This document shows positions 1 through 64,000 of a stretch of DNA of 64,000 nt, piece by piece. Origin of the DNA: Hyphomicrobiales bacterium. Lineage in GTDB: Bacteria; Pseudomonadota; Alphaproteobacteria; Rhizobiales; Beijerinckiaceae. Both the position numbers and the translations under genes were made by a program. Within the stretch, counting starts at the first letter, position 1. Each line of letters opens with the position of its first letter. The stretch is from assembly GCA_026400535.1 (NCBI GenBank), contig JAPLOU010000051.1, forward strand, positions 1-64,000, read 5' to 3'. The notes under the pieces are model-generated. The model was given only the letters and a program-made list of their open reading frames with translations, was not told where the DNA came from and searched no databases.

Positions 1-348
1 CAGACCGAGTGCGCCGACCAGCACGAACACGATGGGGAAGGCGAGCAGCCACATCCCGGTCGCGTTGGCGATCTCGTAGCCGAGATAGCCACCGAGCAGA
101 TAGAGCGAGCCATGCGCGAGGTTGACGTTCCGCATCAGTCCGAAGACGAGCGTGAATCCGCTGGCCACGAGAAAATAGAGCGCCCCGAGCGTGATCCCGG
201 AGAGCACCGCGTTCAGGAAAATGCGCTTGCGGCCCATGACCTGTTCAAGCCCCGGAGGCCAGGGGCTTGCGACCAGCCAGATGAAGCCGGCGACCAGAAC
301 AAGCAGGACGATCGACCAGACCGGATGTCGCTTGTAGAAACTCTGCAT
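1..348 (-). CDS. LivH-type branched-chain amino acid ABC permease, N-terminal part (cut by window edge)
   Basis: The minus-strand frame is open from an ATG at 348 down to base 1, so 116 N-terminal codons are visible and the C-terminus lies outside the window. The protein starts MQSFYKRHPVWS, has a first membrane segment at about residues 12-30, and then the motif GITLGALYFLVASGFTLVFG followed by RNVNLAHGSLYLLGGYLG. This is the hallmark N-terminal region of LivH permeases of the hydrophobic amino acid uptake family. It would form the inner-membrane channel with a LivM partner and LivG/LivF ATPases, which are not in view. The substrate-binding protein at 2703-3962 on the same strand is the probable partner. 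Substrate is unknown. Confidence 0.85.
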   Translation of the reverse strand, partial: MQSFYKRHPVWSIVLLVLVAGFIWLVASPWPPGLEQVMGRKRIFLNAVLSGITLGALYFLVASGFTLVFGLMRNVNLAHGSLYLLGGYLGYEIANATGMWLLAFPIVFVLVGALGL

Positions 349-520
349 GTGTCGCCGACGCACCCTTGAATGGGCGGATATCAATGATCCGCCCGACGAA
401 CTCTTCCAAAGCTAGACCGGGGTCGGCGCAAACTGCGTACCCGACAGTCTTTTCCTTGTGCCGCCGGTCGCTCCATCACTCCGGCACGGTCGCCCGACCA
501 TGGCTGGGATGGCGCCGCGC

Positions 521-1360
521 TCAGGACAACGAGGCAATCTGAACGCTGCGCCGATAGGTGCTTGGCGGAACAACCCCGTTGGCAATGAAAAAGCGAGAGA
601 AGCTGGCCTGGCTCGAAAAGCCGAGATCAAGCCCGATGTCCGCCACGGCATCCCGCGACGCCGTCAGGCGGTCGATCGCCCGCTCCATCCGCAGCGAGTT
701 GAGATAAATGTTGGGCGTGACGCCGACCTGCTGGCGGAACAGCTTGTAGAAATGCGGCCGCGACAAGCCGACCTCGCGCGCGACATCATCGAGGTCCAGC
801 GGCTCGCTCAGGCGGTCCATCAGCACTCGCAGGGCATTGCGCACGCGGTAGTCGCGCGAGGGAGTGCCCTGTCCGATGAAACCCGCCCCGTGCTCCGTCC
901 ACTGCCAGGACTGGTCGAAGCAGCCCTGCGTCAACGAACACAGCCGGTCCTCGAGCATCGGGTCCGCCATCTCGGTGTCCAGCATCGCATGGGCGTTGCC
1001 GTAGACCAGACGGGCGAGATGGTCGGTGACCTCGATGCCGACGCGACCGAAGCGCAGCGAGGAGGTCGAGCGGCGACTGGCCTCAAGGAACCAGGCGGGC
1101 CTGATGTAGAGCACAAGGGCGAGCGTTGGCGTCTCGAGGTCGACGGCGCGGTAGTAATGCGCCTGCCAGGGGCTGATCGCCACCGCCTGTCCGGGCGACA
1201 GAGGGCATGTGCGGCCGTCGACAACCACTTCACCAACCGGGCCCTGCACATGGAAGATCAGGTGCCCTTCGCGGTGTGCGTGCGGCACCATTGTCCGGGT
1301 CATGGCATACAGGCAGACGCGCCCGAACGCGCCGTGAAACACGGCAACAGCTGAACTCAT
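521..1360 (-). CDS. AraC-family transcriptional regulator
   Basis: A 279-residue protein with an N-terminal cupin-like sensor half (about residues 1-150, with PHAHREGHLIFHVQGPVGE) and a C-terminal AraC DNA-binding half. The latter carries two helix-turn-helix segments (LDDVAREVGLSRPHFYKLF and AVADIGLDLGFSSQASFSRF). I chose the ATG at 1360 rather than the upstream in-frame start at 1432 because GGAGGGAGGA lies directly before it. It lies between the Fe-ADH-like gene and the LivH-type permease on the same strand, so it probably controls this small transport and oxidoreductase cluster. The effector is unknown. Confidence 0.88.
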   Translation of the reverse strand: MSSAVAVFHGAFGRVCLYAMTRTMVPHAHREGHLIFHVQGPVGEVVVDGRTCPLSPGQAVAISPWQAHYYRAVDLETPTLALVLYIRPAWFLEASRRSTSSLRFGRVGIEVTDHLARLVYGNAHAMLDTEMADPMLEDRLCSLTQGCFDQSWQWTEHGAGFIGQGTPSRDYRVRNALRVLMDRLSEPLDLDDVAREVGLSRPHFYKLFRQQVGVTPNIYLNSLRMERAIDRLTASRDAVADIGLDLGFSSQASFSRFFIANGVVPPSTYRRSVQIASLS

Positions 1361-1468
1361 GGTCCTCCCTCCTGCGCTCTGACGGCGCATTTCGCGGATG
1401 AGTTTAAGCCAACGAAAATGTCTGGCAAGCAATATGCCGGACAGCCTCCTGTTGAGGAGGTTAGGGCG

Positions 1469-2557
1469 TCAGCACGCATGTTCAAGGATCCGCAGATAGT
1501 CGGCTGCCGTGACATGGCGGGGGTTGGTGCGCGTCGCGGGATGCTCGGCCGCACGCCGCGCGATCCGACCGCGTGCGGCGCGGTCGAGGCCGAAGGGCGC
1601 CAGTGTCACCGGCAGGCGAATGCCGGCGCCCAGCGCCGCGATCGCCTCGGGCATGGCGTCGTCCGACGCGATCTGCAGCGCCTCGCGCAGGGTCCCCAGC
1701 CGCGCGCCGATTGCAGGGGCGTTGAAGGCGAGAACGGGTGGCAACAGGGCTGCATGCAGGGAGCCATGCGCCACATCCGCGTTGATCTCGTCCTCGACGG
1801 CCTCGGCCAGGGCTTCGACGGAGCCAAGCCCTTTCTGCGAAGCGAGACCAGCATCGAGCGCCGCGGCCAGCATCTCGCGGCGCGCATCGAGGTTGGCGCC
1901 GTCGCGAACGGCGTTGCCGAGGCTGGAGCGGGCCCGCCTGACGCCATCGAGGGCGATGCCGTCGGCTGGCGGGTTCCATGTCGTGCCGAGATAGGCCTCA
2001 ATGCAGTGCGTGAGCGCGTCCATTCCGGCTGCTGCCGTGGCGGCCTCGTCCTGATCGAGCGTCAGCGTCGGATCGCAGAGCACGACATCGGGCAGCATGG
2101 CGGCGGCAACCGTGCCTGTCCGACGCCCGCCACAGACTTTGCAGCCGAACAGCGGCTGAAGGCCGACGCAGGCCGTCGTCGTGGGGATCGCGATCATGGC
2201 CGTTCCGTCGGCCGCCGGCGCTGCGGATGTCCGGCGTTCATGGACGGCGCGCCGTGTCAGGCTCAGAGCGACCTTGCCGCCAAGGCCGATGAAGCCGTCG
2301 CAGGCCCCTGCGGCGAAAGCGGCGGCGATATCGTCGACCAGCCGGTCGGACGCGCTAGCGCCTGACACCAGCCGGATGCGGACTTCGATCGTGGACGGCA
2401 GCGCGTCCGTGACCCGCGCCAACGCCTCATGTCCGCCAACGCGGTCGGTCACGATCAGAGGACGCCGCACGCCGAGCAGCCTGAGTTGTTCGGCCAGTGC
2501 GTCTTCGAGCACCAGGTCGGCGAAATGAATGCGGGTCAGATAGTTGATCAGTGCCAT
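1469..2557 (-). CDS. Divergent iron-containing alcohol dehydrogenase family protein
   Basis: A 362-residue protein with the two-domain layout of Fe-dependent alcohol dehydrogenases and maleylacetate reductases. The C-terminal landmark GMDALTHCIEAY (D180, H184) and the AHG at 263-265 are present. Several family signatures are altered. The usual HxxxH before the AHG reads VEALAE, with glutamates near 248 and 252. The NAD-site GGGSxxD reads GLGGKVAL at 91-98. The TAGTGSE block reads TTACVGLQP. It may therefore use a different metal or none, as maleylacetate reductases do. It lies downstream of an ABC substrate-binding protein, which suggests catabolism of the imported compound. The exact reaction is unknown. 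Confidence 0.8.
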   Translation of the reverse strand: MALINYLTRIHFADLVLEDALAEQLRLLGVRRPLIVTDRVGGHEALARVTDALPSTIEVRIRLVSGASASDRLVDDIAAAFAAGACDGFIGLGGKVALSLTRRAVHERRTSAAPAADGTAMIAIPTTTACVGLQPLFGCKVCGGRRTGTVAAAMLPDVVLCDPTLTLDQDEAATAAAGMDALTHCIEAYLGTTWNPPADGIALDGVRRARSSLGNAVRDGANLDARREMLAAALDAGLASQKGLGSVEALAEAVEDEINADVAHGSLHAALLPPVLAFNAPAIGARLGTLREALQIASDDAMPEAIAALGAGIRLPVTLAPFGLDRAARGRIARRAAEHPATRTNPRHVTAADYLRILEHAC

Positions 2558-2650
2558 CGCCTGCCCCGGCAGGTTAAAGCCATCTGTCCATTGGTCGGCG
2601 TGAGGCGAAGGCCCGGATCGCGGGCCACGCCCATGCAGCGCGGGAGACGC

Positions 2651-2676
2651 TCCGGGGTTGAAGCAACAACCCCGGA
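2651..2676 (-). terminator. Perfect 9-bp stem-loop between the binding-protein gene and the Fe-ADH gene
   Basis: TCCGGGGTT and AACCCCGGA flank an 8-nt loop, 26 nt beyond the stop of the substrate-binding protein gene. There is no clear T-run, so it could be a partial terminator or an mRNA-stabilising hairpin that sets binding protein above the downstream genes. Confidence 0.45.
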
Positions 2677-2702
2677 GACGTGAAGCCCTGCCGAGAGCGG
2701 GC

Positions 2703-3962
2703 TCAGCCGCCGCCGAGCGCCTTGCAATCCGGCACGGTGCGGGATGGCAGGCCCATGGCCCGGAAGGCTTCCGGCGTCATGCCAAGGGTCTGGGTGACAC
2801 CATCAACCTTGCCGACGTTCTTGATAGCGAGGGTGCCGCCAGGGCCGTCCACCACTTCGTTGATGAAGACCGTACCGGTTGCCTGCCGGTTCTCGTTGAG
2901 CGAGACTTCGCCAAGCGGGGTTTTGAGCTTGAGCGACGACAGTGCGGCATGGAATTTGGCCTGATCTCCGCTAAGATCGCCGTTGACGGCGTTGAGGCCG
3001 GCGATCATGGCGAGCGTCGCATTGTAATAGCCGATGCCGAACAGCGAAGGACTCGGCAAGCGGCGGTCCGCCGGGAAGCCATCCTGGTAGGCCTTCACAT
3101 AGCTTGTCCACTCGGGTGCTGTGTTGTCGTTGGCGAACGGCCCGGAAATCGGCGTGCCGACGAGAGCTTCCTTGGCCCGGCCGCGCGAGGTCAGGACCGT
3201 CTGGTCGGCCATGATGGTGCCGCCGATCAGGTTGATCTTGGTTCCTGCCTGCTGATACTGGTTCAAGAAGTTGATCGCGTCGGTGCCGCCAAGGCCCAGA
3301 TAGATGGCATCGACATTGTCCGGAAGCTTGGCGATCACACCGGCGAAGTCGGCCGAGCCAAGCGGGACCCAGAGCCGTTCGGCGATCACGCCGCCGGCGC
3401 GGCAGAAGTCCACCGCAAAGCCGAGAAAATTGGTGTAGCCGAACGAGTAGTCGGCGGTCACGGTGGCGACGCGCTTCCAGCCCTTGGTCTTGACTGCATA
3501 GGTGCCGAGACCTGCCCCCCACTGCGCGCCGTCGAGGTTGAACCGGAAGAAGTTCTTGGCCGGATCCACCCAGGTGGTTTCCAGCGCGCCGGAGATGCCG
3601 TTGATCACCGTCTTGCCGGGGATCGTCTTGGCATAGTCGCGCATGGCGATGCCTTCGGAGCCGGACAGCGGCCCCAGGATGATGTCCACCTTGTCCTGTT
3701 CGATGAGTTTGCGGGCCATGCGGATCGCCGTGTCGGGCGTCGTGTCGGTGGGGGCGACGACAGTTTCGATCTTCTTGCCGCCGGCCATGCCGTTGACCTG
3801 CCTGAGCGCCAGTTCGACGTTGCGGACGCCGTCGGCGCCCCCGGCGGCGAAGGCGCCTTCAAGGGCGATCAGAATCCCGACCTTGATGGTCTCCTGCGCC
3901 ATGGCCGCGCCCGGCAGCATGAGGGCAAGGGCCGAGACAGTCCCGATAAGTAGTCGCTTCAT
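2703..3962 (-). CDS. ABC transporter substrate-binding protein, branched-chain amino acid (LivJ-like) family
   Basis: A 419-residue periplasmic binding protein of the type I fold. A signal peptide (MKRLLIGTVSALALMLPGAAMA, cleaved near residue 22) precedes QETIKVGILIALEGAFAAGG, the usual start of the LivJ/urea/amide-binding family. I set the start at 3962, because GGGAGGATC lies just upstream; a longer in-frame start at 3989 lacks this. It probably feeds the LivH-type permease at 1-348. The neighbouring Fe-ADH and AraC genes suggest a compound that is oxidised after uptake. The ligand cannot be read from sequence. Confidence 0.9.
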   Translation of the reverse strand: MKRLLIGTVSALALMLPGAAMAQETIKVGILIALEGAFAAGGADGVRNVELALRQVNGMAGGKKIETVVAPTDTTPDTAIRMARKLIEQDKVDIILGPLSGSEGIAMRDYAKTIPGKTVINGISGALETTWVDPAKNFFRFNLDGAQWGAGLGTYAVKTKGWKRVATVTADYSFGYTNFLGFAVDFCRAGGVIAERLWVPLGSADFAGVIAKLPDNVDAIYLGLGGTDAINFLNQYQQAGTKINLIGGTIMADQTVLTSRGRAKEALVGTPISGPFANDNTAPEWTSYVKAYQDGFPADRRLPSPSLFGIGYYNATLAMIAGLNAVNGDLSGDQAKFHAALSSLKLKTPLGEVSLNENRQATGTVFINEVVDGPGGTLAIKNVGKVDGVTQTLGMTPEAFRAMGLPSRTVPDCKALGGG

Positions 3963-4300
3963 GTTGATCCTCCCAAGGATTGAGCACACGTCGTTGATCT
4001 TGTCTGGTCCGGTTCAGCCCGCTTGCGTTGCAGGTCTTGATCACTGGTCGTTGCGCCCGGCACGATGAACGCAACAGACGGAGCCTCCGTGCCCATCACG
4101 TGATGGTCGAGCCATTCGGCCCGTGAGGGCAATATCCGAGCGTCTGATTTTTCGACTGCTTCGCCGCAGCCGCCGCCACATTCTTGTCACAATTGATGCA
4201 GCCGGCGTTCATCGTGCCGGGACGATCCTGTCACCTTCAACACCTGCCGACTGACCGGCTCCCTGAGCCCGGTGCGCGGCCGGCTCTTCAGGGGATCGCC
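3963..4300. other. Intergenic region between divergent genes
   Basis: About 340 bases separate the binding-protein gene (minus) from the MoxR-like gene (plus). It presumably holds both promoters. I saw no RNA gene, no long inverted repeat and no convincing coding segment in it. Confidence 0.4.
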
Positions 4301-5342
4301 ATGACTGCCAGCCAGAGCGCCTTCAACGAGGTCGTCACGCTTCGCCAGGCCAAGAAGCTGATTCAGCTCATGGCGCAGGAGCAGAGCTTCCTGCTGCTTT
4401 CGGCTGCTTTCGGCGCCCGGCATCGGCAAGTCCGAGATGGTCTATGAAGCGGCGCGTGAAGCCGGCTTGGCCTGCCGCTCGCTGCTCGGGACCCAGATCG
4501 CGCCGGAGGATGTCAGCGGCGTCCCGCGGATCGTCGGTGAGCGCTCGGTGTTCTGCCCGCCGCGCGTGCTGCTGCCCGAGCGTCCGGAGCCGTTCTGCCT
4601 GTTTCTCGACGAGCTGCCGGCCTGCGCGCCTGATGTGCAAAAGGCGTTCTATTCGCTGCTGCTTGAGCGTCGTCTGGGCGAACACGCCCTGCCGCCAGGC
4701 ACATGGGTGGTCGCCGCCGGCAACCGCCTGCAGGACCGCGCGCTGGTCCGGGCCATGAGTTCGGCGCTGGTCAACCGCGTCACCATCCTGCAGATCCGGC
4801 ATGATGTCGATGAGTGGCTGGCCTGGGCGCAGCGCGCGGGGGTGCGGCGTGAGATCCGCAGCTTCATTGCGACCGTTCCCGACGCGTTGATGCGGCCCGT
4901 GCCGGCGGACCCCGTGCCGTTCTCGACGCCGCGATCGTGGTCGATGCTATCACGCGCCTTCGATCTGGCCGAGAGGGCCGGGCAGCTCAGCGCCGAGACC
5001 CGCCGCGCACTCGCCTTCGGGCGGCTGTCGCCGGAGGATGCCACCGTGTTCTGCGCGCTGGCAGAGGAAAGCATTGGCCCTGTCCAGCCGATCGAACGCT
5101 ACATCCGCGAGCCTGCGCTTCTGCCGAAGGGGGATGCCGCCCGCTGGTTCATCCTCGACTGCATCCGTCAGTTTGTCCGTGACGGAAAGGCCAGGAACCT
5201 GCCGCCACGGCTGATCAACGCTTTCCTTGGCAGCCTCAGCCAGGAACATCAGCTGATCCTGCTGACCGACATGGTGGGGACCTGGGGCGCGCTCGGGGCG
5301 GAGCCCGCCATGCTCAGGCTTTTGCGCAAGGTTGCGGCATGA
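4301..5342 (+). pseudogene. MoxR-type AAA+ ATPase, frameshifted by a 10-bp tandem duplication
   Basis: The N-terminal part starts MTASQSAFNEVVTLRQAKKL and runs to about residue 35. It is then out of frame with the rest, which continues from about 4410 to the stop at 5342. At 4394-4413 the 10-mer CTGCTTTCGG occurs twice in tandem. Removing one copy fuses the frames and restores a Walker A, LLLSAPGIGKSEM, giving a 343-residue protein. Walker B is FCLFLDELPACAP. As written the gene cannot make a full-length protein. MoxR ATPases act as chaperones with VWA proteins, and such a gene overlaps its 3' end (ATGA). This may be a true mutation, a reversible slippage event or an assembly error. Confidence 0.82.
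4394..4413 (+). repeat. 10-bp perfect tandem duplication disrupting Walker A
   Basis: CTGCTTTCGG at 4394-4403 is immediately repeated at 4404-4413. The extra 10 bases shift the reading frame just before the nucleotide-binding loop of the MoxR ATPase. Confidence 0.9.
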
Positions 5343-6598
5343 CGGGCGGTACGTCAGACGCTGCGGCGGACCTGGCCACGCTGGAGCGCATCCGGCGCGG
5401 GCTGCGGATGGTAACCGTGCCGTTCCCTCATCTGGCGGGACTTGCCGCGGCGGTGCAGGTTGCGCTCGATGACAGCGTGCCGACCATGGGCATCTTCGCG
5501 TCTGGCCGTCTCGTCGCCAACCGGGCCTTCACGCAGCGGCTGTCGCCTGACGATCTGCTGTTTGTGCTCGCCCACGAGTTGCTCCATCTGGCCCTGCGCA
5601 CCCATGACCGGGCGGTCGGCTCCGGCCGGCTCGAGTTCAACTATGCGCATGATTACATCATCAACGACATGTTGCGGCATGCGCTCGGCCTTGACCGGAT
5701 TCCGGCCGGCGGCCTCGACATGCTCGGCGCGCGCGAGCGTTCCGCCGAGGAGATCGTGCTGGACATGCGCCGCAACGCCAGATCGACCATGACACGGACG
5801 CAGGTCTGGGAGGGTGTGGTCGTGACGGTCGACCAGATCCTGGGCGGGCAGGCCCAGCCATCGTCCGGCAAGCCAGGAGACGTGCTCGATGCCGCGACAG
5901 AGCGCGAGATGTTTCCGGACAGCGCGGAAGGGCAGGCCGCCCGCGCCAGAGCCATGCGCGACCTTGCCGCGAAGGGCATGGCCATCGCCCGGGCGCTCGG
6001 GCTGATGCACGGGCGCGGCGCGGCCGGCGGCGGGGCGCAACGGCAGGTGAGCGCTTTGCGCGGCCGCTCCGCAACGCCGTGGCAAGTCGCCCTGCAGCGC
6101 TGGCTGGAAGGGGCCTCGCCCGGTGAACGGACCTTCCAGCGCGCCTCGCGGCGTGGGGCCGAGCGCACCGACCTCGTCATGCCGGGGCGGCAGCGCCATG
6201 CGCTGACGCTGAACGTCATTCTCGACACCAGCGGCTCGATGAGCGGCGAGATTCCGTCCGCGCTGGGGGCGATCGCCGATTTCTGCGAGGCAACCGGCAT
6301 CGACGACATCCGCGTCGTCCAGTGTGACACCGAGGTGACATCCGACGAACTGTTATCGCCTGCTGAACTGGCCGACTACCGGATCAGCGGCTATGGCGGC
6401 AGTGATCTGACGCCGGCGCTGCGCGCGCTTGCAGACGATCCGCGCGTCAGCGCTGCGATCGTCATCACCGATGGCGACATCACCTATCCGGCCGAGGCCG
6501 TGCCCTATGCCGTGCTCTGGGCCGTGCCGGGCGACTCAACCACATTCTCACCGCCTTACGGGCGGGTCGTCACCATGCAGCGGGGGATTGCCACATGA
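5339..6598 (+). CDS. DUF2201/VWA-like putative metallopeptidase, MoxR partner
   Basis: A 419-residue protein. The N-terminal domain carries a zinc-protease-like HELLH at residues 79-83. The C-terminal domain resembles a VWA fold with a MIDAS-type DTSGS at about 296-300 and YGGSDLTPAL further on. This matches the DUF2201 putative-metallopeptidase/VWA-like family, usually encoded beside MoxR ATPases. Its start overlaps the ATPase stop by four bases (ATGA), and its stop overlaps the next start in the same way, so the three genes are translationally coupled. A role in protein maturation or metal insertion is a family-level inference. No substrate operon is visible. Confidence 0.85.
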   Translation: MTGGTSDAAADLATLERIRRGLRMVTVPFPHLAGLAAAVQVALDDSVPTMGIFASGRLVANRAFTQRLSPDDLLFVLAHELLHLALRTHDRAVGSGRLEFNYAHDYIINDMLRHALGLDRIPAGGLDMLGARERSAEEIVLDMRRNARSTMTRTQVWEGVVVTVDQILGGQAQPSSGKPGDVLDAATEREMFPDSAEGQAARARAMRDLAAKGMAIARALGLMHGRGAAGGGAQRQVSALRGRSATPWQVALQRWLEGASPGERTFQRASRRGAERTDLVMPGRQRHALTLNVILDTSGSMSGEIPSALGAIADFCEATGIDDIRVVQCDTEVTSDELLSPAELADYRISGYGGSDLTPALRALADDPRVSAAIVITDGDITYPAEAVPYAVLWAVPGDSTTFSPPYGRVVTMQRGIAT

Positions 6599-6981
6599 AG
6601 GTCGTGCAGGAACTGGTCGCCTATTTCGACCACCGCGGGAAACTATCGCGCCGGCAGCTCAAGAAGCTGCTCGACGACAACCAGATCGCATCGGACGCCC
6701 CCAGCGGCATGCACGGCCTGTGCGACGTGGTGGGCGCGACCTACTATTTCCGCATCAGGGGCGCGACCGAAGGGCAGATCTGGGGCACCGACATCTACAC
6801 CCGCGATTCGTCGCTTGGGGTGGCGGCGGTGCATGCGGGCCTGCTCAAGCCGGACGAGGCCGCCGTGCTGAGGGTTACCGTCGTCAAGCCGATGCCGACG
6901 TATCCAGGCAGCACCCGTAACGGCGTCACAACCTCGGATTATGGCGAGTTTCCCCATGCCTGGACGCTCTCCGCGATCTGA
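6595..6981 (+). CDS. LCCL-domain protein, third member of the MoxR-VWA operon
   Basis: A 128-residue protein. Residues from about 60 onward match the LCCL domain pattern: QIWGTDIYTRDSSLGVAAVH, then YPGSTRNGVTTSDYGEF. The cysteine usually found after DSS is replaced (DSSLGVAA), so at least one classical LCCL disulfide is missing. That fits a cytoplasmic protein, since no signal peptide is present. The N-terminal 40 residues (LVAYFDHRGKLSRRQLKKLL) look helical and could bind the partner. The start overlaps the upstream stop (ATGA). Its function in a MoxR-VWA operon is not known to me. Confidence 0.75.
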   Translation: MKVVQELVAYFDHRGKLSRRQLKKLLDDNQIASDAPSGMHGLCDVVGATYYFRIRGATEGQIWGTDIYTRDSSLGVAAVHAGLLKPDEAAVLRVTVVKPMPTYPGSTRNGVTTSDYGEFPHAWTLSAI

Positions 6982-7231
6982 GCAGCGGGGAAACGCGAAC
7001 TCGGCAGTCTGCCGCCGAAGACCGGGATGTCATCCGCGGCGTGGCTTTAAGCGCCCTTGTCGAAGGCGATGATGGCGTTGCTGGGAGCAGGCGACCCGGT
7101 TGGCCCTGCGCCGGGCCTGCGACACCGTTGTGCGCAGGTTCCGATTGACCTTGCCCGTGTCTGGCCATAGTGGCGGGCTTGTAAGACAGCCGCACTCTTG
7201 ATGACCCAATGCGGCTTGGCGCGACACCGCG

Positions 7232-8242
7232 ATGCAATCCACACTGCCTGTGCTGCTGACCATGGGAGAGCCAGCCGGCATCGGCGGCGAGATCGCGCTT
7301 GCGGCCTGGCAGCGGCTCTGCGCCGAAGGGCCGGTGTTCTGCCTTCTCGATAATCCCGAGCGCCTTCGGCGTCTTGCTGCAACATCCGGGCTAGCGATTC
7401 CGGTCGCCTCGATCGCGCACGCGTCTCAGGCTGCCGCTGTTTTTGGCGTTTCCCTGCCCGTACTCGACCTTGGCCGTCAGGTTGAAGCGATACCGGGCAA
7501 GCCATCATCGGCAACGGCGACAGCCGTGATCGCCAGCATAACGCTTGCAACAGAGCTGGTGCGCAAGGGCGAAGCCGCTGCTCTCGTCACCAACCCGATC
7601 CAGAAGAGCGTGCTGACGCAGGCGGGCTTCGGCTTTCCGGGCCACACCGAGTTTCTGGCGCATCTGGCGGGCATTGAGCGTCCCGTGATGATGCTCTCGG
7701 GCCCTGACCTGCGCGTTGTCCCGATAACCATCCATGTGCCGTTGCGGGTCGTGCCGGACCTGCTGACGCTTGATCTCGTGATCGAGACCGCCGTGATCAC
7801 CGCCGATGCGCTGCGTCGGCAGTTCGGCATTGCCAGACCACGGCTGGCGCTGGCCGGACTCAATCCGCATGCGGGCGAAGGCGGCACGATCGGCACCGAA
7901 GACCGGGACGTTCTGACGCCGGCGGTTGCCCAGCTTCGGGCGCTCGGAATCGATATCACCGGCCCGCATCCCGCCGACACGCTGTTCCATGCCGAGGCGC
8001 GCAGACGCTACGATGTCGCTCTGTGCCCGACGCACGACCAGGCGCTGATCCCGCTCAAGACGCTGGCCTTTGACGAGGGCGTCAATGTCACGCTTGGCCT
8101 GCCCTTCGTGCGGACCTCGCCGGATCATGGCACCGCCCTCGACATCGCGGGCAGGGGCATCGCCAGGCCCGACAGCCTCATCGCCGCCATTCGTCTGGCA
8201 GCCATTCTCGGACAGCATGCACAGGAAAGGTCACCGCCATGA
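7232..8242 (+). CDS. pdxA: 4-hydroxythreonine-4-phosphate dehydrogenase
   Basis: A 336-residue PdxA, the usual family length. It oxidises 4-phosphohydroxy-L-threonine in the DXP-dependent vitamin B6 pathway. The start [18 protein letters not shown] is the family signature, and the metal-binding histidines sit in [21 protein letters not shown] and [12 protein letters not shown]. The stop overlaps the pdxJ start by four bases (ATGA), which couples the two enzymes that act in succession. About 250 bases of non-coding DNA precede it and probably hold the promoter. Confidence 0.96.
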
Positions 8243-8976
8243 ACCAGCCACTCCGTCTCGGCATCAACATCGATCATGTCGCGACCGTCCGCAATGCACG
8301 TGGCGGCGTGCATCCCGATCCGGTCCGTGCCGCTCTGGCAGCCATGCAGGCGGGCGCCGATGGCATCACAGCGCATTTGCGTGAAGATCGACGCCATATC
8401 CGCGACGCCGACATGGAAAGGCTCAAGGCCGAAGTGGCCCTGCCGCTGAATTTCGAGATGGCCGCCACCGAGGAGATGGTGGCGATCGCACTGCGGGTGA
8501 AACCCCATGCGGTCTGCCTTGTGCCCGAGCGCCGCGAGGAGGTGACAACCGAAGGCGGCCTTGATGTGGTGGGGCGGCAGTCCGTCCTGAAGCCCATGGT
8601 GGCGCGGCTGGCCGATGCCGGCATCCGCGTGTCGATGTTCATCGCAGCGGACGCCCGCCAACTCGAGGCCAGCGCCGCCATTGGCGCTGCTGTGATCGAA
8701 CTGCACACCGGCGCCTATTGCGAACACCACGGTCCCGAGCGCGAAGCCGAGCTCCAGCGCATCACGGCCGCTGCGCGCCTCTCGGGCAAGCTGGGGCTCG
8801 AATGTCATGCCGGTCACGGCCTGAGCTATGACAATGTGGGCGCCATCGCCGCCATTCCGGACGTTCGCGAGCTGAACATCGGGCATTTTCTCGTCGGAGA
8901 GGCGATCTTCGTCGGGCTTGAAGGGGCCATCCGCACCATGCGGCACCGTATGGATGAGGCCCGGCGCCACGGCTGA
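8239..8976 (+). CDS. pdxJ: Pyridoxine 5'-phosphate synthase
   Basis: A 245-residue PdxJ. It condenses 1-deoxyxylulose 5-phosphate with 3-amino-2-oxopropyl phosphate, the product of PdxA, to form pyridoxine 5'-phosphate. The conserved N-terminus [17 protein letters not shown] is present, as are [16 protein letters not shown] and [13 protein letters not shown], which carry active-site histidines of the TIM barrel. It overlaps pdxA by four bases. This pairing puts the PLP ring-forming steps under one promoter. Confidence 0.96.
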
Positions 8977-9199
8977 GTACGCTGATCATGACACCATTCG
9001 GCGCGACTGGAGCAATGCTTGTGGTCCGGGCAGCTTGGTTGATCCGCCCGCGTTCCCCGGGAGAAAGCCAGGCTCTGGGCTGATCATCTCGTGATCTTGC
9101 GTGACAAGTTTGCCGCTAGGGCGCGACGCGCGGCAAGGCCCGGCCCCGTCAGTCGACGCGGCCTGGAGGCCTGACCTGCGATGACATCGTTGCATGTGG

Positions 9200-9720
9200 A
9201 GCGCAAGTCGGAGGATGCAATGGCCTTGCCCAATCAAGCAAGGCGGCCTTCCAACCTGATGGCAGCGTCGCGCGCCCATCGCTGGGAGCGGTAGAGCGGG
9301 GAAGGGCTTTGTGGATAAACGGTTCTTGTTGTTGGCTTGGGCAAGGTGGGATCGGATGTCGGCCGGCTGGCCGGCGCCTTTGGCATGCACGCCGACTCGA
9401 TCGTGCGGCATCCCGGGCATGAGCGCTCGGCTGAGCTGAACGCCGACGCTGTTTTCGGTCTCGACCGGCTTGAGGAGGCGGATGGTCGCGCTGATACCAT
9501 CATACTGGCCGCGCTCCATACGCCATTGACAGATGGCATCATAAGCCTGGGGGCATCGCGAGGTTGAAGCGCGGCGTCGTTTTCCTCAACATTGGCCGCG
9601 GATAACTGGTCGACGAAGATGCCCTGATAGAGGCGCTGCAGGATGGACACATCGTGTTTGCGGCGCTCGATGTCATCACGGTCGCGCCGCTCCCGTCAGC
9701 GTCCCACTCTGCTGCACCCT
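9200..9720 (+). pseudogene. Decayed D-isomer-specific 2-hydroxyacid dehydrogenase
   Basis: Conceptual translation reads like the NAD-binding half of a D-2-hydroxyacid dehydrogenase: AHRWER, then TVLVVGLGKVGSDVGRLAG, then DTIILAALHTPLTDG, then LKRGVVFLNIGRG and LVDEDALIEALQDG. It is interrupted by TAG at 9292 and TAA at 9316 in one frame, a shift between about 9545 and 9570, and TAA at 9603 in the next frame, where glutamine is expected (RGQLVDE). The N-terminal substrate domain and the C-terminus are missing. No intact copy is visible in the window. Confidence 0.8.
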
Positions 9721-9725
9721 TGCTG

Positions 9726-9950
9726 GTGGCGGTCCGCGCGCCGGTGCGCATCCGGCCAAGGACATGGCGGATTGCCTATTCTGGCCTCGCGGTTGTGATT
9801 GCGCTGGACAGTGTGGCGCATGCGCTGTTGATCGAAGGCAGCATGGGGCAGATGTCCAGGGCCGTGCTCTGCGTCCTGGTGCTGGCGGGCTTGATCTCGG
9901 TTCTGATCGGTCTGCACACATGGACACTGCTGACGCGAAGGAGGGGATGA
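9726..9950 (+). CDS. Possible small two-helix membrane protein
   Basis: From a GTG at 9726 a 74-residue frame runs in the same phase as the tail of the dehydrogenase pseudogene. It holds two hydrophobic stretches (IAYSGLAVVIALDSVAHALL and AVLCVLVLAGLISVLIGLHT) before a basic end (TRRRG). I do not recognise a family. It could be a real small gene beside the relic or a chance open frame. There is no clear ribosome binding site. Confidence 0.3.
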   Translation: MAVRAPVRIRPRTWRIAYSGLAVVIALDSVAHALLIEGSMGQMSRAVLCVLVLAGLISVLIGLHTWTLLTRRRG

Positions 9951-10094
9951 GGCAAGATCGCTGTGGGCATGGCGCGTCGACGCCGGGAGAACAAAGTGCC
10001 GCGCAATGTTGCGCGTCCCCACCCCCCGGAAATTGACCTTACTCGACACGGAGCCCTGCAGCCCCTAGCGTTGTGTCTCATCGAGGGTTTGCTC

Positions 10095-10508
10095 ATGGCC
10101 ATGATTCAGCTGATCTACGCTTCACAGCCATTCGGCTTCGACGAGGCGGCCCTCAACAGCATCCTGACCAGCGCGCGGCACTACAACACCCGTGATGACA
10201 TCACCGGCGCGCTGATCTGCCGCGCGGACGTCTACTTGCAGTTGCTCGAGGGGCCAGAGCAACTCGTCGAGGCCACTTACGGGCGCATCGCCCGCGACAA
10301 TCGTCACCTTGGTATCAACCGGCTGTTCAGCGGGCCGATCAGCGAGCGCATGTTTCCCGACTGGGCCATGCGCGACGATCCGGCCCGCAGCTGGATGTGG
10401 ACGCGTGCCGAGGTTGAGGATGGCGCGATCGCCAACGCAACGCGGGACGAGTTGCTCGGCGTGTTCGCGCGGCTGGCTCGCGAGCCAGCCGCGCCGGTCT
10501 TTGTCTGA
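10095..10508 (+). CDS. BLUF-domain blue-light sensor, single domain
   Basis: A 137-residue protein that is almost entirely one BLUF domain, a flavin-binding blue-light receptor. The residues of the flavin hydrogen-bond network are present: Y8 (LIYAS), N31 (HYNTRDDITGAL), Q49 (YLQLLEG), W90 and M92 (FPDWAM). GAGGG upstream of the ATG at 10095 supports that start over the longer frame from 9963; a second ATG at 10101 is also possible. There is no fused output domain, so it probably signals by protein-protein contact, like PixD-type short BLUF proteins. No obvious partner gene is adjacent. Confidence 0.9.
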   Translation: MAMIQLIYASQPFGFDEAALNSILTSARHYNTRDDITGALICRADVYLQLLEGPEQLVEATYGRIARDNRHLGINRLFSGPISERMFPDWAMRDDPARSWMWTRAEVEDGAIANATRDELLGVFARLAREPAAPVFV

Positions 10509-10539
10509 GCCGCCTCATTGCGGCAAGTGGCAGGTGATC

Positions 10540-10975
10540 GATGGCGTTCGCCTGATTGTGCAATCTCGAATTTTCCAGGCGCGGTGATCAAACAGGATCG
10601 CCTCAGAGCCATGAACCTTTTCAGCGAACGAAACGAGCCGTTCGCGCTGCGATTTCTTGGGCAGCGTCGCCAAGTAGGCTTCCTTGCACGCTCGCCATGC
10701 GGGATTCGGCTTTACCCGTGCGTCGGCGCAGTCACGAACAATCTGAGCGACAGTGTCGCCGGATATCGCCGAGCGTCTGCTGCCCGTCCTGATCTTCGGC
10801 AGCATCATGCAACAACGCGCCGCTCGCCTGATCCTTACTGCCACAATGCTCGATGACCAGCGAGGAGACACGCATCAGCTGGGACATTTATGGGATGGTT
10901 GTGCCCTTGCGGGTTCAGGCGCGGTGAAGGTCGTGGGCGTATTGGAAAGCCGCATCGGATCGACTGGTGAGCCTT
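10540..10975 (-). pseudogene. Decayed HD-domain (RelA/SpoT-like phosphohydrolase) gene
   Basis: Read on the minus strand, one frame gives DAAFQYAHDLHRA, a stop, TRKGTTIP, a stop, then MSQLMRVSSLVIEHCG and GALLHDAAEDQDG. After a frameshift near 10760 the other frame continues DTVAQIVRDCADA, WRACKEAYLATLPKKSQ and LVSFAEKVHGSEAILFDHR. This is the pattern of small metal-dependent HD phosphohydrolases (HDAxED and a DKxxN region, the latter altered to EKVHG). The nonsense codons are TGA at 10917-10915 and TAA at 10890-10888. The gene is clearly dead, with readable ancestry. Confidence 0.75.
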
Positions 10976-11016
10976 TATAGGCGTCCCTTTTTGGTCACCG
11001 GTCTTGATCAGCCTCG

Positions 11017-11583
11017 TCAGAACAGATGGATCAGCCCCGGCGAAAACAGACCAATGGCGGTGAAGGCGAGACCGGCAACGCCAAGGGCGCCAGCGATCCA
11101 GCCCAATAAGGCGGCACCGGTTATGACGGTCGCAGACGCCAGCACGATGGCGATCTGGAAGACGGCTGAGGCAATCTCGAAGTCGTGGTAGCGCTTGTAG
11201 CTCTTGTCGCGTTTTGCCTCGGCCTTTCGGGCCCTTTCGGTCAACTCTTTTCGGCCTTCGCCGGTTGCCGGTTCACTTTCCCAGCGGTCTTCTATTGCGC
11301 GCCACGTGGCGATCTGCCGCGTGAGCGCTTCACGGACTGGCCCTTCCGCAGTTGCGTCGCGGGTGAACGTCAATTCCTCACCAGCGGTCCGCACCACAGT
11401 CTGGCGGATCGTCCGGGCCTGGAAAAAGGCCCAGAGATTTGACGCTTCGACATTGGAATTGATCGCGTCCGTCTGTGCTGATTTGGCCATGGTTTCGGCA
11501 ATGGCCAAGAGCAGCGCGAAAACCGCAATGAGCAGCGCAATCCGTTTGTTTGATCCTTCGATATGGCCATGGGCACCAGACAT
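11017..11583 (-). CDS. DUF4337-family membrane protein
   Basis: A 188-residue protein with one hydrophobic segment near the N-terminus (RIALLIAVFALLLAIAETMA), a charged helical middle (about residues 55-130) and two hydrophobic segments near the C-terminus (VFQIAIVLASATVITGAALL and IAGALGVAGLAFTAIGLF). The motif NLWAFFQARTIRQT is typical of DUF4337 proteins. The ATG at 11583 has GGAG eight bases upstream, so I prefer it to the longer frame from 11652. Function is unknown. It is intact between a decayed HD gene and a decayed insertion sequence. Confidence 0.75.
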   Translation of the reverse strand: MSGAHGHIEGSNKRIALLIAVFALLLAIAETMAKSAQTDAINSNVEASNLWAFFQARTIRQTVVRTAGEELTFTRDATAEGPVREALTRQIATWRAIEDRWESEPATGEGRKELTERARKAEAKRDKSYKRYHDFEIASAVFQIAIVLASATVITGAALLGWIAGALGVAGLAFTAIGLFSPGLIHLF

Positions 11584-11665
11584 CGCGGAACTCCAGTATT
11601 GAAGGGAAGATGTCCGCTGCGATGCCCGATTTTGTGCTGGCTGACAACCCATGCCAGGGCTCTTG

Positions 11666-11686
11666 CAGGGTGATTCAAGGACCCGC
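11666..11686 (+). repeat. Left terminal inverted repeat of the ISAs1-like element
   Basis: It starts CAGGGTGATTCAAGGACCC. It pairs with the right end read on the other strand (CGGGGTCATTCAAAGACC), with four mismatches over 21 bases. Confidence 0.8.
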
Positions 11687-11741
11687 AGGCGCGGTATGGT
11701 GACAGCGTTGCCGAACCGGATTCAGTTGCAGGGCCATTCTC

Positions 11742-12874
11742 GTGAGGATGGCCATGATGACGGGAATACTGATTGATGCGCTGCGCGAGGTTTCCGGCCA
11801 GCGCGGCCTCAAGGAGCGGCAGATAGCGCTGCCCGCACTCCTTTCTGTTTCGATCACGGCGCTGCCTTTAGGAGCGGAAAGCCCTCCGGCGATCTCTTGT
11901 TGGGGGGCGGCGGCTGCCGCCCGCCGCCCTGAAGGTTCTCGGCTTCCCCGGTGGCGTGGCTCCATGTCATGCGACCTATCGCGACGTGTTCCAGTCGATT
12001 GACGCGGACGCGCTTTCGCGTTGCCTCGGCTCTTTCGCGCTGGACGGCGAGACAGCGCGGCCTATCGCGATCGATAAAAAGAGCCTGCGCGGCTCGCGCC
12101 GTCACCACGCCAATGCCTTGCATGTGGTCTTGACCTTCGCGGCGGAGCTTGGCGTCGTGGTTGGCGACATGGTCGTGGAGCCCCGAGCAGAGCGAGATCA
12201 CGGCGGCGCTGGCCCTGCTCAGGAGCCTGCCGCTGGATGGAGCCGTCATCAAGGGCGATGTGATCGTCTGCCAGCGGGCGATCTGCGAGCCTATCCGGGA
12301 CGGACGATCGCGATACCTTTTCGTCGTGAAGCAGAACCTGCCTGTACTGCACGCCACCATCGCCGAGAGCTTCGGCGATCTTTCCCCCTTGGGAGCCGGT
12401 AAGGCAGGTCGACTGGCGTCACGGCCTGACGATCTGCAATGTGCCGGGAGGGTCGACAAGGCGCATGGCCGCATCGAGGTTTGGCGGGCCGAGGTCAGTG
12501 CCGAAGTCGTCGCTTCTCTCACATAACCGGGCACGGCCCAGGTTATGAGCATCGCCGCCACGCGCGAGATCAGGGCCAAGACCAGCGCCGAGGTCGCCTA
12601 TCTCGTCACCAGCCTCACCAAGGCCGAAGCCTCGCCTGCCCGTCTGCTCGCGCTGGCGAGGGCGCACTGGAGCTTCGGGAACCCCCTTCACTGGAAGCGC
12701 GACGTCGCCATGAACGAGGACCGATCCCGAAGCCGCGCAGGGGCAAGGCCGTTCGCAAGCCTCAGACATTTCGCGCTCGCCATCATCCGAACGACCGGAC
12801 TGTCAACGCCCGGAGTCAGAGAGGCCTTTGCAGCCGACACAAATCCGCAGCCATCAACGCCGGTCTTTGAATGA
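11742..12874 (+). pseudogene. ISAs1-family transposase, multiply frameshifted
   Basis: Ancestral DDE transposase segments can be read across three frames. The N-terminal LIDALREVSG...RQIALPALLSV is in the first frame. CHATYRDVFQSIDADALSRC and IAIDKKSLRGSRRH are in the second, from about 11950. EITAALALLRSLPLDGAVIK, RYLFVVKQNLPVLHATIAE and, after a TAA at 12524-12526, ASPARLLALARAHWS are in the third. The usual DA of the second catalytic block reads KGDVIVC. The gene is inactive through shifts near 11900-11950 and 12180 and through the nonsense codon. Confidence 0.85.
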
Positions 12875-12879
12875 CCCCG
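12859..12879 (-). repeat. Right terminal inverted repeat of the ISAs1-like element
   Basis: It is the partner of 11666-11686. The bases just outside begin GGGCTTTTG, matching the left flank. The 12-mer CGGGGCTTTTGG at 12878-12889 recurs at 12894-12905. Confidence 0.75.
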
Positions 12880-12957
12880 GGGCTTTTGGGACACGGGGCT
12901 TTTGGCATGGGCCGCAAAATAGCATAAGATGCCAGCGGAAGCTGAAAGTGGCCCATT

Positions 12958-13437
12958 ATGGATATCGTCCTTTTCGTCCTGTTTCTTGCTGCGACTTTTG
13001 GCGCTGGGGCGACGGGCGCGCTGTTTCCCACAGGCTCCTGGTACAAGAGCTTGAACAAGCCATCCTGGGTGCCGCCGAACTGGCTGTTTCCGGTGGCGTG
13101 GACGTCCATTTATCTGCTGATCTCGTTTGCAGGAGCCAGGGTTGCCGGTCTGGAGGGCAGCAGCTATGCGATGGCTTTCTGGGCCATTCAGATTGCGCTG
13201 AACGCGCTTTGGACACCGGTTTTCTTCGGGCTGCGTCATTTGCGTGCTTCGATCCCCGTTATGGCGTGCCTCTGGTGCGCGGTTCTGGGGGCAACTGTTA
13301 CTCATTGGCAACTGGACACATGGGCCGGAATTGCATTCATGCCCTATCTGGTGTGGGTGAGTGTGGCAGCCGCGTTGAACCTGTCCATGTTGCGGCTGAA
13401 CCCCGATCAGAAGCCGCTGGACCTGGTGAACCTGTGA
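12958..13437 (+). CDS. tspO: TspO/MBR family tryptophan-rich sensory protein
   Basis: A 159-residue protein with the five-helix TspO layout and the family motifs: SLNKPSWVPPNWLFPVAWT near residues 31-49, and WTPVFFGLRH later. TspO binds porphyrins in the membrane and, in photosynthetic alphaproteobacteria, modulates tetrapyrrole and pigment gene expression. It begins about 80 bases beyond the insertion sequence end, so the IS may have separated it from earlier regulatory DNA. No heme or pigment genes are adjacent. Confidence 0.92.
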   Translation: MDIVLFVLFLAATFGAGATGALFPTGSWYKSLNKPSWVPPNWLFPVAWTSIYLLISFAGARVAGLEGSSYAMAFWAIQIALNALWTPVFFGLRHLRASIPVMACLWCAVLGATVTHWQLDTWAGIAFMPYLVWVSVAAALNLSMLRLNPDQKPLDLVNL

Positions 13438-13571
13438 CCTTGCGCCGTGGCCATCGGCCCTAACCAGTCCGATCAGACCAGCAGCGTTAGGGGGTCAACC
13501 GTGGCTTGTTACCCCCCCCGCTCATGCCTTGAGTTTGACATGAAGGGGCACTTTTCCGTCGGTGAATCGTA

Positions 13572-13629
13572 CCGCCATCGTCCCGGCTGCTCACGCTCAA
13601 CAGCGCTGTAGCAGCCGGGCTGATGGCGG
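13572..13629. repeat. 20-bp imperfect inverted repeat with 18-bp loop
   Basis: CCGCCATCGTCCCGGCTGCT (13572-13591) pairs with 13610-13629 at 18 of 20 positions. It lies in the 257-base gap between tspO and the IS256-like remnant. It could be a terminator for tspO, although no T-run follows, or a leftover of a mobile element. No gene is visible in this gap. Confidence 0.6.
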
Positions 13630-13694
13630 TGGCCATTGATCGATCTTCGGGTGATGCTCGGGGTTGCGACAACCAAGCAACCTGAGGACGACCA

Positions 13695-14085
13695 ATGACC
13701 GATGAGACGATGAACCTCCGCAGCCTTGTGGAGAAGAAGCTATCCTGCGGGACATGATCGGCTTTGCGGTCGAGCGGCTGATGGAGCTGTCGGTGGACGC
13801 GCTGACCGGGGCGGCTCATGGCGAGAAGAGCGTGCTCAGGCTGGCCCGGCGCAACGGCTACCGCGACAGGGATTGGGAGACGCGGGCTGGCACGGTGGAA
13901 CTGCGCATCCCCAAGCGGAGGAAGGGCACATGCTTCCCCGGCTTTCTGGAGCCGCGCCGGATGGCCGAGAAGGCGCTGACGGCGGTGATCCAGGAAGCCT
14001 ACATCCAGCGCATCTTGACGCGCTCGGTTGAGGAACTGGTCAAGGCGACGGGCGTGAACGGGATCTCCAAGAACCAAGAGATTTC
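13695..14085 (+). pseudogene. IS256-family transposase N-terminal remnant
   Basis: The start [14 protein letters not shown] is followed, after a frameshift near 13740, by [40 protein letters not shown] and [20 protein letters not shown], the conserved N-terminal third of IS256-type mutator transposases. It then breaks off at GISKNQ, before the catalytic DDE region. The sequence after 14075 has another open phase ending [15 protein letters not shown]..., which may belong to a different element. No inverted repeats of this element were found. Confidence 0.85.
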
Positions 14086-14290
14086 AAGTCAGAACGGGCG
14101 TTCATCCGGCTCGCAGCGCTGTTCGCCGAAACCATGCGCGCCTGATGTGACGATGAAGCCATTTCTGATCAACGCACGGCCCCGGCCCTGGTTTTGACCG
14201 GGGGATGGTTGGACGTCGCTCTGCTGCTCCCCAGGGGCTAGCTGGCGAGCAACGCTCGTCGAGCAATATCGATCCAGTCATTGAATTGTT

Positions 14291-14366
<76 letters not shown>

Positions 14367-14569
14367 GCCGAAACAGTGACGCGGAGGTCGATGCCTCCGC
14401 GCAACGAGGTGGGCAGTAGCAAAGGGGTGCGGTGCTGTCCAGCCCCTTTTGTCGGTTTGGTTCACAACCGCTGGCGCGCATGCGGCAGCGCGCAAAGAGC
14501 GGTGACAGCGCGGTCCGGTAACGCTATGCGGGCTGTGCGGAAAAACAGCCGCACTCCTGCCGAGCCTTC

Positions 14570-15451
14570 ATGCGCCATCTTATGACAACCCGTCCGGTGT
14601 TCGCCGGCATCCTGCTCATGCTGCTTGGCATGTTCCTGTTCTCGGTGAACGACGTGCTCGGCAAGTGGCTCGTCGCGACCTACACGGTTGGCCAGGTGCT
14701 CTTGTTCCGCAGTGGCGCGGCCATGCTCGTACTGGCGCCGGCGATTGCGCGCGAGGGGGTCGAGGCGATCATGAAGCCGCCAAACCGCAAGCTGCACGTG
14801 CTCCGCGTGGTGCTGTCGACGATTGACGTCGCCTTCTTCTATTGGGCCGTGACCTATCTGCCGCTGGCGCAGGCCGTGACCTTCTTTCTGGCGGGACCGA
14901 TCTTCGTTGCGCTGCTGGCCCGCCCGTTCCTGGGCGAACGCATCAGCCTGAGCCGATGGATCGCCATCGCGTTCGGTTTCGTCGGCGTCGGCATCGCGCT
15001 CAACCCCGGCGCGACTTTCGGCTGGCCATCGCTGATCGCCATGACCGGCGCGCTGGCCTTCGCTGGCATGATGGTGGTCACCCGCAAGCTCAAGGGAACG
15101 TCCGACACGACGCTCGTGGCCTGGCAGTCGGCCGCGGCGCTGGGAATGGGTGTGCTCCTTGCGCCCTTCGGCTGGGTCACCCCGTCATTGCGCGACGTGG
15201 CCCTGCTGTCGATGCTGGGCATCGTGGCGCTGTTGGGGCATATGGCAACCAACCGCTCGCTGAAACTGGCGCCAGCGTCTACCGTCGTACCGTATCAGTA
15301 TTCGCTGATCGTCTGGGTCGGCGTGCTTGGCTATGCGGTGTTCGGCGACATCCCGCCGCCCTCGACCGTGATCGGTGCAATCATCATCGTGGCGTCCGGG
15401 TTCTGGATCTTCTGGGACGAGCAGCGTGCGGCAAAAGCCGTTCAGCCCTGA
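14570..15451 (+). CDS. EamA/DMT-superfamily transporter
   Basis: A protein of 289-293 residues with about ten hydrophobic segments and the twin EamA halves of drug/metabolite transporters (FSVNDVLGKWLVATYTVGQV in the first, GALAFAGMMVVTRKL opening the second). Substrate is unknown. Starts at 14570 and 14582 are both possible, and neither has a strong ribosome site. Its 3' end overlaps the convergent EamA gene by ten bases. The two proteins share architecture but are not close copies. Confidence 0.85.
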   Translation: MRHLMTTRPVFAGILLMLLGMFLFSVNDVLGKWLVATYTVGQVLLFRSGAAMLVLAPAIAREGVEAIMKPPNRKLHVLRVVLSTIDVAFFYWAVTYLPLAQAVTFFLAGPIFVALLARPFLGERISLSRWIAIAFGFVGVGIALNPGATFGWPSLIAMTGALAFAGMMVVTRKLKGTSDTTLVAWQSAAALGMGVLLAPFGWVTPSLRDVALLSMLGIVALLGHMATNRSLKLAPASTVVPYQYSLIVWVGVLGYAVFGDIPPPSTVIGAIIIVASGFWIFWDEQRAAKAVQP

Positions 15452-16356
15452 CGCTTTGCCCGCGCCTCGGCCACGAGGTTGATCACCACGCCGCCGATGA
15501 CGACAAGCGCGCCGATCAGCACCGCGAGCTCCGGGGTTTCATTGTAGAACAGCCAGCCGACCAGCGCGATCAGGGGCACGCGCAGGAAGTCGATCGGGAC
15601 GACAAGCGTGGCGTCGCCATGCCGGAAGGCGTTCGTCAGGCAGTAATGCGCCAGAAAGCCGGTGACAGCGATGCCGAGTGCGGGCAGCCAAATGTCCAAG
15701 CCCAGCTTGTCGATGATCAGCGGGGAATGTCCGGTCAACCAGTTGGCCAGCATGTTCATCGGCAACTGCATCAGGTTCATCCAGAACATGATGGTCCAGG
15801 TCGAATTGGAACCGGTCAGGAACTTGGTCGTGGTGATCTGCATGCCGAAGAAGACGGCGGCCAGCACCACCGCCAGCGCCGCGGGTCGGAAGCTATCCAT
15901 GCCCGGTCTAAGGATGATCAGAACGCCGACGAGGCCCAGTGCGATGGCAAGGGCGCGGAAGATGGTCAGGCGTTCCTTGAGGAACAGCACCGCGAACAGC
16001 GCCACCCAGCAGGGCGTGGTGAACTCGATGGCGAACACGGTGGCCAGCGGCAGCACCGTGACGCCGTAGACCCACAGGGCCTGGCCCGCGAAGTGGGCGG
16101 TGTTGCGCAGGCCGTGGATCTGCGGGCGCGCCATGCGGATGCTCTGGCCGGGCCCCGGCGCCAGCAGCATCATGGCGCCGAGGATGACCAGCCCGCCGAT
16201 GTTGCGGATCGCCAGCATCTCGAACACGGTCAGTGCGCCCTGCAGGCCGCGGACCGAGAGGGCCACGCCGCTGAAGGCCGTCAGTGAGCCGAGCATCCAG
16301 AACAGGACCAATAGGTATTGGCGGCGCTTGGGCATCGTGATTGGCGTTCCGGTCAT
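15442..16356 (-). CDS. EamA/DMT-superfamily transporter
   Basis: A 304-residue polytopic inner-membrane protein with two EamA repeats (LFWMLGSLTAFSGVALSVRG at the start, PALGIAVTGFLAHYCLTNAF in the second half). It lies downstream of leuA on the same strand, after about 190 bases with a possible terminator, so it is probably separately expressed. Its 3' end overlaps the convergent transporter gene. Substrate is unknown. Confidence 0.85.
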   Translation of the reverse strand: MTGTPITMPKRRQYLLVLFWMLGSLTAFSGVALSVRGLQGALTVFEMLAIRNIGGLVILGAMMLLAPGPGQSIRMARPQIHGLRNTAHFAGQALWVYGVTVLPLATVFAIEFTTPCWVALFAVLFLKERLTIFRALAIALGLVGVLIILRPGMDSFRPAALAVVLAAVFFGMQITTTKFLTGSNSTWTIMFWMNLMQLPMNMLANWLTGHSPLIIDKLGLDIWLPALGIAVTGFLAHYCLTNAFRHGDATLVVPIDFLRVPLIALVGWLFYNETPELAVLIGALVVIGGVVINLVAEARAKRQG

Positions 16357-16498
16357 CGTCAGGTCAGGAGCGCACGCCAGAGGCGAGCCCGCAGCCCATC
16401 ATGAAGGGTCTGCAGCCGGGGTCTCGCACCCCCGGATCGCGGTTCATCGCTCAAGGTTCACACAGGCCGGCACGCCATTGCCGACACGGCAGGTTCCT

Positions 16499-16517
16499 GG
16501 CCGGGCTTGTACCGGCC
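16499..16517 (-). terminator. Weak stem-loop downstream of leuA
   Basis: GGCCGG and CCGGCC flank a 7-nt loop about 28 nt past the leuA stop. There is no T-run, so this is only a candidate terminator. Confidence 0.25.
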
Positions 16518-16544
16518 TGGAATGGCGCTGCGGCACGCTGCTGT

Positions 16545-18086
16545 TCATTCTGCTGCGCGCTGCGGATGGACCCTGGCGCCGCGCGCTTCGAGCTTGTTGA
16601 GCGCCATCAGGTAGGCACGGGCCGAGGACACGAGCGTGTCGGGGTCAGCGCCGCGTCCTGTCACCGAATTGCCGTCGCGGCTGAGCCTGACCGTCACCTC
16701 CGCCTGCGCGTCGGTGCCCTCGGTCACGGCATGGACCTGATAAAGTTCAAGCACGGCCTCGTGCGGCATGATCGCCTTGATGCAGTTGAAGGTGGCGTCC
16801 ACAGGACCGTTGCCTTCGGCTTCCTCGGTGATGATCCTGCCGTCGAGTTCGATCTTCATCGTGGCGCGCTGCGGGCCGCGCGTGCCGGCGATCACCGACA
16901 GCGAGACCAGCTTGGCGCGGTCGTGCGCGGTGGCGATGTTGTCGTCGACGAGCGCCTCGATGTCCTCGTCATAGACGTGCTTCTTGCGGTCGGCGAGCGC
17001 CTTGAAGCGCACGAAAGCATCCTCGATCTGGTTGTCGCCGAGGTCGTAGCCCAGCGCTTTCAGCTTGTCCTTGAAGGCGGCGCGGCCCGAATGCTTGCCC
17101 ATCACCAGCGAGGTCTTCTGCACGCCGACCGATTCCGGCGTCATGATCTCGTAGGTGGTCTGGTTCTTCAGCATGCCATCCTGATGGATGCCGCTTTCAT
17201 GGGCGAAGGCGTTCCGACCGACGATGGCCTTGTTGTACTGGACCGGAAAGGATGTCGCGTTCGAGACCATCTTGGACGCCTTGGTCAGCATTCTGCTCTC
17301 GATGCCAGTCTCGTAGGGGAAGACATCACCGCGCGTGCGGATCGCCATGACGATCTCCTCAAGCGCGGTGTTGCCGGCCCGTTCGCCGATGCCATTGATG
17401 GTGCACTCGATCTGCCGGGCCCCGCCGTCGAGTGCGGCCAGCGAGTTGGCGACGGCAAGGCCGAGATCGTCGTGGCAATGGGCCGAGAAGATCGCCTTGT
17501 CGCTGTTGGGCACGCGGGTGATAATCTCGGAGAACATCCGGCGGTGGTCATCTGGCGTGGCGTAGCCCACGGTGTCGGGCAAGTTGATGGTGGTCGCGCC
17601 CGCCTTGATCGCGGCCTCGACGCAGCGGCAGAGATAGTCGATCGGCGTGCGGGTCGCGTCCATTGCCGACCATTCGACATCTTCCACGAGGTTGCGGGCG
17701 CGCGCCACGGTGGCGACGATGATGGCGAGCACCTCGTCCTGCGTCTTTCGCATCTGGTGTTCAAGATGGATCGGGGAGGTTGAGACGAAGGTGTGGATGC
17801 GGCCGCGCTGGGCGACGCGGACGGCTTCACCGGCCCGGTCGATGTCGGCGTTGATGGCGCGGGCGAGACCGGCCACCGTGGCGCGTTTCAGGCGCTTTGC
17901 AATGGCGTGCACAGCCTCGAAGTCGCCATTCGAGGCGATCGGAAAGCCGGCTTCGACAATGTCGACACCCATGGTGTCGAGCATGTCGGCGATTTCAAGC
18001 TTCTCTTCGAAGGTCATGGTGGCGCCGGGCGACTGCTCGCCGTCGCGCAAGGTGGTGTCGAAGATCAGGACCTGTGATTTGGACAT
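16545..18086 (-). CDS. leuA: 2-isopropylmalate synthase
   Basis: A 513-residue LeuA, the committed enzyme of leucine biosynthesis, condensing acetyl-CoA with 2-oxoisovalerate. The N-terminus has the HMGL-like signature IFDTTLRDGEQSPGATM. Mid-domain motifs LPDTVGYATP and FSAHCHDDLGLAVANS carry catalytic and metal ligands, and GIGERAGN follows. The C-terminal 130 residues (AKLVSLSVIAGTRGPQRATM and on) are the allosteric LeuA dimer domain that binds leucine. GAGGAAAA precedes the ATG at 18086. The leader upstream is long and highly structured, which suggests transcriptional or translational control. Confidence 0.96.
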   Translation of the reverse strand: MSKSQVLIFDTTLRDGEQSPGATMTFEEKLEIADMLDTMGVDIVEAGFPIASNGDFEAVHAIAKRLKRATVAGLARAINADIDRAGEAVRVAQRGRIHTFVSTSPIHLEHQMRKTQDEVLAIIVATVARARNLVEDVEWSAMDATRTPIDYLCRCVEAAIKAGATTINLPDTVGYATPDDHRRMFSEIITRVPNSDKAIFSAHCHDDLGLAVANSLAALDGGARQIECTINGIGERAGNTALEEIVMAIRTRGDVFPYETGIESRMLTKASKMVSNATSFPVQYNKAIVGRNAFAHESGIHQDGMLKNQTTYEIMTPESVGVQKTSLVMGKHSGRAAFKDKLKALGYDLGDNQIEDAFVRFKALADRKKHVYDEDIEALVDDNIATAHDRAKLVSLSVIAGTRGPQRATMKIELDGRIITEEAEGNGPVDATFNCIKAIMPHEAVLELYQVHAVTEGTDAQAEVTVRLSRDGNSVTGRGADPDTLVSSARAYLMALNKLEARGARVHPQRAAE

Positions 18087-18107
18087 GGGGTTTTCCTCTT
18101 GGCAGTT

Positions 18108-18217
18108 GCCCGCCCCGCTCTGTACAGCTCTCTAGCTGATTTGCGGCGGGCTGTTCAGGGGCTTTCGTGCATGATCCCCTGAAGGCCCAGGCCCAGCGCC
18201 CGGACGGCCCTCAGGGG
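18108..18217 (-). promoter_or_regulatory. Structured leuA leader with mutually exclusive hairpins (possible attenuator)
   Basis: Reading towards leuA, hairpin A pairs CCCCTGAGGGCC (18217-18206) with GGCCTTCAGGGG (18187-18176), 11 of 12 plus a wobble. Hairpin B pairs the same TTCAGGGG (18183-18176) with CCCCTGAA (18161-18154), eight of eight, so A and B cannot form together. Hairpin C pairs GCCCGCC (18151-18145 on the minus strand) with GGCGGGC (18114-18108) and encloses CAGCT/AGCTG. The start codon is 22 nt further on. A 61-codon frame (18340-18155) ends inside the 3' arm of hairpin B and has LRAVRALGLGLQG over hairpin A. Whether it is translated is unknown. Confidence 0.55.
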
Positions 18218-18385
18218 CTGGTAAGCAGAAGCTTGCCGAGAAGAAGTCCGTTCAACGGCGCGGCACAGGCAGACGCACTTGCTGCCTTGGAGCAAGGTCT
18301 GGCTGACGTTCCGGTGTTGCAAACAGACATTGCAGTACATTATGGGCTGAATTGCCCTTTGGCAAGCGTGGCATGACGCTTGGAT

Positions 18386-19270
18386 TCATCCCTTGAATCG
18401 CGGGTCGAGGTGGTCGCGCAGGGCATCGCCGAACAGATTGAAGGCGAAGACCGAGAGCGAGATGGCCAGGCCCGGAAAGATGATCATCCAGGGCGCTTCG
18501 CGATAGAAGTCCGCTGCGTTGCCCGCCAGCATCAGGCCCCAGGCCGGGGTCGGTTCGGTCACTCCGAGGCCCAGGAACGACAGTGAGGCCTCGAGCAGGA
18601 TCGCCTGCGCCACAAAGGCCGTGAACATGATGATGAAGGGCGCGAACACGTTCGGCACCATGTGGCGAAGGACGATGCGCTGGTGCGAGAAGCCCGAGGC
18701 GCGGGCGGCATCGACATAGGGCATCTCGCGGACGGACAGTGCGGCGGAGCGGACGACGCGGGCGACCTTCGGGATGATCGGGATCGCAATGGCGACCACA
18801 AGATTCATGTCGACGCCCAGCACGATCTTCTTGCCGAGCATGGCGACCACGACGAGCGCGAGCACGATGATCGGGAAGGACAGCAGGATGTCGACGAAGC
18901 GGCTCACGTAGAAGTCGAGCCTGCCGCCGAAGTAGCCCTGCACCACGCCGATCAGGCCGCCGATGGTCGAGCCGACCAGTGAGGCGAGGATGCCGATGAC
19001 CAGCGCCGTGCGCGCGCCAAAGATGACGCGCGAGAAGACGCAGCGACCCAGATTGTCCGTGCCGAATGGATAGCTCCAGGAGGGCGGCGCGAGGATCTCG
19101 GCAAAATCCAGCTTCAGCGGATCATGCGGCACGATCCAGATGGCGAACAGGCTGGCGAAGACCATCGCGAGGATGAACAGCAGCGACACGGCGCCGAGCG
19201 GCTGGGCCGCAATGAAGGACCGCAGCGCGCTTGGGCGGGCTCGGGCGGGGGCGGGAACAGCGAGCGTCAT
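18386..19270 (-). CDS. Dipeptide/oligopeptide-type ABC permease (DppC-like)
   Basis: A 294-residue inner-membrane permease. The N-terminal segment AAQPLGAVSLLFILAMVFAS and the motif PFGTDNLGRCVFSRVIFGAR are typical of the DppC/OppC/NikC group. The EAA loop region (AARASGFSHQRIVLRHMVPN) that contacts the ATPase is present. I start it at 19270, one base past the upstream permease stop, instead of the longer frame from 19312. It is the last gene of the apparent operon that runs from 26955. The substrate is probably a peptide or another small organic solute. Confidence 0.88.
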   Translation of the reverse strand: MTLAVPAPARARPSALRSFIAAQPLGAVSLLFILAMVFASLFAIWIVPHDPLKLDFAEILAPPSWSYPFGTDNLGRCVFSRVIFGARTALVIGILASLVGSTIGGLIGVVQGYFGGRLDFYVSRFVDILLSFPIIVLALVVVAMLGKKIVLGVDMNLVVAIAIPIIPKVARVVRSAALSVREMPYVDAARASGFSHQRIVLRHMVPNVFAPFIIMFTAFVAQAILLEASLSFLGLGVTEPTPAWGLMLAGNAADFYREAPWMIIFPGLAISLSVFAFNLFGDALRDHLDPRFKG

Positions 19271-19271
19271 C

Positions 19272-20231
19272 TCATTTGCCCCCGTAGCGGATGCGCGGAT
19301 CAAGCCAGCCATAGGCGAGATCGACGAGCAGGTTGGTGACGATGAAGACCAGCGCGATGACCATGACGATGCCCTGCACCATGGTGAAGTCCGAGCGCGA
19401 CACTGCCTGCACGAACAGGCGGCCCAGCCCGTTAAGGTTGAAAACCTGTTCGGTGACCACGAGCCCGCCGATCAGGAAGGCAAATTCCAGCCCTATCACG
19501 GTCACGGCGGGCAGCATGGCGTTGCGCAGCGCATGGCGCGCGATCACAAGCCGCTCATGCACCCCCTTGGCGCGCGCGGTGCGGATGTAATCCTCGCGCA
19601 TGACCTCGATGATGGAGGAACGTACCATGCGGGCAAGCACGGCGGAGAAGCGGTAGCCCACCGCCAGGGCTGGCCAGATCAGTTGCGCGAGATTGGCCAG
19701 AGGGTCCTTCCAGATCGGCACATACTGCATGGGCGGGATCCAGTTGAAGGCGTAGAGCAGGCCCAGAATGATAATCATCCCGAGCCAGAAGGAGGGAATG
19801 GCGAGGCCCCCGATCGTGAAGATCCGGATTGCTTGATCAACCCAGGTGTCCTTATAGAGCGCCGACAGTGTTCCCAGCGGCAGCGCCAGCAGGATTGCGA
19901 TAATCGTGGCCATGATCGCGACCTGCAGGGTCAACCCGATGCGGCCTGCTATTTCCTCGGTGACGGGTTTTTCGGTCCACATCGAGGTGCCGAGGTCGAG
20001 TGTGGCAAGACCCGTCATCCAGCTCCCGAACTGGGCGATCAGGGGCCGGTCGAGGCCAAGGCGGGCGCGCTCGGCCTCGATCTGCTGGATGGTGGGCGCG
20101 CCGCCATCGCCGCGCATTTTCAGCTCGACGATGTCGCCGGGGACAACACGCAGCATCAGGAAGATGAGGACCGCGACGCCAAGCAGCGTCGGGATCATCG
20201 TCAGGATGCGTTTGGCAAGGTAGGCGCCCAT
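19272..20231 (-). CDS. Dipeptide/oligopeptide-type ABC permease (DppB-like)
   Basis: A 319-residue permease with the DppB/OppB N-terminus (LAKRILTMIPTLLGVAVLIF, then LMLRVVPGD) and six predicted membrane helices. The coupling loop TARAKGVHERLVIARHALRN is present. It lies 20 bases downstream of the substrate-binding protein gene and one base before the DppC-like gene, so all are co-transcribed. Confidence 0.9.
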   Translation of the reverse strand: MGAYLAKRILTMIPTLLGVAVLIFLMLRVVPGDIVELKMRGDGGAPTIQQIEAERARLGLDRPLIAQFGSWMTGLATLDLGTSMWTEKPVTEEIAGRIGLTLQVAIMATIIAILLALPLGTLSALYKDTWVDQAIRIFTIGGLAIPSFWLGMIIILGLLYAFNWIPPMQYVPIWKDPLANLAQLIWPALAVGYRFSAVLARMVRSSIIEVMREDYIRTARAKGVHERLVIARHALRNAMLPAVTVIGLEFAFLIGGLVVTEQVFNLNGLGRLFVQAVSRSDFTMVQGIVMVIALVFIVTNLLVDLAYGWLDPRIRYGGK

Positions 20232-20251
20232 GGCAGCGTGCTTTCAGCTTC

Positions 20252-21829
20252 TCACGGAGCGAGCCAGACATCGACGAGGTCCTGGCCATGCACATGGCTC
20301 GGCGACATGGCCCAGCCGTTGATGCGCGCGTCCATGGCAACCAGCCTGTTCCACCACAGGAAGGGCACCTGCGCCGCGTTGTTCATCACCCGTGCCTCGA
20401 AGGCGCGGATAAGCGCCGCGCGGGCGGCCGCGTTGGTTTCGCGCACCAGCTTTTCGTAGAGGTCGTCCAGTTCACGGTCGACGAGCTTGGACGGGTTCTC
20501 GGGCGACTTGTCCGATGAGATGTAGCGCAGCAGCGTGTAGGTCGGGTCCTCGAGTACCTGGTTCTGGAAGTCGAGCGCGACGTCGAAGTTCCCGGCGCGT
20601 ACGGCCTGCACATAGGGCGAGGTCTCGAGCTGGCGATGCTCCACCTCGACGCCGATCTGGCGCCACTGGTCGACGAGAAAGATACCGGCAGGCGTATAGG
20701 GCTGGGCGACCGAACGATTGACCAGAGCGAACTTCAGGTTCGAAACGCCTGCCTCTGCCAACAGGCGCCGAGCCTCGACGCGCGCGGCATTGATGTCGCG
20801 GCCAAAGCCGGGGAGGGCGGCAAGCTCGGTTGCGCTTGCGGCAAAGGGCGCGCCCGGCCTGACGAGCCCGCCGACTTCGCGCAGGATAGAGGTGCGGCGC
20901 AGGCCTGTACTCGCGGCGTTGCGATCGAGCGCCAGGGAGAGCGCACGGCGGACACGTGGGTCGTTGAAGGGTGGCTTCTCGGTGTTGAAGGCGACAATCA
21001 GGCCGGTCGACCAGGTGGCTTCCTGGAACTTGATGCGGTTGCCCATGGCCTGTTCAAGGCGTGCCTTGTCGGCTGGGCCGATGGTGCGGAACTCGGCCTT
21101 GATCTGCCCGCCCTGCATGGCGTTCAGCATGGCTGATGGCTGCGGTATATAGGCGATGCGGAAGCCGTCGAGGTAGGGCCTGTCCTTGACGAAGTAGTCG
21201 GCGAAGCGCTGGCCGACGAGATGGGAGCCGCGCACGTGCTCGACGAAGCGGAACGCGCCGCTGCCCATGATGTTCTGGAGCGGGAAGCGCGGATCATCCT
21301 TGAGCTTGGCTGCGGAATAGATGCAGTTGTAGGGGCTTGCGAAGTTCTGCAGCATCGCGGGGTTTGGCGCCGAGAGCTTGAAGACGATCTCCGTCGGCGA
21401 TGGCGTGTCGATGCTGGCGATGTCGGCAAAGGTCGCCTGGCGCAGGGAGATCACGCCCTGTGGCGGATTGCGCATGCGGTCATAGGTGGCCCTTACATCC
21501 GCCGAGGTCAGCGGCGAGCCATCATGGAACCTGACATCCGGATTGAGCTGGAACGAGTAGGTCAGCCCGTCGGCGGAGACGGCCCAACTGCGGGCGAGAT
21601 CGCCTTTCACCTCCGGATAGCGGCTATGGTCGAACTTCAGCAGCGTCGAATAAAATGGGCCAACGGACTGCACGACCACATAGGTTTCATGGGCGTGGCA
21701 GTCATAGTTCGGCGGGTCCGAGACCACGGCAAAGTCGAGCGTGCCGCCACGCGTCGGTGTCGGGGTCTGGGCAGACGCCATGCCTGCGCCAAGCGCGATG
21801 GCAAGGCCGATGGCAACAGAACGGATCAT
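20252..21829 (-). CDS. ABC transporter substrate-binding protein, solute-binding family 5
   Basis: A 525-residue periplasmic binding protein of the DppA/OppA family. The signal peptide MIRSVAIGLAIALGAGMASA is followed by QTPTPTRGGTLDFAVVSDPP. Family landmarks include YSFQLNPDVRFHDGSPLTSA and DPRVRRALSLALDRN. AGGAGG is seven bases before the ATG at 21829, which decides this start over the longer frame from 21955. It sits between the fused ATPase and the permeases. The specific ligand is unknown. Confidence 0.92.
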   Translation of the reverse strand: MIRSVAIGLAIALGAGMASAQTPTPTRGGTLDFAVVSDPPNYDCHAHETYVVVQSVGPFYSTLLKFDHSRYPEVKGDLARSWAVSADGLTYSFQLNPDVRFHDGSPLTSADVRATYDRMRNPPQGVISLRQATFADIASIDTPSPTEIVFKLSAPNPAMLQNFASPYNCIYSAAKLKDDPRFPLQNIMGSGAFRFVEHVRGSHLVGQRFADYFVKDRPYLDGFRIAYIPQPSAMLNAMQGGQIKAEFRTIGPADKARLEQAMGNRIKFQEATWSTGLIVAFNTEKPPFNDPRVRRALSLALDRNAASTGLRRTSILREVGGLVRPGAPFAASATELAALPGFGRDINAARVEARRLLAEAGVSNLKFALVNRSVAQPYTPAGIFLVDQWRQIGVEVEHRQLETSPYVQAVRAGNFDVALDFQNQVLEDPTYTLLRYISSDKSPENPSKLVDRELDDLYEKLVRETNAAARAALIRAFEARVMNNAAQVPFLWWNRLVAMDARINGWAMSPSHVHGQDLVDVWLAP

Positions 21830-21878
21830 GGGCATTCCTCCTTGGGCAGATGCGGGTTTCCCGCTTGTGGGGTTGCGT

Positions 21879-23934
<2,056 letters not shown>

Positions 23935-23948
<14 letters not shown>

Positions 23949-26900
23949 GAGCGACCTCTCCGGATGGTCTTCCTGTCTTATCTGGCTTACCTAGGCCGGA
24001 TGAGACCGTTGGTCCACTCCCATTTCCGGCATCAAGGCTCATGGCGAGCAGTCGGGCCACATGGACCGCCTCGCGGGCTGCACCGTCGGCGATCTGGTGA
24101 CGACACGAGGTGCCGTCGGCGACGATGATGGCGTCCGGAGAAGCGGCGCGGACCGCCGGCAGCAAGGACAGTTCGGCCATGGCCTTCGATGCTTCGACCG
24201 TCTCCTTGTTGTAGCCGAATGCGCCTGCCATGCCGCAGCAGGAACTGTCGATCGTGCTCACCCTGAGCTCCGGAACCAGCCGCAGCACGCCTTCAACCGG
24301 ACCCATGATCCCGAAGGCCTTCTGGTGGCAATGGCCATGCAGTAGCGCCTGCCGCGGCAAGGGCCCCAGCGGCAGCGACAGGCGGCCCACCTTGGCTTCC
24401 GCATGCAGGAACTCTTCAAACAGCATGGCCCTGGCTTCGACAGTGGCGACGGCCTGATTGCCGGGAAACAGGGCCGGGATTTCGTCGCGGAGCGTCAGCA
24501 GGCAGGACGGCTCAAGTCCGATCACCGGGATCCCACGCGCTGCGAACGGCGCAAGTGCGTCGATGAGGCGGCGGGCCTCGGCCTTCGCCTCGTCGACCAT
24601 GCCGGTCGACAGGTAGGTTCGACCGCAGCACAGGGCACGCCGCGAGCCGTCGGCTGGCAACGCGTGGTGCACGCGATAGCCGCCGGCGACCAGCACCTTG
24701 ACCGCAGCATCAAGGTTTTCGCGCTCGAAGGCGCGGTTGAAGGTGTCGGCAAACAGCACGACCTCACGGCCTTCGACAGGGCCTTCGGATGCAACCGGCG
24801 GCGCAAAGACATCGGCGCGCCAGACCGGCAGGCTTCGCGAGGCCGAGAATCCCGCCAGCGCTTCCGACAGCCGCTTCAGCACAGGCATTCGGTCGCGCAG
24901 GTTGAACACGATCGGCAACTTCGCCGCGAAGCGTGCATAGCGCGGCAGATGCGCCACCAGCCGCTCGTGCAGCCTTGCGCCATACAGAGCATGGCGCGCG
25001 GCGCTGACCTCGATCTTCATCCGTGCCATGTCGACGCCGGTCGGGCATTCGCGCTTGCAGGCCTTGCACGAGACGCACAGCTTGAGGCTGTCTGCCATGT
25101 CCGGCGAGGTCAGGGCTCCGTCGCCGAGTTGCCCAGTCAGCGCAAGCCGCAGCACATTGGCGCGACCGCGCGTGACGTCGGCCTCGTCGCGGGTGACGCG
25201 GTAGCTGGGGCACATCACGCCGCCGTCGAGCTTCCGGCAGGTGCCGTTGTTGTTGCACATCTCGATCGCGCCGAGAAAGCCTTGCGATGAGCCCGGATAA
25301 GCCGACCAGTCGAGCGCAGGCGCGATCTGCTGACCTTCATATCCCGGCGGATACCGGAACAGCGAGCGGTCATCCATGCGCGGCGCGCGCACGATCTTGC
25401 CGGGGTTGAAGACCATTTCAGGATCGAAGCGGTCCTTCACCTGCTCGAAAGCGCGGACGATCCGGCTGCCGAACATCGCTTCATGGAACTCGGACCGTAA
25501 GATGCCGTCGCCGTGCTCGCCCGAATGCGAACCCTTATACTTGCGGACGAGTTCAAACGCCTGCTCCGCCATGGAGCGCATGCGGCGGGCATCGACGTCG
25601 AGTTTCATGTTAAGCACGGGCCGCACGTGCAGGCAGCCCACCGAGGCGTGGGCATACCACGTGCCGGTTGTGCCGTGCGCCTCGAAGATGGCGGTCAGGC
25701 CGGCCGTATAGGCAGCCAGATCCGGCAGTGGCACGGCGCAATCCTCGACAAAGGACACCGGCTTGCCGGCCTCCTTCATGCTCATCATGATATTGAGCCC
25801 GGCCTGCCGCATCTCGGTGACGGCAGCCTGCCAGGGCGCTTCGGTGACGGCCACGACGCCGCCATAGCGCGCGCCCGCGCCGCTCCAGGAGAAACCGAGA
25901 TCGCCCATCATGGCCTCAAGCCCGCTGAGCTTCCGCGCATTGGCCGCCTCGGTCTCCTCGGCGAACTCTACCACCAGAAGGGCATCGGGATCGCCGCGCA
26001 CGACCCGCTCGATCGTGGGCTGGAAAGTGGGTATCGCCCGGGCGAGCGCGATCATCGTGCGGTCGACCAGCTCCACCGCGATCGGGCCGAGCGTGACAAG
26101 GGACTGGGCCGCATCCATGGCCTCGTGGAACGAGCCGAAGTGACAGACACCGAAGGCTTTCGGGCCCAGCAGGGGCGAGAGCCTGAGGTCAACCGCCGTG
26201 GTGAAGGCGAGCGTGCCTTCCGAGCCGACCAGCAGGTGGGCCAGGTTGTTCGTCTCGCCGGAGGGAACGAGCGCGTCGATGTTGTAGCCGCCAACCCGGC
26301 GTTGGACCTTCGGAAAGCGGGCCTCGATCTCGCCGGCCTCGCGCTCGCCGAGGGTGAGCAGATCGCGCACCAGCGCATCGGCATTGCTGCGCAGTGCTGC
26401 GGCGCGGTCGGTCCTGCCGAACCAGCGACGCTCGCCATTGGCCATCGCCGCTTCCACTGCGATGACGTTGTCGCGCATGGCGCCATACCGCAGCGAGCGG
26501 CCGCCGCAGGAATTGTTGGCGGTCATGCCACCGATCGTGGCGCGTGAAGCGGTCGAGACATCAACCGGAAACCAAAGACCGTGTTTCTTCAGTTGCCGGT
26601 TGAGATCGTCGAGCACGATGCCTGGCTCGACGCGGACCTGACGTCCGGCCACGTCCAGATCGAGAATGCGCGTCAGTTTCTTCGAGCAATCGACCACCAG
26701 AGACGTGTTGACCGCCTGCCCGCACTGCGACGTGCCGCCGCCGCGCGGCAGCACGGTGACCTTCTCCTCGCGCGCTAGGGCGACGGCGGCGATGGCGTCA
26801 TCGACCGTGTCCGGTACCAGCACGCCGACCGGCATGATCTGATAGATCGAGGCGTCGGTGGCGTAGCGGCCGCGCGAGAAGGCATCGAACGCGATCTCGC

Positions 26901-26955
26901 CTTTCACGGCCTTGCGCAGGCGGCGCTCAAGGGGTTCTGGGCGGGATGATGCCAT
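23935..26955 (-). CDS. YdiJ-like FAD-linked oxidase fused to Fe-S (CCG) domains, probable 2-hydroxyacid dehydrogenase
   Basis: A 1006-residue protein. Residues 1-480 form an FAD-binding PCMH and oxidase C-terminal region ([35 protein letters not shown]). Then comes a ferredoxin-like segment with [16 protein letters not shown], and last a GlcF-like part with CCG motifs ([28 protein letters not shown]). This matches the YdiJ family, which oxidises D-2-hydroxyglutarate or related hydroxyacids. The ATG at 26955 fits the domain start; the open frame to 27594 is antisense to the aminotransferase. It leads the peptide-type ABC operon and is divergent from a glyoxylate aminotransferase. Confidence 0.9.
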
Positions 26956-27020
26956 GGTGGGCGTGTGCTCGCGGGAAGGTGCTGCGCTGGGCGGACTGTC
27001 AGTGCGCCCTTGCGTTTGAA

Positions 27021-27046
27021 TTTTGCATTCATTATTCAGTTTTGCA
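27021..27046. promoter_or_regulatory. AT-rich divergent control region with a TTTTGCA direct repeat
   Basis: TTTTGCA occurs at 27021-27027 and 27040-27046, 19 bases apart start to start, inside an AT-rich patch between the YdiJ-like gene and the aminotransferase gene. It is a plausible site for the GntR regulator encoded at 28295 or for the divergent promoters. This is inference from position and composition. Confidence 0.35.
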
Positions 27047-27087
27047 AGTCTGTCGTCGCGGTTGCCGCGCCTCCAAGGAGCCTTCCC

Positions 27088-28293
27088 ATGTCCGCCAACG
27101 CCCCCCGCGCCGCCGGCCGCCATTTTCTGCAGATTCCGGGGCCGACACCAGTGCCGGATCGCATCCTCAGCGCCATGGCCAAGCCGACAATGGATCACCG
27201 CGGCCCGGATTTCGGACGTCTTGGACTGCGCGTTCTGGAAGGGTTGAAGAGCGTCTTCAAGACCAAGGACCCGGTTGTGATCTATCCGGCCTCCGGCACC
27301 GGTGCCTGGGAGGCAGCATTGGCAAACCTGATGTCGCCGGGCGACCAGGTGCTGATGGTCGAGACCGGCCACTTTGCCACGCTGTGGAAGACGATGGCCG
27401 AGAAACTCGGGCTGCAGCCGACCTTCATCGCGTCCGATTGGCGTACGGGCGCTGACGTCGCGGCCATCGAAGCAGCGCTCAGGACGGATGCCGGCCATGC
27501 CTTCAAGGCTGTCTGCGTCGTCCACAACGAAACCGCGACCGGCTGCGTCTCCCCAATCGCCGATGTGCGTCGCGCCATTGATGCTGCCAAGCATCCGGCG
27601 CTGCTGCTGGTCGACACGATTTCATCGCTGGCCTCGATCGACTATCGCCATGACGAGTGGGGCGTCGATGTCACGGTTGCCGGCTCGCAGAAGGGTCTGA
27701 TGCTGCCGCCCGGATTGTCGTTCAACGCTGTGTCGCAGAAGGCCCTGAATGCGTCCCGGAGCGCCACCCTGCCCAAGAGCTTCTGGGGCTGGGAGGAGAT
27801 GATCGCCTCCAACGCCACCGGCTACTTCCCCTACACGCCGGCCACCAATCTGCTCTACGGACTCGATGAAGCGCTGAAGATGCTGCATGAGGAGGGGCTC
27901 GATGCGGTCTTCGCCCGCCACGACCGCCATGCCGAGGCCACACGGCGCGCGGTGCGCGGCTGGGGGCTGGACATCCTGTGCCGCGAACCGAAGCACCATT
28001 CCTCGTCGCTGACCGCCGTCTTGATGCCCGAGGGCCATGACGCGGACCGGTTCCGCGCCGTCACGCTTGACGCCTTCGACATGTCGCTGGGAACCGGGCT
28101 GTCGAAGGTGGCGCGCAAGGTGTTCCGCATCGGCCATCTCGGCGACACCAACGACCTTACAATCCTGGGGGCGCTGTCGGGCGTCGAGATGGGTCTGGCG
28201 CTGGCCGGTGTGCCGCACAGGACCGGCGGCGTTCAGGCTGCAATGGCCTATCTGACCGAAGCCGGTCGCGCCCGTACGGCTCAAGCACGCTGA
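27088..28293 (+). CDS. Serine-glyoxylate-type aminotransferase (class V, PLP)
   Basis: A 401-residue class V aminotransferase. It begins GRHFLQIPGPTPVPDRILSA and carries ASGTGAWEAALANL, DTISSLASIDYRHDEWGVDV and the PLP lysine in AGSQKGLMLPPG (K202). These strongly resemble methylotroph serine-glyoxylate aminotransferases, which convert glyoxylate plus serine to glycine and hydroxypyruvate. AAGGAG eight bases before the ATG at 27088 decides the start. Since purine-degradation genes lie just downstream, a ureidoglycine-glyoxylate (PucG-type) activity is an alternative. It is followed by a GntR gene after one base. Confidence 0.88.
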   Translation: MSANAPRAAGRHFLQIPGPTPVPDRILSAMAKPTMDHRGPDFGRLGLRVLEGLKSVFKTKDPVVIYPASGTGAWEAALANLMSPGDQVLMVETGHFATLWKTMAEKLGLQPTFIASDWRTGADVAAIEAALRTDAGHAFKAVCVVHNETATGCVSPIADVRRAIDAAKHPALLLVDTISSLASIDYRHDEWGVDVTVAGSQKGLMLPPGLSFNAVSQKALNASRSATLPKSFWGWEEMIASNATGYFPYTPATNLLYGLDEALKMLHEEGLDAVFARHDRHAEATRRAVRGWGLDILCREPKHHSSSLTAVLMPEGHDADRFRAVTLDAFDMSLGTGLSKVARKVFRIGHLGDTNDLTILGALSGVEMGLALAGVPHRTGGVQAAMAYLTEAGRARTAQAR

Positions 28294-28294
28294 G

Positions 28295-28966
28295 ATGCAC
28301 GACAGCCCCCTGATCGAGCGGCGCTCGCTGGCGACCGAACTGGTCGAGCGGTTGCGCGGGCTGATCCAGGAGGGCCAACTCAGGCCAGGCGACAAGATCG
28401 TCGAGCCGGAACTGTGCGAACGCTTCGGCGTGTCGCGCACGCCGCTGCGCGAGGCGCTCAAGGTCCTCGCCGCCGAAGGACTGGTCGATCTGGCACCCAA
28501 CCGCGGTGCCCGGGTGGCGCGCATCAGCCCCGAGGCAGTGGAGGAGCTGTTCCCGATCATGGGGATGCTCGAAGCGTTGGCTGGTGAATTATGCATTGAA
28601 CGGATGGGCTCTGCGGACCTTGCCCTGCTTGAAGCCCTGCATGCGCGCATGGTGGCACACTGGCGTGCCTGCGAATGGGTGCCCTACGGGCGGCTCAACC
28701 GGCAGGTACACGAGGAAATCTTCCGCATCGCCGGCAACGGTGCCCTGGCTGCGCTGTACCAAAGCCTCCTGATCCGGACGCATGCGATCCGCTTCATGGC
28801 GCGCAAGACGCCAGAGCGCTGGGCAGAGGCGGTCGATGACCATGACCGCATCATGGGAGCGCTCAGGGCGCGCGATGCTGCCGCGCTCAACCTGATCATG
28901 CGCGAGCACCTGCGCCACAAGGCCGATGTGGTGCATGAGGCCCTGCAGCAGCTCGACAATGGCTGA
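28295..28966 (+). CDS. GntR-family (FCD) transcriptional regulator
   Basis: A 223-residue repressor-type protein. The N-terminal winged helix includes LRPGDKIVEPELCERFGVSR and TPLREALKVLAAEGLVD. The C-terminal all-helical FCD ligand domain follows (NRQVHEEIFRIAGN, ending MREHLRHKADVVHEAL). The start lies one base beyond the aminotransferase stop, so the two form an operon. It probably controls that operon, the divergent YdiJ-like operon, or the purine genes. The effector is unknown. Confidence 0.92.
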   Translation: MHDSPLIERRSLATELVERLRGLIQEGQLRPGDKIVEPELCERFGVSRTPLREALKVLAAEGLVDLAPNRGARVARISPEAVEELFPIMGMLEALAGELCIERMGSADLALLEALHARMVAHWRACEWVPYGRLNRQVHEEIFRIAGNGALAALYQSLLIRTHAIRFMARKTPERWAEAVDDHDRIMGALRARDAAALNLIMREHLRHKADVVHEALQQLDNG

Positions 28967-29148
28967 TCGCTGGCGTGGAGATGGGCTGATTCCGAGAACA
29001 TGAAGCAGATCGCCAATCCGAGCACCTGATCGATCTTCATGTAGTGCCCTTCCCGGCGGTTCCCTGTCCCGGGCTGGCAGCCAAAGGCTTGCTTCGCTCC
29101 CGCATCTGGTGAAAACAGGGGGCCTGACCTGTTCCCGGCCTGACGATC

Positions 29149-30534
29149 ATGACTGACCGCACATTGCTGCTGAAGAACGCGCTGGCGCTCGCCACAATGG
29201 ATGACACCCGCCGCGAGATTGCCGACGGGGCGGTGTTCGTGCGCGGAGCGGCGATCGTGGCCGTCGGACCCACCGCCGACATTCTGGCCGCCCATGGTCA
29301 CGAGACGGACGAGGCCATCGATCTGACCGGGCATGTGCTGATCCCGGGACTGGTCAACACCCATCACCACATGTTCCAATCGCTGACGCGGGCCACGCCG
29401 GCGGGGCAGGGTGCGGAACTGTTCGGCTGGCTGACCGCGCATTATCCGATCTGGTCGCATATCACACCGGAGATGTTCCACGTCTCGGCGGTGACGGCGA
29501 TGTCGGAACTTGTTCTGACCGGTTGCACCACCTCGTCCGACCATCAGTATCTCTATGTCAACGGCGCCACGCTTGAGGAGGCCATCCACGCCGCCGCCCG
29601 GGTCGGCATCCGCTTTCACGCGGCCCGCGGGGCCATGAGCGTCGGGGTCAGCAAGGGCGGGCTGCCGCCCGACGCCATCGTCGAGGAAGAACCCGCGATC
29701 CTGAAGGAGATGCAGCGGCTGGTGGAGCGCTGGCATGACCCGTCGCGCTTCGCCATGCTACGCGTGGTGCTCGCGCCCTGTTCGCCCTTCACGGTGAGCG
29801 ATGATCTGATGCGGGAGAGCGCCACGCTGGCGCGGCAGTACGGTGTGTCGCTGCACACCCATCTCGCCGAGAATGACAACGACATCAGCTATTCGCTTGA
29901 GGTCTACGGCAAGACGCCGGCTCGTTATGTCGAGGATCTCGATTGGGTTGGTCCGGATGTCTGGCACGCGCACTGCGTAAAGCTTGATGACACCGCCATC
30001 CAGCTGTTCGGCCGAACCGGCACGGGCGTGGCCCACTGCCCATGCTCTAACATGCGGCTCGCCTCCGGCATTGCGCCGATCCTGCAGATGCGGGCCGAAG
30101 GCGTGCCTGTCGGCCTCGGCGTCGACGGCTCCGCCTCGGCGGACTCCGGCAACATGCTGGGCGAGGCCCGCCAGGCCATGCTGCTGGCGCGCGTTGGCTT
30201 CGGTCCAAAGGCGATGTCGGCGCGCGAGGCGCTGGACCTTGCGACCCGTGGCGGGGCGAGGGTGCTCAACCGCGATGACATTGGCCAGATCGCGCCCGGC
30301 TTCGCGGCGGATATGGTCGCCTTTGATGTGCGCGGGCTCGACTTTGCCGGGGCGCAGGCCGATCCGGTTGCGGCTTTGGTGTTCTGCACCCCGCCCAAGG
30401 CCAGCTACAGCGTCATCAATGGCCGCATGATCGTGCGCGAAGGCCATTTGGCGACAATCGATCTGCCGCAACAGGTCGAGGCCCACAATGCCGCGTCACG
30501 GCTTTTGATGGTGAAGGCCGGGCTCCTCGCCTGA
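29149..30534 (+). CDS. 8-oxoguanine deaminase-like amidohydrolase
   Basis: A 461-residue amidohydrolase-superfamily protein. It starts LLLKNALALATMDDTRREIA, has the metal motif PGLVNTHHHMFQSLTRATP, further ligands in HTHLAEN and WHAHCVKL, and the catalytic aspartate in GLGVDGSASADSGN. The layout matches the 8-oxoguanine deaminase/AtzB/guanine deaminase branch. The urate-degrading genes nearby make 8-oxoguanine deaminase, whose product is urate, the best reading. Substrate assignment from sequence alone is not certain. Confidence 0.82.
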   Translation: MTDRTLLLKNALALATMDDTRREIADGAVFVRGAAIVAVGPTADILAAHGHETDEAIDLTGHVLIPGLVNTHHHMFQSLTRATPAGQGAELFGWLTAHYPIWSHITPEMFHVSAVTAMSELVLTGCTTSSDHQYLYVNGATLEEAIHAAARVGIRFHAARGAMSVGVSKGGLPPDAIVEEEPAILKEMQRLVERWHDPSRFAMLRVVLAPCSPFTVSDDLMRESATLARQYGVSLHTHLAENDNDISYSLEVYGKTPARYVEDLDWVGPDVWHAHCVKLDDTAIQLFGRTGTGVAHCPCSNMRLASGIAPILQMRAEGVPVGLGVDGSASADSGNMLGEARQAMLLARVGFGPKAMSAREALDLATRGGARVLNRDDIGQIAPGFAADMVAFDVRGLDFAGAQADPVAALVFCTPPKASYSVINGRMIVREGHLATIDLPQQVEAHNAASRLLMVKAGLLA

Positions 30535-30612
30535 TGCTGCGCTGCACAGCGCTCTCTCGCACTGGTAAGAAACACTAAAAGCCGCGTCACTTTGGGCGGT
30601 CATAGTGCAAGG

Positions 30613-30822
30613 ATGACCGCCATGCTGCAGGTGCCGATGATCGCCGACAACCCCGCGCTTGCGCGCTCCATCGCTCACCGCTTTCTCTACATCGTCCCGC
30701 TCAACAACCTGCAGGTGGAGTTGCGGCGATGCTGGCGTGCGGGCGAAATGGACGAGAAGGCCCGCCGTGGCATCCTTGCGACGATCAACGGCATTGCCAC
30801 AGGCCTCAGCAATTCCGGGTGA
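30613..30822 (+). pseudogene. Phosphoenolpyruvate carboxylase C-terminal remnant
   Basis: A 69-codon frame reads like the very end of PEP carboxylase: [20 protein letters not shown], then [17 protein letters not shown], then [16 protein letters not shown]. Intact enzymes have about 900 residues and end ...TINGIAxGxxNTG. The upstream 850 residues are absent, and the final NTG reads NSG. It is most likely a gene fragment left by deletion. A short expressed peptide cannot be excluded. Confidence 0.72.
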
Positions 30823-30835
30823 CGCGCAGTCCTGC

Positions 30836-31595
30836 CGACGCCATCGGTCGCGGACCACAGCAGGTGTGCCTTCCGGGACCCGCGCATCCAGATCGATGAT
30901 GTTGTGGTTGATCAGCCGGATAGGATCGTTCGACACGTTCTGGCCGATGCTCCAAGGCTCATTGGTGCCATTGATGCGGTGCATCGTGTTGCGCGAGCCG
31001 TTTTGAAGATCACGCGCCCGGGCGCCGAGGGGGTTGTCGAGCCCGCCGGGCATGCCACGCGCCCAGGGCCCGTTCTTCTGAGGGTCTTGGCGGATCATCG
31101 TGAACCGCGCCGGGTTTGCCGGAGGCCAGCCCGGCCATGCGGCCTTGCAGCCAACGCGGGCGCTGCCGCGCCAAGACGCGCCCTGCCGCGCCAGGATGCG
31201 CCCTGACGTCGGACGCCAACGCCATAACGTATGGCACGGCCGCCCGATTCGATGAGATATAGAAACCGGTCTGAGGTGCTGATTACCATGGTTCCCGGCG
31301 CGAACCCTGACGGCGCAGGCACCATGGTGCGCAGAAACTGTTCGTGGACCTCGCGCAGGTCGGCGCCCTCGAGCGGAAAACGCTCATCCTGCATCGAGGC
31401 CTGGATCACCTCCGGATCGCGTGCGAGCGAGCCCGCCATCCGCGTCGGCATCAGCGGGGTCTGGCCCCCCGGAGGCTCTGGCGGGGCGCAGGCGCCCAGC
31501 AAAGCCGCCGCGCCAAGCACAAGCAGTTGCCGAGGCTGAAGCTGGGGCGTGCCAACGGGTCGGTCGGGGAATGGGACGTTCATGGGCTTGGTCAT
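30836..31595 (-). pseudogene. Decayed L,D-transpeptidase (YkuD family) lipoprotein gene
   Basis: The 5' half encodes a lipoprotein-like N-terminus (LLVLGAAALLGAC), then GTMVISTSDRFLYLIESGGR and AIRYGVGVRRQGASWRGRAR, as in ErfK/YbiS/YkuD proteins. A frameshift near 31140 moves the rest to another phase: ARGMPGGLDNPLGARA, HRINGTNEPWSIGQN, SNDPIRLINHNIIDLDARVP. The catalytic His of RIHGTNEP is Asn, and the SxGCIR cysteine motif is SNDPIR, so the active site is gone as well. It is dead twice over. Confidence 0.85.
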
Positions 31596-31675
31596 GTCTA
31601 TCGGAATGTTGCCGCAGGCAGTTCATTCCGTTGCGTCGCACCCTATCTGCACCGCGCCTGCAACCACCTGCCTGA

Positions 31676-33106
31676 TCACATCATCAGGGAATCAAGCCGG
31701 AGACGCGCGATCCGCTCAATCTGGGCCAGCGCCGTATTGAATTCCTGATCAGTGTTGTTGTTCAGTCGCGCCTCAAAGGCCGCCAGGATGCTGGCCTTGG
31801 TGTTGTCCCTCACCGCGATGATGAAGGGGAAGCCGAAACGTGCCTTGTAGGCCTCGTTGAGGGCGGTGAAGCGGGATTTCTCGTCCGCGGTCAGGTGGTC
31901 CAGCCCGGCGGAGGCCTGTTCGGCGGTTGATTCCTGCGTCAGCAGCTTCGCAGCCGCCAGCTTTCCGGCGAGGTCCGGGTGGGCGAGGATGAGCGCGCGC
32001 TGCTGCGCCGGCGTGCCGGCCCGTAGCGCCCTGGTCATGGCCGCATGCAGACCTTCAGCGCTATCCGCAGCGCTGGTCAGGCCTGCCGCCAGCGTCGCTT
32101 CCGCCACCCAGGGAGAATGCTCCCAGACGCCGCCGAAGCGTTCCATGAACAGGGCTGGGGGGATGGCGGACGGCTTGTAGCCACAGGACGGCGGGTGATG
32201 TCTGACCCAATGCCGCGCAATGTCGAGCCGTGTCGCGATCCAGGCATGTTCATGGCTCTGCACATAGTCCATGAAGCGGGCCAGCGCCGCCGCCCGGCCC
32301 GGCCTTCCGACGAGGCGGCAATGCAGACCGATCGACATCATTTTTGGCACCGTTTCGCCTTCTGCGTAGAGCATGTCAAAGCTGTCCTTCAGATAGCTGA
32401 AGAACTGGTCGCCGCTGTTGAAGCCCTGGGGCGTGGCGAAGCGCATGTCGTTGGCGTCGAGCGTGTAGGGCGTGATCAGATGAGGCCCGCGCGGGCCCGT
32501 GATCCAGTAGGGCAATTCGTCGGAGTAGCTGTCGGCGGTGTAAAGAAAGCCGCCTTCCTGCATCGCCAGCGTCAGCGTGTTGACCGAGCAGCGGCCTTGG
32601 TAGAACCCCAGCGGGCGGGCGCCGGCCACCTCTCGGTGAATGCGAATGGCTTCAAGGATGTGCTCGCGCTCCGTCTCTGGTGCGTAGTCGCGATAATCAA
32701 TCCATTTCAGGCCATGGGTGGCGATTTCCCAGCCGGCATCGTTCATCGAGGCGACGACGTCGGGGGCTTTGTCCATTGCGGCCGCGACACCGTAGACCGT
32801 CACCGGCATATTGCGCTCCGTGAACAGGCGCCAGAGCCGCCAATAGCCGGAGCGCGAGCCGTATTCGTAGATCGACTCCATGTTCATGTGGCGCTGGCCC
32901 GGCCAAGCCGCCGCGCCGACGATCTCGGACAGGAAGGCCTCCGAGGCTGCATCGCCGTGGAGGATGCAGTTCTCGCCGCCTTCCTCGTAATTGATCACGA
33001 ACTGGACGGCGATGCGTGCGCCGCTCGGCCATCGGGCATGCGGCGGGTTGCGGCCATAGCCGATCAGGTCGCGCGGGTAGGGGGCGGTGGCCGGGTCGAA
33101 CATCAT
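31676..33106 (-). CDS. puuE: PuuE-UraD fusion: allantoinase (polysaccharide deacetylase type) plus OHCU decarboxylase
   Basis: A 476-residue two-domain protein. Residues 1 to about 310 are PuuE-type allantoinase ([54 protein letters not shown]). Residues from about 320 are UraD, the OHCU decarboxylase that makes S-allantoin ([51 protein letters not shown]). The fusion links two steps either side of allantoin. The ATG at 33106 overlaps the uraH stop (ATGA), so translation is coupled. Confidence 0.93.
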
Positions 33107-33456
33107 GAACCCCTGTAAGTCGAGTACGCCCATGGCGAGCACAGCAGCGGCACATGATAATGTCCGTCGGCCTCGCCAATGGTGAAGCGGATCGGCACCA
33201 CATCAAGGAAAGGCGGGCTGGCCTGCGCCGTACCGCGCGCCATGAAATAGTCTCCGACATGGAAGCTGAGTTCATAGGTGCCCGGTCGGCACGCATCCCC
33301 GATCAGGAGGGGTTCGTCGGTGCGGCCGTCGGCATTCGTCTCAACATCCTTGAGTGCATCGCCCGTTTTGCCATCGAGGCGCTGAAGCGTGATGCGCACG
33401 CCCTTGGCGGGTCCGCCGTTGACGGTGTCGAGCACGTGGGTGGACAGACGGCCCAT
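33103..33456 (-). CDS. uraH: 5-hydroxyisourate hydrolase
   Basis: A 117-residue transthyretin-like protein. The N-terminal [18 protein letters not shown], the middle [13 protein letters not shown] and the C-terminal [19 protein letters not shown] are family signatures, and the HYHVPLL...YSTYRGS end forms the active site. It hydrolyses 5-hydroxyisourate, the product of PuuD, to OHCU, which UraD then decarboxylates. GGAGA precedes the start at 33456. It is the first gene of a two-gene operon with the PuuE-UraD fusion. Confidence 0.95.
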
Positions 33457-33496
33457 GTCGGCATCTCCGGCCTTGTTTGATCTCTCAGACCGCAAT

Positions 33497-33519
33497 GATA
33501 TACATTGCAAATGTATATC
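33497..33519. promoter_or_regulatory. Palindromic operator upstream of vapBC
   Basis: GATATACATT, a 3-bp spacer GCA, then AATGTATATC: perfect 10-bp arms, 16 bases before the antitoxin ATG. Such palindromes near AbrB-type antitoxin genes are usual autoregulatory sites. It lies between the divergent uraH and vapB and could affect both. Confidence 0.65.
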
Positions 33520-33534
33520 CTCAAGGAGGACGTC

Positions 33535-33792
33535 ATGCAGATTTCGAAATGGGGGAACAGTCTCGCTGTGCGCCTGCCCAAGGCGCTGACGGACGAGCTC
33601 GGCCTGAAAGCCGGCGACGAGGTGACCATGGTGGCGCAGCCCGACGGCACCATCGCGCTGGCCAGGGACGAGCGGCGTGCAAAGGCGATCAAGCGGCTGC
33701 GTGAGCTGCGATTGCATGTTCCGGCCGACTACAAGTTCAACCGCGAGGAACTCTATGATGAGGCGCGTGGCGGACGAGATGACGCGCCATGA
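33535..33792 (+). CDS. vapB: AbrB/MazE-type antitoxin (VapB)
   Basis: An 85-residue protein with an N-terminal SpoVT/AbrB DNA-binding fold ([32 protein letters not shown]) and an acidic/basic C-terminal tail that would wrap the toxin. AAGGAGG lies just before the ATG. Its stop overlaps the toxin start (ATGA). The palindrome upstream is its probable operator. Confidence 0.9.
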
Positions 33793-34181
33793 AGGCGTTT
33801 TTCGACACAAACATTCTGATCTATGCGGTTGGCGATGATCATCGGCGCGATCGTGCCGAAGCGCTGGTCAATCGCGGCGGTATCGTCAGCACCCAGGTGC
33901 TGAACGAATTTGTCAATGTGGCACGCAAGCAGATGCGATGGGATTGGGCCAGCGTCTTGGCCGGTCTCGAGCGCATCGAAGCGGTCGTGATTGACGTCAC
34001 GCCCTTGACCCATCAGGCACAGCAGCTTGGCGTGTCCATCGCCCGGAGACAGCAGTTGCACATCTTTGACGCCTGCATCGTCGCGTCGGCGTCCCTTGAG
34101 GGCTGCGATGTTGTTTTCAGCGAGGACCTGAAGCACGGTCAGGTCATCGAAGGGGTCAAGATCGCCAATCCATTTCTATAG
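33789..34181 (+). CDS. vapC: PIN-domain toxin (VapC)
   Basis: A 130-residue PIN-domain ribonuclease. The acidic active-site residues are visible: D6 in FFDTN, E in VLNEFVN, D in HIFDACIVA and D in FSEDLKHG. VapC toxins cleave tRNA or rRNA when the antitoxin is lost. It forms an overlapping pair with vapB. The pair interrupts the urate-degradation cluster between uraH and puuD. Confidence 0.92.
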
Positions 34182-34255
34182 GGCGTGCTTCGGCTTGCTC
34201 GTTGCCCCGGGCGCTTGATCAAGGCTGACTTTGACCCAAAACATTGAGACGAACC

Positions 34256-35482
34256 ATGCTTGATGCCTACCTTCTCGAATGGGGCTCCCTGCTGCTGCGC
34301 TGGCTGCATGTCATTGCCGGAATCGCCTGGATCGGCTCATCGTTCTTTTTCATGCACCTTGATGCATCCCTGAAACCTGTGCCGGGCGCCGAAAAGGGCG
34401 TGGCCGGCTCGTCCTGGCAGGTTCACGGCGGCGGTTTCTACGAGATGAAGAAATTCACGGTGGCACCGGATTTCATGCCGGCCGAGCTGACCTGGCATAA
34501 ATGGCAGGCCTACTGGACCTGGTTTTCGGGTTTTTTCCTGCTTGTCTGGATCTACTACGCCCAGTCCTCGCTGTACCTGATCGACCCTGCCGTGATGGTG
34601 CTGCCAGCTTGGCAGGCCAGCGCCATCGGCGTTGCCTCGCTGGTGCTGGGCTGGGCCGTCTATGACGCGCTCTGCCGCTCGCCCGTGGCGAAGAACGAGA
34701 ATGTTCTGGCCCTGTTGGGCTTCGGCTTTGTGGTGGCAATGGCCTGGTTCTATGCGCAGGTTTTCTCAGGCCGCGGCGCGATGATCCATATCGGCGCGCT
34801 GATGGCAACGATGATGGCCGGCAACGTGCTGATGGTGATCATCCCGAACCAGCGAAGGGTGGTCGCCGATCTGATCGCGGGCCGGATACCCGATTCGAGA
34901 TACGGCAAGATCGGCAAGCAGCGCTCGACGCACAACAATTACATCACTTTGCCGGTCGTTTTCATGATGCTGGCGAACCACTATCCTGTCACATCTGCCA
35001 ACAATGCGGTGATCCCGGTCATCACCGCGCTGGTGATCGTGGCGGGGGCGATCATCCGCCATTTCTACAATATTCGGCATATGGACCATGCCAGGTCGCC
35101 CTGGTGGGCCTGGGCTGTGGCAGGTTTTGCGATCTGGCTAGCCTTCTGGGTGGCGATGGCATCCAGTCCCGGGGGTCGTGACCGGCTGGGCCTCAAGCAA
35201 CTTGACGAGCAGCGCATGCAGATTGCAGGCCTCGCCCTGCCACCGGCCCATGTCACGGATATCATCACCGGGCGCTGCGCCATGTGCCATGCGCCGGAGC
35301 CAGGCTGGGCAGGTATCCAGATCGCGCCCAAGGGCGTGCTGCTGCATACTGCCGAACGGATTGCACTGCAGAAGAACGCAATCCGCACGCAGGTGGTGAT
35401 GACCCATGCCATGCCGCCGAACAATCTCAGCGAGATGACCCCCGCCGAGCGCCAGGCGGTGGCGGCATGGGCGCGCCGGTGA
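34256..35482 (+). CDS. puuD: Membrane urate hydroxylase PuuD (cytochrome-type urate oxidase)
   Basis: A 408-residue protein. The N-terminal 300 residues are an eight-helix membrane domain (EWGSLLLRWLHVIAGIAWIG at the start). The C-terminal 95 residues are a c-type cytochrome with CAMCH and the distal methionine region VMTHAMPPNN. This is the PuuD architecture, which oxidises urate to 5-hydroxyisourate and passes electrons to the respiratory chain, not to oxygen. The ATG at 34256 gives a typical start. It supplies the substrate of UraH, encoded divergently beyond the toxin pair. Confidence 0.93.
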   Translation: MLDAYLLEWGSLLLRWLHVIAGIAWIGSSFFFMHLDASLKPVPGAEKGVAGSSWQVHGGGFYEMKKFTVAPDFMPAELTWHKWQAYWTWFSGFFLLVWIYYAQSSLYLIDPAVMVLPAWQASAIGVASLVLGWAVYDALCRSPVAKNENVLALLGFGFVVAMAWFYAQVFSGRGAMIHIGALMATMMAGNVLMVIIPNQRRVVADLIAGRIPDSRYGKIGKQRSTHNNYITLPVVFMMLANHYPVTSANNAVIPVITALVIVAGAIIRHFYNIRHMDHARSPWWAWAVAGFAIWLAFWVAMASSPGGRDRLGLKQLDEQRMQIAGLALPPAHVTDIITGRCAMCHAPEPGWAGIQIAPKGVLLHTAERIALQKNAIRTQVVMTHAMPPNNLSEMTPAERQAVAAWARR

Positions 35483-35571
35483 AGCGGCCGGGCGCTTGCC
35501 ATCTGCATCAGGAGCGGCGGCGATGGAGATCCGGCGCGCAGCCGGGCTGTGCCCGTTCCGGGGAGGTCTGA

Positions 35572-35921
35572 ATGCCCAGAGTTCCCTATCTGGTCGCGAC
35601 GCCCGGCCGCCTTGTGTCGCTGGGCATGATGGTCTGGCGTGCGGGGGGGGCGGCGTCGCCCGTGCCGACTCTATCGACGGCCATTGGTGCTCCAATTCAG
35701 GTCGGCGCCTTATCATTGAGGGGCCGGCCGTGACGACGCCAGGCGGCGCGCGGATGCAGGACATGTCTTCGTGCCACAGCTTTGCCTCCACCATGCCGGC
35801 CAACGTGGCTGATGCGTGGTCTCCAGTCGACATTGTGTTGCAAGGTGAACCGCGGGTGAGTGGCAGGATCGGCCCATCCGCGGTCCAGAGCTGGCGGCGT
35901 TGTGCCGAGGGCATCAGCTGA
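35572..35921 (+). pseudogene. Small secreted conserved hypothetical, frameshifted at a G8 run
   Basis: GGAGG lies six bases before an ATG at 35572, which opens a frame with a signal-peptide-like start (RLVSLGMMVWRAGG). At 35643-35650 there are eight consecutive G bases. Adding one would join this start to the downstream frame VARADSIDGHWCSNSGRRLI, which ends at 35921 with SWRRCAEGIS. The joined product of about 116 residues looks like small exported alphaproteobacterial proteins with paired cysteines. The break may be real decay, slippage-dependent expression or a base-count error. Confidence 0.6.
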
Positions 35922-36086
35922 TATGTGCGGAACACCGAGCCCGTGGCGGCCTTTGGTCGTCTTTCGCGCTTCACGATGTTCCGGCATGCGCGTGACGGGT
36001 TCAGTCATCGTTCATCACAAAGGCGTTAGCGATCGCGACAGGGCGATCGGGTGTCGCCGACGGTTGTCTTCGGGGCTTGAACGTCC

Positions 36087-38504
36087 GTGTCAGAACTCGC
36101 TTCACGCTGCAATCTTCGGCTGCGCGGCCTTCTGGTCTTTGCTTTCATTGCCCTGCTCTGGGTTTGGATGGCCCTGCCATGGCTGAGCGGCGACGTCACG
36201 ATCCCCTATGACGCGAAGGCGCATTTCCAGGCCCAGATCCAGTTCCTTGCAAATGCGCTGCATCGTGGCGATTCACCGTTCTGGACTCCGAACATCTTCG
36301 GCGGATCGCCGCAGATCGCCGATCCGCAATCGCTGATCTTCTCACCGGCCATCCTGCTGGCTCTGTTCGACAAGGCGCCGAGCTTCCGGTCGATGGACAC
36401 CTATGTGCTGGTTCTGCTCTTGATCGGCGGGCTTGCCGTCGCGCAGTTCGGACGCGAGCGCGGCTGGCATCCTGCCGCGCAGGTGGCCGCGGCGCTCGTC
36501 TTCGCTTTTGGGGCGTCGGCCTCCTGGCGGTTGCAGCATGTGGGGCAGGTCCAGAGCCTTGCTTGCTTCGCGGTGTTGTTCTGGCTGCTGGCGCGGGCGC
36601 TTGAGCGGGCCTCCTGGCGCAGCGGGCTCGCGGCTGGCGCCGCAGCCGGCGTGATGGTGGTCACGCCGGACCAGGTCGATTTTCTGGGTCTTTATGTGCT
36701 GGCCGGCTACACGGTCTGGTTTGTGCTCAAGGGGCGTGAGCCATGGGTCGTCCTACGGCGTGTCTGGCGGGCCCTTCTGGCCGGCGGCGTGGTAGGCCTT
36801 GCCATCATCACGGTGCCGCTGCTGATGACGCTGCTGTTCTCCGCGGTGTCGAACCGGGCCGAGATCGACTACGGCGAAGCGGCGAGGGGATCGCTGCACC
36901 CTGCTTTCCTCCTGACCGCCTTCATCGGCGACCTGTTCGGCGCTGCCGATCCCAAGGTCGATTTCTGGGGGCCGTCGAGCGCGGCCTGGGCGCCGGGAAG
37001 CCTGACCCTGTCGCAGAACATGGGCCAGGTCTATGTCGGCGCGCTGCCGCTTCTGGCGGTGATCTTCTGGCTTGCCGGCGGGATCAGGCGGGTCAGCGCA
37101 GAAGCACGCTTCGTGCTCGGCGCGCTGCTGGCGATGATCATCTACGCCGTTGGTGCATACACGCCGCTGTTCCCGCTGATCTTCCATTGGCTGCCCGGCG
37201 CGGACATGTTCCGCCGGCCGGCCGATGCCACATTCATGATCGGCGCGCTGATGGCACTTTTGACGGGGTTCGCGGTGAACACAATCCTATCCGAGAGCTC
37301 CCCCAGCGCGTCTTTGCGGCCTTTGGCGATCACCGTGGCACTCACCGGCTCGGCCTTTGCAGCTGCGCTGGCGATAGCCTTCGCCCTTGGGCGTCTGGGC
37401 CTGGCCTGGCCGGCCATCGTCATCGGCGCGGCCTGGCTCTCATCCGCGCTTGTGCTGCTGGGGCTGCTGACCCGGCTTGATCGGGAGCGTGTTGCCGCCA
37501 GGCCTATCCTCGCGCTTCTGGTGGCCGGGATCGGCTTGCATGTGGCTGCTGACATCAGGGTCAACAACGGCCCGAATGAATCGACGGCGATGTCGTCCGA
37601 GCGCTTTGCAGTCATGGAGCCCAACACCGACAACGACACCATCGCCTACCTCAAGGCCGTGCTAGCGCGCGGCCACCGAGAACCGGCACGGCGGGACCGC
37701 GTCGAGCTGCTGGTCTCGGACTTCCACTGGCCCAATCTCGGCATGATCCACGGTTTCGACACCGCTTTCGGCTACAACCCGCTGCATCTGGCGCAGTTCA
37801 CCGAGGCGACCGGTGCCAGGGATCATATGGGCAGCGCGCTGGAGCGCACCTTCACGCCGATGTTCCCCTCGTTCCGGTCGACCTTCGCTGACATGCTCGG
37901 CCTGCGCTTCATCATCTCCGCTATCCCCGTGGAGCATGTCGACCGATCCCTTAAGCCAGGCGACGTGACCTTGCTGGCGCGGACGGCCGACGGCTACATC
38001 TATGAAAATCCACGGGCGCTGCCACGAGCGATGGTCGTTCCTGCAGCAAGGCAGGCCGATTTCGCAAGCCTGCTGGATGAAGGGCTTCCAGCCGATTTCG
38101 ATCCGCGCAAGGTGGTCCTGCTGGAGAAGCCGGGCGAAGACACCATTCTGGCGCCCGCGGCCGGCGAGGGTGCCGCGAAGACACAGGTGCGGCTGGCGAG
38201 TTACGCCAACACGGAGATCGTGGTCGAGGTCGAAGCCGCCACCGCCGGCTACCTCGTCCTGAACGACGTCTGGCATCCCTGGTGGCGGGCGACGGTCAAT
38301 AACGAAGAGGCCGATATCCTGAAAGCGAACGTGCTGTTCCGCGCCGTGCAGATCGAAGCGGGAAGGAGCACGATCAGATTCAGCTTCCGCCCGCTGGACG
38401 GCGCCATCGCCGAACTGCGCGAGAAGGTGCTCGGGCCTGAAGCCGAGTCCGAGACAGCCGAGTCCGAGACCCCTTCGCTCAAACCCGTGTCGATGGTACG
38501 GTAA
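36087..38504 (+). CDS. Large polytopic membrane protein, YfhO-like
   Basis: An 805-residue protein starting at a GTG. It has a first loop with IPYDAKAHFQAQIQFLANAL and PFWTPNIFGGSPQIADPQS, then about a dozen membrane helices to residue 480. A soluble C-terminal part ends with a beta-rich segment (GYLVLNDVWHPWWRATVNNE). This layout matches YfhO-type and related membrane glycosyltransferase-like proteins, which act on lipid-linked sugars or lipoteichoic acid. The last 35 residues contain a duplicated SETAESET element. It is alone on the plus strand, so its target is unknown. Confidence 0.72.
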   Translation: MSELASRCNLRLRGLLVFAFIALLWVWMALPWLSGDVTIPYDAKAHFQAQIQFLANALHRGDSPFWTPNIFGGSPQIADPQSLIFSPAILLALFDKAPSFRSMDTYVLVLLLIGGLAVAQFGRERGWHPAAQVAAALVFAFGASASWRLQHVGQVQSLACFAVLFWLLARALERASWRSGLAAGAAAGVMVVTPDQVDFLGLYVLAGYTVWFVLKGREPWVVLRRVWRALLAGGVVGLAIITVPLLMTLLFSAVSNRAEIDYGEAARGSLHPAFLLTAFIGDLFGAADPKVDFWGPSSAAWAPGSLTLSQNMGQVYVGALPLLAVIFWLAGGIRRVSAEARFVLGALLAMIIYAVGAYTPLFPLIFHWLPGADMFRRPADATFMIGALMALLTGFAVNTILSESSPSASLRPLAITVALTGSAFAAALAIAFALGRLGLAWPAIVIGAAWLSSALVLLGLLTRLDRERVAARPILALLVAGIGLHVAADIRVNNGPNESTAMSSERFAVMEPNTDNDTIAYLKAVLARGHREPARRDRVELLVSDFHWPNLGMIHGFDTAFGYNPLHLAQFTEATGARDHMGSALERTFTPMFPSFRSTFADMLGLRFIISAIPVEHVDRSLKPGDVTLLARTADGYIYENPRALPRAMVVPAARQADFASLLDEGLPADFDPRKVVLLEKPGEDTILAPAAGEGAAKTQVRLASYANTEIVVEVEAATAGYLVLNDVWHPWWRATVNNEEADILKANVLFRAVQIEAGRSTIRFSFRPLDGAIAELREKVLGPEAESETAESETPSLKPVSMVR

Positions 38505-38511
38505 GCACCGA

Positions 38512-38943
38512 TCAGGCGCCGGGATCGCCTTTCAGGCAAGCCGCCGCAATGCCAGCCATGGCGGCGATCTCGTCATTGTCGGAAGTATCGCCGGAGACGC
38601 CAATCGAGCCGATCACCGCGTTGCCGGCATCCCTGATCAGCACGCCGCCAGGAACCGGGATCAGCGCCCCACCGATGGCATGTGTTGCTGCGGCAATGAA
38701 ATGGGGCCGCTCGGCGGTCATGCGGGCGATGGCGCGCGAGCCGACGCCGAGGCTGATCGCGCCCATGGCCTTGCCGCGTGCAATGTCGCCGCGCTTGAGG
38801 CTGGTGCCGTCCTCGCAGACAGACAGTTTCACGGCGCCGCGCTCGTCAAGAATGACGATCGCCAGCGGGTTCATCGCCTTGGAGCGGGCCTCGGACAGGG
38901 TTGCGGCCAGAATAGTCTGCGCGGCGGCGAGCGAAAGCGGCAT
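38512..38943 (-). CDS. GlcG/HbpS-family heme-binding-like protein
   Basis: A 143-residue protein of the GlcG/HbpS (DUF336) family, starting LSLAAAQTILAATLSEARSK and ending with GGVLIRDAGNAVIGSIGVSG, the family glycine-rich strand-loop. Such proteins bind heme or cobalamin or accompany glycolate and diol metabolism. It is convergent with the YfhO-like gene, with only seven bases between. No partner is adjacent. Confidence 0.88.
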   Translation of the reverse strand: MPLSLAAAQTILAATLSEARSKAMNPLAIVILDERGAVKLSVCEDGTSLKRGDIARGKAMGAISLGVGSRAIARMTAERPHFIAAATHAIGGALIPVPGGVLIRDAGNAVIGSIGVSGDTSDNDEIAAMAGIAAACLKGDPGA

Positions 38944-39075
38944 GGTCTGATCTCCGGGTCAGCGGCGCAGCCCGATCCGGAGCCGCGCGCAATCGCACCG
39001 TTTATGCGCGACCATGGCCTGCCGGTCACCTGCCTTCGCAGCCATGCACTGTTTCAAATGTGGAAAAAATCTCCG

Positions 39076-39213
39076 TCAGGAGCGACGCTGATTTTCGGCG
39101 CGCTCCGTCCGCAGAGCCATCACGGCTGCCCAGATGCTGGCCACCGAGAACAGCATGCCCATCGCGAGATAGACGGTGAATGTTTCACGCACTGCTTCAA
39201 GCAGGTTGGTCAT
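39076..39213 (-). CDS. 45-residue single-helix membrane protein
   Basis: An ATG at 39213 with GGAGG eight bases upstream opens a 45-codon frame. It has a short amphipathic N-terminus (MTNLLEAVRETF), one transmembrane segment (VYLAMGMLFSVASIWAAVMA) and a charged tail (LRTERAENQRRS). The ribosome site and clean topology support a real small protein, although I know no family. It stands alone between the GlcG-like and BON-LysM genes. Confidence 0.6.
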   Translation of the reverse strand: MTNLLEAVRETFTVYLAMGMLFSVASIWAAVMALRTERAENQRRS

Positions 39214-39504
39214 TTTGGCGCCTCCTCTATCGTTGCGACGTGTCTGTGTCGGGTTGGCGGGACACTTGGTTCAATGATTTTGCAGTGCACCATGCGGATC
39301 TGATTGGGGCGAAGATGTGGCTCGGGAGTGGACGATTGAAATCGAGACGGTTCACGAGGGTGTTATCGCAACGTTTGAACGCGTGGGATCGGGCTGCGCG
39401 CGACGGGTTGCAGCATCGGACGTGCCGCATGAAACGGATGCTTGCCCACAGGGTTGCGCTTGTGCTTGATTGTCGCGCAACAAAGAAGCTGCTGGAGATT
39501 ACAC

Positions 39505-39948
39505 ATGGGGTTGTTCAAGTTCATCAAGGATGCGGGTGCCAAGCTTTTTGGCGCAAGTCCTGCCCAGGCGGCGAGCGCCGAAGCCCTGCAGAAGGAACTG
39601 GCGGGCCACGGTCTGCCGGCTCACGTGCAGGTCTCGGTCTCGGGCGACAGAGTGAGCGTATCCGGCGCGGCGATGACGACCGAGGAGGCCGAGCGCATCA
39701 TTCTGGCGCTGGGCAACACCGTGGGCGTCGGGGAGGTCGAAAGCAACCTTATCGTCAACAGCGAGGTGCCGGCCTCGACCATGTACACCGTGAAGAAGGG
39801 TGACACGCTCTGGAAGATCGCTGAATTGCATTACGGCAAGGGCAAGGGTCCGAAATACACCGAGATCGTTGCGGCGAACTCGCCGCCGGTGAAGAACCCT
39901 GATCTCATCATGCCCGGCTGGGTGCTGCGCATCCCGCCGCTCGGCTGA
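39505..39948 (+). CDS. BON-LysM protein (YgaU/Kbp-like)
   Basis: A 147-residue protein. The N-terminus MGLFKFIKDAGAKLFG precedes a BON domain (about residues 25-90) and a LysM domain (YTVKKGDTLWKIAELHYGKG, ending LIMPGWVLRIPPLG). Length and order match E. coli YgaU/Kbp, a potassium-binding cytoplasmic protein. GGAG lies nine bases before the ATG. A strong hairpin follows the gene. Confidence 0.92.
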   Translation: MGLFKFIKDAGAKLFGASPAQAASAEALQKELAGHGLPAHVQVSVSGDRVSVSGAAMTTEEAERIILALGNTVGVGEVESNLIVNSEVPASTMYTVKKGDTLWKIAELHYGKGKGPKYTEIVAANSPPVKNPDLIMPGWVLRIPPLG

Positions 39949-39972
39949 GGTTCCGGATCGAACCAGACAAGG

Positions 39973-40010
39973 CCCGTCAGAACCGCGTGGTTGCGCGGCA
40001 ATCTGACGGG
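39973..40010 (+). terminator. Two-part hairpin after the BON-LysM gene
   Basis: CCCGTCAGA (39973-39981) pairs perfectly with TCTGACGGG (40002-40010). Inside, CCGCG (39983-39987) pairs with CGCGG (39994-39998) around a 6-nt loop. It starts 24 bases past the stop codon. There is a weak T-rich tail (TGTGTTGT), so termination is likely but not certain. Confidence 0.55.
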
Positions 40011-40053
40011 TGTGTTGTGCCGTGTGTTCGCGGAGGGCAGGCTGGAGGCCAGC

Positions 40054-40368
40054 ATGGTGCATGAACTGTCTATGGAAGAGATAGCAGAGGGATTGGGTGC
40101 CGGATCGATTGTGCTGGTCGATGTGCGCGAGGCGCATGAGTTCGCCATGGGTCACATTCCAGGATCGGTCTCGATGCCACTGTCGCAGTTCGATCCAGCT
40201 GTCATGACGATCCCGGACGGCCGGCGAATCGTGTTTTCCTGCGCGGCTGGCGTGCGTTCGCTGCGAGCGCTCTATCTGGCGCGGGCGGCAGGGGTGGATG
40301 TGGACGCGCATTATCTCGGCGGCTTCAAGGACTGGATGATCTCCGGCGGGACTGTTGCGCGCGGCTGA
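40054..40368 (+). CDS. Single-domain rhodanese (sulfurtransferase)
   Basis: A 104-residue rhodanese domain with the usual LVDVREAHEFAMGHIPGSVS and the active-site loop FSCAAGVRS (C63). It would carry sulfane sulfur as a persulfide. GGAGG is six bases before the ATG at 40054, preferred over the longer frame from 39991. The hairpin upstream probably separates it from the BON-LysM gene. The acceptor of its sulfur is unknown. Confidence 0.92.
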   Translation: MVHELSMEEIAEGLGAGSIVLVDVREAHEFAMGHIPGSVSMPLSQFDPAVMTIPDGRRIVFSCAAGVRSLRALYLARAAGVDVDAHYLGGFKDWMISGGTVARG

Positions 40369-40499
40369 AACAGCCGCTCACATCCCGGTGATTTGCCGAA
40401 GACACATGGCCGCATGCAGCCATTCGGACTTGCAGTCACGGCAGAACTGCTTCCCTATCTGCCTTCCCAGCGGCGATAATTGTTCGAGGTCACTGACAG

Positions 40500-42806
40500 A
40501 TGCGTCCAATGAAATTCGGCATGGGCCAGCCTGTGCGTCGGGTTGAAGACCAGCGCTTCATCACGGGGGCGGGCCGGTACACATCAGACATCAGGCCTGA
40601 AAAAGGACTGGTCTCCATGGCTTTGCGCAGCCCGCATGCGCACGCGTCGTTCCGGTTTTCAGATCTCGACTCGGCCCGCGCGATGAAGGGCGTGAAACTC
40701 GTTCTGACCCATGCCGACATTGCCCACCTCGGTGATCTGCCCTGCAAGGGCGTGATCAAGACCGTTGACGGCAGCATGGTCCAGCCAACACCGCGTCCGG
40801 TCCTGCCAAAGGACACGGTGCGCCATGTCGGTGAGGCCATTGCGTTCATCGTGGCCGAGACGCTGAACCAAGCGCGCGACGCGGCCGAGGCGATCGGCGT
40901 CGATTATACCGTCCTGCCATCGGTGACCGGCATCGCGGACGCGACGGCGCCGGGTGCGCCGCTGGTCTGGCCCGACCGGCCCGGCAATATCGCCTTCGTG
41001 GCTGAGCAGGGCGACAGGGCCCGCGCTGATGCCGCCTTTGCCAAGGCTGCGAAAACCGTGTCGCTCACCATCGTCAACAACCGTCTTGTCTCCAGCTATA
41101 TGGAGACGCGTGCCGCGATCGGGGAGTATGACGCCAAGAGCAAGCGCTACACGCTCACGCTCGGCAGCCAGGGCAGCCATGGCGTCCGCGATCTTCTGTG
41201 CAAGGATGTCTTCAAGATCGACCCATCGCGCATGCGGGTGGTGACACCCGATGTGGGCGGCGGCTTCGGCACGAAGATCTTCCTGTACAGCGAGTATCCG
41301 CTGGTGCTGCTGGCGGCGGAAAAGCTGAAGCGTCCTGTAAGCTGGGTCTCGGACCGCACCGAGCATTTCCTGTCGGACACGCATGGGCGCGCGAATCTGG
41401 CGACGGCGACGATGGCGCTGGACGCGAAGGGTGCGTTCATCGGCCTTCGTGTCGCCATGGACGCCGACATGGGGGCGACGCTGTCCCAGTATGCGCCGTT
41501 CATTCCCTGGATCGGTACGACAATGACCCAGGGCTGCTATGACATCCCCGCCGTCCACGTGCAGTTCCGCGGTGTGCTGACCCACACGACGCCGGTCGAC
41601 GCCTATCGCGGGGCAGGGCGCCCGGAAGCGGCCTATCTGATCGAGCGGTTGGTCGATGAGGTGGCGCGCGAGACCGGGCGTAAGCCGGAAGCCGTGCGCA
41701 CGCAGAATTTCATCAAGCCTAAGCAGATGCCCTACAAGACCCAGACCGGACCTGTTTACGATTCCGGCGAGTTTGGTGGCCACATGCGCGAGGCGATGGA
41801 CCGTGCCAACTGGTCCGGGTTTCCCTCCCGCGCGAAAATCGCAGCCCGGACGGGTAAGCTCAGGGGCATCGGAATGGCCTGCTATATAGAAGCCTGCGGC
41901 GGCGGCGGGCCTGAAAGTGCCTGGGTAACGATCGAGGCGGACGGCTCGGCCAGCGTCAAGATTGGCACGCAGTCGAACGGGCAGGGGCACGAGACGGCCT
42001 ATATCCAGCTCGTGTCGCAGGAACTCGACCTGCCGCCCGAGAAGATCCGCGTGCTGCAGGGCGATACGGACCTGATCGAGCACGGCTCCGGAACCGGCGG
42101 CTCGCGCTCTATTCCCGTGGGCGGCGCGGCGCTGGCCCATGCCAGCCGCAAGGTGGCTGACAATCTCAAGGCGCTGGCGGCGGACAAGCTGGAGGCGGCT
42201 GTGGGCGATCTTGAGATCAGCGGCGGCGGCGTGCGCATCGCGGGAACCGACAAGGGCTTGTCCTTCGCCGAGATTGCGAAGCTGCCGGGCGCGACGCCGG
42301 ACATGCTCAACGTCAAGGACACCTGGAAGCCGCCGGAAGCGACCTATCCGAATGGAACCCATGTCGCTGAAATCGAAATTGACATGGAAACCGGCGCAAC
42401 GACGGTTGTGAACTATGTCGTCGTCGACGATTTCGGCGATACGCTCAACCCGCTGATGCTGGCGGGGCAGGTGCATGGTGGCGCCGTGCAGGGCATCGGG
42501 CAGGCGCTGATGGAGGAGGTCAAGTTCGACTCCAGCGGGCAGATGCTCACAGCAAGCTACATGGACTATGCCATGCCGCGAGCGGCTGACGCACCAAGCT
42601 TCTCGTTCTCAACGCGCAATGTGCGCTGCGTAACCAATGCGCTTGGCGTCAAGGGTGCCGGCGAGGCGGGCGCCATCGGGGCCTGCCCGGCGGTGATGAA
42701 CGCGGTGGCTGACGCGCTCAGCCGGGGCGGAAAATCGACCGTCGTGGATATGCCGGCCACGCCGGCCAAGCTGAGGAAGCTGATTGCCGGAGCGGCAAAG
42801 GCCTGA
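40500..42806 (+). CDS. Xanthine dehydrogenase-family molybdopterin-binding subunit (orphan large subunit)
   Basis: A 768-residue protein of the CoxL/aldehyde oxidase family. It starts KFGMGQPVRRVEDQRFITGA and carries molybdenum-cofactor regions GGGFGTKIFLY, DAYRGAGRPEAAYLIERL and GQGHETAYIQLVSQELDL. The active-site loop is AYRGAGR, as in form II members, not the AYxCSFR of true CO dehydrogenase. The FAD and 2Fe-2S subunits that normally accompany it are not adjacent. Two c-type cytochromes and a 2Fe-2S ferredoxin are encoded downstream on the other strand and could carry its electrons. Substrate is unknown. Confidence 0.88.
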   Translation: MRPMKFGMGQPVRRVEDQRFITGAGRYTSDIRPEKGLVSMALRSPHAHASFRFSDLDSARAMKGVKLVLTHADIAHLGDLPCKGVIKTVDGSMVQPTPRPVLPKDTVRHVGEAIAFIVAETLNQARDAAEAIGVDYTVLPSVTGIADATAPGAPLVWPDRPGNIAFVAEQGDRARADAAFAKAAKTVSLTIVNNRLVSSYMETRAAIGEYDAKSKRYTLTLGSQGSHGVRDLLCKDVFKIDPSRMRVVTPDVGGGFGTKIFLYSEYPLVLLAAEKLKRPVSWVSDRTEHFLSDTHGRANLATATMALDAKGAFIGLRVAMDADMGATLSQYAPFIPWIGTTMTQGCYDIPAVHVQFRGVLTHTTPVDAYRGAGRPEAAYLIERLVDEVARETGRKPEAVRTQNFIKPKQMPYKTQTGPVYDSGEFGGHMREAMDRANWSGFPSRAKIAARTGKLRGIGMACYIEACGGGGPESAWVTIEADGSASVKIGTQSNGQGHETAYIQLVSQELDLPPEKIRVLQGDTDLIEHGSGTGGSRSIPVGGAALAHASRKVADNLKALAADKLEAAVGDLEISGGGVRIAGTDKGLSFAEIAKLPGATPDMLNVKDTWKPPEATYPNGTHVAEIEIDMETGATTVVNYVVVDDFGDTLNPLMLAGQVHGGAVQGIGQALMEEVKFDSSGQMLTASYMDYAMPRAADAPSFSFSTRNVRCVTNALGVKGAGEAGAIGACPAVMNAVADALSRGGKSTVVDMPATPAKLRKLIAGAAKA

Positions 42807-42830
42807 GACCGGACGCGCCTGCGTCACCGC

Positions 42831-43760
42831 TCAGGAGGCTGGTCCCGCGCGGCGTCCTGCCCGCGGCGGGAGGGTTTTGAGGTATTCGGCCATGGCGCGC
42901 CGGTCCTCGGCGCTGAGCTTGGCGGTGTTGGCAACAACATCTTCCATCTCGTCGGCGACGAACGAGCCTGCTTTCGTGCCGCCCTTCAGCAGCAGATACT
43001 CGAAATCCTGGACTGTCCAGTCGGCCAGCCCGTCCGACGGATGCTGGCTGATGTTCGGGATGAAACCCTTTCCTTCCGGATTGGCGCCTCCGGCCATCCG
43101 CCCGTCCGGCGTGATTCCGCCCAGGACGTTGCGCCGCGAGTGGCATTCTGCGCAATGGCCGGGGCCTTCGACGAGATAGGCTCCCCGATTGAGCAGTGCC
43201 GAGCGCGCCGGGTCAGGTTCGTATGTCCTGCCATCGAGGAACAGCAGCTTCCAGAAGCCGATTGTGCGGCGGATGTTGAAGGGAAAGCCGATCGCATGGG
43301 GCTTGGTCGCCGTTTCGACGGTGGGCAGTGTCTTCATGAAAGCGTAGAGATCGCGCACGTCCTCGATCCGCATCCGCTGATAGGAGGTGTAGGGAAAGGC
43401 CGGGTAGAGGTGCTCCCCGCCGCGTCCGACGCCCTTCACCATCGCGGTGACGAACTCAGCCTCGTTCCAGCCGCCGATCCCCGCCTTGGCGCTGGTCGAG
43501 ATGTTCGGCACGACAAACGTTCCAAAACCTGTCTTCAGTTCGTGCCCGCCGCCCAGCGAAAGCGGTGCCGTCTTCGGGTCGGCTGCATGACACGAGGCGC
43601 AGCCGCCGATATTGAACAGCGTTTCGCCGTTGGCCAGATCAGCCTTGCGTGCCGGCAAGGCCGACGATGCGATGACCTGAGGCGTGGTCACGACAAACGC
43701 GCCCGCGAGGGTAGCAGCCAACGCGGCCACAGCCAGCTTCAGCAGGGTGAACGGCTTCAA
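42831..43760 (-). CDS. Diheme c-type cytochrome
   Basis: A 309-residue exported protein with a signal peptide-like N-terminus (TLLKLAVAALAATLAGAFVV) and two heme sites, CASCH near residue 54 and CAECH near 207. The second domain has AYLVEGPGHCAECHSRRNVL, as in the cytochrome subunits of membrane alcohol, gluconate and aldehyde dehydrogenases. It is convergent with the molybdenum hydroxylase gene, 24 bases apart, and may be its electron acceptor. Alternatively it serves an unlinked dehydrogenase. Confidence 0.88.
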   Translation of the reverse strand: MKPFTLLKLAVAALAATLAGAFVVTTPQVIASSALPARKADLANGETLFNIGGCASCHAADPKTAPLSLGGGHELKTGFGTFVVPNISTSAKAGIGGWNEAEFVTAMVKGVGRGGEHLYPAFPYTSYQRMRIEDVRDLYAFMKTLPTVETATKPHAIGFPFNIRRTIGFWKLLFLDGRTYEPDPARSALLNRGAYLVEGPGHCAECHSRRNVLGGITPDGRMAGGANPEGKGFIPNISQHPSDGLADWTVQDFEYLLLKGGTKAGSFVADEMEDVVANTAKLSAEDRRAMAEYLKTLPPRAGRRAGPAS

Positions 43761-43857
43761 CGCAGGTTCCTTCCGTCAAAGGGCAGTGGCCCTGGAACGA
43801 CAAAGCGCGCGTAAGGCCACGCGCGCTTCAGGATTGCTGCAGTTTGGTCCGCCCGCG

Positions 43858-44337
43858 TCACTGCAACGGGGTCTGCATGCGCTTGAACGAGTCACTCAAA
43901 CCGGGCGCATATCCGCCGCGGGCACCATGGCAGCTGCCGCATGTTGCCGCAAGCTTCGGATACTCGACCTTGAACGTGGACTCGTCCGTGATCGCGGCCG
44001 CCGTGGTCTTCGCGTCCGCCGCCCACTTGTCGATGATGGCGTTGAACTCGGCCCGCGCCTCCCAGACTTTCGCCGTCGCATCGGTTGAGCCGGTCTTAGA
44101 ATCGTCCGGGAACCCAGCTTTGAACTTGTCCGCATTGTCCTGGATCGCCTTCAGCACCGCCTGGACCGGAGCCATGTTGAAGGGCAATTCGCCCCGCATC
44201 ATCCTGAACGGTTCACCACCGGCCTGGGCAATCGTCCGCATCGCTTCGCGGCGCTGCTTTATGGCGTCTGCGTTCTGAGCGTAGGCTGCGGAGGCCGCAA
44301 CAAGCGTTGCCGCGGTGAGTATGACGAGACGGCGCAT
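43858..44337 (-). CDS. Cytochrome c' family protein
   Basis: A 159-residue periplasmic protein. The signal peptide LVILTAATLVAASAAYAQ is followed by DAIKQRREAMRTIAQAGGEP, and the heme motif CGSCH is near the C-terminus (ATCGSCHGARGG), as in four-helix-bundle cytochromes c'. These bind NO or act in electron transfer. It lies upstream of the diheme cytochrome gene on the same strand, with about 100 bases between, so co-transcription is plausible. Confidence 0.9.
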   Translation of the reverse strand: MRRLVILTAATLVAASAAYAQNADAIKQRREAMRTIAQAGGEPFRMMRGELPFNMAPVQAVLKAIQDNADKFKAGFPDDSKTGSTDATAKVWEARAEFNAIIDKWAADAKTTAAAITDESTFKVEYPKLAATCGSCHGARGGYAPGLSDSFKRMQTPLQ

Positions 44338-44574
44338 GATTTGGATCCTTCCTGCGTTGGTGAGTGCCGCTTGAGTTTCTTCGGCAGCGCATTAGATGCC
44401 ACGCATGGACAGCGCAGCACCCAGCCCGATCGAAGGAAATCTGCCGCCAATCGGAAGGTTACATCTCGCCACATGCGTGTGTAAACCGCTGCAAGCCAGC
44501 CGGCCGCGCACATTTAGTTGATCGTGCGTCAGCGCAAAAGCATCCTTGCAAGACTGCCAGTCTTTCGAATGCTG

Positions 44575-44895
44575 TCAACCCTGCTTGGCAGGCGTGCGCA
44601 CAACCAGGCCGTCAAGACTTTCCTTGACCTTGATCTGGCAGGAGAGGCGTGAGGTCGGCTTCACGTCAAAGGCAAAATCCAGCATGTCCTCTTCCATTGG
44701 CTCAGCCTTCCCGGTGGCGGCAACCCATTCGTCGGCGACATAGACATGGCAGGTGGCGCAGGCGCAGGCACCGCCGCATTCCGCCTCTATGCCCGGGATC
44801 GCGTTCTTGATGGCCGCTTCCATGATGGTCGATCCGGCTTCGGCCTCAACCACGCGTGCCGTGCCGCCCGCATCAATGAAGGTAATCCTTGCCAT
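44575..44895 (-). CDS. Adrenodoxin-type 2Fe-2S ferredoxin
   Basis: A 106-residue ferredoxin. The cluster ligands follow the adrenodoxin spacing: C40, C46, C49 and C86 (C-x5-C-x2-C-x36-C), in [16 protein letters not shown] and SRLSCQIKV. Such ferredoxins feed cytochromes P450, iron-sulfur assembly or ring-hydroxylating enzymes. It is upstream of the cytochrome genes on the same strand, about 240 bases away. The longer frame to 45174 is not supported. Confidence 0.94.
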
Positions 44896-45025
44896 CACAC
44901 ACAGTCCTGTTCCGAAAACCATGACACGGTCGCTGGACAACATGGTCCGCACCCGACAGAGCGCCTCTGTTAAGGCGTGGCGACAGCATTGTGAAGCGGC
45001 CTTACGGCCGTGAGCCGGTGAAATT

Positions 45026-45364
45026 TCAGGCCGCGCCGCGCATGGCGGCGATGGCGGCGCGGGCTTCGTCGGCGGCGAGGGCGAGTTCGCCGTAGCCTTC
45101 CGCGACCGAACGGTGCGTGAGCGCCTCCTCCACCTTCTCCGCTGCCTGTGCCACCTGCCAGGCACCGATTGCACGGGCGGCGCCCTTGAGCGTATGGGCT
45201 GCGTCGCTGCCGATTCTGGCGTTGGCGCTGCGGATGACCATCAGATGCTTCACGCACTGGTCGGCAAAAAGGGCAAGCAGTTCCTGCTCGAGGTCCTGAT
45301 CGCCGCCGCACTGGCGAGCGAGGTGAACAAGGTCGATGGGAGAGACTATTGTGTTGATGGGCAT
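45026..45364 (-). CDS. Hpt-domain phosphotransfer protein
   Basis: A 112-residue protein that is one histidine phosphotransfer domain. The phosphorylatable histidine is H57 in [15 protein letters not shown]. The start at 45364 has GGGAGA upstream. It is divergent from the GPR-like gene with a 205-base gap. No histidine kinase or response regulator is adjacent, so its partners are unknown. A stand-alone Hpt in an alphaproteobacterium may act in a CtrA-type relay, but that is speculative. Confidence 0.88.
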
Positions 45365-45569
45365 GGCCGTTCGATCTCCCTTGACCGATTCCATCCTGCG
45401 TCGGTGGCGCAAGCTTCCAACGGCATGGTAACCGAGACGTTAACGACGTTTGATAAAGTTTGAACTCGAGCGGTTTCTTTCCCGCAAGCGGTCATTTATC
45501 TCTAGGAGTGGTAAACGCGCGGGCCAGTCAGGTCCGTGCTTTGGTGCGTGGCGTGAAAAGGCGGCTCTC

Positions 45570-48500
45570 ATGTCCAAGATCAAGAAGCAGACTGACCCCA
45601 CCGAAGCGGCACTTTCGGCCATCGAGGAAGCGCTCAACCAGGAAATGGCACGGGCTGCCAGCGACGCCCGACAGGGCGCGGTGGCGGTTGATCCGCCCGA
45701 GCCGCGCCTGCCCTCGGTCGGCGACAGGGAGCTTGGCGCGATCGAGCCGAAGCCGACTGCGCCTGCATCGCTGCCGTCTGGTCCGCCGCGGGCTGCAGCG
45801 CCTGCTGTTGTTGCACCCGACACGAGCCGTGTTGCCAACGATGACGGCCGCAACATGAGCGACCTCATCCAGTCCTTCTCCGCGAAGCCGTCGCGCAGGC
45901 CCTATCTGATCGCCCTGCTGGGATCGCTTTTGTGGACGGGCGGCATCGGGTTCCTGCTGCATGACCAGCATGGCGGCCTCGCACCCGCCATGACCGCCGT
46001 GATGGCCTTCAACCCCGGCCAGTTGGCGATCCTCGGCGGCGTGCTGCTGCTGCCGATCTTCCTGATGTTCGCGCTAGCTGGCATCTACGTCCGGACCAGC
46101 GAGATGCGGCTGTCATCGCGCGCGATGACCAATGTGGCCATGCGCCTGTCTGCGCCCGAAACGGTCGCCAGCGATTCGATGGTTTCGCTCTCGCAGGCGA
46201 TCCGCCGCGAAGTTTCGGCGATGGGCGACGGTATCGAACGGGCGGTGGCCCGGGCGGGCGAACTCGAAACCATCGTTCGCTCCGAGATATCCACGCTTGA
46301 ACGGGCCTATTCGGACAATGAGGTCCGCCTGCGCGCGCTGATCGACGAACTCGTCACCCAGCGCGAGGCAATCGTCACCAATTCCGATCGCGTCAAGACC
46401 GCGATCAGCGGCGCACACGAGAACCTGTCGCGTGACCTTGAAACCGCGAGCCGCTCGATCGCTGATGCGGTCAATACCGTCGGCGAGCGCGTCACCGGCG
46501 CGCTCGGCAGCAAGGGCGAGGAGATCACCGGGGCGCTCAGTCGCGCCGGGGACAAGATGGTTGACCAGATCGGCATGCGTGGCACCGATCTTGTCGAGCG
46601 CCTGCAGATGACCTCAAGCGAAGTGAGCGAGCGGCTGACCAAGGCGAGCGAAACCATTGCCGGTTCGCTCGATGACCGTTCCAACCAGATCGCGCAGCGC
46701 CTCGAAAGCACCTCGCTGGCCGTCGCGGGCGAGCTTGACACCCGCTCGCAGGCTGTGGTGGCCCGCCTCGCCGCTTCGACAGAACATGTGACAGCGCAGC
46801 TCGACGCGAAATCGCAGGAGATCACCGCGTCGCTCGAACGCACCGGTTCGGTGCTGACCGAGGGCCTTACCGGCGGTGCGCGCGAAGTCACCCGCTCGAT
46901 TGCCGAGACCGGGCGTTCCGTGGCCGAGGCGATCGCGGCCCGCGCGTCCGAAGTCAACGATACGCTCTCGCAGACCGGGACACGGCTCAGCAGTGATATC
47001 GCCAGCCGTGGCGAAGAGGTGGTCAGCCGCTTCAACGCCACCGGATCGGAGCTCATCGGGCTGCTGTCAACCCGCAGCGGCGAGGTCATGTCCACCTTCC
47101 AGAACAGCGGTGAAATGCTGGCCACCACCATCGCGGAAAGCGGCAGCGCCCTCACGGGCCAGATCGCTGCCGCGGGTGCGGCGATCCACCAGACCCTGAC
47201 CGTCAACGGAAAATCCGTTGCGGACGAGCTTGAGGCCCGGACCGCAAATCTGCGCGAGGTGATCGAAACGCGGACGGCAGAGGCGAAGGGCGTGTTCGCC
47301 ACCGCGACCGAGACCCTGCAGCAGCGTCTGGCCGCCGAGAGCGAGACGGCGCGCGGGCTCATTGCCAGCACGGGCAAGGAAATCGTGATGGCGCTGGCCG
47401 GGCAGGGCGCCCGTGTCAACGAAGCGCTCGCGGCCAATGGGGCATCGATCCTGCAGACAGTCGAGGTGCGCGGCAAGGAACTGGAAGCCAGTTTTGCCGG
47501 GCGCCTTGTCGCTCTGGAGGACATCATCGTCCATCGCGGCGGACTTTTGACCGAGAAGATCTCGACTGATTCGGCACGTTTCACCGAGGAAATGGGCCAG
47601 CGGCTGATGCAGATCGAGACGCTGCTGACCAAGGAAGGCGAGCAGCTGATCGACCGCCTGACCCAGCGTACGGACAGCGCCGCCATGACGCTTGTTGCCC
47701 GCACCAGCGAAGCAGCAGAGGCTATGGAAAGCCAGATCAAGGCCTTCGAGGACCGGTCCGGCGCCAAGAGCGCCGAAATCGCCAATTCGCTCGACAGCCT
47801 GATCGCGCGCATCGACATCAATCTGGGCAACCGTGCGCAGGTGCTGAACGAGGCCCTCGTGGAGCGCACGGTCGACATCGCACGCGTTCTGGCCGAAGGC
47901 GGCCGCGACGTGACGCAGGCCCTCGCGGCCAAGGCCGACGAGATCGGGGCGGTCGTGACCTCAAAGAGCGAGGCCCTGACGCTGACCCTTTCGACAAAGG
48001 CTGACGAAATCAACAATACGTTGGGTGGTCGGGCCCTGGAAATCGCCGATACGTTGGACCAGCGCATCGCGCGCTTCGAGGAACGGGTCGTCAACCGGCT
48101 CGACGCTGTCTCCGGCACGCTGGACGAGCGCAGCCGCCTTATCGCTGAGACCTTGCAGGCCAAGTCGGACGGCATTTCCGCGACGCTGGGCGCTCGGGCG
48201 GAGGATCTGCGTCAGCTGTTCGACGACAAGGGCACGGGCGTCGTGACGGCGCTCGGCCAGCGCGGCGAAATCATCGCCTCCGACATTGCCGCCATCGGTC
48301 AGGCTGTGGTGACAACGATCGAGAGCCGTGGCGCGAGCATCGTGGAAGGGCTGCGTGAGCGGGGCGGTGAGATCACGACAGCGCTGCAAGCATCCAGCGC
48401 CTATCTCACGACCGAACTCGACCAACGCACGGGAGCCATCGCCGCGGCGCTGGCCAGTTCGCAGGAACAGTTGCGCCAGACGCTTGACAATGGAACGGCC

Positions 48501-50012
48501 AGCTCGGTCCATACGTTGGTGACCACCAACGAGCGGATCAGGACCGAGCTCGGCGGCACGCTGGACCGGCTGGGTGAGGCCAATCGCCTGATGCAGCAGA
48601 TCGTCGCCAGCGCCAACACCAACCTTGCCGGCATTGGCGACAATCTCGGCGAGCGCGTCACCCAGTTGCAGGCCATCCTGACCGCCGTGTCTGACGAAAC
48701 CAGCCGCGCCAGCTCGCAGGTGGCCCAGCAGGTCGATGCGCTCAAGGGCGTGTCGCAGGGGGCCATCGTCCAGGCTTCCAGCCTTGTCGACCAGCTTGGC
48801 GACCAGGGGCGGACGCTGGCCGAGACGACCAAGGAGCACATCGCGGCGCTTTCGCAGGCGACGCGCCAGCTTGAAGCCGTGGAGAACAGGGTCGGCACGG
48901 TCCTGCAGGACCGCAAGCAGGGCCTCGAGGAGATACTCCACGCGATCTCGACGCGAACAGAGGACGTCGAATCGATCACGCGTTCGTTCACTGCACTGGT
49001 CGAAGATTCGCTCAAGGCTGCCGAGCAGCGCGCCCGCCAGATCGGGACTGTGTTGGCCGACAGCGCCGAAGCCACCAGCCACGCCATCTCGGACCATTTC
49101 GAGACCGTGCGCACCAACACCGGAAAGGAGCGAGAGCGCACTGCTGCTGCCCTTCGGGCGGCCTATGAAAGCGTCGCCGGCGATCTGGACGGCGGCCTCA
49201 CGCGCGTTACCGAACAGTTCCAGCAGACCGCTGCCGAGCTGCGCGCGATGAACGCCGAAATCCAGCGCGAACTGGAAGCGACCCGCGCCGAACTGCGCAA
49301 GGGCGTGCTCGACATGCCGCGCGAGACGCAGGAAACGACTGCCGCCATGCGGCGGGTCGTCGGCGATCAGATCAAGGCCCTGAACGAACTCTCCGATATC
49401 GTATCGCGTTCGGGTCGCACGCTGGATGTCGCGGCGCCGGAAGCGCCGCGCGCGAGGGTCGCACCGCCGCCGCTGGTTCAACCGCGCGTTGCCGAAGTCG
49501 CGCGCGAGGTTGCCGCGCCACGGGTGCCGTCCAGGCCGATGCCCGAACCCGTGCGGCGCGAAGAGCCTCCGATGGCGGAGCCTGCCCCGGCGCCGCGCGG
49601 GGGCTGGCTTTCGGACCTTCTGACCCGCGCCAGCCGCGAGGAGAAGCCGGCCGCGCAGCCAGGCGTGCCGATGCTGGAGAAGCTCGACTCACTCTCGGTC
49701 GATATCGCCCGGATGATCGACCATGACGCGGCCGTCGAATTGTGGGAGCGCTACAAGCGTGGCGAGCGGAACGTCTTCACGCGCCGCCTGTACACCTTGC
49801 AAGGCCAGCAGACCTTCGACGAAATCCGTCGCAGGTACCGGCGCGATGATGAGTTCAAGGAAACGGTCGACCGCTACATTGAGGAGTTCGAGCGGCTGCT
49901 CGACGAAGGCAGCAATGGCGGCCGCGACCAGACCATCGCCAACAGCTACCTGACATCCGAAACCGGCAAGGTCTACACCATGCTGGCCCATGCGAGTGGA
50001 CGGTTCGAGTAA
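45570..50012 (+). CDS. GPR/RgsE-like giant membrane-anchored polar-growth protein
   Basis: A 1480-residue protein. A short cytoplasmic region (1-110) precedes two membrane segments, at about 111-130 (PYLIALLGSLLWTGGIGFLL) and 152-174. From residue 282 a helical core of 33 gap-free 22-residue units runs to 1007. Then come more helices, a proline-rich linker (about 1290-1355) and a conserved C-terminus (LSVDIARMIDHDAAVELWER, RRLYTLQGQQTFDEIRRRY, TGKVYTMLAHA). Agrobacterium GPR and Sinorhizobium RgsE, which organise the growing pole, have this apolipoprotein-like build and are longer. The family assignment is from recall. A bidirectional terminator follows. Confidence 0.8.
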   Translation: MSKIKKQTDPTEAALSAIEEALNQEMARAASDARQGAVAVDPPEPRLPSVGDRELGAIEPKPTAPASLPSGPPRAAAPAVVAPDTSRVANDDGRNMSDLIQSFSAKPSRRPYLIALLGSLLWTGGIGFLLHDQHGGLAPAMTAVMAFNPGQLAILGGVLLLPIFLMFALAGIYVRTSEMRLSSRAMTNVAMRLSAPETVASDSMVSLSQAIRREVSAMGDGIERAVARAGELETIVRSEISTLERAYSDNEVRLRALIDELVTQREAIVTNSDRVKTAISGAHENLSRDLETASRSIADAVNTVGERVTGALGSKGEEITGALSRAGDKMVDQIGMRGTDLVERLQMTSSEVSERLTKASETIAGSLDDRSNQIAQRLESTSLAVAGELDTRSQAVVARLAASTEHVTAQLDAKSQEITASLERTGSVLTEGLTGGAREVTRSIAETGRSVAEAIAARASEVNDTLSQTGTRLSSDIASRGEEVVSRFNATGSELIGLLSTRSGEVMSTFQNSGEMLATTIAESGSALTGQIAAAGAAIHQTLTVNGKSVADELEARTANLREVIETRTAEAKGVFATATETLQQRLAAESETARGLIASTGKEIVMALAGQGARVNEALAANGASILQTVEVRGKELEASFAGRLVALEDIIVHRGGLLTEKISTDSARFTEEMGQRLMQIETLLTKEGEQLIDRLTQRTDSAAMTLVARTSEAAEAMESQIKAFEDRSGAKSAEIANSLDSLIARIDINLGNRAQVLNEALVERTVDIARVLAEGGRDVTQALAAKADEIGAVVTSKSEALTLTLSTKADEINNTLGGRALEIADTLDQRIARFEERVVNRLDAVSGTLDERSRLIAETLQAKSDGISATLGARAEDLRQLFDDKGTGVVTALGQRGEIIASDIAAIGQAVVTTIESRGASIVEGLRERGGEITTALQASSAYLTTELDQRTGAIAAALASSQEQLRQTLDNGTASSVHTLVTTNERIRTELGGTLDRLGEANRLMQQIVASANTNLAGIGDNLGERVTQLQAILTAVSDETSRASSQVAQQVDALKGVSQGAIVQASSLVDQLGDQGRTLAETTKEHIAALSQATRQLEAVENRVGTVLQDRKQGLEEILHAISTRTEDVESITRSFTALVEDSLKAAEQRARQIGTVLADSAEATSHAISDHFETVRTNTGKERERTAAALRAAYESVAGDLDGGLTRVTEQFQQTAAELRAMNAEIQRELEATRAELRKGVLDMPRETQETTAAMRRVVGDQIKALNELSDIVSRSGRTLDVAAPEAPRARVAPPPLVQPRVAEVAREVAAPRVPSRPMPEPVRREEPPMAEPAPAPRGGWLSDLLTRASREEKPAAQPGVPMLEKLDSLSVDIARMIDHDAAVELWERYKRGERNVFTRRLYTLQGQQTFDEIRRRYRRDDEFKETVDRYIEEFERLLDEGSNGGRDQTIANSYLTSETGKVYTMLAHASGRFE
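46413..48590 (+). repeat. 33 consecutive 22-residue (66-bp) protein repeats
   Basis: The translation can be cut every 22 residues without a single gap, from AHENLSRDLE to LDRLGEANRL. Units include RASEVNDTLSQTGTRLSSDI and RGEEVVSRFNATGSELIGLL. Hydrophobic residues recur at positions 5, 9, 16 and 20, with Arg/Lys at position 1 and often Gly at 13. This is a double hendecad (11 plus 11). The DNA copies are diverged, so the repeat is old and held by protein structure. Confidence 0.9.
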
Positions 50013-50050
50013 GCGAGATCCAACCAGAACAAGAGCGAGGCCGAGAAGGG

Positions 50051-50077
50051 AAAAGGCGCCCGCCCAGGGCGCTTTTT
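50051..50077. terminator. Bidirectional Rho-independent terminator
   Basis: AAAAGGCGCCC, a GCCCA loop, then GGGCGCTTTTT: the A and T runs flank a GC stem, so it works on both strands. It sits between the GPR-like gene (plus) and the auxiliary lipoprotein gene (minus) and touches the stop codon of the latter. Confidence 0.88.
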
Positions 50078-50703
50078 CATTCTGCGGAGCGCGCTCCGCT
50101 GCGCCCGTCCCAACGGACGATGTCGCGCAAGACCTGCGACATGGCGGCGTCCAGCGCCTGAGCCGCAGCCGGGCCGGAAATGCTGGCGATGGGCACGCGC
50201 GCAGCAAAGCCGCGTGCGGCGGTGACTTTCCCGGACCGGTCGCCAATGATGCGCACCGTGACTTCGACCACCGCCTGGTTGGTCTCGGTCTCGATCCCGA
50301 AGCTACGGATGTCTGTACTGAGCGCGAGATCCGGCACAATGCGGTCGCCGGGCCGCCCGACCCGGCCGAGCCGCGACGCGTTCTCGAAGGTCTGGATCAG
50401 GCGGGTCTGGAACAGCTTCGGCAGCCTGTCGGCCCACTGGGCATCGCGGAGATAGGAGAGCGCACTGCCTTCGCGCACCAGGATTCGGTCTGAGTCGAGC
50501 GCCTGCACCGTGGTCGGCTCGTTGATCACCAGTTGCGCGCGCAGGCCCGAAACCGAGCCGATACTGGCCGGCGCCGTCAGGTCGTAGGTCATCCGTTCGG
50601 GCGATCCGCTGCAGGCAGCCAACCCGCCCGGAATGGCCAGCATGAGCGCCAGTGCGGGAGCGGATCGGGGCAGACAACGTACCAGGCAGGAGCAAAGATG
50701 CAT
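50077..50703 (-). CDS. ABC-type transport auxiliary lipoprotein (Mla/Mce system)
   Basis: A 208-residue protein with a lipoprotein signal (LMLAIPGGLAACSG, lipid-attached cysteine near 31). Its domain is typical of auxiliary lipoproteins of MCE transporters (LRAQLVINEPTTVQALDSDR, ALSYLRDAQWADRLPKLFQT). It would sit in the outer-membrane inner leaflet or periplasm and help MlaD-type proteins move lipids. It is the last gene of the operon that includes MlaE, MlaF and MlaD. Confidence 0.86.
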   Translation of the reverse strand: MHLCSCLVRCLPRSAPALALMLAIPGGLAACSGSPERMTYDLTAPASIGSVSGLRAQLVINEPTTVQALDSDRILVREGSALSYLRDAQWADRLPKLFQTRLIQTFENASRLGRVGRPGDRIVPDLALSTDIRSFGIETETNQAVVEVTVRIIGDRSGKVTAARGFAARVPIASISGPAAAQALDAAMSQVLRDIVRWDGRSGARSAE

Positions 50704-50832
50704 CGTCGATGATTTTCAGACCGGCGCCGCCAAAAGGGCCCTTGACGACCCAATCGCAAACGGCGTGTGGACACAACCCCCGGCCCGGGGCCGGCAACAG
50801 CAAATCACAGGCTGTGATCGGTCAGACATCGC

Positions 50833-51978
50833 TCACCGGCGGCCCGTATAATCCGGGATGCCCGGCTTGTTGCCGAACAGAAGCTGCTGCGGGTTGCGCT
50901 CGAAACTGCGCAGCGTCCGGTTCAGATCGTTCAGTGTCTTGCGGCCATCGCTGGCCAGAGCCTCGATGTCGCGAAGGCCTGGACCGGTGAAGCGGCTGAT
51001 GCCGGTGGTGATCTCGGCTGTGCGCTTGTCGAGATTGTCAGCAAGGGAGCGGATCGACCGGGCGGCCGCCCCGACATCGGCGAATGCGCCCTGACCTTCG
51101 CCGCCGCCGGCGGATCCGAGGAAGGCCTGCGCGCCCTTGAGAACGCCCTCGACCTGATCGGCAGCCCGATTGAGCTTGTCCGTGAGGCCGGCCACTGACT
51201 GGATGGTTCTGGTGACGTCCCCGGAACCGCCGGCGAGCGCGCTCGTGAATGTATCGATGTTGTCGACGCTGCGGTTGATCTTGCCGATGTCGATCCGTTT
51301 GGCTATGCCCGAGAGATCGCGGCTGAACTCCTCAAGTTGCGTTGCGAGAGGCCCAACCCTCTCGGCTGCTGCCGAAATACTGGCCAGCATCTTGCTGATG
51401 CCCTCGGAATTGTTGCCGAGCGCGGCGGAGAATTTCTCGACATTCTTGATCGTGTTCGCAATTGACTTGTCGTTGTCGTCGACCAGTTTTCCGATTCGCT
51501 CGAACAAATCGTCGGTGCGCCGCGCCACATTGCGGACGGTCTCGAGCAGGTCCTGCACCTCTGAACGTTCGGCGATAATGGTTGGCTGCGGCTGACCTGC
51601 CTTCGCCTGCAGCGGAGGCGCATCAACCTTGCCGCCGAGCAGCTGGATGGCGACCACCCCGGCCAGGCCCTGCGATTCAATGCGCGCCCGGGTGTCTTCG
51701 CGGATCGGCGTGTTGTTGGCGACTTCCGCGATGGCGAAGATCGAGCGCGGGTCATCGGGGAAGAGCTGGATGTCCTTGACTTCGCCGACCCGAAACCCGT
51801 TGAAGAGCACGTTGGAGCCGCGCGTCAGGCCGGTCACGGAGCCGGAAAACACGATCCGGATCTCCCGCCGGTCCGCGCCGCCGCCAAGTCCGGAAAACCA
51901 AGACACGAAACCGAACGCCGCACCCAGCACCGCGAGCGTGAACAGTCCGATTAACGCATAGTTGGCGCGGGTTTCCAT
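50833..51978 (-). CDS. MlaD-family (MCE domain) lipid-transport protein
   Basis: A 381-residue protein with one N-terminal membrane anchor (YALIGLFTLAVLGAAFGFVS), an MCE domain (about 40-120, with GSVTGLTRGSNVLFNGFRVG) and a long helical C-terminal part (from about residue 130). Such proteins form hexameric rings or tubes that carry phospholipids across the periplasm. It lies ten bases downstream of the ATPase gene. The long helical tail suggests a needle-like channel, longer than E. coli MlaD (about 180 residues). Confidence 0.92.
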   Translation of the reverse strand: METRANYALIGLFTLAVLGAAFGFVSWFSGLGGGADRREIRIVFSGSVTGLTRGSNVLFNGFRVGEVKDIQLFPDDPRSIFAIAEVANNTPIREDTRARIESQGLAGVVAIQLLGGKVDAPPLQAKAGQPQPTIIAERSEVQDLLETVRNVARRTDDLFERIGKLVDDNDKSIANTIKNVEKFSAALGNNSEGISKMLASISAAAERVGPLATQLEEFSRDLSGIAKRIDIGKINRSVDNIDTFTSALAGGSGDVTRTIQSVAGLTDKLNRAADQVEGVLKGAQAFLGSAGGGEGQGAFADVGAAARSIRSLADNLDKRTAEITTGISRFTGPGLRDIEALASDGRKTLNDLNRTLRSFERNPQQLLFGNKPGIPDYTGRR

Positions 51979-51988
51979 CGTGGTCTTG

Positions 51989-52780
51989 TCAGCCTTTCAT
52001 GCGTGCGAGCGCACGCTTGCCGCGGAAATAGGACTTCACCCAAGGATGCGTGCTCGACAGCATATCCTTCAGCTCACCGACGGCCACGACCTTCTTGTCC
52101 GCCAATGCGGCGATTCTGTCACACGAGGAAGCCAAGCTGTCGAGATCGTGGGTTACCATGAACACCGTCAACCCCAAAGTCTGCTGCAAGGTCCGGATCA
52201 GATCGTCAAAATCGGCGGCGCCGATGGGATCTAGCCCCGATGTCGGCTCATCAAGGAACACAACCTCCGGATCAAGCGCCAGCGCCCGCGCCAGCGCCGC
52301 CCGCTTGATCATGCCGCCGGAGAGTTGAGACGGAAACTTGTCGCCCGCGTCGGGCCTGAGCCCGACCATCTCAATCTTGAGCGCGGCCAGATCGTTCATC
52401 ATCGTCGGCGAGAGATCGAGATACTCGCGCATCGGAACCTGAATATTCTGCGCAACCGTGAGCGATGAGAACAGCGCGCCGTGCTGGAACATCACGCCCC
52501 AGCGCTTCTCGAGCGCGCGCTTGCCAGCTTCCGAGACCGAATCAAGGTCGGTGTCGAATACCGAGATCGTGCCACCCTGCTTTTCGACAAGCCCGAGGAT
52601 CGCCCGCGTCAGAACGGACTTGCCCGTGCCCGACCCGCCGACAAAACCAAGGATTTCGCCGCGCCGCACATCCAGTGACAGGCGGTCGAGGATGGTCTTG
52701 TCGCCAAAGGCCACGACCAGGTTGCGCACCTTGATGATCAGGTCCTGATCGGCTTGGGGCGAGGCGTCCATCACGGTCAA
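51989..52780 (-). CDS. MlaF-type ABC ATPase
   Basis: A 263-residue ATPase with Walker A GGSGTGKSVLTRAILGL, Q-loop VMFQHGALFSSLTVAQNI, signature LSGGMIKRAALARALALD and Walker B VVFLDEPTSGLDPI. The HGALFSSLTV and SGGMxKRAALARA wording is characteristic of the Mla/Mce/Ttg2A branch. It powers the MlaE permease. Its start overlaps the mlaE stop by four bases. Confidence 0.94.
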   Translation of the reverse strand: MTVMDASPQADQDLIIKVRNLVVAFGDKTILDRLSLDVRRGEILGFVGGSGTGKSVLTRAILGLVEKQGGTISVFDTDLDSVSEAGKRALEKRWGVMFQHGALFSSLTVAQNIQVPMREYLDLSPTMMNDLAALKIEMVGLRPDAGDKFPSQLSGGMIKRAALARALALDPEVVFLDEPTSGLDPIGAADFDDLIRTLQQTLGLTVFMVTHDLDSLASSCDRIAALADKKVVAVGELKDMLSSTHPWVKSYFRGKRALARMKG

Positions 52781-53916
52781 AACCGGATCGAGGCAAAGAA
52801 CATGGCAAACAGTCCGTCAAGCACAATGACCATGAAGATCGACTTGACCACGGATGCCGTGACCTGCTGACCCAGCGACTCAGCCGAACCCTTCACGTTC
52901 AAGCCCTCAATACAGGCGATGGCGCCGATGACGACAGCCATGAACGGCGCCTTGATCAGGCCGACCGAGAAATGCCGGTGATTGATGACGCTCTGAAGAC
53001 GCGACAGAAAGGTTTCGGGCGCAATGCCGCCGTATATCCACGAGACGAGGCCGGCACCGAACAGGCCGGCCAAGGAGGCGAGGAAACTCAGGATTGGCAT
53101 GGCGATGATCAGCGCCAGGATCCGCGGTACCACCAGCACGTCGACCGGATTGAGCCCCATAACGCGCAGGGCGTCGATCTCCTCCCGCATCTTCATAGAG
53201 CCGATTTCCGCGGTGAAAGCCGAGCCTGAGCGGCCTGCAACCATGATGGCGCAAAGCAGGAGCGCAAGTTCACGCAAGGTGATGATTCCGACGAGGTCCA
53301 CCACGAATGCTGTCGCACCGAAGCGGCGGAGCTGGAAGATCCCCTGCTGGGCGACGATGCAGCCCACCAGGAACGTGATCAGGATGATAATCGGAGCGCC
53401 GCGAAAGGCGATCAGTTCAAGCTGAGTGACCAGAGACGCCCAGCGGAACGAGGCCGGACGCAGCATGACCCGCCCGATCGCGACCACGACTTCTCCGATG
53501 AAACTGATGCCGCGCACCAGATCCTGTCCGGCATGAACCACCGTCTGCCCGACATCGGCGAGCAGTTCAACCAACCGCGAGCGCCGGGGCGAAACCATCG
53601 GCTCGTTGCGGTGCCGGACGGCGCCGATCAGCGCCAGGTGCCGGTCCGATGCGTCCGGCATCTCGACCTTGACCCCGTCGCTGCCCAGCCGATGGCTGAT
53701 CTGATCGATCACCAGTGCGCCAAGGGTGTCGAGGCGGTCAAGGCGCTTGAGATCAAGCGACGCCTTGCGGACCTCGCCCAGACCCACCAGCAATTCCCCC
53801 ATGATGATCTCAAGGCGGCGGCCGTGATCGAGAGTCCACTCGCCGGTCAGGATGATCGTCGCTTGGTCCTGTGCAAAGGTGATCTCGAAGGCAGGATTTG
53901 ACAGCGTTGTTGTCAT
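52777..53916 (-). CDS. MlaE-type permease with N-terminal STAS domain
   Basis: A 379-residue protein. Residues 1-110 form a STAS-like domain (TLDHGRRLEIIMGELL, KRLDRLDTLGALVIDQISHR). The rest is a MlaE/YrbE permease with AFRGAPIIILITFLVGCIVA, REIDALRVMGLNPVDVLVVP and a C-terminal membrane helix. In E. coli the STAS partner, MlaB, is separate; here it is fused to the permease. The start overlaps the stop of the upstream MFS gene (ATGA) and the stop overlaps the ATPase start, giving a coupled chain. Confidence 0.94.
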   Translation of the reverse strand: MTTTLSNPAFEITFAQDQATIILTGEWTLDHGRRLEIIMGELLVGLGEVRKASLDLKRLDRLDTLGALVIDQISHRLGSDGVKVEMPDASDRHLALIGAVRHRNEPMVSPRRSRLVELLADVGQTVVHAGQDLVRGISFIGEVVVAIGRVMLRPASFRWASLVTQLELIAFRGAPIIILITFLVGCIVAQQGIFQLRRFGATAFVVDLVGIITLRELALLLCAIMVAGRSGSAFTAEIGSMKMREEIDALRVMGLNPVDVLVVPRILALIIAMPILSFLASLAGLFGAGLVSWIYGGIAPETFLSRLQSVINHRHFSVGLIKAPFMAVVIGAIACIEGLNVKGSAESLGQQVTASVVKSIFMVIVLDGLFAMFFASIRF

Positions 53917-55199
53917 GGCTCCGGCTCAAGACGGACGTTGGCACGGCGCGCGTCCGTATCCAGAACTAGCGCGCCTCCTGCATCCGTGTCGAGCAAAACA
54001 CGCCGCGCGTGAAGTGCCGCCGCCACGAGGATCGCGAGGCCAGCCATGGCGATCGGCAGCATCGCCAGGAAGCCGATTGCGCCAAACCGTGCATACAGCA
54101 CGCCCGATAGCAGGGTGGCCGCGCCCATCAGGCAGGCATTGACCGCCGACAAACGCCCCTGGATCGACGCGCCGCGGCCACCAGGCGATAAAATGGCGAG
54201 AATGGCCATCACGCCGAGCAGTTGTGCCCCGAAACTCACCGCATGGAGAGCCTGCACGGCCATGATCGCCGGCAGACTGACGGCAAAGGGCATGGCGGCA
54301 AAGCGAAGCACCGCCCCGATACCGGAGACGCCGAGGAACAGCGCGGCATTGCGGAAGCTGGCCGAGGCACCGCGCCCGAACCACCAGAGCATCCCGATCT
54401 CGGACACCACGCTGACGGCCCAAAGCACGCCGATGGTGCTGTCGTCGATCCCGAGCCCGCGCCAGTGCAGGGTCGCAAAGCCGTACAGCATGGCATGGCT
54501 GGCGTTGATCAGAGCCGAAGCGATGATCACCAGCCACAACAAAACGCGGCGCTGCGGGTCGATGGCTTCCGGGGTCCTGTCCGCCCATGTCACGGCGCGG
54601 GGCATCCGCTCCTCCGGCGCGAGCGCCGCGGTGGCCGCCGCCACGAGACAGCACGCGCTGAGCGCATAGGGCAGCGTGCCAATGCCCAGGCGCGACACCA
54701 TCACGCCGGCCAGCACGCTCATGACCAGGAACGAAACCGAGCCCCAGAGGCGCATGCGCGCGAAATTGAGCTGCGGCTGGCGTTTCACTCCTGCCACGGT
54801 GAGGTGGTCGCCGAGCGGAATTACGCCAGCTGTTAACACCGCGATGCACGCCATTGCGGCCATCACTGCCTCCACCGACGGCAGCCTCGTCAAGCCAAGA
54901 TAGGCCCCCGCGCACAGCACCTGGAGCAGCACCAGCACTCGCGCTGCGCCCCAGGGCCGGTCGCCAAGCGACGCGATCGGCTGGGTTGCGAGCATCCGGA
55001 CAATCATGCCCATCGCCAGCGTGAAGCCGATCTGCTGCTCGCTCAGACCCTGCGATAACAGCCAGGCCGGCATGAACGGCATATAGATGCCGATTCCTGC
55101 GAAATTGGCGGCCTGCAGCGCGCTGAGGCGTAGCATGACGCTGCGCTGCGAAAGGGGCCCGGAAGGCGGCGCCGTGGCCGATGCAGGTTCATCCGACAT
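53913..55199 (-). CDS. MFS transporter (HcaT/3-phenylpropionate-type, MFS_1-like)
   Basis: A 428-residue protein with twelve predicted helices. The N-terminal half (LSALQAANFAGIGIYMPFMP, LATQPIASLGDRPW) resembles the MFS_1-like group that includes HcaT. I place the start at 55199 (MSDEPASATAPP); ATGs at 55223 and 55277 are alternatives and none has a clear ribosome site. The stop overlaps the mlaE start, so it heads the lipid-transport operon. Whether it flips or exports a lipid-linked compound is unknown. Confidence 0.82.
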   Translation of the reverse strand: MSDEPASATAPPSGPLSQRSVMLRLSALQAANFAGIGIYMPFMPAWLLSQGLSEQQIGFTLAMGMIVRMLATQPIASLGDRPWGAARVLVLLQVLCAGAYLGLTRLPSVEAVMAAMACIAVLTAGVIPLGDHLTVAGVKRQPQLNFARMRLWGSVSFLVMSVLAGVMVSRLGIGTLPYALSACCLVAAATAALAPEERMPRAVTWADRTPEAIDPQRRVLLWLVIIASALINASHAMLYGFATLHWRGLGIDDSTIGVLWAVSVVSEIGMLWWFGRGASASFRNAALFLGVSGIGAVLRFAAMPFAVSLPAIMAVQALHAVSFGAQLLGVMAILAILSPGGRGASIQGRLSAVNACLMGAATLLSGVLYARFGAIGFLAMLPIAMAGLAILVAAALHARRVLLDTDAGGALVLDTDARRANVRLEPEP

Positions 55200-55298
55200 G
55201 GAGATTTTGTTTACCTTGAACATGTTAGTAATTTTCGAAGTACGTGCGCGCCAGTGGCGATTCGGTTCGGCAAACATGTGCTCCAGGCATGGCGACAG

Positions 55299-56438
55299 AT
55301 GACCAACGATCCAAGTTCACTCCCGGCGGTGTCGGAGGCTGACTACAACGCCATCGAACTGGCTGTGATGGAAACGGCCAGGGGGCGCTGGTTCTTGCGC
55401 GAGTTCGCTGCGCGCAACCGGCATGCCGACACCACAATGTTGCTCTCGGCCATCAGCCGTCTGGAACGGACGGTCAGCGGCGAAGACGCCTTCGCGCAGG
55501 TCGACCGGGTCCGCTCCGACCTTGTCGAAATGGCGAAATCAGTCTCAGGCCTGATGCTCGAACTGGAGACATCCGACGTCTCCGGTGCCGAAGGCGTGCG
55601 GCTCGGCGATGCCACCAGCGCGCTCGATGCGATTGTGAAGACGATCGAAAACGCCACGTCCGACATTCTGGCGGCCGCTGAAAGCATCCAGGAAATCGCC
55701 TGGCATCTGCGCGAACGGCAGATTGATGAGGCCGTCTGCGACAAGATCGATCATCTTGCCACCGAGATCTATACCGCCTGCGGCTTCCAGGACCTGACAG
55801 CCCAGCGGACGCAGAAAGTGGTCAGGACGCTGCGCTTTCTTGAAGAGCGGATCAACGCGCTGGTTGGTTTGTGGGCAGGGCCGGAAGGACACTCCGTAAC
55901 GGCCCCGGGGCTGATGTCCCAGGATGGTCATGAGTCCACCGTCTCCGGCGCGCGCTTTGCGGGGCCAGCCGACCTGACACAGCAGGACATCGACGTGGTG
56001 ATCGTCGATCCGCAGTCCGGAGGCAGGCAAGCTGCAGCCGGGGCGCTCGTGCAAGCCGAACCCGCCTTCCATGACGGCCCGGATCCGACCTTAAGCGCTG
56101 AGGATCCGCATGCGGGCGACGACATCGACTTTGCTCCGGTTGTGGACGAGCCCGACGCGGCGCATGATCCCGCTGCAGCGGTGGCTTTGGCCGCGCTCTC
56201 GGCCGACATGCCTGAGAACTTCACCGAAGACATCATGGCGTTCGAAGACCTCCAAGTGGTGATCGACGACACCGAGAATCTTGAGATCGAACGCGAGCCG
56301 GAAGCCGACCCGCCTGCCAAGGAGGATGCCCCTCCGGCGAAGCCTGCGCCTTCCAAGGCCGAGCCCTCCGGTGCCGCGATGTCACTGGCGCAGATCGATG
56401 CCCTTCCCACGACCGCGAAGGCGTTGATCTACGGCTGA
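55299..56438 (+). CDS. CheZ-like protein (putative CheY-P phosphatase)
   Basis: A 379-residue protein. Residues 10-200 form a long helical hairpin with the CheZ active-site-like segment CGFQDLTAQRTQKVV (Q164, D165). The following 180 residues are acidic and low in complexity, rich in Asp, Glu, Ala and Pro (EPEADPPAKEDAPPAKPAP), and end LAQIDALPTTAKALIYG, which resembles a CheY-binding tail. The start could also be 55254. It is divergent from the MFS gene. No other chemotaxis genes are nearby. Confidence 0.75.
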   Translation: MTNDPSSLPAVSEADYNAIELAVMETARGRWFLREFAARNRHADTTMLLSAISRLERTVSGEDAFAQVDRVRSDLVEMAKSVSGLMLELETSDVSGAEGVRLGDATSALDAIVKTIENATSDILAAAESIQEIAWHLRERQIDEAVCDKIDHLATEIYTACGFQDLTAQRTQKVVRTLRFLEERINALVGLWAGPEGHSVTAPGLMSQDGHESTVSGARFAGPADLTQQDIDVVIVDPQSGGRQAAAGALVQAEPAFHDGPDPTLSAEDPHAGDDIDFAPVVDEPDAAHDPAAAVALAALSADMPENFTEDIMAFEDLQVVIDDTENLEIEREPEADPPAKEDAPPAKPAPSKAEPSGAAMSLAQIDALPTTAKALIYG

Positions 56439-56536
56439 GCGGCCTGCCGCTGGCGCGCAGGTTCCCGTACGATTTTGCGCTGGCGCCGTGGCGATGCATG
56501 CCGCATGACATCACGGTCTTTATGGGGAGTTGTTGG

Positions 56537-57316
56537 ATGGATCTTGGATTGACGGGCCGCACGGCCATTGTTTGCGCATCGAGCCGTGGTCTTGGCCGGG
56601 GAGCAGCCTTCTCGCTGGCGCGGGCGGGGTGCGCCCTGGTGCTGAACGGGCGCGATGCTGCGGTGCTGGACAGAACCGCCGGTGAAATCCGCGCCGCGAC
56701 CGGTGTCAACGTCACCACAGTGGTGGCCGACGTCGGCACGCGCGAGGGGCAGGACGCGCTGATCGCGGCGGCTCCGCAAGCCGACATCCTGATCAACAAC
56801 AATGGCGGACCGCCGCCCAAGGGCTTTCGCGAAATCGACCGCGCCGCCATGCTGGACGGAGTTGTCCAGAACATGGTGACGCCGATCGAACTGATCCAGC
56901 GGGTTGTGGACGGCATGATCGCACGCCGCTTCGGGCGCATCGTCAACATCACTTCGGCGAGCGTGGTGACGCCGATCACGGGCCTTGACCTGTCGTCTGG
57001 CGCGCGCGCGGGCCTGACCTCGTTCCTGGCCGGCGTCTGCCGGGAAGTGGCCCATGCGAATGTCACGATCAACAGTGTTCAGCCCGGCATGTTCGACACC
57101 GACCGGCTGCGCGGCACGACCAAGAAGCAGGCTGACGCGCAGGGCAAGACCGTTGAAGAGATGGCCAAGACCCGCATGTCCACCGTTCCCGCCGGGCGAT
57201 TTGGCACACCGGAAGAGTTCGGCGAGGTCTGCGCCTTCCTGTGCTCGCAGCAGGCGGGCTACATCACGGGGCAGAACATCCTGATCGACGGCGGCTGGTT
57301 CCGCTCGGCGTTCTGA
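56537..57316 (+). CDS. SDR-family oxidoreductase, atypical active site
   Basis: A 259-residue short-chain dehydrogenase/reductase-fold protein. The cofactor motif is ASSRGLGRGAAFSLARAG near the N-terminus, and ILINNNGGPPPKGF is the NNAG-like strand. The serine of NITSAS is present, but the region where YxxxK is expected reads GLDLSSGARAGLTSFLAG, so neither Tyr nor Lys is there. The C-terminus GQNILIDGGWFRSAF is normal. The start at 56537 has GGAG upstream. It may use a different catalytic set or be non-catalytic. Confidence 0.88.
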   Translation: MDLGLTGRTAIVCASSRGLGRGAAFSLARAGCALVLNGRDAAVLDRTAGEIRAATGVNVTTVVADVGTREGQDALIAAAPQADILINNNGGPPPKGFREIDRAAMLDGVVQNMVTPIELIQRVVDGMIARRFGRIVNITSASVVTPITGLDLSSGARAGLTSFLAGVCREVAHANVTINSVQPGMFDTDRLRGTTKKQADAQGKTVEEMAKTRMSTVPAGRFGTPEEFGEVCAFLCSQQAGYITGQNILIDGGWFRSAF

Positions 57317-57321
57317 GAGAG

Positions 57322-58626
57322 TCAGCTTTTCTTTTCGAAATGGCCGCGCCGCACCCTGCGGACGGCCAGGGCGACGCCTATGACGACAAGGGGGAGGGCA
57401 AGGGCGGTCGAGATGACCGGGTCCGGCCCTCCGCCTGCGTCGTTCCACGCCTTGAACAGATAGCCCAGCAAGCCGAGCACATAGTAGCTCACGGCAGCGA
57501 CCGACAGGCCTTCCACCGTTTGCTGCAGGCGCAGTTGCACTTGCGCGCGCTCGTTCATGGCGCGCAGCAACTCCTGGTTCTGGCTTTCAAGGTCGATGTC
57601 GACACGGGTGCGCAGCAACTGGGCGGCTCGGGCGAGCTTGCGGGACAGGTTGGCCTGCCGCTCCTCGGTGGAGACGCAGGTGCGGATCGCCGGGGCCAGC
57701 CGGCGCGACAGGAAACCTGATAGCGTGGTCTGCCCGGGCACGGCCCGCTCTCCGATGGCATCGAGCCGGAGTCGGACAAGTTCGTCATAGGCCCGCGTCG
57801 CGCCGAAGCGGAACAGGGATGCTGCCGCGCCGCCTTCCAACTCCCCCGCCAATTCGGTCAGGCGCGACAGGAGCTTGCGGTTCGCCTCGAACCCTTCGGT
57901 CGCCTGCATCTGCTGCATCAGCCAGGGCAATTGCAGCTCGATCTTGCGGATCGAAGGCGACAGCGCCTGTGCCTCCGGCAGGCCCAACAGGGCAAAGGTG
58001 CGGTAGGTCTCGATTTCGAGCGCGCGTTGCACCAGAGCGCCTGCCTTTGCCGTAGTCAGCCCTTCATCGATGATCAGGAGCTTCACATAGCCGTCTGGAT
58101 CTGCGCGAAAATCGGTTGCCAGCGTCGCGGCGTTGTCCTCCACCCGCGAGGCAGCCAGACTGGGAACCCCGAAAATTGTCTCCAGGCTGTCGGCCACCTT
58201 GGCTGCCTTCAGCAGGTGCAGGTCAATCTGCACCATGGTCGGGCCGGGCTGGGGGAGCTGGTTCATGAGCCGCGCGAAATCGCGGGCGGCTGGCCTGAAG
58301 GGCTGGTCATCCGCCCCTGCTGTTGCGTCAAATTCCCAGCTGTAGGTGCAAAACTCGCTGTGCCGTTCAAAGCGCAGGATCGCGCCCTGCACATTCACCC
58401 GATGATGGCGCGCATTCGCAGCTGGCGCCGGCAGGCTGCGCTGCGAACAGAAGGCCGCGAGCGCATCCACCGCCGAGGCGGCCTGGCCAGCATCGGTCGT
58501 ATAGGCGAAGTGAAGCACGCGGCGCGGCGTGTCCATCGTGGCGAAGGGCCGCGCATGCAATTCACCGAGCAGCGCGGCGCGCGCCGGGTGGTCGCCGTAA
58601 ACGGGTACTGCCGCCGAACCTGTCAT
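57322..58626 (-). CDS. DUF3422 family membrane protein
   Basis: A 434-residue protein. The N-terminal start (HPARAALLGELHARPFATMD) and the central helical part (RVDIDLESQNQELLRAMNER) are DUF3422 features. Two hydrophobic segments lie at the C-terminus (GLSVAAVSYYVLGLLGYLFK and STALALPLVVIGVALAVRRV), so a large cytoplasmic part is membrane-anchored. Function is not known. It is convergent with the SDR gene, five bases apart. Confidence 0.86.
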   Translation of the reverse strand: MTGSAAVPVYGDHPARAALLGELHARPFATMDTPRRVLHFAYTTDAGQAASAVDALAAFCSQRSLPAPAANARHHRVNVQGAILRFERHSEFCTYSWEFDATAGADDQPFRPAARDFARLMNQLPQPGPTMVQIDLHLLKAAKVADSLETIFGVPSLAASRVEDNAATLATDFRADPDGYVKLLIIDEGLTTAKAGALVQRALEIETYRTFALLGLPEAQALSPSIRKIELQLPWLMQQMQATEGFEANRKLLSRLTELAGELEGGAAASLFRFGATRAYDELVRLRLDAIGERAVPGQTTLSGFLSRRLAPAIRTCVSTEERQANLSRKLARAAQLLRTRVDIDLESQNQELLRAMNERAQVQLRLQQTVEGLSVAAVSYYVLGLLGYLFKAWNDAGGGPDPVISTALALPLVVIGVALAVRRVRRGHFEKKS

Positions 58627-58701
58627 TCCCTGTCCCCGCAAAAGCGTCTTAAGCCTGCCGGATACCTACGCAGTCCGCACTCCTTCAGATTGTCGGGCCG
58701 G

Positions 58702-59850
58702 TCACATCCGCTCAGGCATGATCAGGATATCGCGGCCCACATCGGCAAGGTTGCGGCGGCCGCAGAAGGCCATGGTGAGGTCGAGCTCCTTGTGGATGAT
58801 CTGGAGCGCCTTGGTGACGCCGTCACCACCCATCGCGCCGAGGCCGTAGAGAAAGGCGCGGCCGATGTACGTACCCTTCGCCCCAAGCGCGATGGCCTTC
58901 AGTACATCCTGCCCTGAGCGGATGCCGCCGTCGAAATGCACCTCGATCCTGTCGCCGACCTTGTCGAGGATCGGCTGAAGGGCGGCAATCGACGACATCG
59001 CGCCATCAAGCTGTCGGCCGCCATGGTTCGAGACGATGATCGCGTCGCAGCCCATCTTGACGGCGATCTCTGCATCTTCGGGGTCAAGGATGCCCTTGAC
59101 GATCAGCTTGCCACCCCACATCTGCTTGATGCGCTCGATATCGGCCCAGGACAGGCGCGGATCGAACTGCTCCGCCGTCCAACTCGACAGCGAGCTCATG
59201 TTTGAGACTCCCTTGGCATGCCCGACAATGTTGCGGAAGGTGCGCCGCTGCGTTCCGAGCATGCCCATGCACCAGCGCGGTTTGGTGGCCAGGTTGATCA
59301 TGTTGGCAATGGTCGGCTTGGGCGGGGCCGACAGACCGTTCTTGATGTCCTTGTGACGCTGGCCCAGAATCTGCAGATCAACGGTCACCACCAGTGCCGA
59401 GCAGCCGACGGCCTTGGCCCTTTCGATCAGGTTCTTTGTGAAATCCCAGTCGCGCATCACATAGAGCTGAAACCAGAACGGCTTCTTGGTTTCCCCAGCC
59501 ACATCTTCGATCGAGCAGATGCTCATGGTCGAGAGCGTGAACGGTACCCCGAAGGCCTCGCACGCCTTGGCCGCCAGAATCTCGCCGTCGGCGTGCTGCA
59601 TGCCGGTCAAGCCGGTTGGTGCGCAGGCCACCGGCATCGTGACCGTCTCGCCGATCATGGTCGTGGCGGTGGAACGCCCTTCCATGTTGATCGCCACGCG
59701 CTGGCGCAGCCTTATCTTCTCGAAATCGGTGGTGTTGGCGCGGTAGGTGCTCTCCGTCCACGAGCCTGAATCGGCGTAGTCGTAGAACATGCGCGGCACG
59801 CGCGACTTGGCAAGGATGCGAAGGTCTTCGATGCAGGTGATGGTGGGCAT
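58702..59850 (-). CDS. FMN-dependent alpha-hydroxyacid dehydrogenase (LldD-like)
   Basis: A 382-residue TIM-barrel flavoprotein. It begins ITCIEDLRILAKSRVPRMFY and then DYADSGSWTEST. The catalytic histidine is in IIVSNHGGRQLDGAMSS and the phosphate-binding region in VHFDGGIRSGQDVLKAIALG. This is the L-lactate/glycolate/mandelate family, and the length favours L-lactate dehydrogenase. With GlcF and the YdiJ-like gene in the same window, several hydroxyacid-oxidising enzymes are present. The exact substrate is not fixed by sequence. Confidence 0.9.
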   Translation of the reverse strand: MPTITCIEDLRILAKSRVPRMFYDYADSGSWTESTYRANTTDFEKIRLRQRVAINMEGRSTATTMIGETVTMPVACAPTGLTGMQHADGEILAAKACEAFGVPFTLSTMSICSIEDVAGETKKPFWFQLYVMRDWDFTKNLIERAKAVGCSALVVTVDLQILGQRHKDIKNGLSAPPKPTIANMINLATKPRWCMGMLGTQRRTFRNIVGHAKGVSNMSSLSSWTAEQFDPRLSWADIERIKQMWGGKLIVKGILDPEDAEIAVKMGCDAIIVSNHGGRQLDGAMSSIAALQPILDKVGDRIEVHFDGGIRSGQDVLKAIALGAKGTYIGRAFLYGLGAMGGDGVTKALQIIHKELDLTMAFCGRRNLADVGRDILIMPERM

Positions 59851-59935
59851 GGGAACGGTCCGTGCGAGGAAATCGTCAGGTCAGCGAGCGATGTCGCGGG
59901 GCATGATGCGGTCGAGGGTGTTGTGGGCTGGAACC

Positions 59936-60012
59936 CATCCTTCGACAGGCTCAGGATGAGGATTGTGGCGTTGCAACATCTACGATCCTCCTCCTGAGAC
60001 TGTCGAGGGATG
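59936..60012. repeat. REP-like inverted repeat (27-bp arms)
   Basis: The arms are 59936-59962 and 59986-60012 (24 of 27 matching) around a 23-bp loop. One arm reads CATCCTTCGACAGGCTCAGG. It lies between the regulator and the hydroxyacid dehydrogenase, on the downstream side of the regulator. This motif recurs in many alphaproteobacterial genomes as a REP element. It could also end transcription of the regulator gene. Confidence 0.75.
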
Positions 60013-60029
60013 GCATCCAGACTGTGTCT

Positions 60030-60758
60030 TCACTCCATCACGGCAGCCTTGAGAATGCATACCATGCTCGCTTCGCCCGGCTGGTTGCCGATGCAGCGCA
60101 CGGTATGGGGGCGGTCGCAGCGGTAACGCAGGGTCTCGCCGGCCCTGGCGCGCTGCGTCACGCCTGAGACCTCGACTTCGAACTCGCCGGATGAGACCGA
60201 CAGGCACTCGACCGATCCGCGCTGGTGGCCTTCTGATTCAAGCTGACCGCCCGGTTCGGATGTGACGGCATACCATTGCAGCCATTCCACCGTCTTGATC
60301 CAGCCGACGATGGCCAGCCGCATCTTGCCGTCTTCCGACACGAGGATAGGGGTGTCCGCCTTGGTCGATTTCTCGATGAAGGCCTCTTCCTCCGCATCCG
60401 ACAGGACGCGCTCGATGGAGACATCGAGCGCCTGCGATAGCCGCCAGATCGTTGCGAGCGTCGGGTTTGTTTCGTTGCGCTCGATCTGGCTGATGATGGA
60501 TTTGGCAACACCGGATTGTTCGGCCAACTCGGAGAGCGACAGGTTGTAGGCCTTGCGCAGCCGCTGGATGGTCTTTCCCAGATTGCCCGAGATGATCTGC
60601 GCGCCGCTTTCCAGCTCCCGCGGCTTGTCCTTGATCTCGATGCCCATGTCGCCCGATCCGCTGCCTGCCGGCTTGTCCGGCAAAGCGGACAATTGTTTGT
60701 AATTCCGGACTGGACCATGCATGGCTTGGGTCACCGGCGCAAGGGTGGCCTGCCGCAT
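60030..60758 (-). CDS. XRE-cupin transcriptional regulator
   Basis: A protein of up to 242 residues. The helix-turn-helix is at about 58-115 (TIQRLRKAYNLSLSELAEQS, GVAKSIISQIERNETNPTLA), followed by a cupin sensor domain (SEPGGQLESEGHQRGSVECL, ETLRYRCDRPHTVRCIGNQP). The ATG at 60758 is six bases past the MFS stop; an ATG at 60647 (MGIEIKDK) is also possible. Such regulators bind small molecules and often control an adjacent transporter, here the MFS and EamA genes or the hydroxyacid dehydrogenase downstream. Confidence 0.88.
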   Translation of the reverse strand: MRQATLAPVTQAMHGPVRNYKQLSALPDKPAGSGSGDMGIEIKDKPRELESGAQIISGNLGKTIQRLRKAYNLSLSELAEQSGVAKSIISQIERNETNPTLATIWRLSQALDVSIERVLSDAEEEAFIEKSTKADTPILVSEDGKMRLAIVGWIKTVEWLQWYAVTSEPGGQLESEGHQRGSVECLSVSSGEFEVEVSGVTQRARAGETLRYRCDRPHTVRCIGNQPGEASMVCILKAAVME

Positions 60759-60764
60759 TTCGGA

Positions 60765-61988
60765 TCAGATGGGGCGCCGACTGACCAGAAGGCCGAGGGC
60801 GATCATGCCGCCCAGTGCCACAAGACCGCAGGCCGCCATGACACCGAGCGCAACGCCCGCCCCGGCCAGGTCGATGAGCACCGCGAACGCCATGGGCGCA
60901 AGGGATTTTGCCGCGAGGGTCGGCATGGCGATCGCGCCAAGCGTGCGGCCGTAGTTTTCGCGTCCGAGCAGGCCCAGCACGATCACGCCGCGGGCAATCG
61001 TGACGAGGCCGTTGGAAATGCCGTAAAGCACGGCAAAGGCGACCATGCCCGCCAGCGTCGCGCCGGCCACTGCCAGCGCCGCGAAGGCAAAAGGCAGGGT
61101 GCCCGTCGCGACATAGCCCAGTCGCATCACGGGGTAGGTCCCGCCGAGGGCCAGTTCGATCAGCCGCCCTGCCGACTGCGAAGGGCCGATCAGGGTGGCG
61201 ACGCTGACGGCCTGAGCCTCGCTCAGCCCCAGCGCCGCAAGCAGGGTGGTGATGTGAACGGACATGCCGTTGCTGACCAACCCATGCGCCATGAAGACGA
61301 GCGCCAGCAGCGCGACGATCTTGCCACGCAGGACCGGATCGGAGGAGCCGTGCTGGTCGGCGGTCCTCTCTGGAACGCCTGACGGGGTGAGGGCTGCCTT
61401 TTCGCCGCTGATGCCGCCAAGGTGGAGCGCGGCGCAGACGACACCGTTCAGGGCGGCATAGACAAGGCAAAGGCCGCGCCAGTCCATGAATGACAACAGC
61501 CACAGACCAAGGGGCCAGAACACAGTGGAGGCCAACCCGCCGCCAAGGGTGAGCAGGGTGATGGCGGTGCGCGCCTTCTGACCAGCAATGCGGGCCAGCG
61601 AGGCGAAGGCCGGATCGTAAAGGCTCCCGGCCATGCCGAGCCCGATGATGGCATAGGCGAGATAAAGCATGACAGGGTTGGCTGCATAGGCCAGCATGGC
61701 ATAGCCAACGCCGCCGACCACAGAGCCGATGGCCATGACATGGCGGCCGCCGGAGCGATCAATCAGCCCGCCGATGCGCGGGGCGATCAGCCCCGAGGTC
61801 AGCATGGCGAGGGAGAAGGCCCCGAAGATGAGCGTCTTGCTCCAGCCCGTCTCGGCCATGATGCGAGGGCCGATCAGCGTGACGCCGTAGAACAGCGTGC
61901 CCCAGGCGATGATCATTGTCACCGACAGCACGGCCAGCGTTCGCTTGGCGCCAGCCGGCCAGTTTCTGAACGAGAACCCTTCCGTCAT
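60765..61988 (-). CDS. MFS transporter
   Basis: A 407-residue, twelve-helix major facilitator (TMIIAWGTLFYGVTLIGPRI, SLAMLTSGLIAPRIGGLIDR, GSVVGGVGYAMLAYAANPVM). The layout resembles the oxalate/formate and monocarboxylate branch. It overlaps the EamA gene by four bases and lies just before the cupin regulator, so it is the middle gene of a three-gene operon. A carboxylate substrate would fit the nearby hydroxyacid enzymes, but that is inference. Confidence 0.87.
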   Translation of the reverse strand: MTEGFSFRNWPAGAKRTLAVLSVTMIIAWGTLFYGVTLIGPRIMAETGWSKTLIFGAFSLAMLTSGLIAPRIGGLIDRSGGRHVMAIGSVVGGVGYAMLAYAANPVMLYLAYAIIGLGMAGSLYDPAFASLARIAGQKARTAITLLTLGGGLASTVFWPLGLWLLSFMDWRGLCLVYAALNGVVCAALHLGGISGEKAALTPSGVPERTADQHGSSDPVLRGKIVALLALVFMAHGLVSNGMSVHITTLLAALGLSEAQAVSVATLIGPSQSAGRLIELALGGTYPVMRLGYVATGTLPFAFAALAVAGATLAGMVAFAVLYGISNGLVTIARGVIVLGLLGRENYGRTLGAIAMPTLAAKSLAPMAFAVLIDLAGAGVALGVMAACGLVALGGMIALGLLVSRRPI

Positions 61989-62917
61989 TTTGACAGGGTC
62001 GGCGCCGCTTCGCGGACTTTGGCTTTGAGCAGGCCGAGTTGCTGTTCGCGGAACAGTACGAAGAGGCCTGCGGCGATGACGATGCCGGCGCCGAAAAGAA
62101 CGATCCTTGCGGGGAAGTCGCCGAACACGAACCAGCCCAGCGCCACGGCCCAGATCATCTGTGTATACTCGAACGGTGCGATCAGCGAGGCGTCGGCGTA
62201 GCGGTAACTCTGGGTCATCATGATTTGCCCGATTCCGCCGAGGATGCCGATCGCGATCAGCGCTCCCCAGTCGAGCAGCGTCTGCGGCATGGCCCAGCCC
62301 AGCAGGATCGTGGTGAGGCCGAGAAGCGCCGTCAGCATCATGAAATAGAATACGATGGCGCCCGTGGTCTCGGTTTCGGTCAGTTTGCGGACCTCAATCG
62401 TGGCCGCCGCGGAACAAAGGGCGCCGGACAGCGCGAACATGGCCCCGATCGCGGGCCCGCCTTGCGTCATCTCGGCAAGCCGGGACGGGGACAGGTGCGG
62501 CGAGAGCATCAGTGCCACCCCGATGATGCCGATGGCAACAGCGGACCAACGGTAGATGCGCACCGTCTCGCCAAGCACCAGTGCCGCCAGCACGACCACG
62601 AGCAGGGGCGTGGCGTAGCTGATCGCCACGGCATCAGGCAGCGGGATATAGCTCAGGGCGGCAAAGCCGCAGAACATGCCGGTCGAACCGATGATGCCGC
62701 GCTTGAGGTGGTTCAGCGGGCGCTTCGTGGTGATGGCGTCCGACAGATTGCGCAGATAGGCGAGCCAGATCAGCAATGGGATAAGCGCCATGGAGGAGCG
62801 GAAGAACACCAGTTGCCCGATCGGGTAGCTCACGCTCATAGCCTTGATCAAGGCCGACATGCAGGTGAATGCAAGGCCGGAGATCAGCTTCAGGGAGATG
62901 CCGTAGAGTGGCGACAA
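61985..62917 (-). CDS. EamA/DMT-superfamily transporter
   Basis: A 310-residue ten-helix transporter (ISLKLISGLAFTCMSALIKA, then FFRSSMALIPLLIWLAYLRN). Its stop overlaps the start of the MFS gene (ATGA). It is the first gene of the operon EamA-MFS-cupin regulator. Substrate is unknown. It is the third EamA gene in the window and not a close copy of the other two. Confidence 0.87.
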   Translation of the reverse strand: MSPLYGISLKLISGLAFTCMSALIKAMSVSYPIGQLVFFRSSMALIPLLIWLAYLRNLSDAITTKRPLNHLKRGIIGSTGMFCGFAALSYIPLPDAVAISYATPLLVVVLAALVLGETVRIYRWSAVAIGIIGVALMLSPHLSPSRLAEMTQGGPAIGAMFALSGALCSAAATIEVRKLTETETTGAIVFYFMMLTALLGLTTILLGWAMPQTLLDWGALIAIGILGGIGQIMMTQSYRYADASLIAPFEYTQMIWAVALGWFVFGDFPARIVLFGAGIVIAAGLFVLFREQQLGLLKAKVREAAPTLSK

Positions 62918-62958
62918 GGGACCGTGACCAGCGTGAGGGACTGTCTTAGACCACGAGA

Positions 62959-63012
62959 CCGCCCGGCAGGAAAGCCGCGGCCATGCAAGGCGCGCATGCG
63001 CCAGCCGGGCGG
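62959..63012 (-). terminator. Stem-loop downstream of glcF
   Basis: CCGCCCGGC (62959-62967) pairs perfectly with GCCGGGCGG (63004-63012), and a second small hairpin (GGCGC/GCGCC) lies inside. It starts 11 bases past the glcF stop. There is no strong T-run, so it may be a weak terminator or a processing element. Confidence 0.4.
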
Positions 63013-63022
63013 AACCGGCTTC

Positions 63023-64000
63023 CTACTCGGCCGCGAGCCGTATGTTGCGCCGCGCGACGGGGCCGGTCACCGGAACGTCGGCAAAGCCGGCCTCCTCCAA
63101 GACGCTCGGCATCGGCCCGCCCGTGGCCCAGTCGATCAGCTCCGCCGTGTGCACCACCGGGACCGCGTGGCCACCATCGGCAAAGCCCTTGCCGATCTGG
63201 GTCATGCAGCCGATGTTGCCGGTGGCGACGATGTCAGGCCGCGTCTGCAGGATGTTGCCGACCTTGCGCTCGCGCAATTGCCCGGCGATCTCGGGCTGGA
63301 GGATGTTGTAAACCCCCGCCGAGCCGCAGCAGATGTGGCCTTCAGGCACTTCCCTGACCTTGAAGCCGGTGCCGGTCAGCAGCTTCTTCGGGCCGTCCTT
63401 CAGTTTCTGGCCATGCTGCATCGAGCAGGCGGAGTGGTAGGCGACCGTCAGGCCGATCGCCCGAACCGGTTTCAGCTCTAGGGTTTCGAGGAATTCGCTG
63501 ATGTCCATCGCCAGCGATGAGACCCGTGCCGCCTTCCCGGCATAGGCGTCGTCGTCACGCAGCATGAAGCCGTAATCCTTGATCGTCGTGCCGCAGCCCG
63601 AGGCGGTGATGATGATCGCGTCGAGGCCTTCGCCTTCGATTTCAGCCATCCACGCGTCGATGTTGCGTTTCGCCGCAATATGGCCGGCGTGCTCCTGGCC
63701 CATGTGGTGGACCAGCGCGCCGCAACAGCCTTCGCCCTTGGGCAGGACGACCTCGACATCATGCCGGTTCAGAAGCCGGATGGCGGCGTCGTTGATCATC
63801 GGGTTGAGCACGGGCTGGGCGCAACCCGTGAGCATCGCGACCCGCTTCCGCCGCATTTTGACCGGGAAGGAGCGCCCGGGAACGGCGGCTGAGCGCGGCG
63901 GCACCTGCGCTGGGGCGAGCTGCAACAGTGAACCAAGTCGCGGACCAAAAGCTGGAATCAGGCCGAGCAAGCCCTTGAAAGGTCTGGCGATCATCGCGCC
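63023..64000 (-). CDS. glcF: Glycolate oxidase iron-sulfur subunit, C-terminal part (cut by window edge)
   Basis: The open frame runs to the last base of the window, so the N-terminal ferredoxin domain with its CxxC motifs is missing. The visible 325 residues hold the paired CCG domains: MLTGCAQPVLNPMIND, GEGCCGALVHHMGQEHAGH, ASGCGTTIKDYGFML and CCGSAGVYNILQP. GlcF carries electrons from the GlcD/GlcE flavoproteins during oxidation of glycolate to glyoxylate. GlcD and GlcE would lie outside the window. A lactate-utilisation Fe-S subunit is a less likely reading. Confidence 0.92.
   Translation of the reverse strand, partial: GAMIARPFKGLLGLIPAFGPRLGSLLQLAPAQVPPRSAAVPGRSFPVKMRRKRVAMLTGCAQPVLNPMINDAAIRLLNRHDVEVVLPKGEGCCGALVHHMGQEHAGHIAAKRNIDAWMAEIEGEGLDAIIITASGCGTTIKDYGFMLRDDDAYAGKAARVSSLAMDISEFLETLELKPVRAIGLTVAYHSACSMQHGQKLKDGPKKLLTGTGFKVREVPEGHICCGSAGVYNILQPEIAGQLRERKVGNILQTRPDIVATGNIGCMTQIGKGFADGGHAVPVVHTAELIDWATGGPMPSVLEEAGFADVPVTGPVARRNIRLAAE

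Follow-up and report, generated by a model that had tools for sequence, protein, structure and literature searches.

GPR of Agrobacterium tumefaciens and RgsE of Sinorhizobium meliloti are central to polar growth in the Hyphomicrobiales. In the sections of the two reports considered here, both are described as large (2115 and 2089 aa, respectively), membrane-anchored and mostly helical proteins that sit at the growing pole and are needed for rod shape in A. tumefaciens and S. meliloti (PMC8262873, PMC7327166). Coiled-coil regions have already been mentioned beside the apolipoprotein domains of RgsE (PMC7327166). In Actinobacteria, the DivIVA-like proteins Scy and FilP are polar coiled-coil organisers, which form dimers and contain long hendecad stretches with an alanine-rich core; Scy exceeds 1000 residues, almost all of them in hendecads (excerpts of PMC9858780). 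To date, among the literature matches listed, GPR or RgsE has never been joined with hendecads, and the hendecad survey of Martinez-Goikoetxea and Lupas (2023) may list the family. In the matched portions of text, hendecads occur together with polar growth only in PMC9858780, which deals with Gram-positives, and together with Agrobacterium only in PMC3276543, which deals with Arabidopsis MOM1; their combination with rhizobia gave no match.

The window, a stretch of 64,000 nucleotides from a Hyphomicrobiales bacterium, carries on its plus strand (45570..50012) the gene of a GPR/RgsE-like polar-growth protein of 1480 aa, counted from the ATG at 45570 in the ORF list; an in-frame TTG is also present upstream, at 45450. 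The GPR-like identity proposed in the initial annotation is supported by conserved N- and C-terminal domains flanking a long helix, as seen by comparison with Hyphomicrobiales homologues and not with the GPR and RgsE sequences. By sequence reading, two hydrophobic helices near the N-terminus are probable membrane spans (all coordinates on the plus strand): residues 113-131 (45906..45962; AF2 helix 110-134) and residues 152-174 (46023..46091), the latter inside AF2 helix 149-194. A conserved anchor follows (residues 191-262; 46140..46355), to which the phase of the subsequent hendecad array (residues 266-1004; 46365..48581) is locked. Between the prolines at 196 and 1250, the chain is free of proline over 1053 residues (197-1249; 46158..49316). 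The array is continued by a helical extension of mixed heptads and hendecads (residues 1008-1284; 48591..49421; AF2 helices 1012-1183 and 1188-1284), whose period is near 3.6 (Fourier 3.605 over residues 1008-1283). Beyond it lie a linker (residues 1285-1345; 49422..49604), which is proline-rich according to the proline list and probably disordered (pLDDT mostly below 50), and a conserved folded C-terminal domain (approximately residues 1367-1476; 49668..49997; AF2 pLDDT about 80-96) with many near-invariant alignment columns. The C-terminal 120 residues are present in 41/41 genomes of the window organism and its near relatives and in 284 of the 297 order-level genomes sampled, and a Foldseek search with the 470-residue C-terminal model found no PDB match at E<=0.001.

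Hendecad periodicity of the central array

The initial annotation had described the core as 33 gap-free 22-residue blocks with hydrophobic residues at positions 5, 9, 16 and 20. The reading frame, its coordinates and the blocks (residues 282-1007) were all reproduced, with Val, Ile, Leu, Met, Phe, Trp or Tyr at these four positions in 30, 32, 31 and 32 of the 33 blocks, respectively. The Fourier power of the hydrophobic pattern is 92.3 at 11/3 = 3.667 residues, against 12.4 for the largest power in the period scan of 200 shuffles, and the autocorrelation of hydrophobicity stays at 0.56-0.59 at each multiple of 11 up to 66. No heptad signal was found in the window array (power 0.2 at 3.5 and 0.3 at 7). 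The period search had been expected to give peaks at both 22 and 11 residues in a conserved phase, and the peak at 11 stood with its phase kept, whereas a 22-residue component of its own was absent from the array (power 0.1). A phase HMM placed residues 266-1004 in a single slip-free run of 67 hendecads, that is, in one phase over 739 residues, so the hendecad helix and the strict register claimed for it are supported.

The 22-residue unit itself was not confirmed in the window protein. Positions 16 and 20 are positions 5 and 9 plus 11, and odd and even hendecads are alike in composition (p=0.79, 2000 permutations; parity z -0.9), on which grounds the larger unit was rejected. Within the 67 units, position 5 is large-hydrophobic in 93% and position 9 in 99%, position 2 is Gly, Ser, Thr or Ala in 56/66, and position 6 is Ala, Thr or Val. 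In the a-k lettering, position 2 becomes a, position 5 (Ile/Leu/Val) becomes d and position 9 (mostly Leu) becomes h. Compared with the a/d/h (3-4-4) hendecad pattern, the period and the d and h sites are present, and the third site, a, is small rather than hydrophobic.

Double hendecads do exist elsewhere in the family. Parity was examined in 130 proteins; unbroken runs of 30 units or more occur in 117 of them, and z exceeds 3 in 56 of these 117, a real 22-residue alternation. When each family is represented by a single protein (28-30 families per separation), excess identity averages 0.04-0.06 at separations of 22, 44, 66 and so on, versus 0.00-0.01 at 11, 33, 55 and so on. The four nearest full-length relatives (L031, L032, L034 and L035) have parity z of -1.0 to -0.1. 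Since about half of the family alternates, and the window protein and these four relatives do not, the double hendecad is a trait of part of the family that is missing from the window lineage.

Two antisense open reading frames extend across the array on the minus strand (46307-48175, 622 aa; 47961-49481, 506 aa); they are probably a side effect of a GC-rich coding pattern that repeats every 33 bases.

Register, length and slips among homologues

The distance between the two flanks of the array was taken in 70 full-length proteins, namely the window protein and those of 69 of 80 loci. Good anchors were found in 65, and five were dropped for weak ones: L081 (8 mod 11), L089, L104, L108 (4) and L110 (0). 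The array forms one phase run with no break in 39 of the 65, the window protein included. These 39 proteins have 25 distinct flank distances, from 701 to 1471 residues, and every one is 8 mod 11; because the distances split into 16 at 19 mod 22 and nine at 8 mod 22, the length quantum is 11. The same range of lengths led us to reject an exact molecular ruler. The remaining 26 contain one or two slips, with distances of 7 (20 proteins), 3 (four) or 4 (two) mod 11. The initial expectation of a phase kept in homologues was thus supported, with the qualification that homologues do slip. The slip is +1 in 20 of the 26 and +4 then +1 in four. The Microvirga loci among L075-L107 carry such a slip, +1 or +4 then +1, conserved in the middle of the array, and Bosea proteins are mostly without it.

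At the level of the order, 55 of 60 proteins, from 33 families, met the anchor and array criteria, and the phase of the array start relative to the N-terminal anchor is identical in 47 of these 55. A pure 3.667 period is dominant within the order, local periods lying between 3.655 and 3.68 in 584 of 724 windows. The longest one-phase runs are those of L138 (150 units) and L133 (146.9 units). A long array is not universal, since nine of the 60 proteins, from eight of 35 families, have fewer than 400 hendecad residues, and families f15, f51 and f4 have hardly any hendecad run (longest 1.8-9.0 units). Their proteins L160 (f15), L149 and L170 (f51) and L159 (f4) are shorter than 1000 residues, with the end regions kept and the array almost gone.

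Slips, counted where two runs of 33 residues or more abut, numbered 128 in the 60 order-level proteins (68 of +4, 39 of +8, 12 of +1, seven of +7 and two of +6, with none of the five other sizes), although neither proteins nor slips are independent events, the homologues being related. Slips of +4, +8, +1 or +7, 126 of the 128 together, rotate the hydrophobic seam by no more than about 100 degrees, mostly by 33 or 65. Sizes +4, +8 and +1 correspond to one, two and three heptads among hendecads, with rotations of 33, 65 and 98 degrees; +4 was seen in 20 families and +8 in 19. The method introduces no bias in slip size: simulated slips of uniform size were recovered as uniform (295/300), and 60 simulated slip-free arrays gave no false slips. 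At a slip penalty of -12 the counts were 6/29/2/1/15 for +1/+4/+6/+7/+8, and at -6 they were 14/77/2/2/7/37/1 for +1/+4/+5/+6/+7/+8/+9, where three of the 140 slips have other sizes; at -15 there were no direct slips, the HMM path passing through background. In L124, +4 slips recur across residues 606-837, mostly at a spacing of 40 residues (three hendecads and one heptad), which suggests a local 40-residue unit in this protein.

It might be argued that the 11-residue quantum is only mutational, arising by unit duplication or slippage without selection. Repeat proteins do gain and lose units, and the excess identity at multiples of 22 points the same way. On the other hand, no tandem repeat was detected inside the array at score 30 in a scan of 46000-49000 (its two hits, at 48778-48956, lie downstream) and the genome has no second copy, on which grounds recent DNA duplication was rejected as the source of the repeat. 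The narrow choice of slip sizes and the slow change of core positions also count against a purely mutational quantum, which we regard as highly unlikely. Of 43 pairs of equal length, the 30 with 45-98% identity were used to measure substitution; position 9 has the lowest rate (0.096), followed by positions 1, 2, 5 and 6 (0.125-0.149), and positions 3, 7 and 11 have the highest (0.277-0.298).

Across the class, 289 genomes were sampled, four of them from the window's own family, and 124 match the C-terminal 470-residue alignment. In 15 proteins from outside the order, hendecad runs never exceed 24.9 units, and local periods range from 3.535 to 3.675, mostly 3.55-3.66, in windows with power of at least 10. 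The middle stretch has no proline in seven of the 15, one or two in five, and 6-12 in three (L209, L212 and L215); six of the seven proline-free stretches comprise 1073-1671 residues, and that of L213 comprises 362. The family outside the order thus mostly keeps the long helix while its period shifts, a drift that is natural for coiled coils. The question whether homologues often break the phase accordingly has a mixed answer, the majority of anchored proteins being unbroken, yet the rods outside the order not being pure hendecads.

Packing of the proposed rod and the apolipoprotein match

Across 70 arrays, a single proline was counted in 73,323 residues, versus 5.2% outside the arrays. Glycine makes up 9.3% of array residues, which is unusual for a stiff helix. 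In 31 proteins (one per family plus the window protein), charges anticorrelate most at separations of 3 and 4, as in a helix. Couplings between helices were taken at separations of 2, 5, 6, 9, 10 and 13, which are out of single-helix contact. At these, t falls below -3 for 6 of 11 types of opposed-flank pairs ({1,8} with {6,10}); back-flank types do so in 2 of 18 cases, and the single back-back type does not. Opposed-flank coupling at fixed separation is predicted for a parallel in-register coiled coil, and the observed charges fit it.

The AF2 models, each of a single chain, agree with long helices. For residues 98-462 (53-row alignment; mean pLDDT 83.8 with a dip below 50 near 327-331, pTM 0.32), helices are predicted over both hydrophobic stretches together with a continuous helix at 196-461; for residues 1011-1480 (mean pLDDT 76.5, pTM 0.33), helices extend to 1284, followed by a mostly disordered stretch and the folded domain near 1367-1476. 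Hendecads are particularly difficult AlphaFold targets, as stated in the excerpted text on CCfrag (PMC11676326). A straight helix would have 3.63 residues per turn (PMC9858780, in part), and the hendecad superhelix makes one right-handed turn per 363 residues (54 nm), whereas a heptad one is left-handed and turns every 98. With its period of 3.667 and the absence of proline, the long, nearly straight rod foreseen in the initial annotation appears to be the best reading of the sequence.

We consider that the core is a long, nearly untwisted, parallel in-register coiled-coil rod of 67 hendecads, most likely a homodimer, which would serve as a membrane-anchored scaffold; the probability of this reading is put at roughly 0.75. 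In hendecads a single core residue faces the axis, which in a dimer calls for a small side chain there, as set out in the sections of PMC9858780 considered here, and the small residues at one core position of the window protein agree with this account. The N-terminal hydrophobic hairpin would anchor the rod in the inner membrane, and the conserved C-terminal domain would be held at its far end by a flexible linker. At 0.148 nm per residue, the 745 residues between the anchors would span 110 nm and the helix of 1087 residues, with its extension, about 161 nm. Selection would act on the register and on a proline-free helix and not on length, as expected of a stiff scaffold or spacer for the polar growth machinery, and not of a lipid-binding apolipoprotein or an exact ruler.

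Other coiled coils could share the hydrophobic seam, such as a trimer, a tetramer, a lateral bundle or an antiparallel pair. Position 6, being Ala, Thr or Val, may widen the interacting face, and GPR forms higher-order foci (PMC8262873, in part). The flank coupling at fixed separation fits a parallel in-register arrangement, whereas an antiparallel one would give no fixed separation. Such a departure from the dimer is unlikely, though it deserves some weight, and most of the preferred account would survive if the assembly were a parallel trimer. A monomer, whether a lone alpha-helix or a chain folded back into a hairpin bundle, has only a very slim chance: the AF2 monomer is indeed one long helix, but a single helix would leave the continuous seam at positions 5 and 9 exposed, and a hairpin bundle needs turns within more than a thousand residues that lack proline.

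A different role has been proposed for Agrobacterium GPR, in which amphipathic 11/22 repeats lie on or sort lipids in the manner of apolipoproteins (argued in the sections of PMC8262873 considered). This idea rests partly on an 'apolipoprotein' match, and the window protein has one too. PF01442 (Apolipoprotein A1/A4/E) matches the whole protein at 138.2 bits, above the cut-off of 90, and a sequence search of the PDB at E<=0.01 picked out two chains of apolipoprotein A-IV and nothing else (E about 4e-7 and 5e-7). By itself the array reaches 130.2 bits, yet three within-column hendecad shuffles of it scored 129.3, 143.0 and 139.5 bits, and a single full shuffle of the array had no PF01442 match. 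Because column-shuffled arrays score alike, the match can be put down to periodic composition and gives no evidence for common ancestry, a control that applies to the window protein as a homologue and not to GPR itself. No individual PF01442 match exceeds 39.6 bits, and sub-cut-off matches to the model occur in 7 of 14 control genomes.

Apolipoprotein 22-residue repeats are punctuated by proline, which the window array lacks completely. The likeness to apolipoproteins A1/A4/E lies in the helical 11/22 periodicity and a score above the cut-off; unlike theirs, the match of the window protein survives column shuffling and its family has practically no array proline, so the 'apolipoprotein-like helices' of the initial annotation are not supported as homology. 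Besides, the array has a narrow hydrophobic stripe, a net charge of -30 and a HELIQUEST-type D of about 0 (threshold 0.68), indices that, as far as sequence can tell, argue against lipid binding.

Next to gpr lies an Mpc-type (Mla-Pqi chimeric) lipid-transport operon on the minus strand (50077-53916), convergent with it, with ABC_trans_aux, MlaD, ABC and MlaE matches, an arrangement that is called Mpc (PMC12436622, in part). At least one Mpc operon gene is convergent downstream in 74 of 80 loci, and four of the other six end within 1 kb; mpcD is within about 8 kb of gpr in 11 of the 19 loci of other families that could be used. This linkage is the sole contextual pointer to lipids, and a hint at most. 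Given the shuffles and the lack of proline, the apolipoprotein-style role seems quite unlikely.

Comparison with known polar organisers

The deletions made in Agrobacterium GPR allow a retrospective comparison with the coiled-coil rod. In the sections of PMC8262873 considered here, the 'cc' deletions remove about 20 residues, given as 20 aa, 413-434, 413-433 or 1100-1120. Two of them interfere with wild-type GPR, one being the most severe construct of all. Alone, both give paired foci, with partial complementation by A-IV-4cc and significant complementation by A-IV-1cc. The authors' structural speculation there leaves this contrast unexplained, and mixed multimers are suggested by them (PMC8262873). 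By our calculation, the seam rotates by -160, -177 or 164 degrees (periods of 3.6, 3.63 and 3.667, respectively) when 20 residues are deleted, by 60-98 degrees when 21 are lost and by 0-40 when 22 are. It is conceivable that a turn of at least 160 degrees is tolerable in a homodimer and damaging in a mixed dimer. A register-locked coiled coil would fit the interference in this way; the paired foci that A-IV-1cc also forms beside the wild type do not fit (PMC8262873). N-terminal GFP foci of GPR need not report the folding of the rod. If the register-locked coiled coil is true, only mild effects are expected of deletions that preserve the seam, and those turning it by about 160-180 degrees, as 20 residues do, should interfere beside wild-type chains. 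The same report, in part, puts the length of 1700 extended helical residues at 600 nm (PMC8262873); at 0.148 nm per residue, 1700 helical residues measure 252 nm.

Like GPR and RgsE, the window protein is large and mostly helical, with a C-terminus conserved throughout the order; unlike them it is shorter, and the likeness is drawn from published descriptions of the two. Its array is pure hendecad, whereas the rods of two of three relatives (L129 and L163) in family f24, presumably Rhizobiaceae, have periods mostly of 3.60-3.65. A weak match to the coiled-coil family SpiroCoCo (NCBIfam NF047514) was seen at residues 258-384, and membership was rejected at 18.4 bits against a cut-off of 75.

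With Scy and FilP, the window protein shares a long hendecad rod and small core residues. It differs from them in having a membrane hairpin instead, with no DivIVA family in its Pfam scan at E<=1, and in homologues that reach 150 units in one phase. It is possible, though we hold it rather doubtful, that the Hyphomicrobiales evolved, by convergence with Scy of Streptomyces, a polar organiser built as an untwisted hendecad rod, locked in phase and free in length (from a few to about 200 units), with rods packing side by side. Such an organiser would change almost only in 11-residue quanta or by slips that preserve the seam. Since the seam barely winds, outward faces would stay aligned over 100-300 nm, and the rods could pack into an ordered array that marks the pole.
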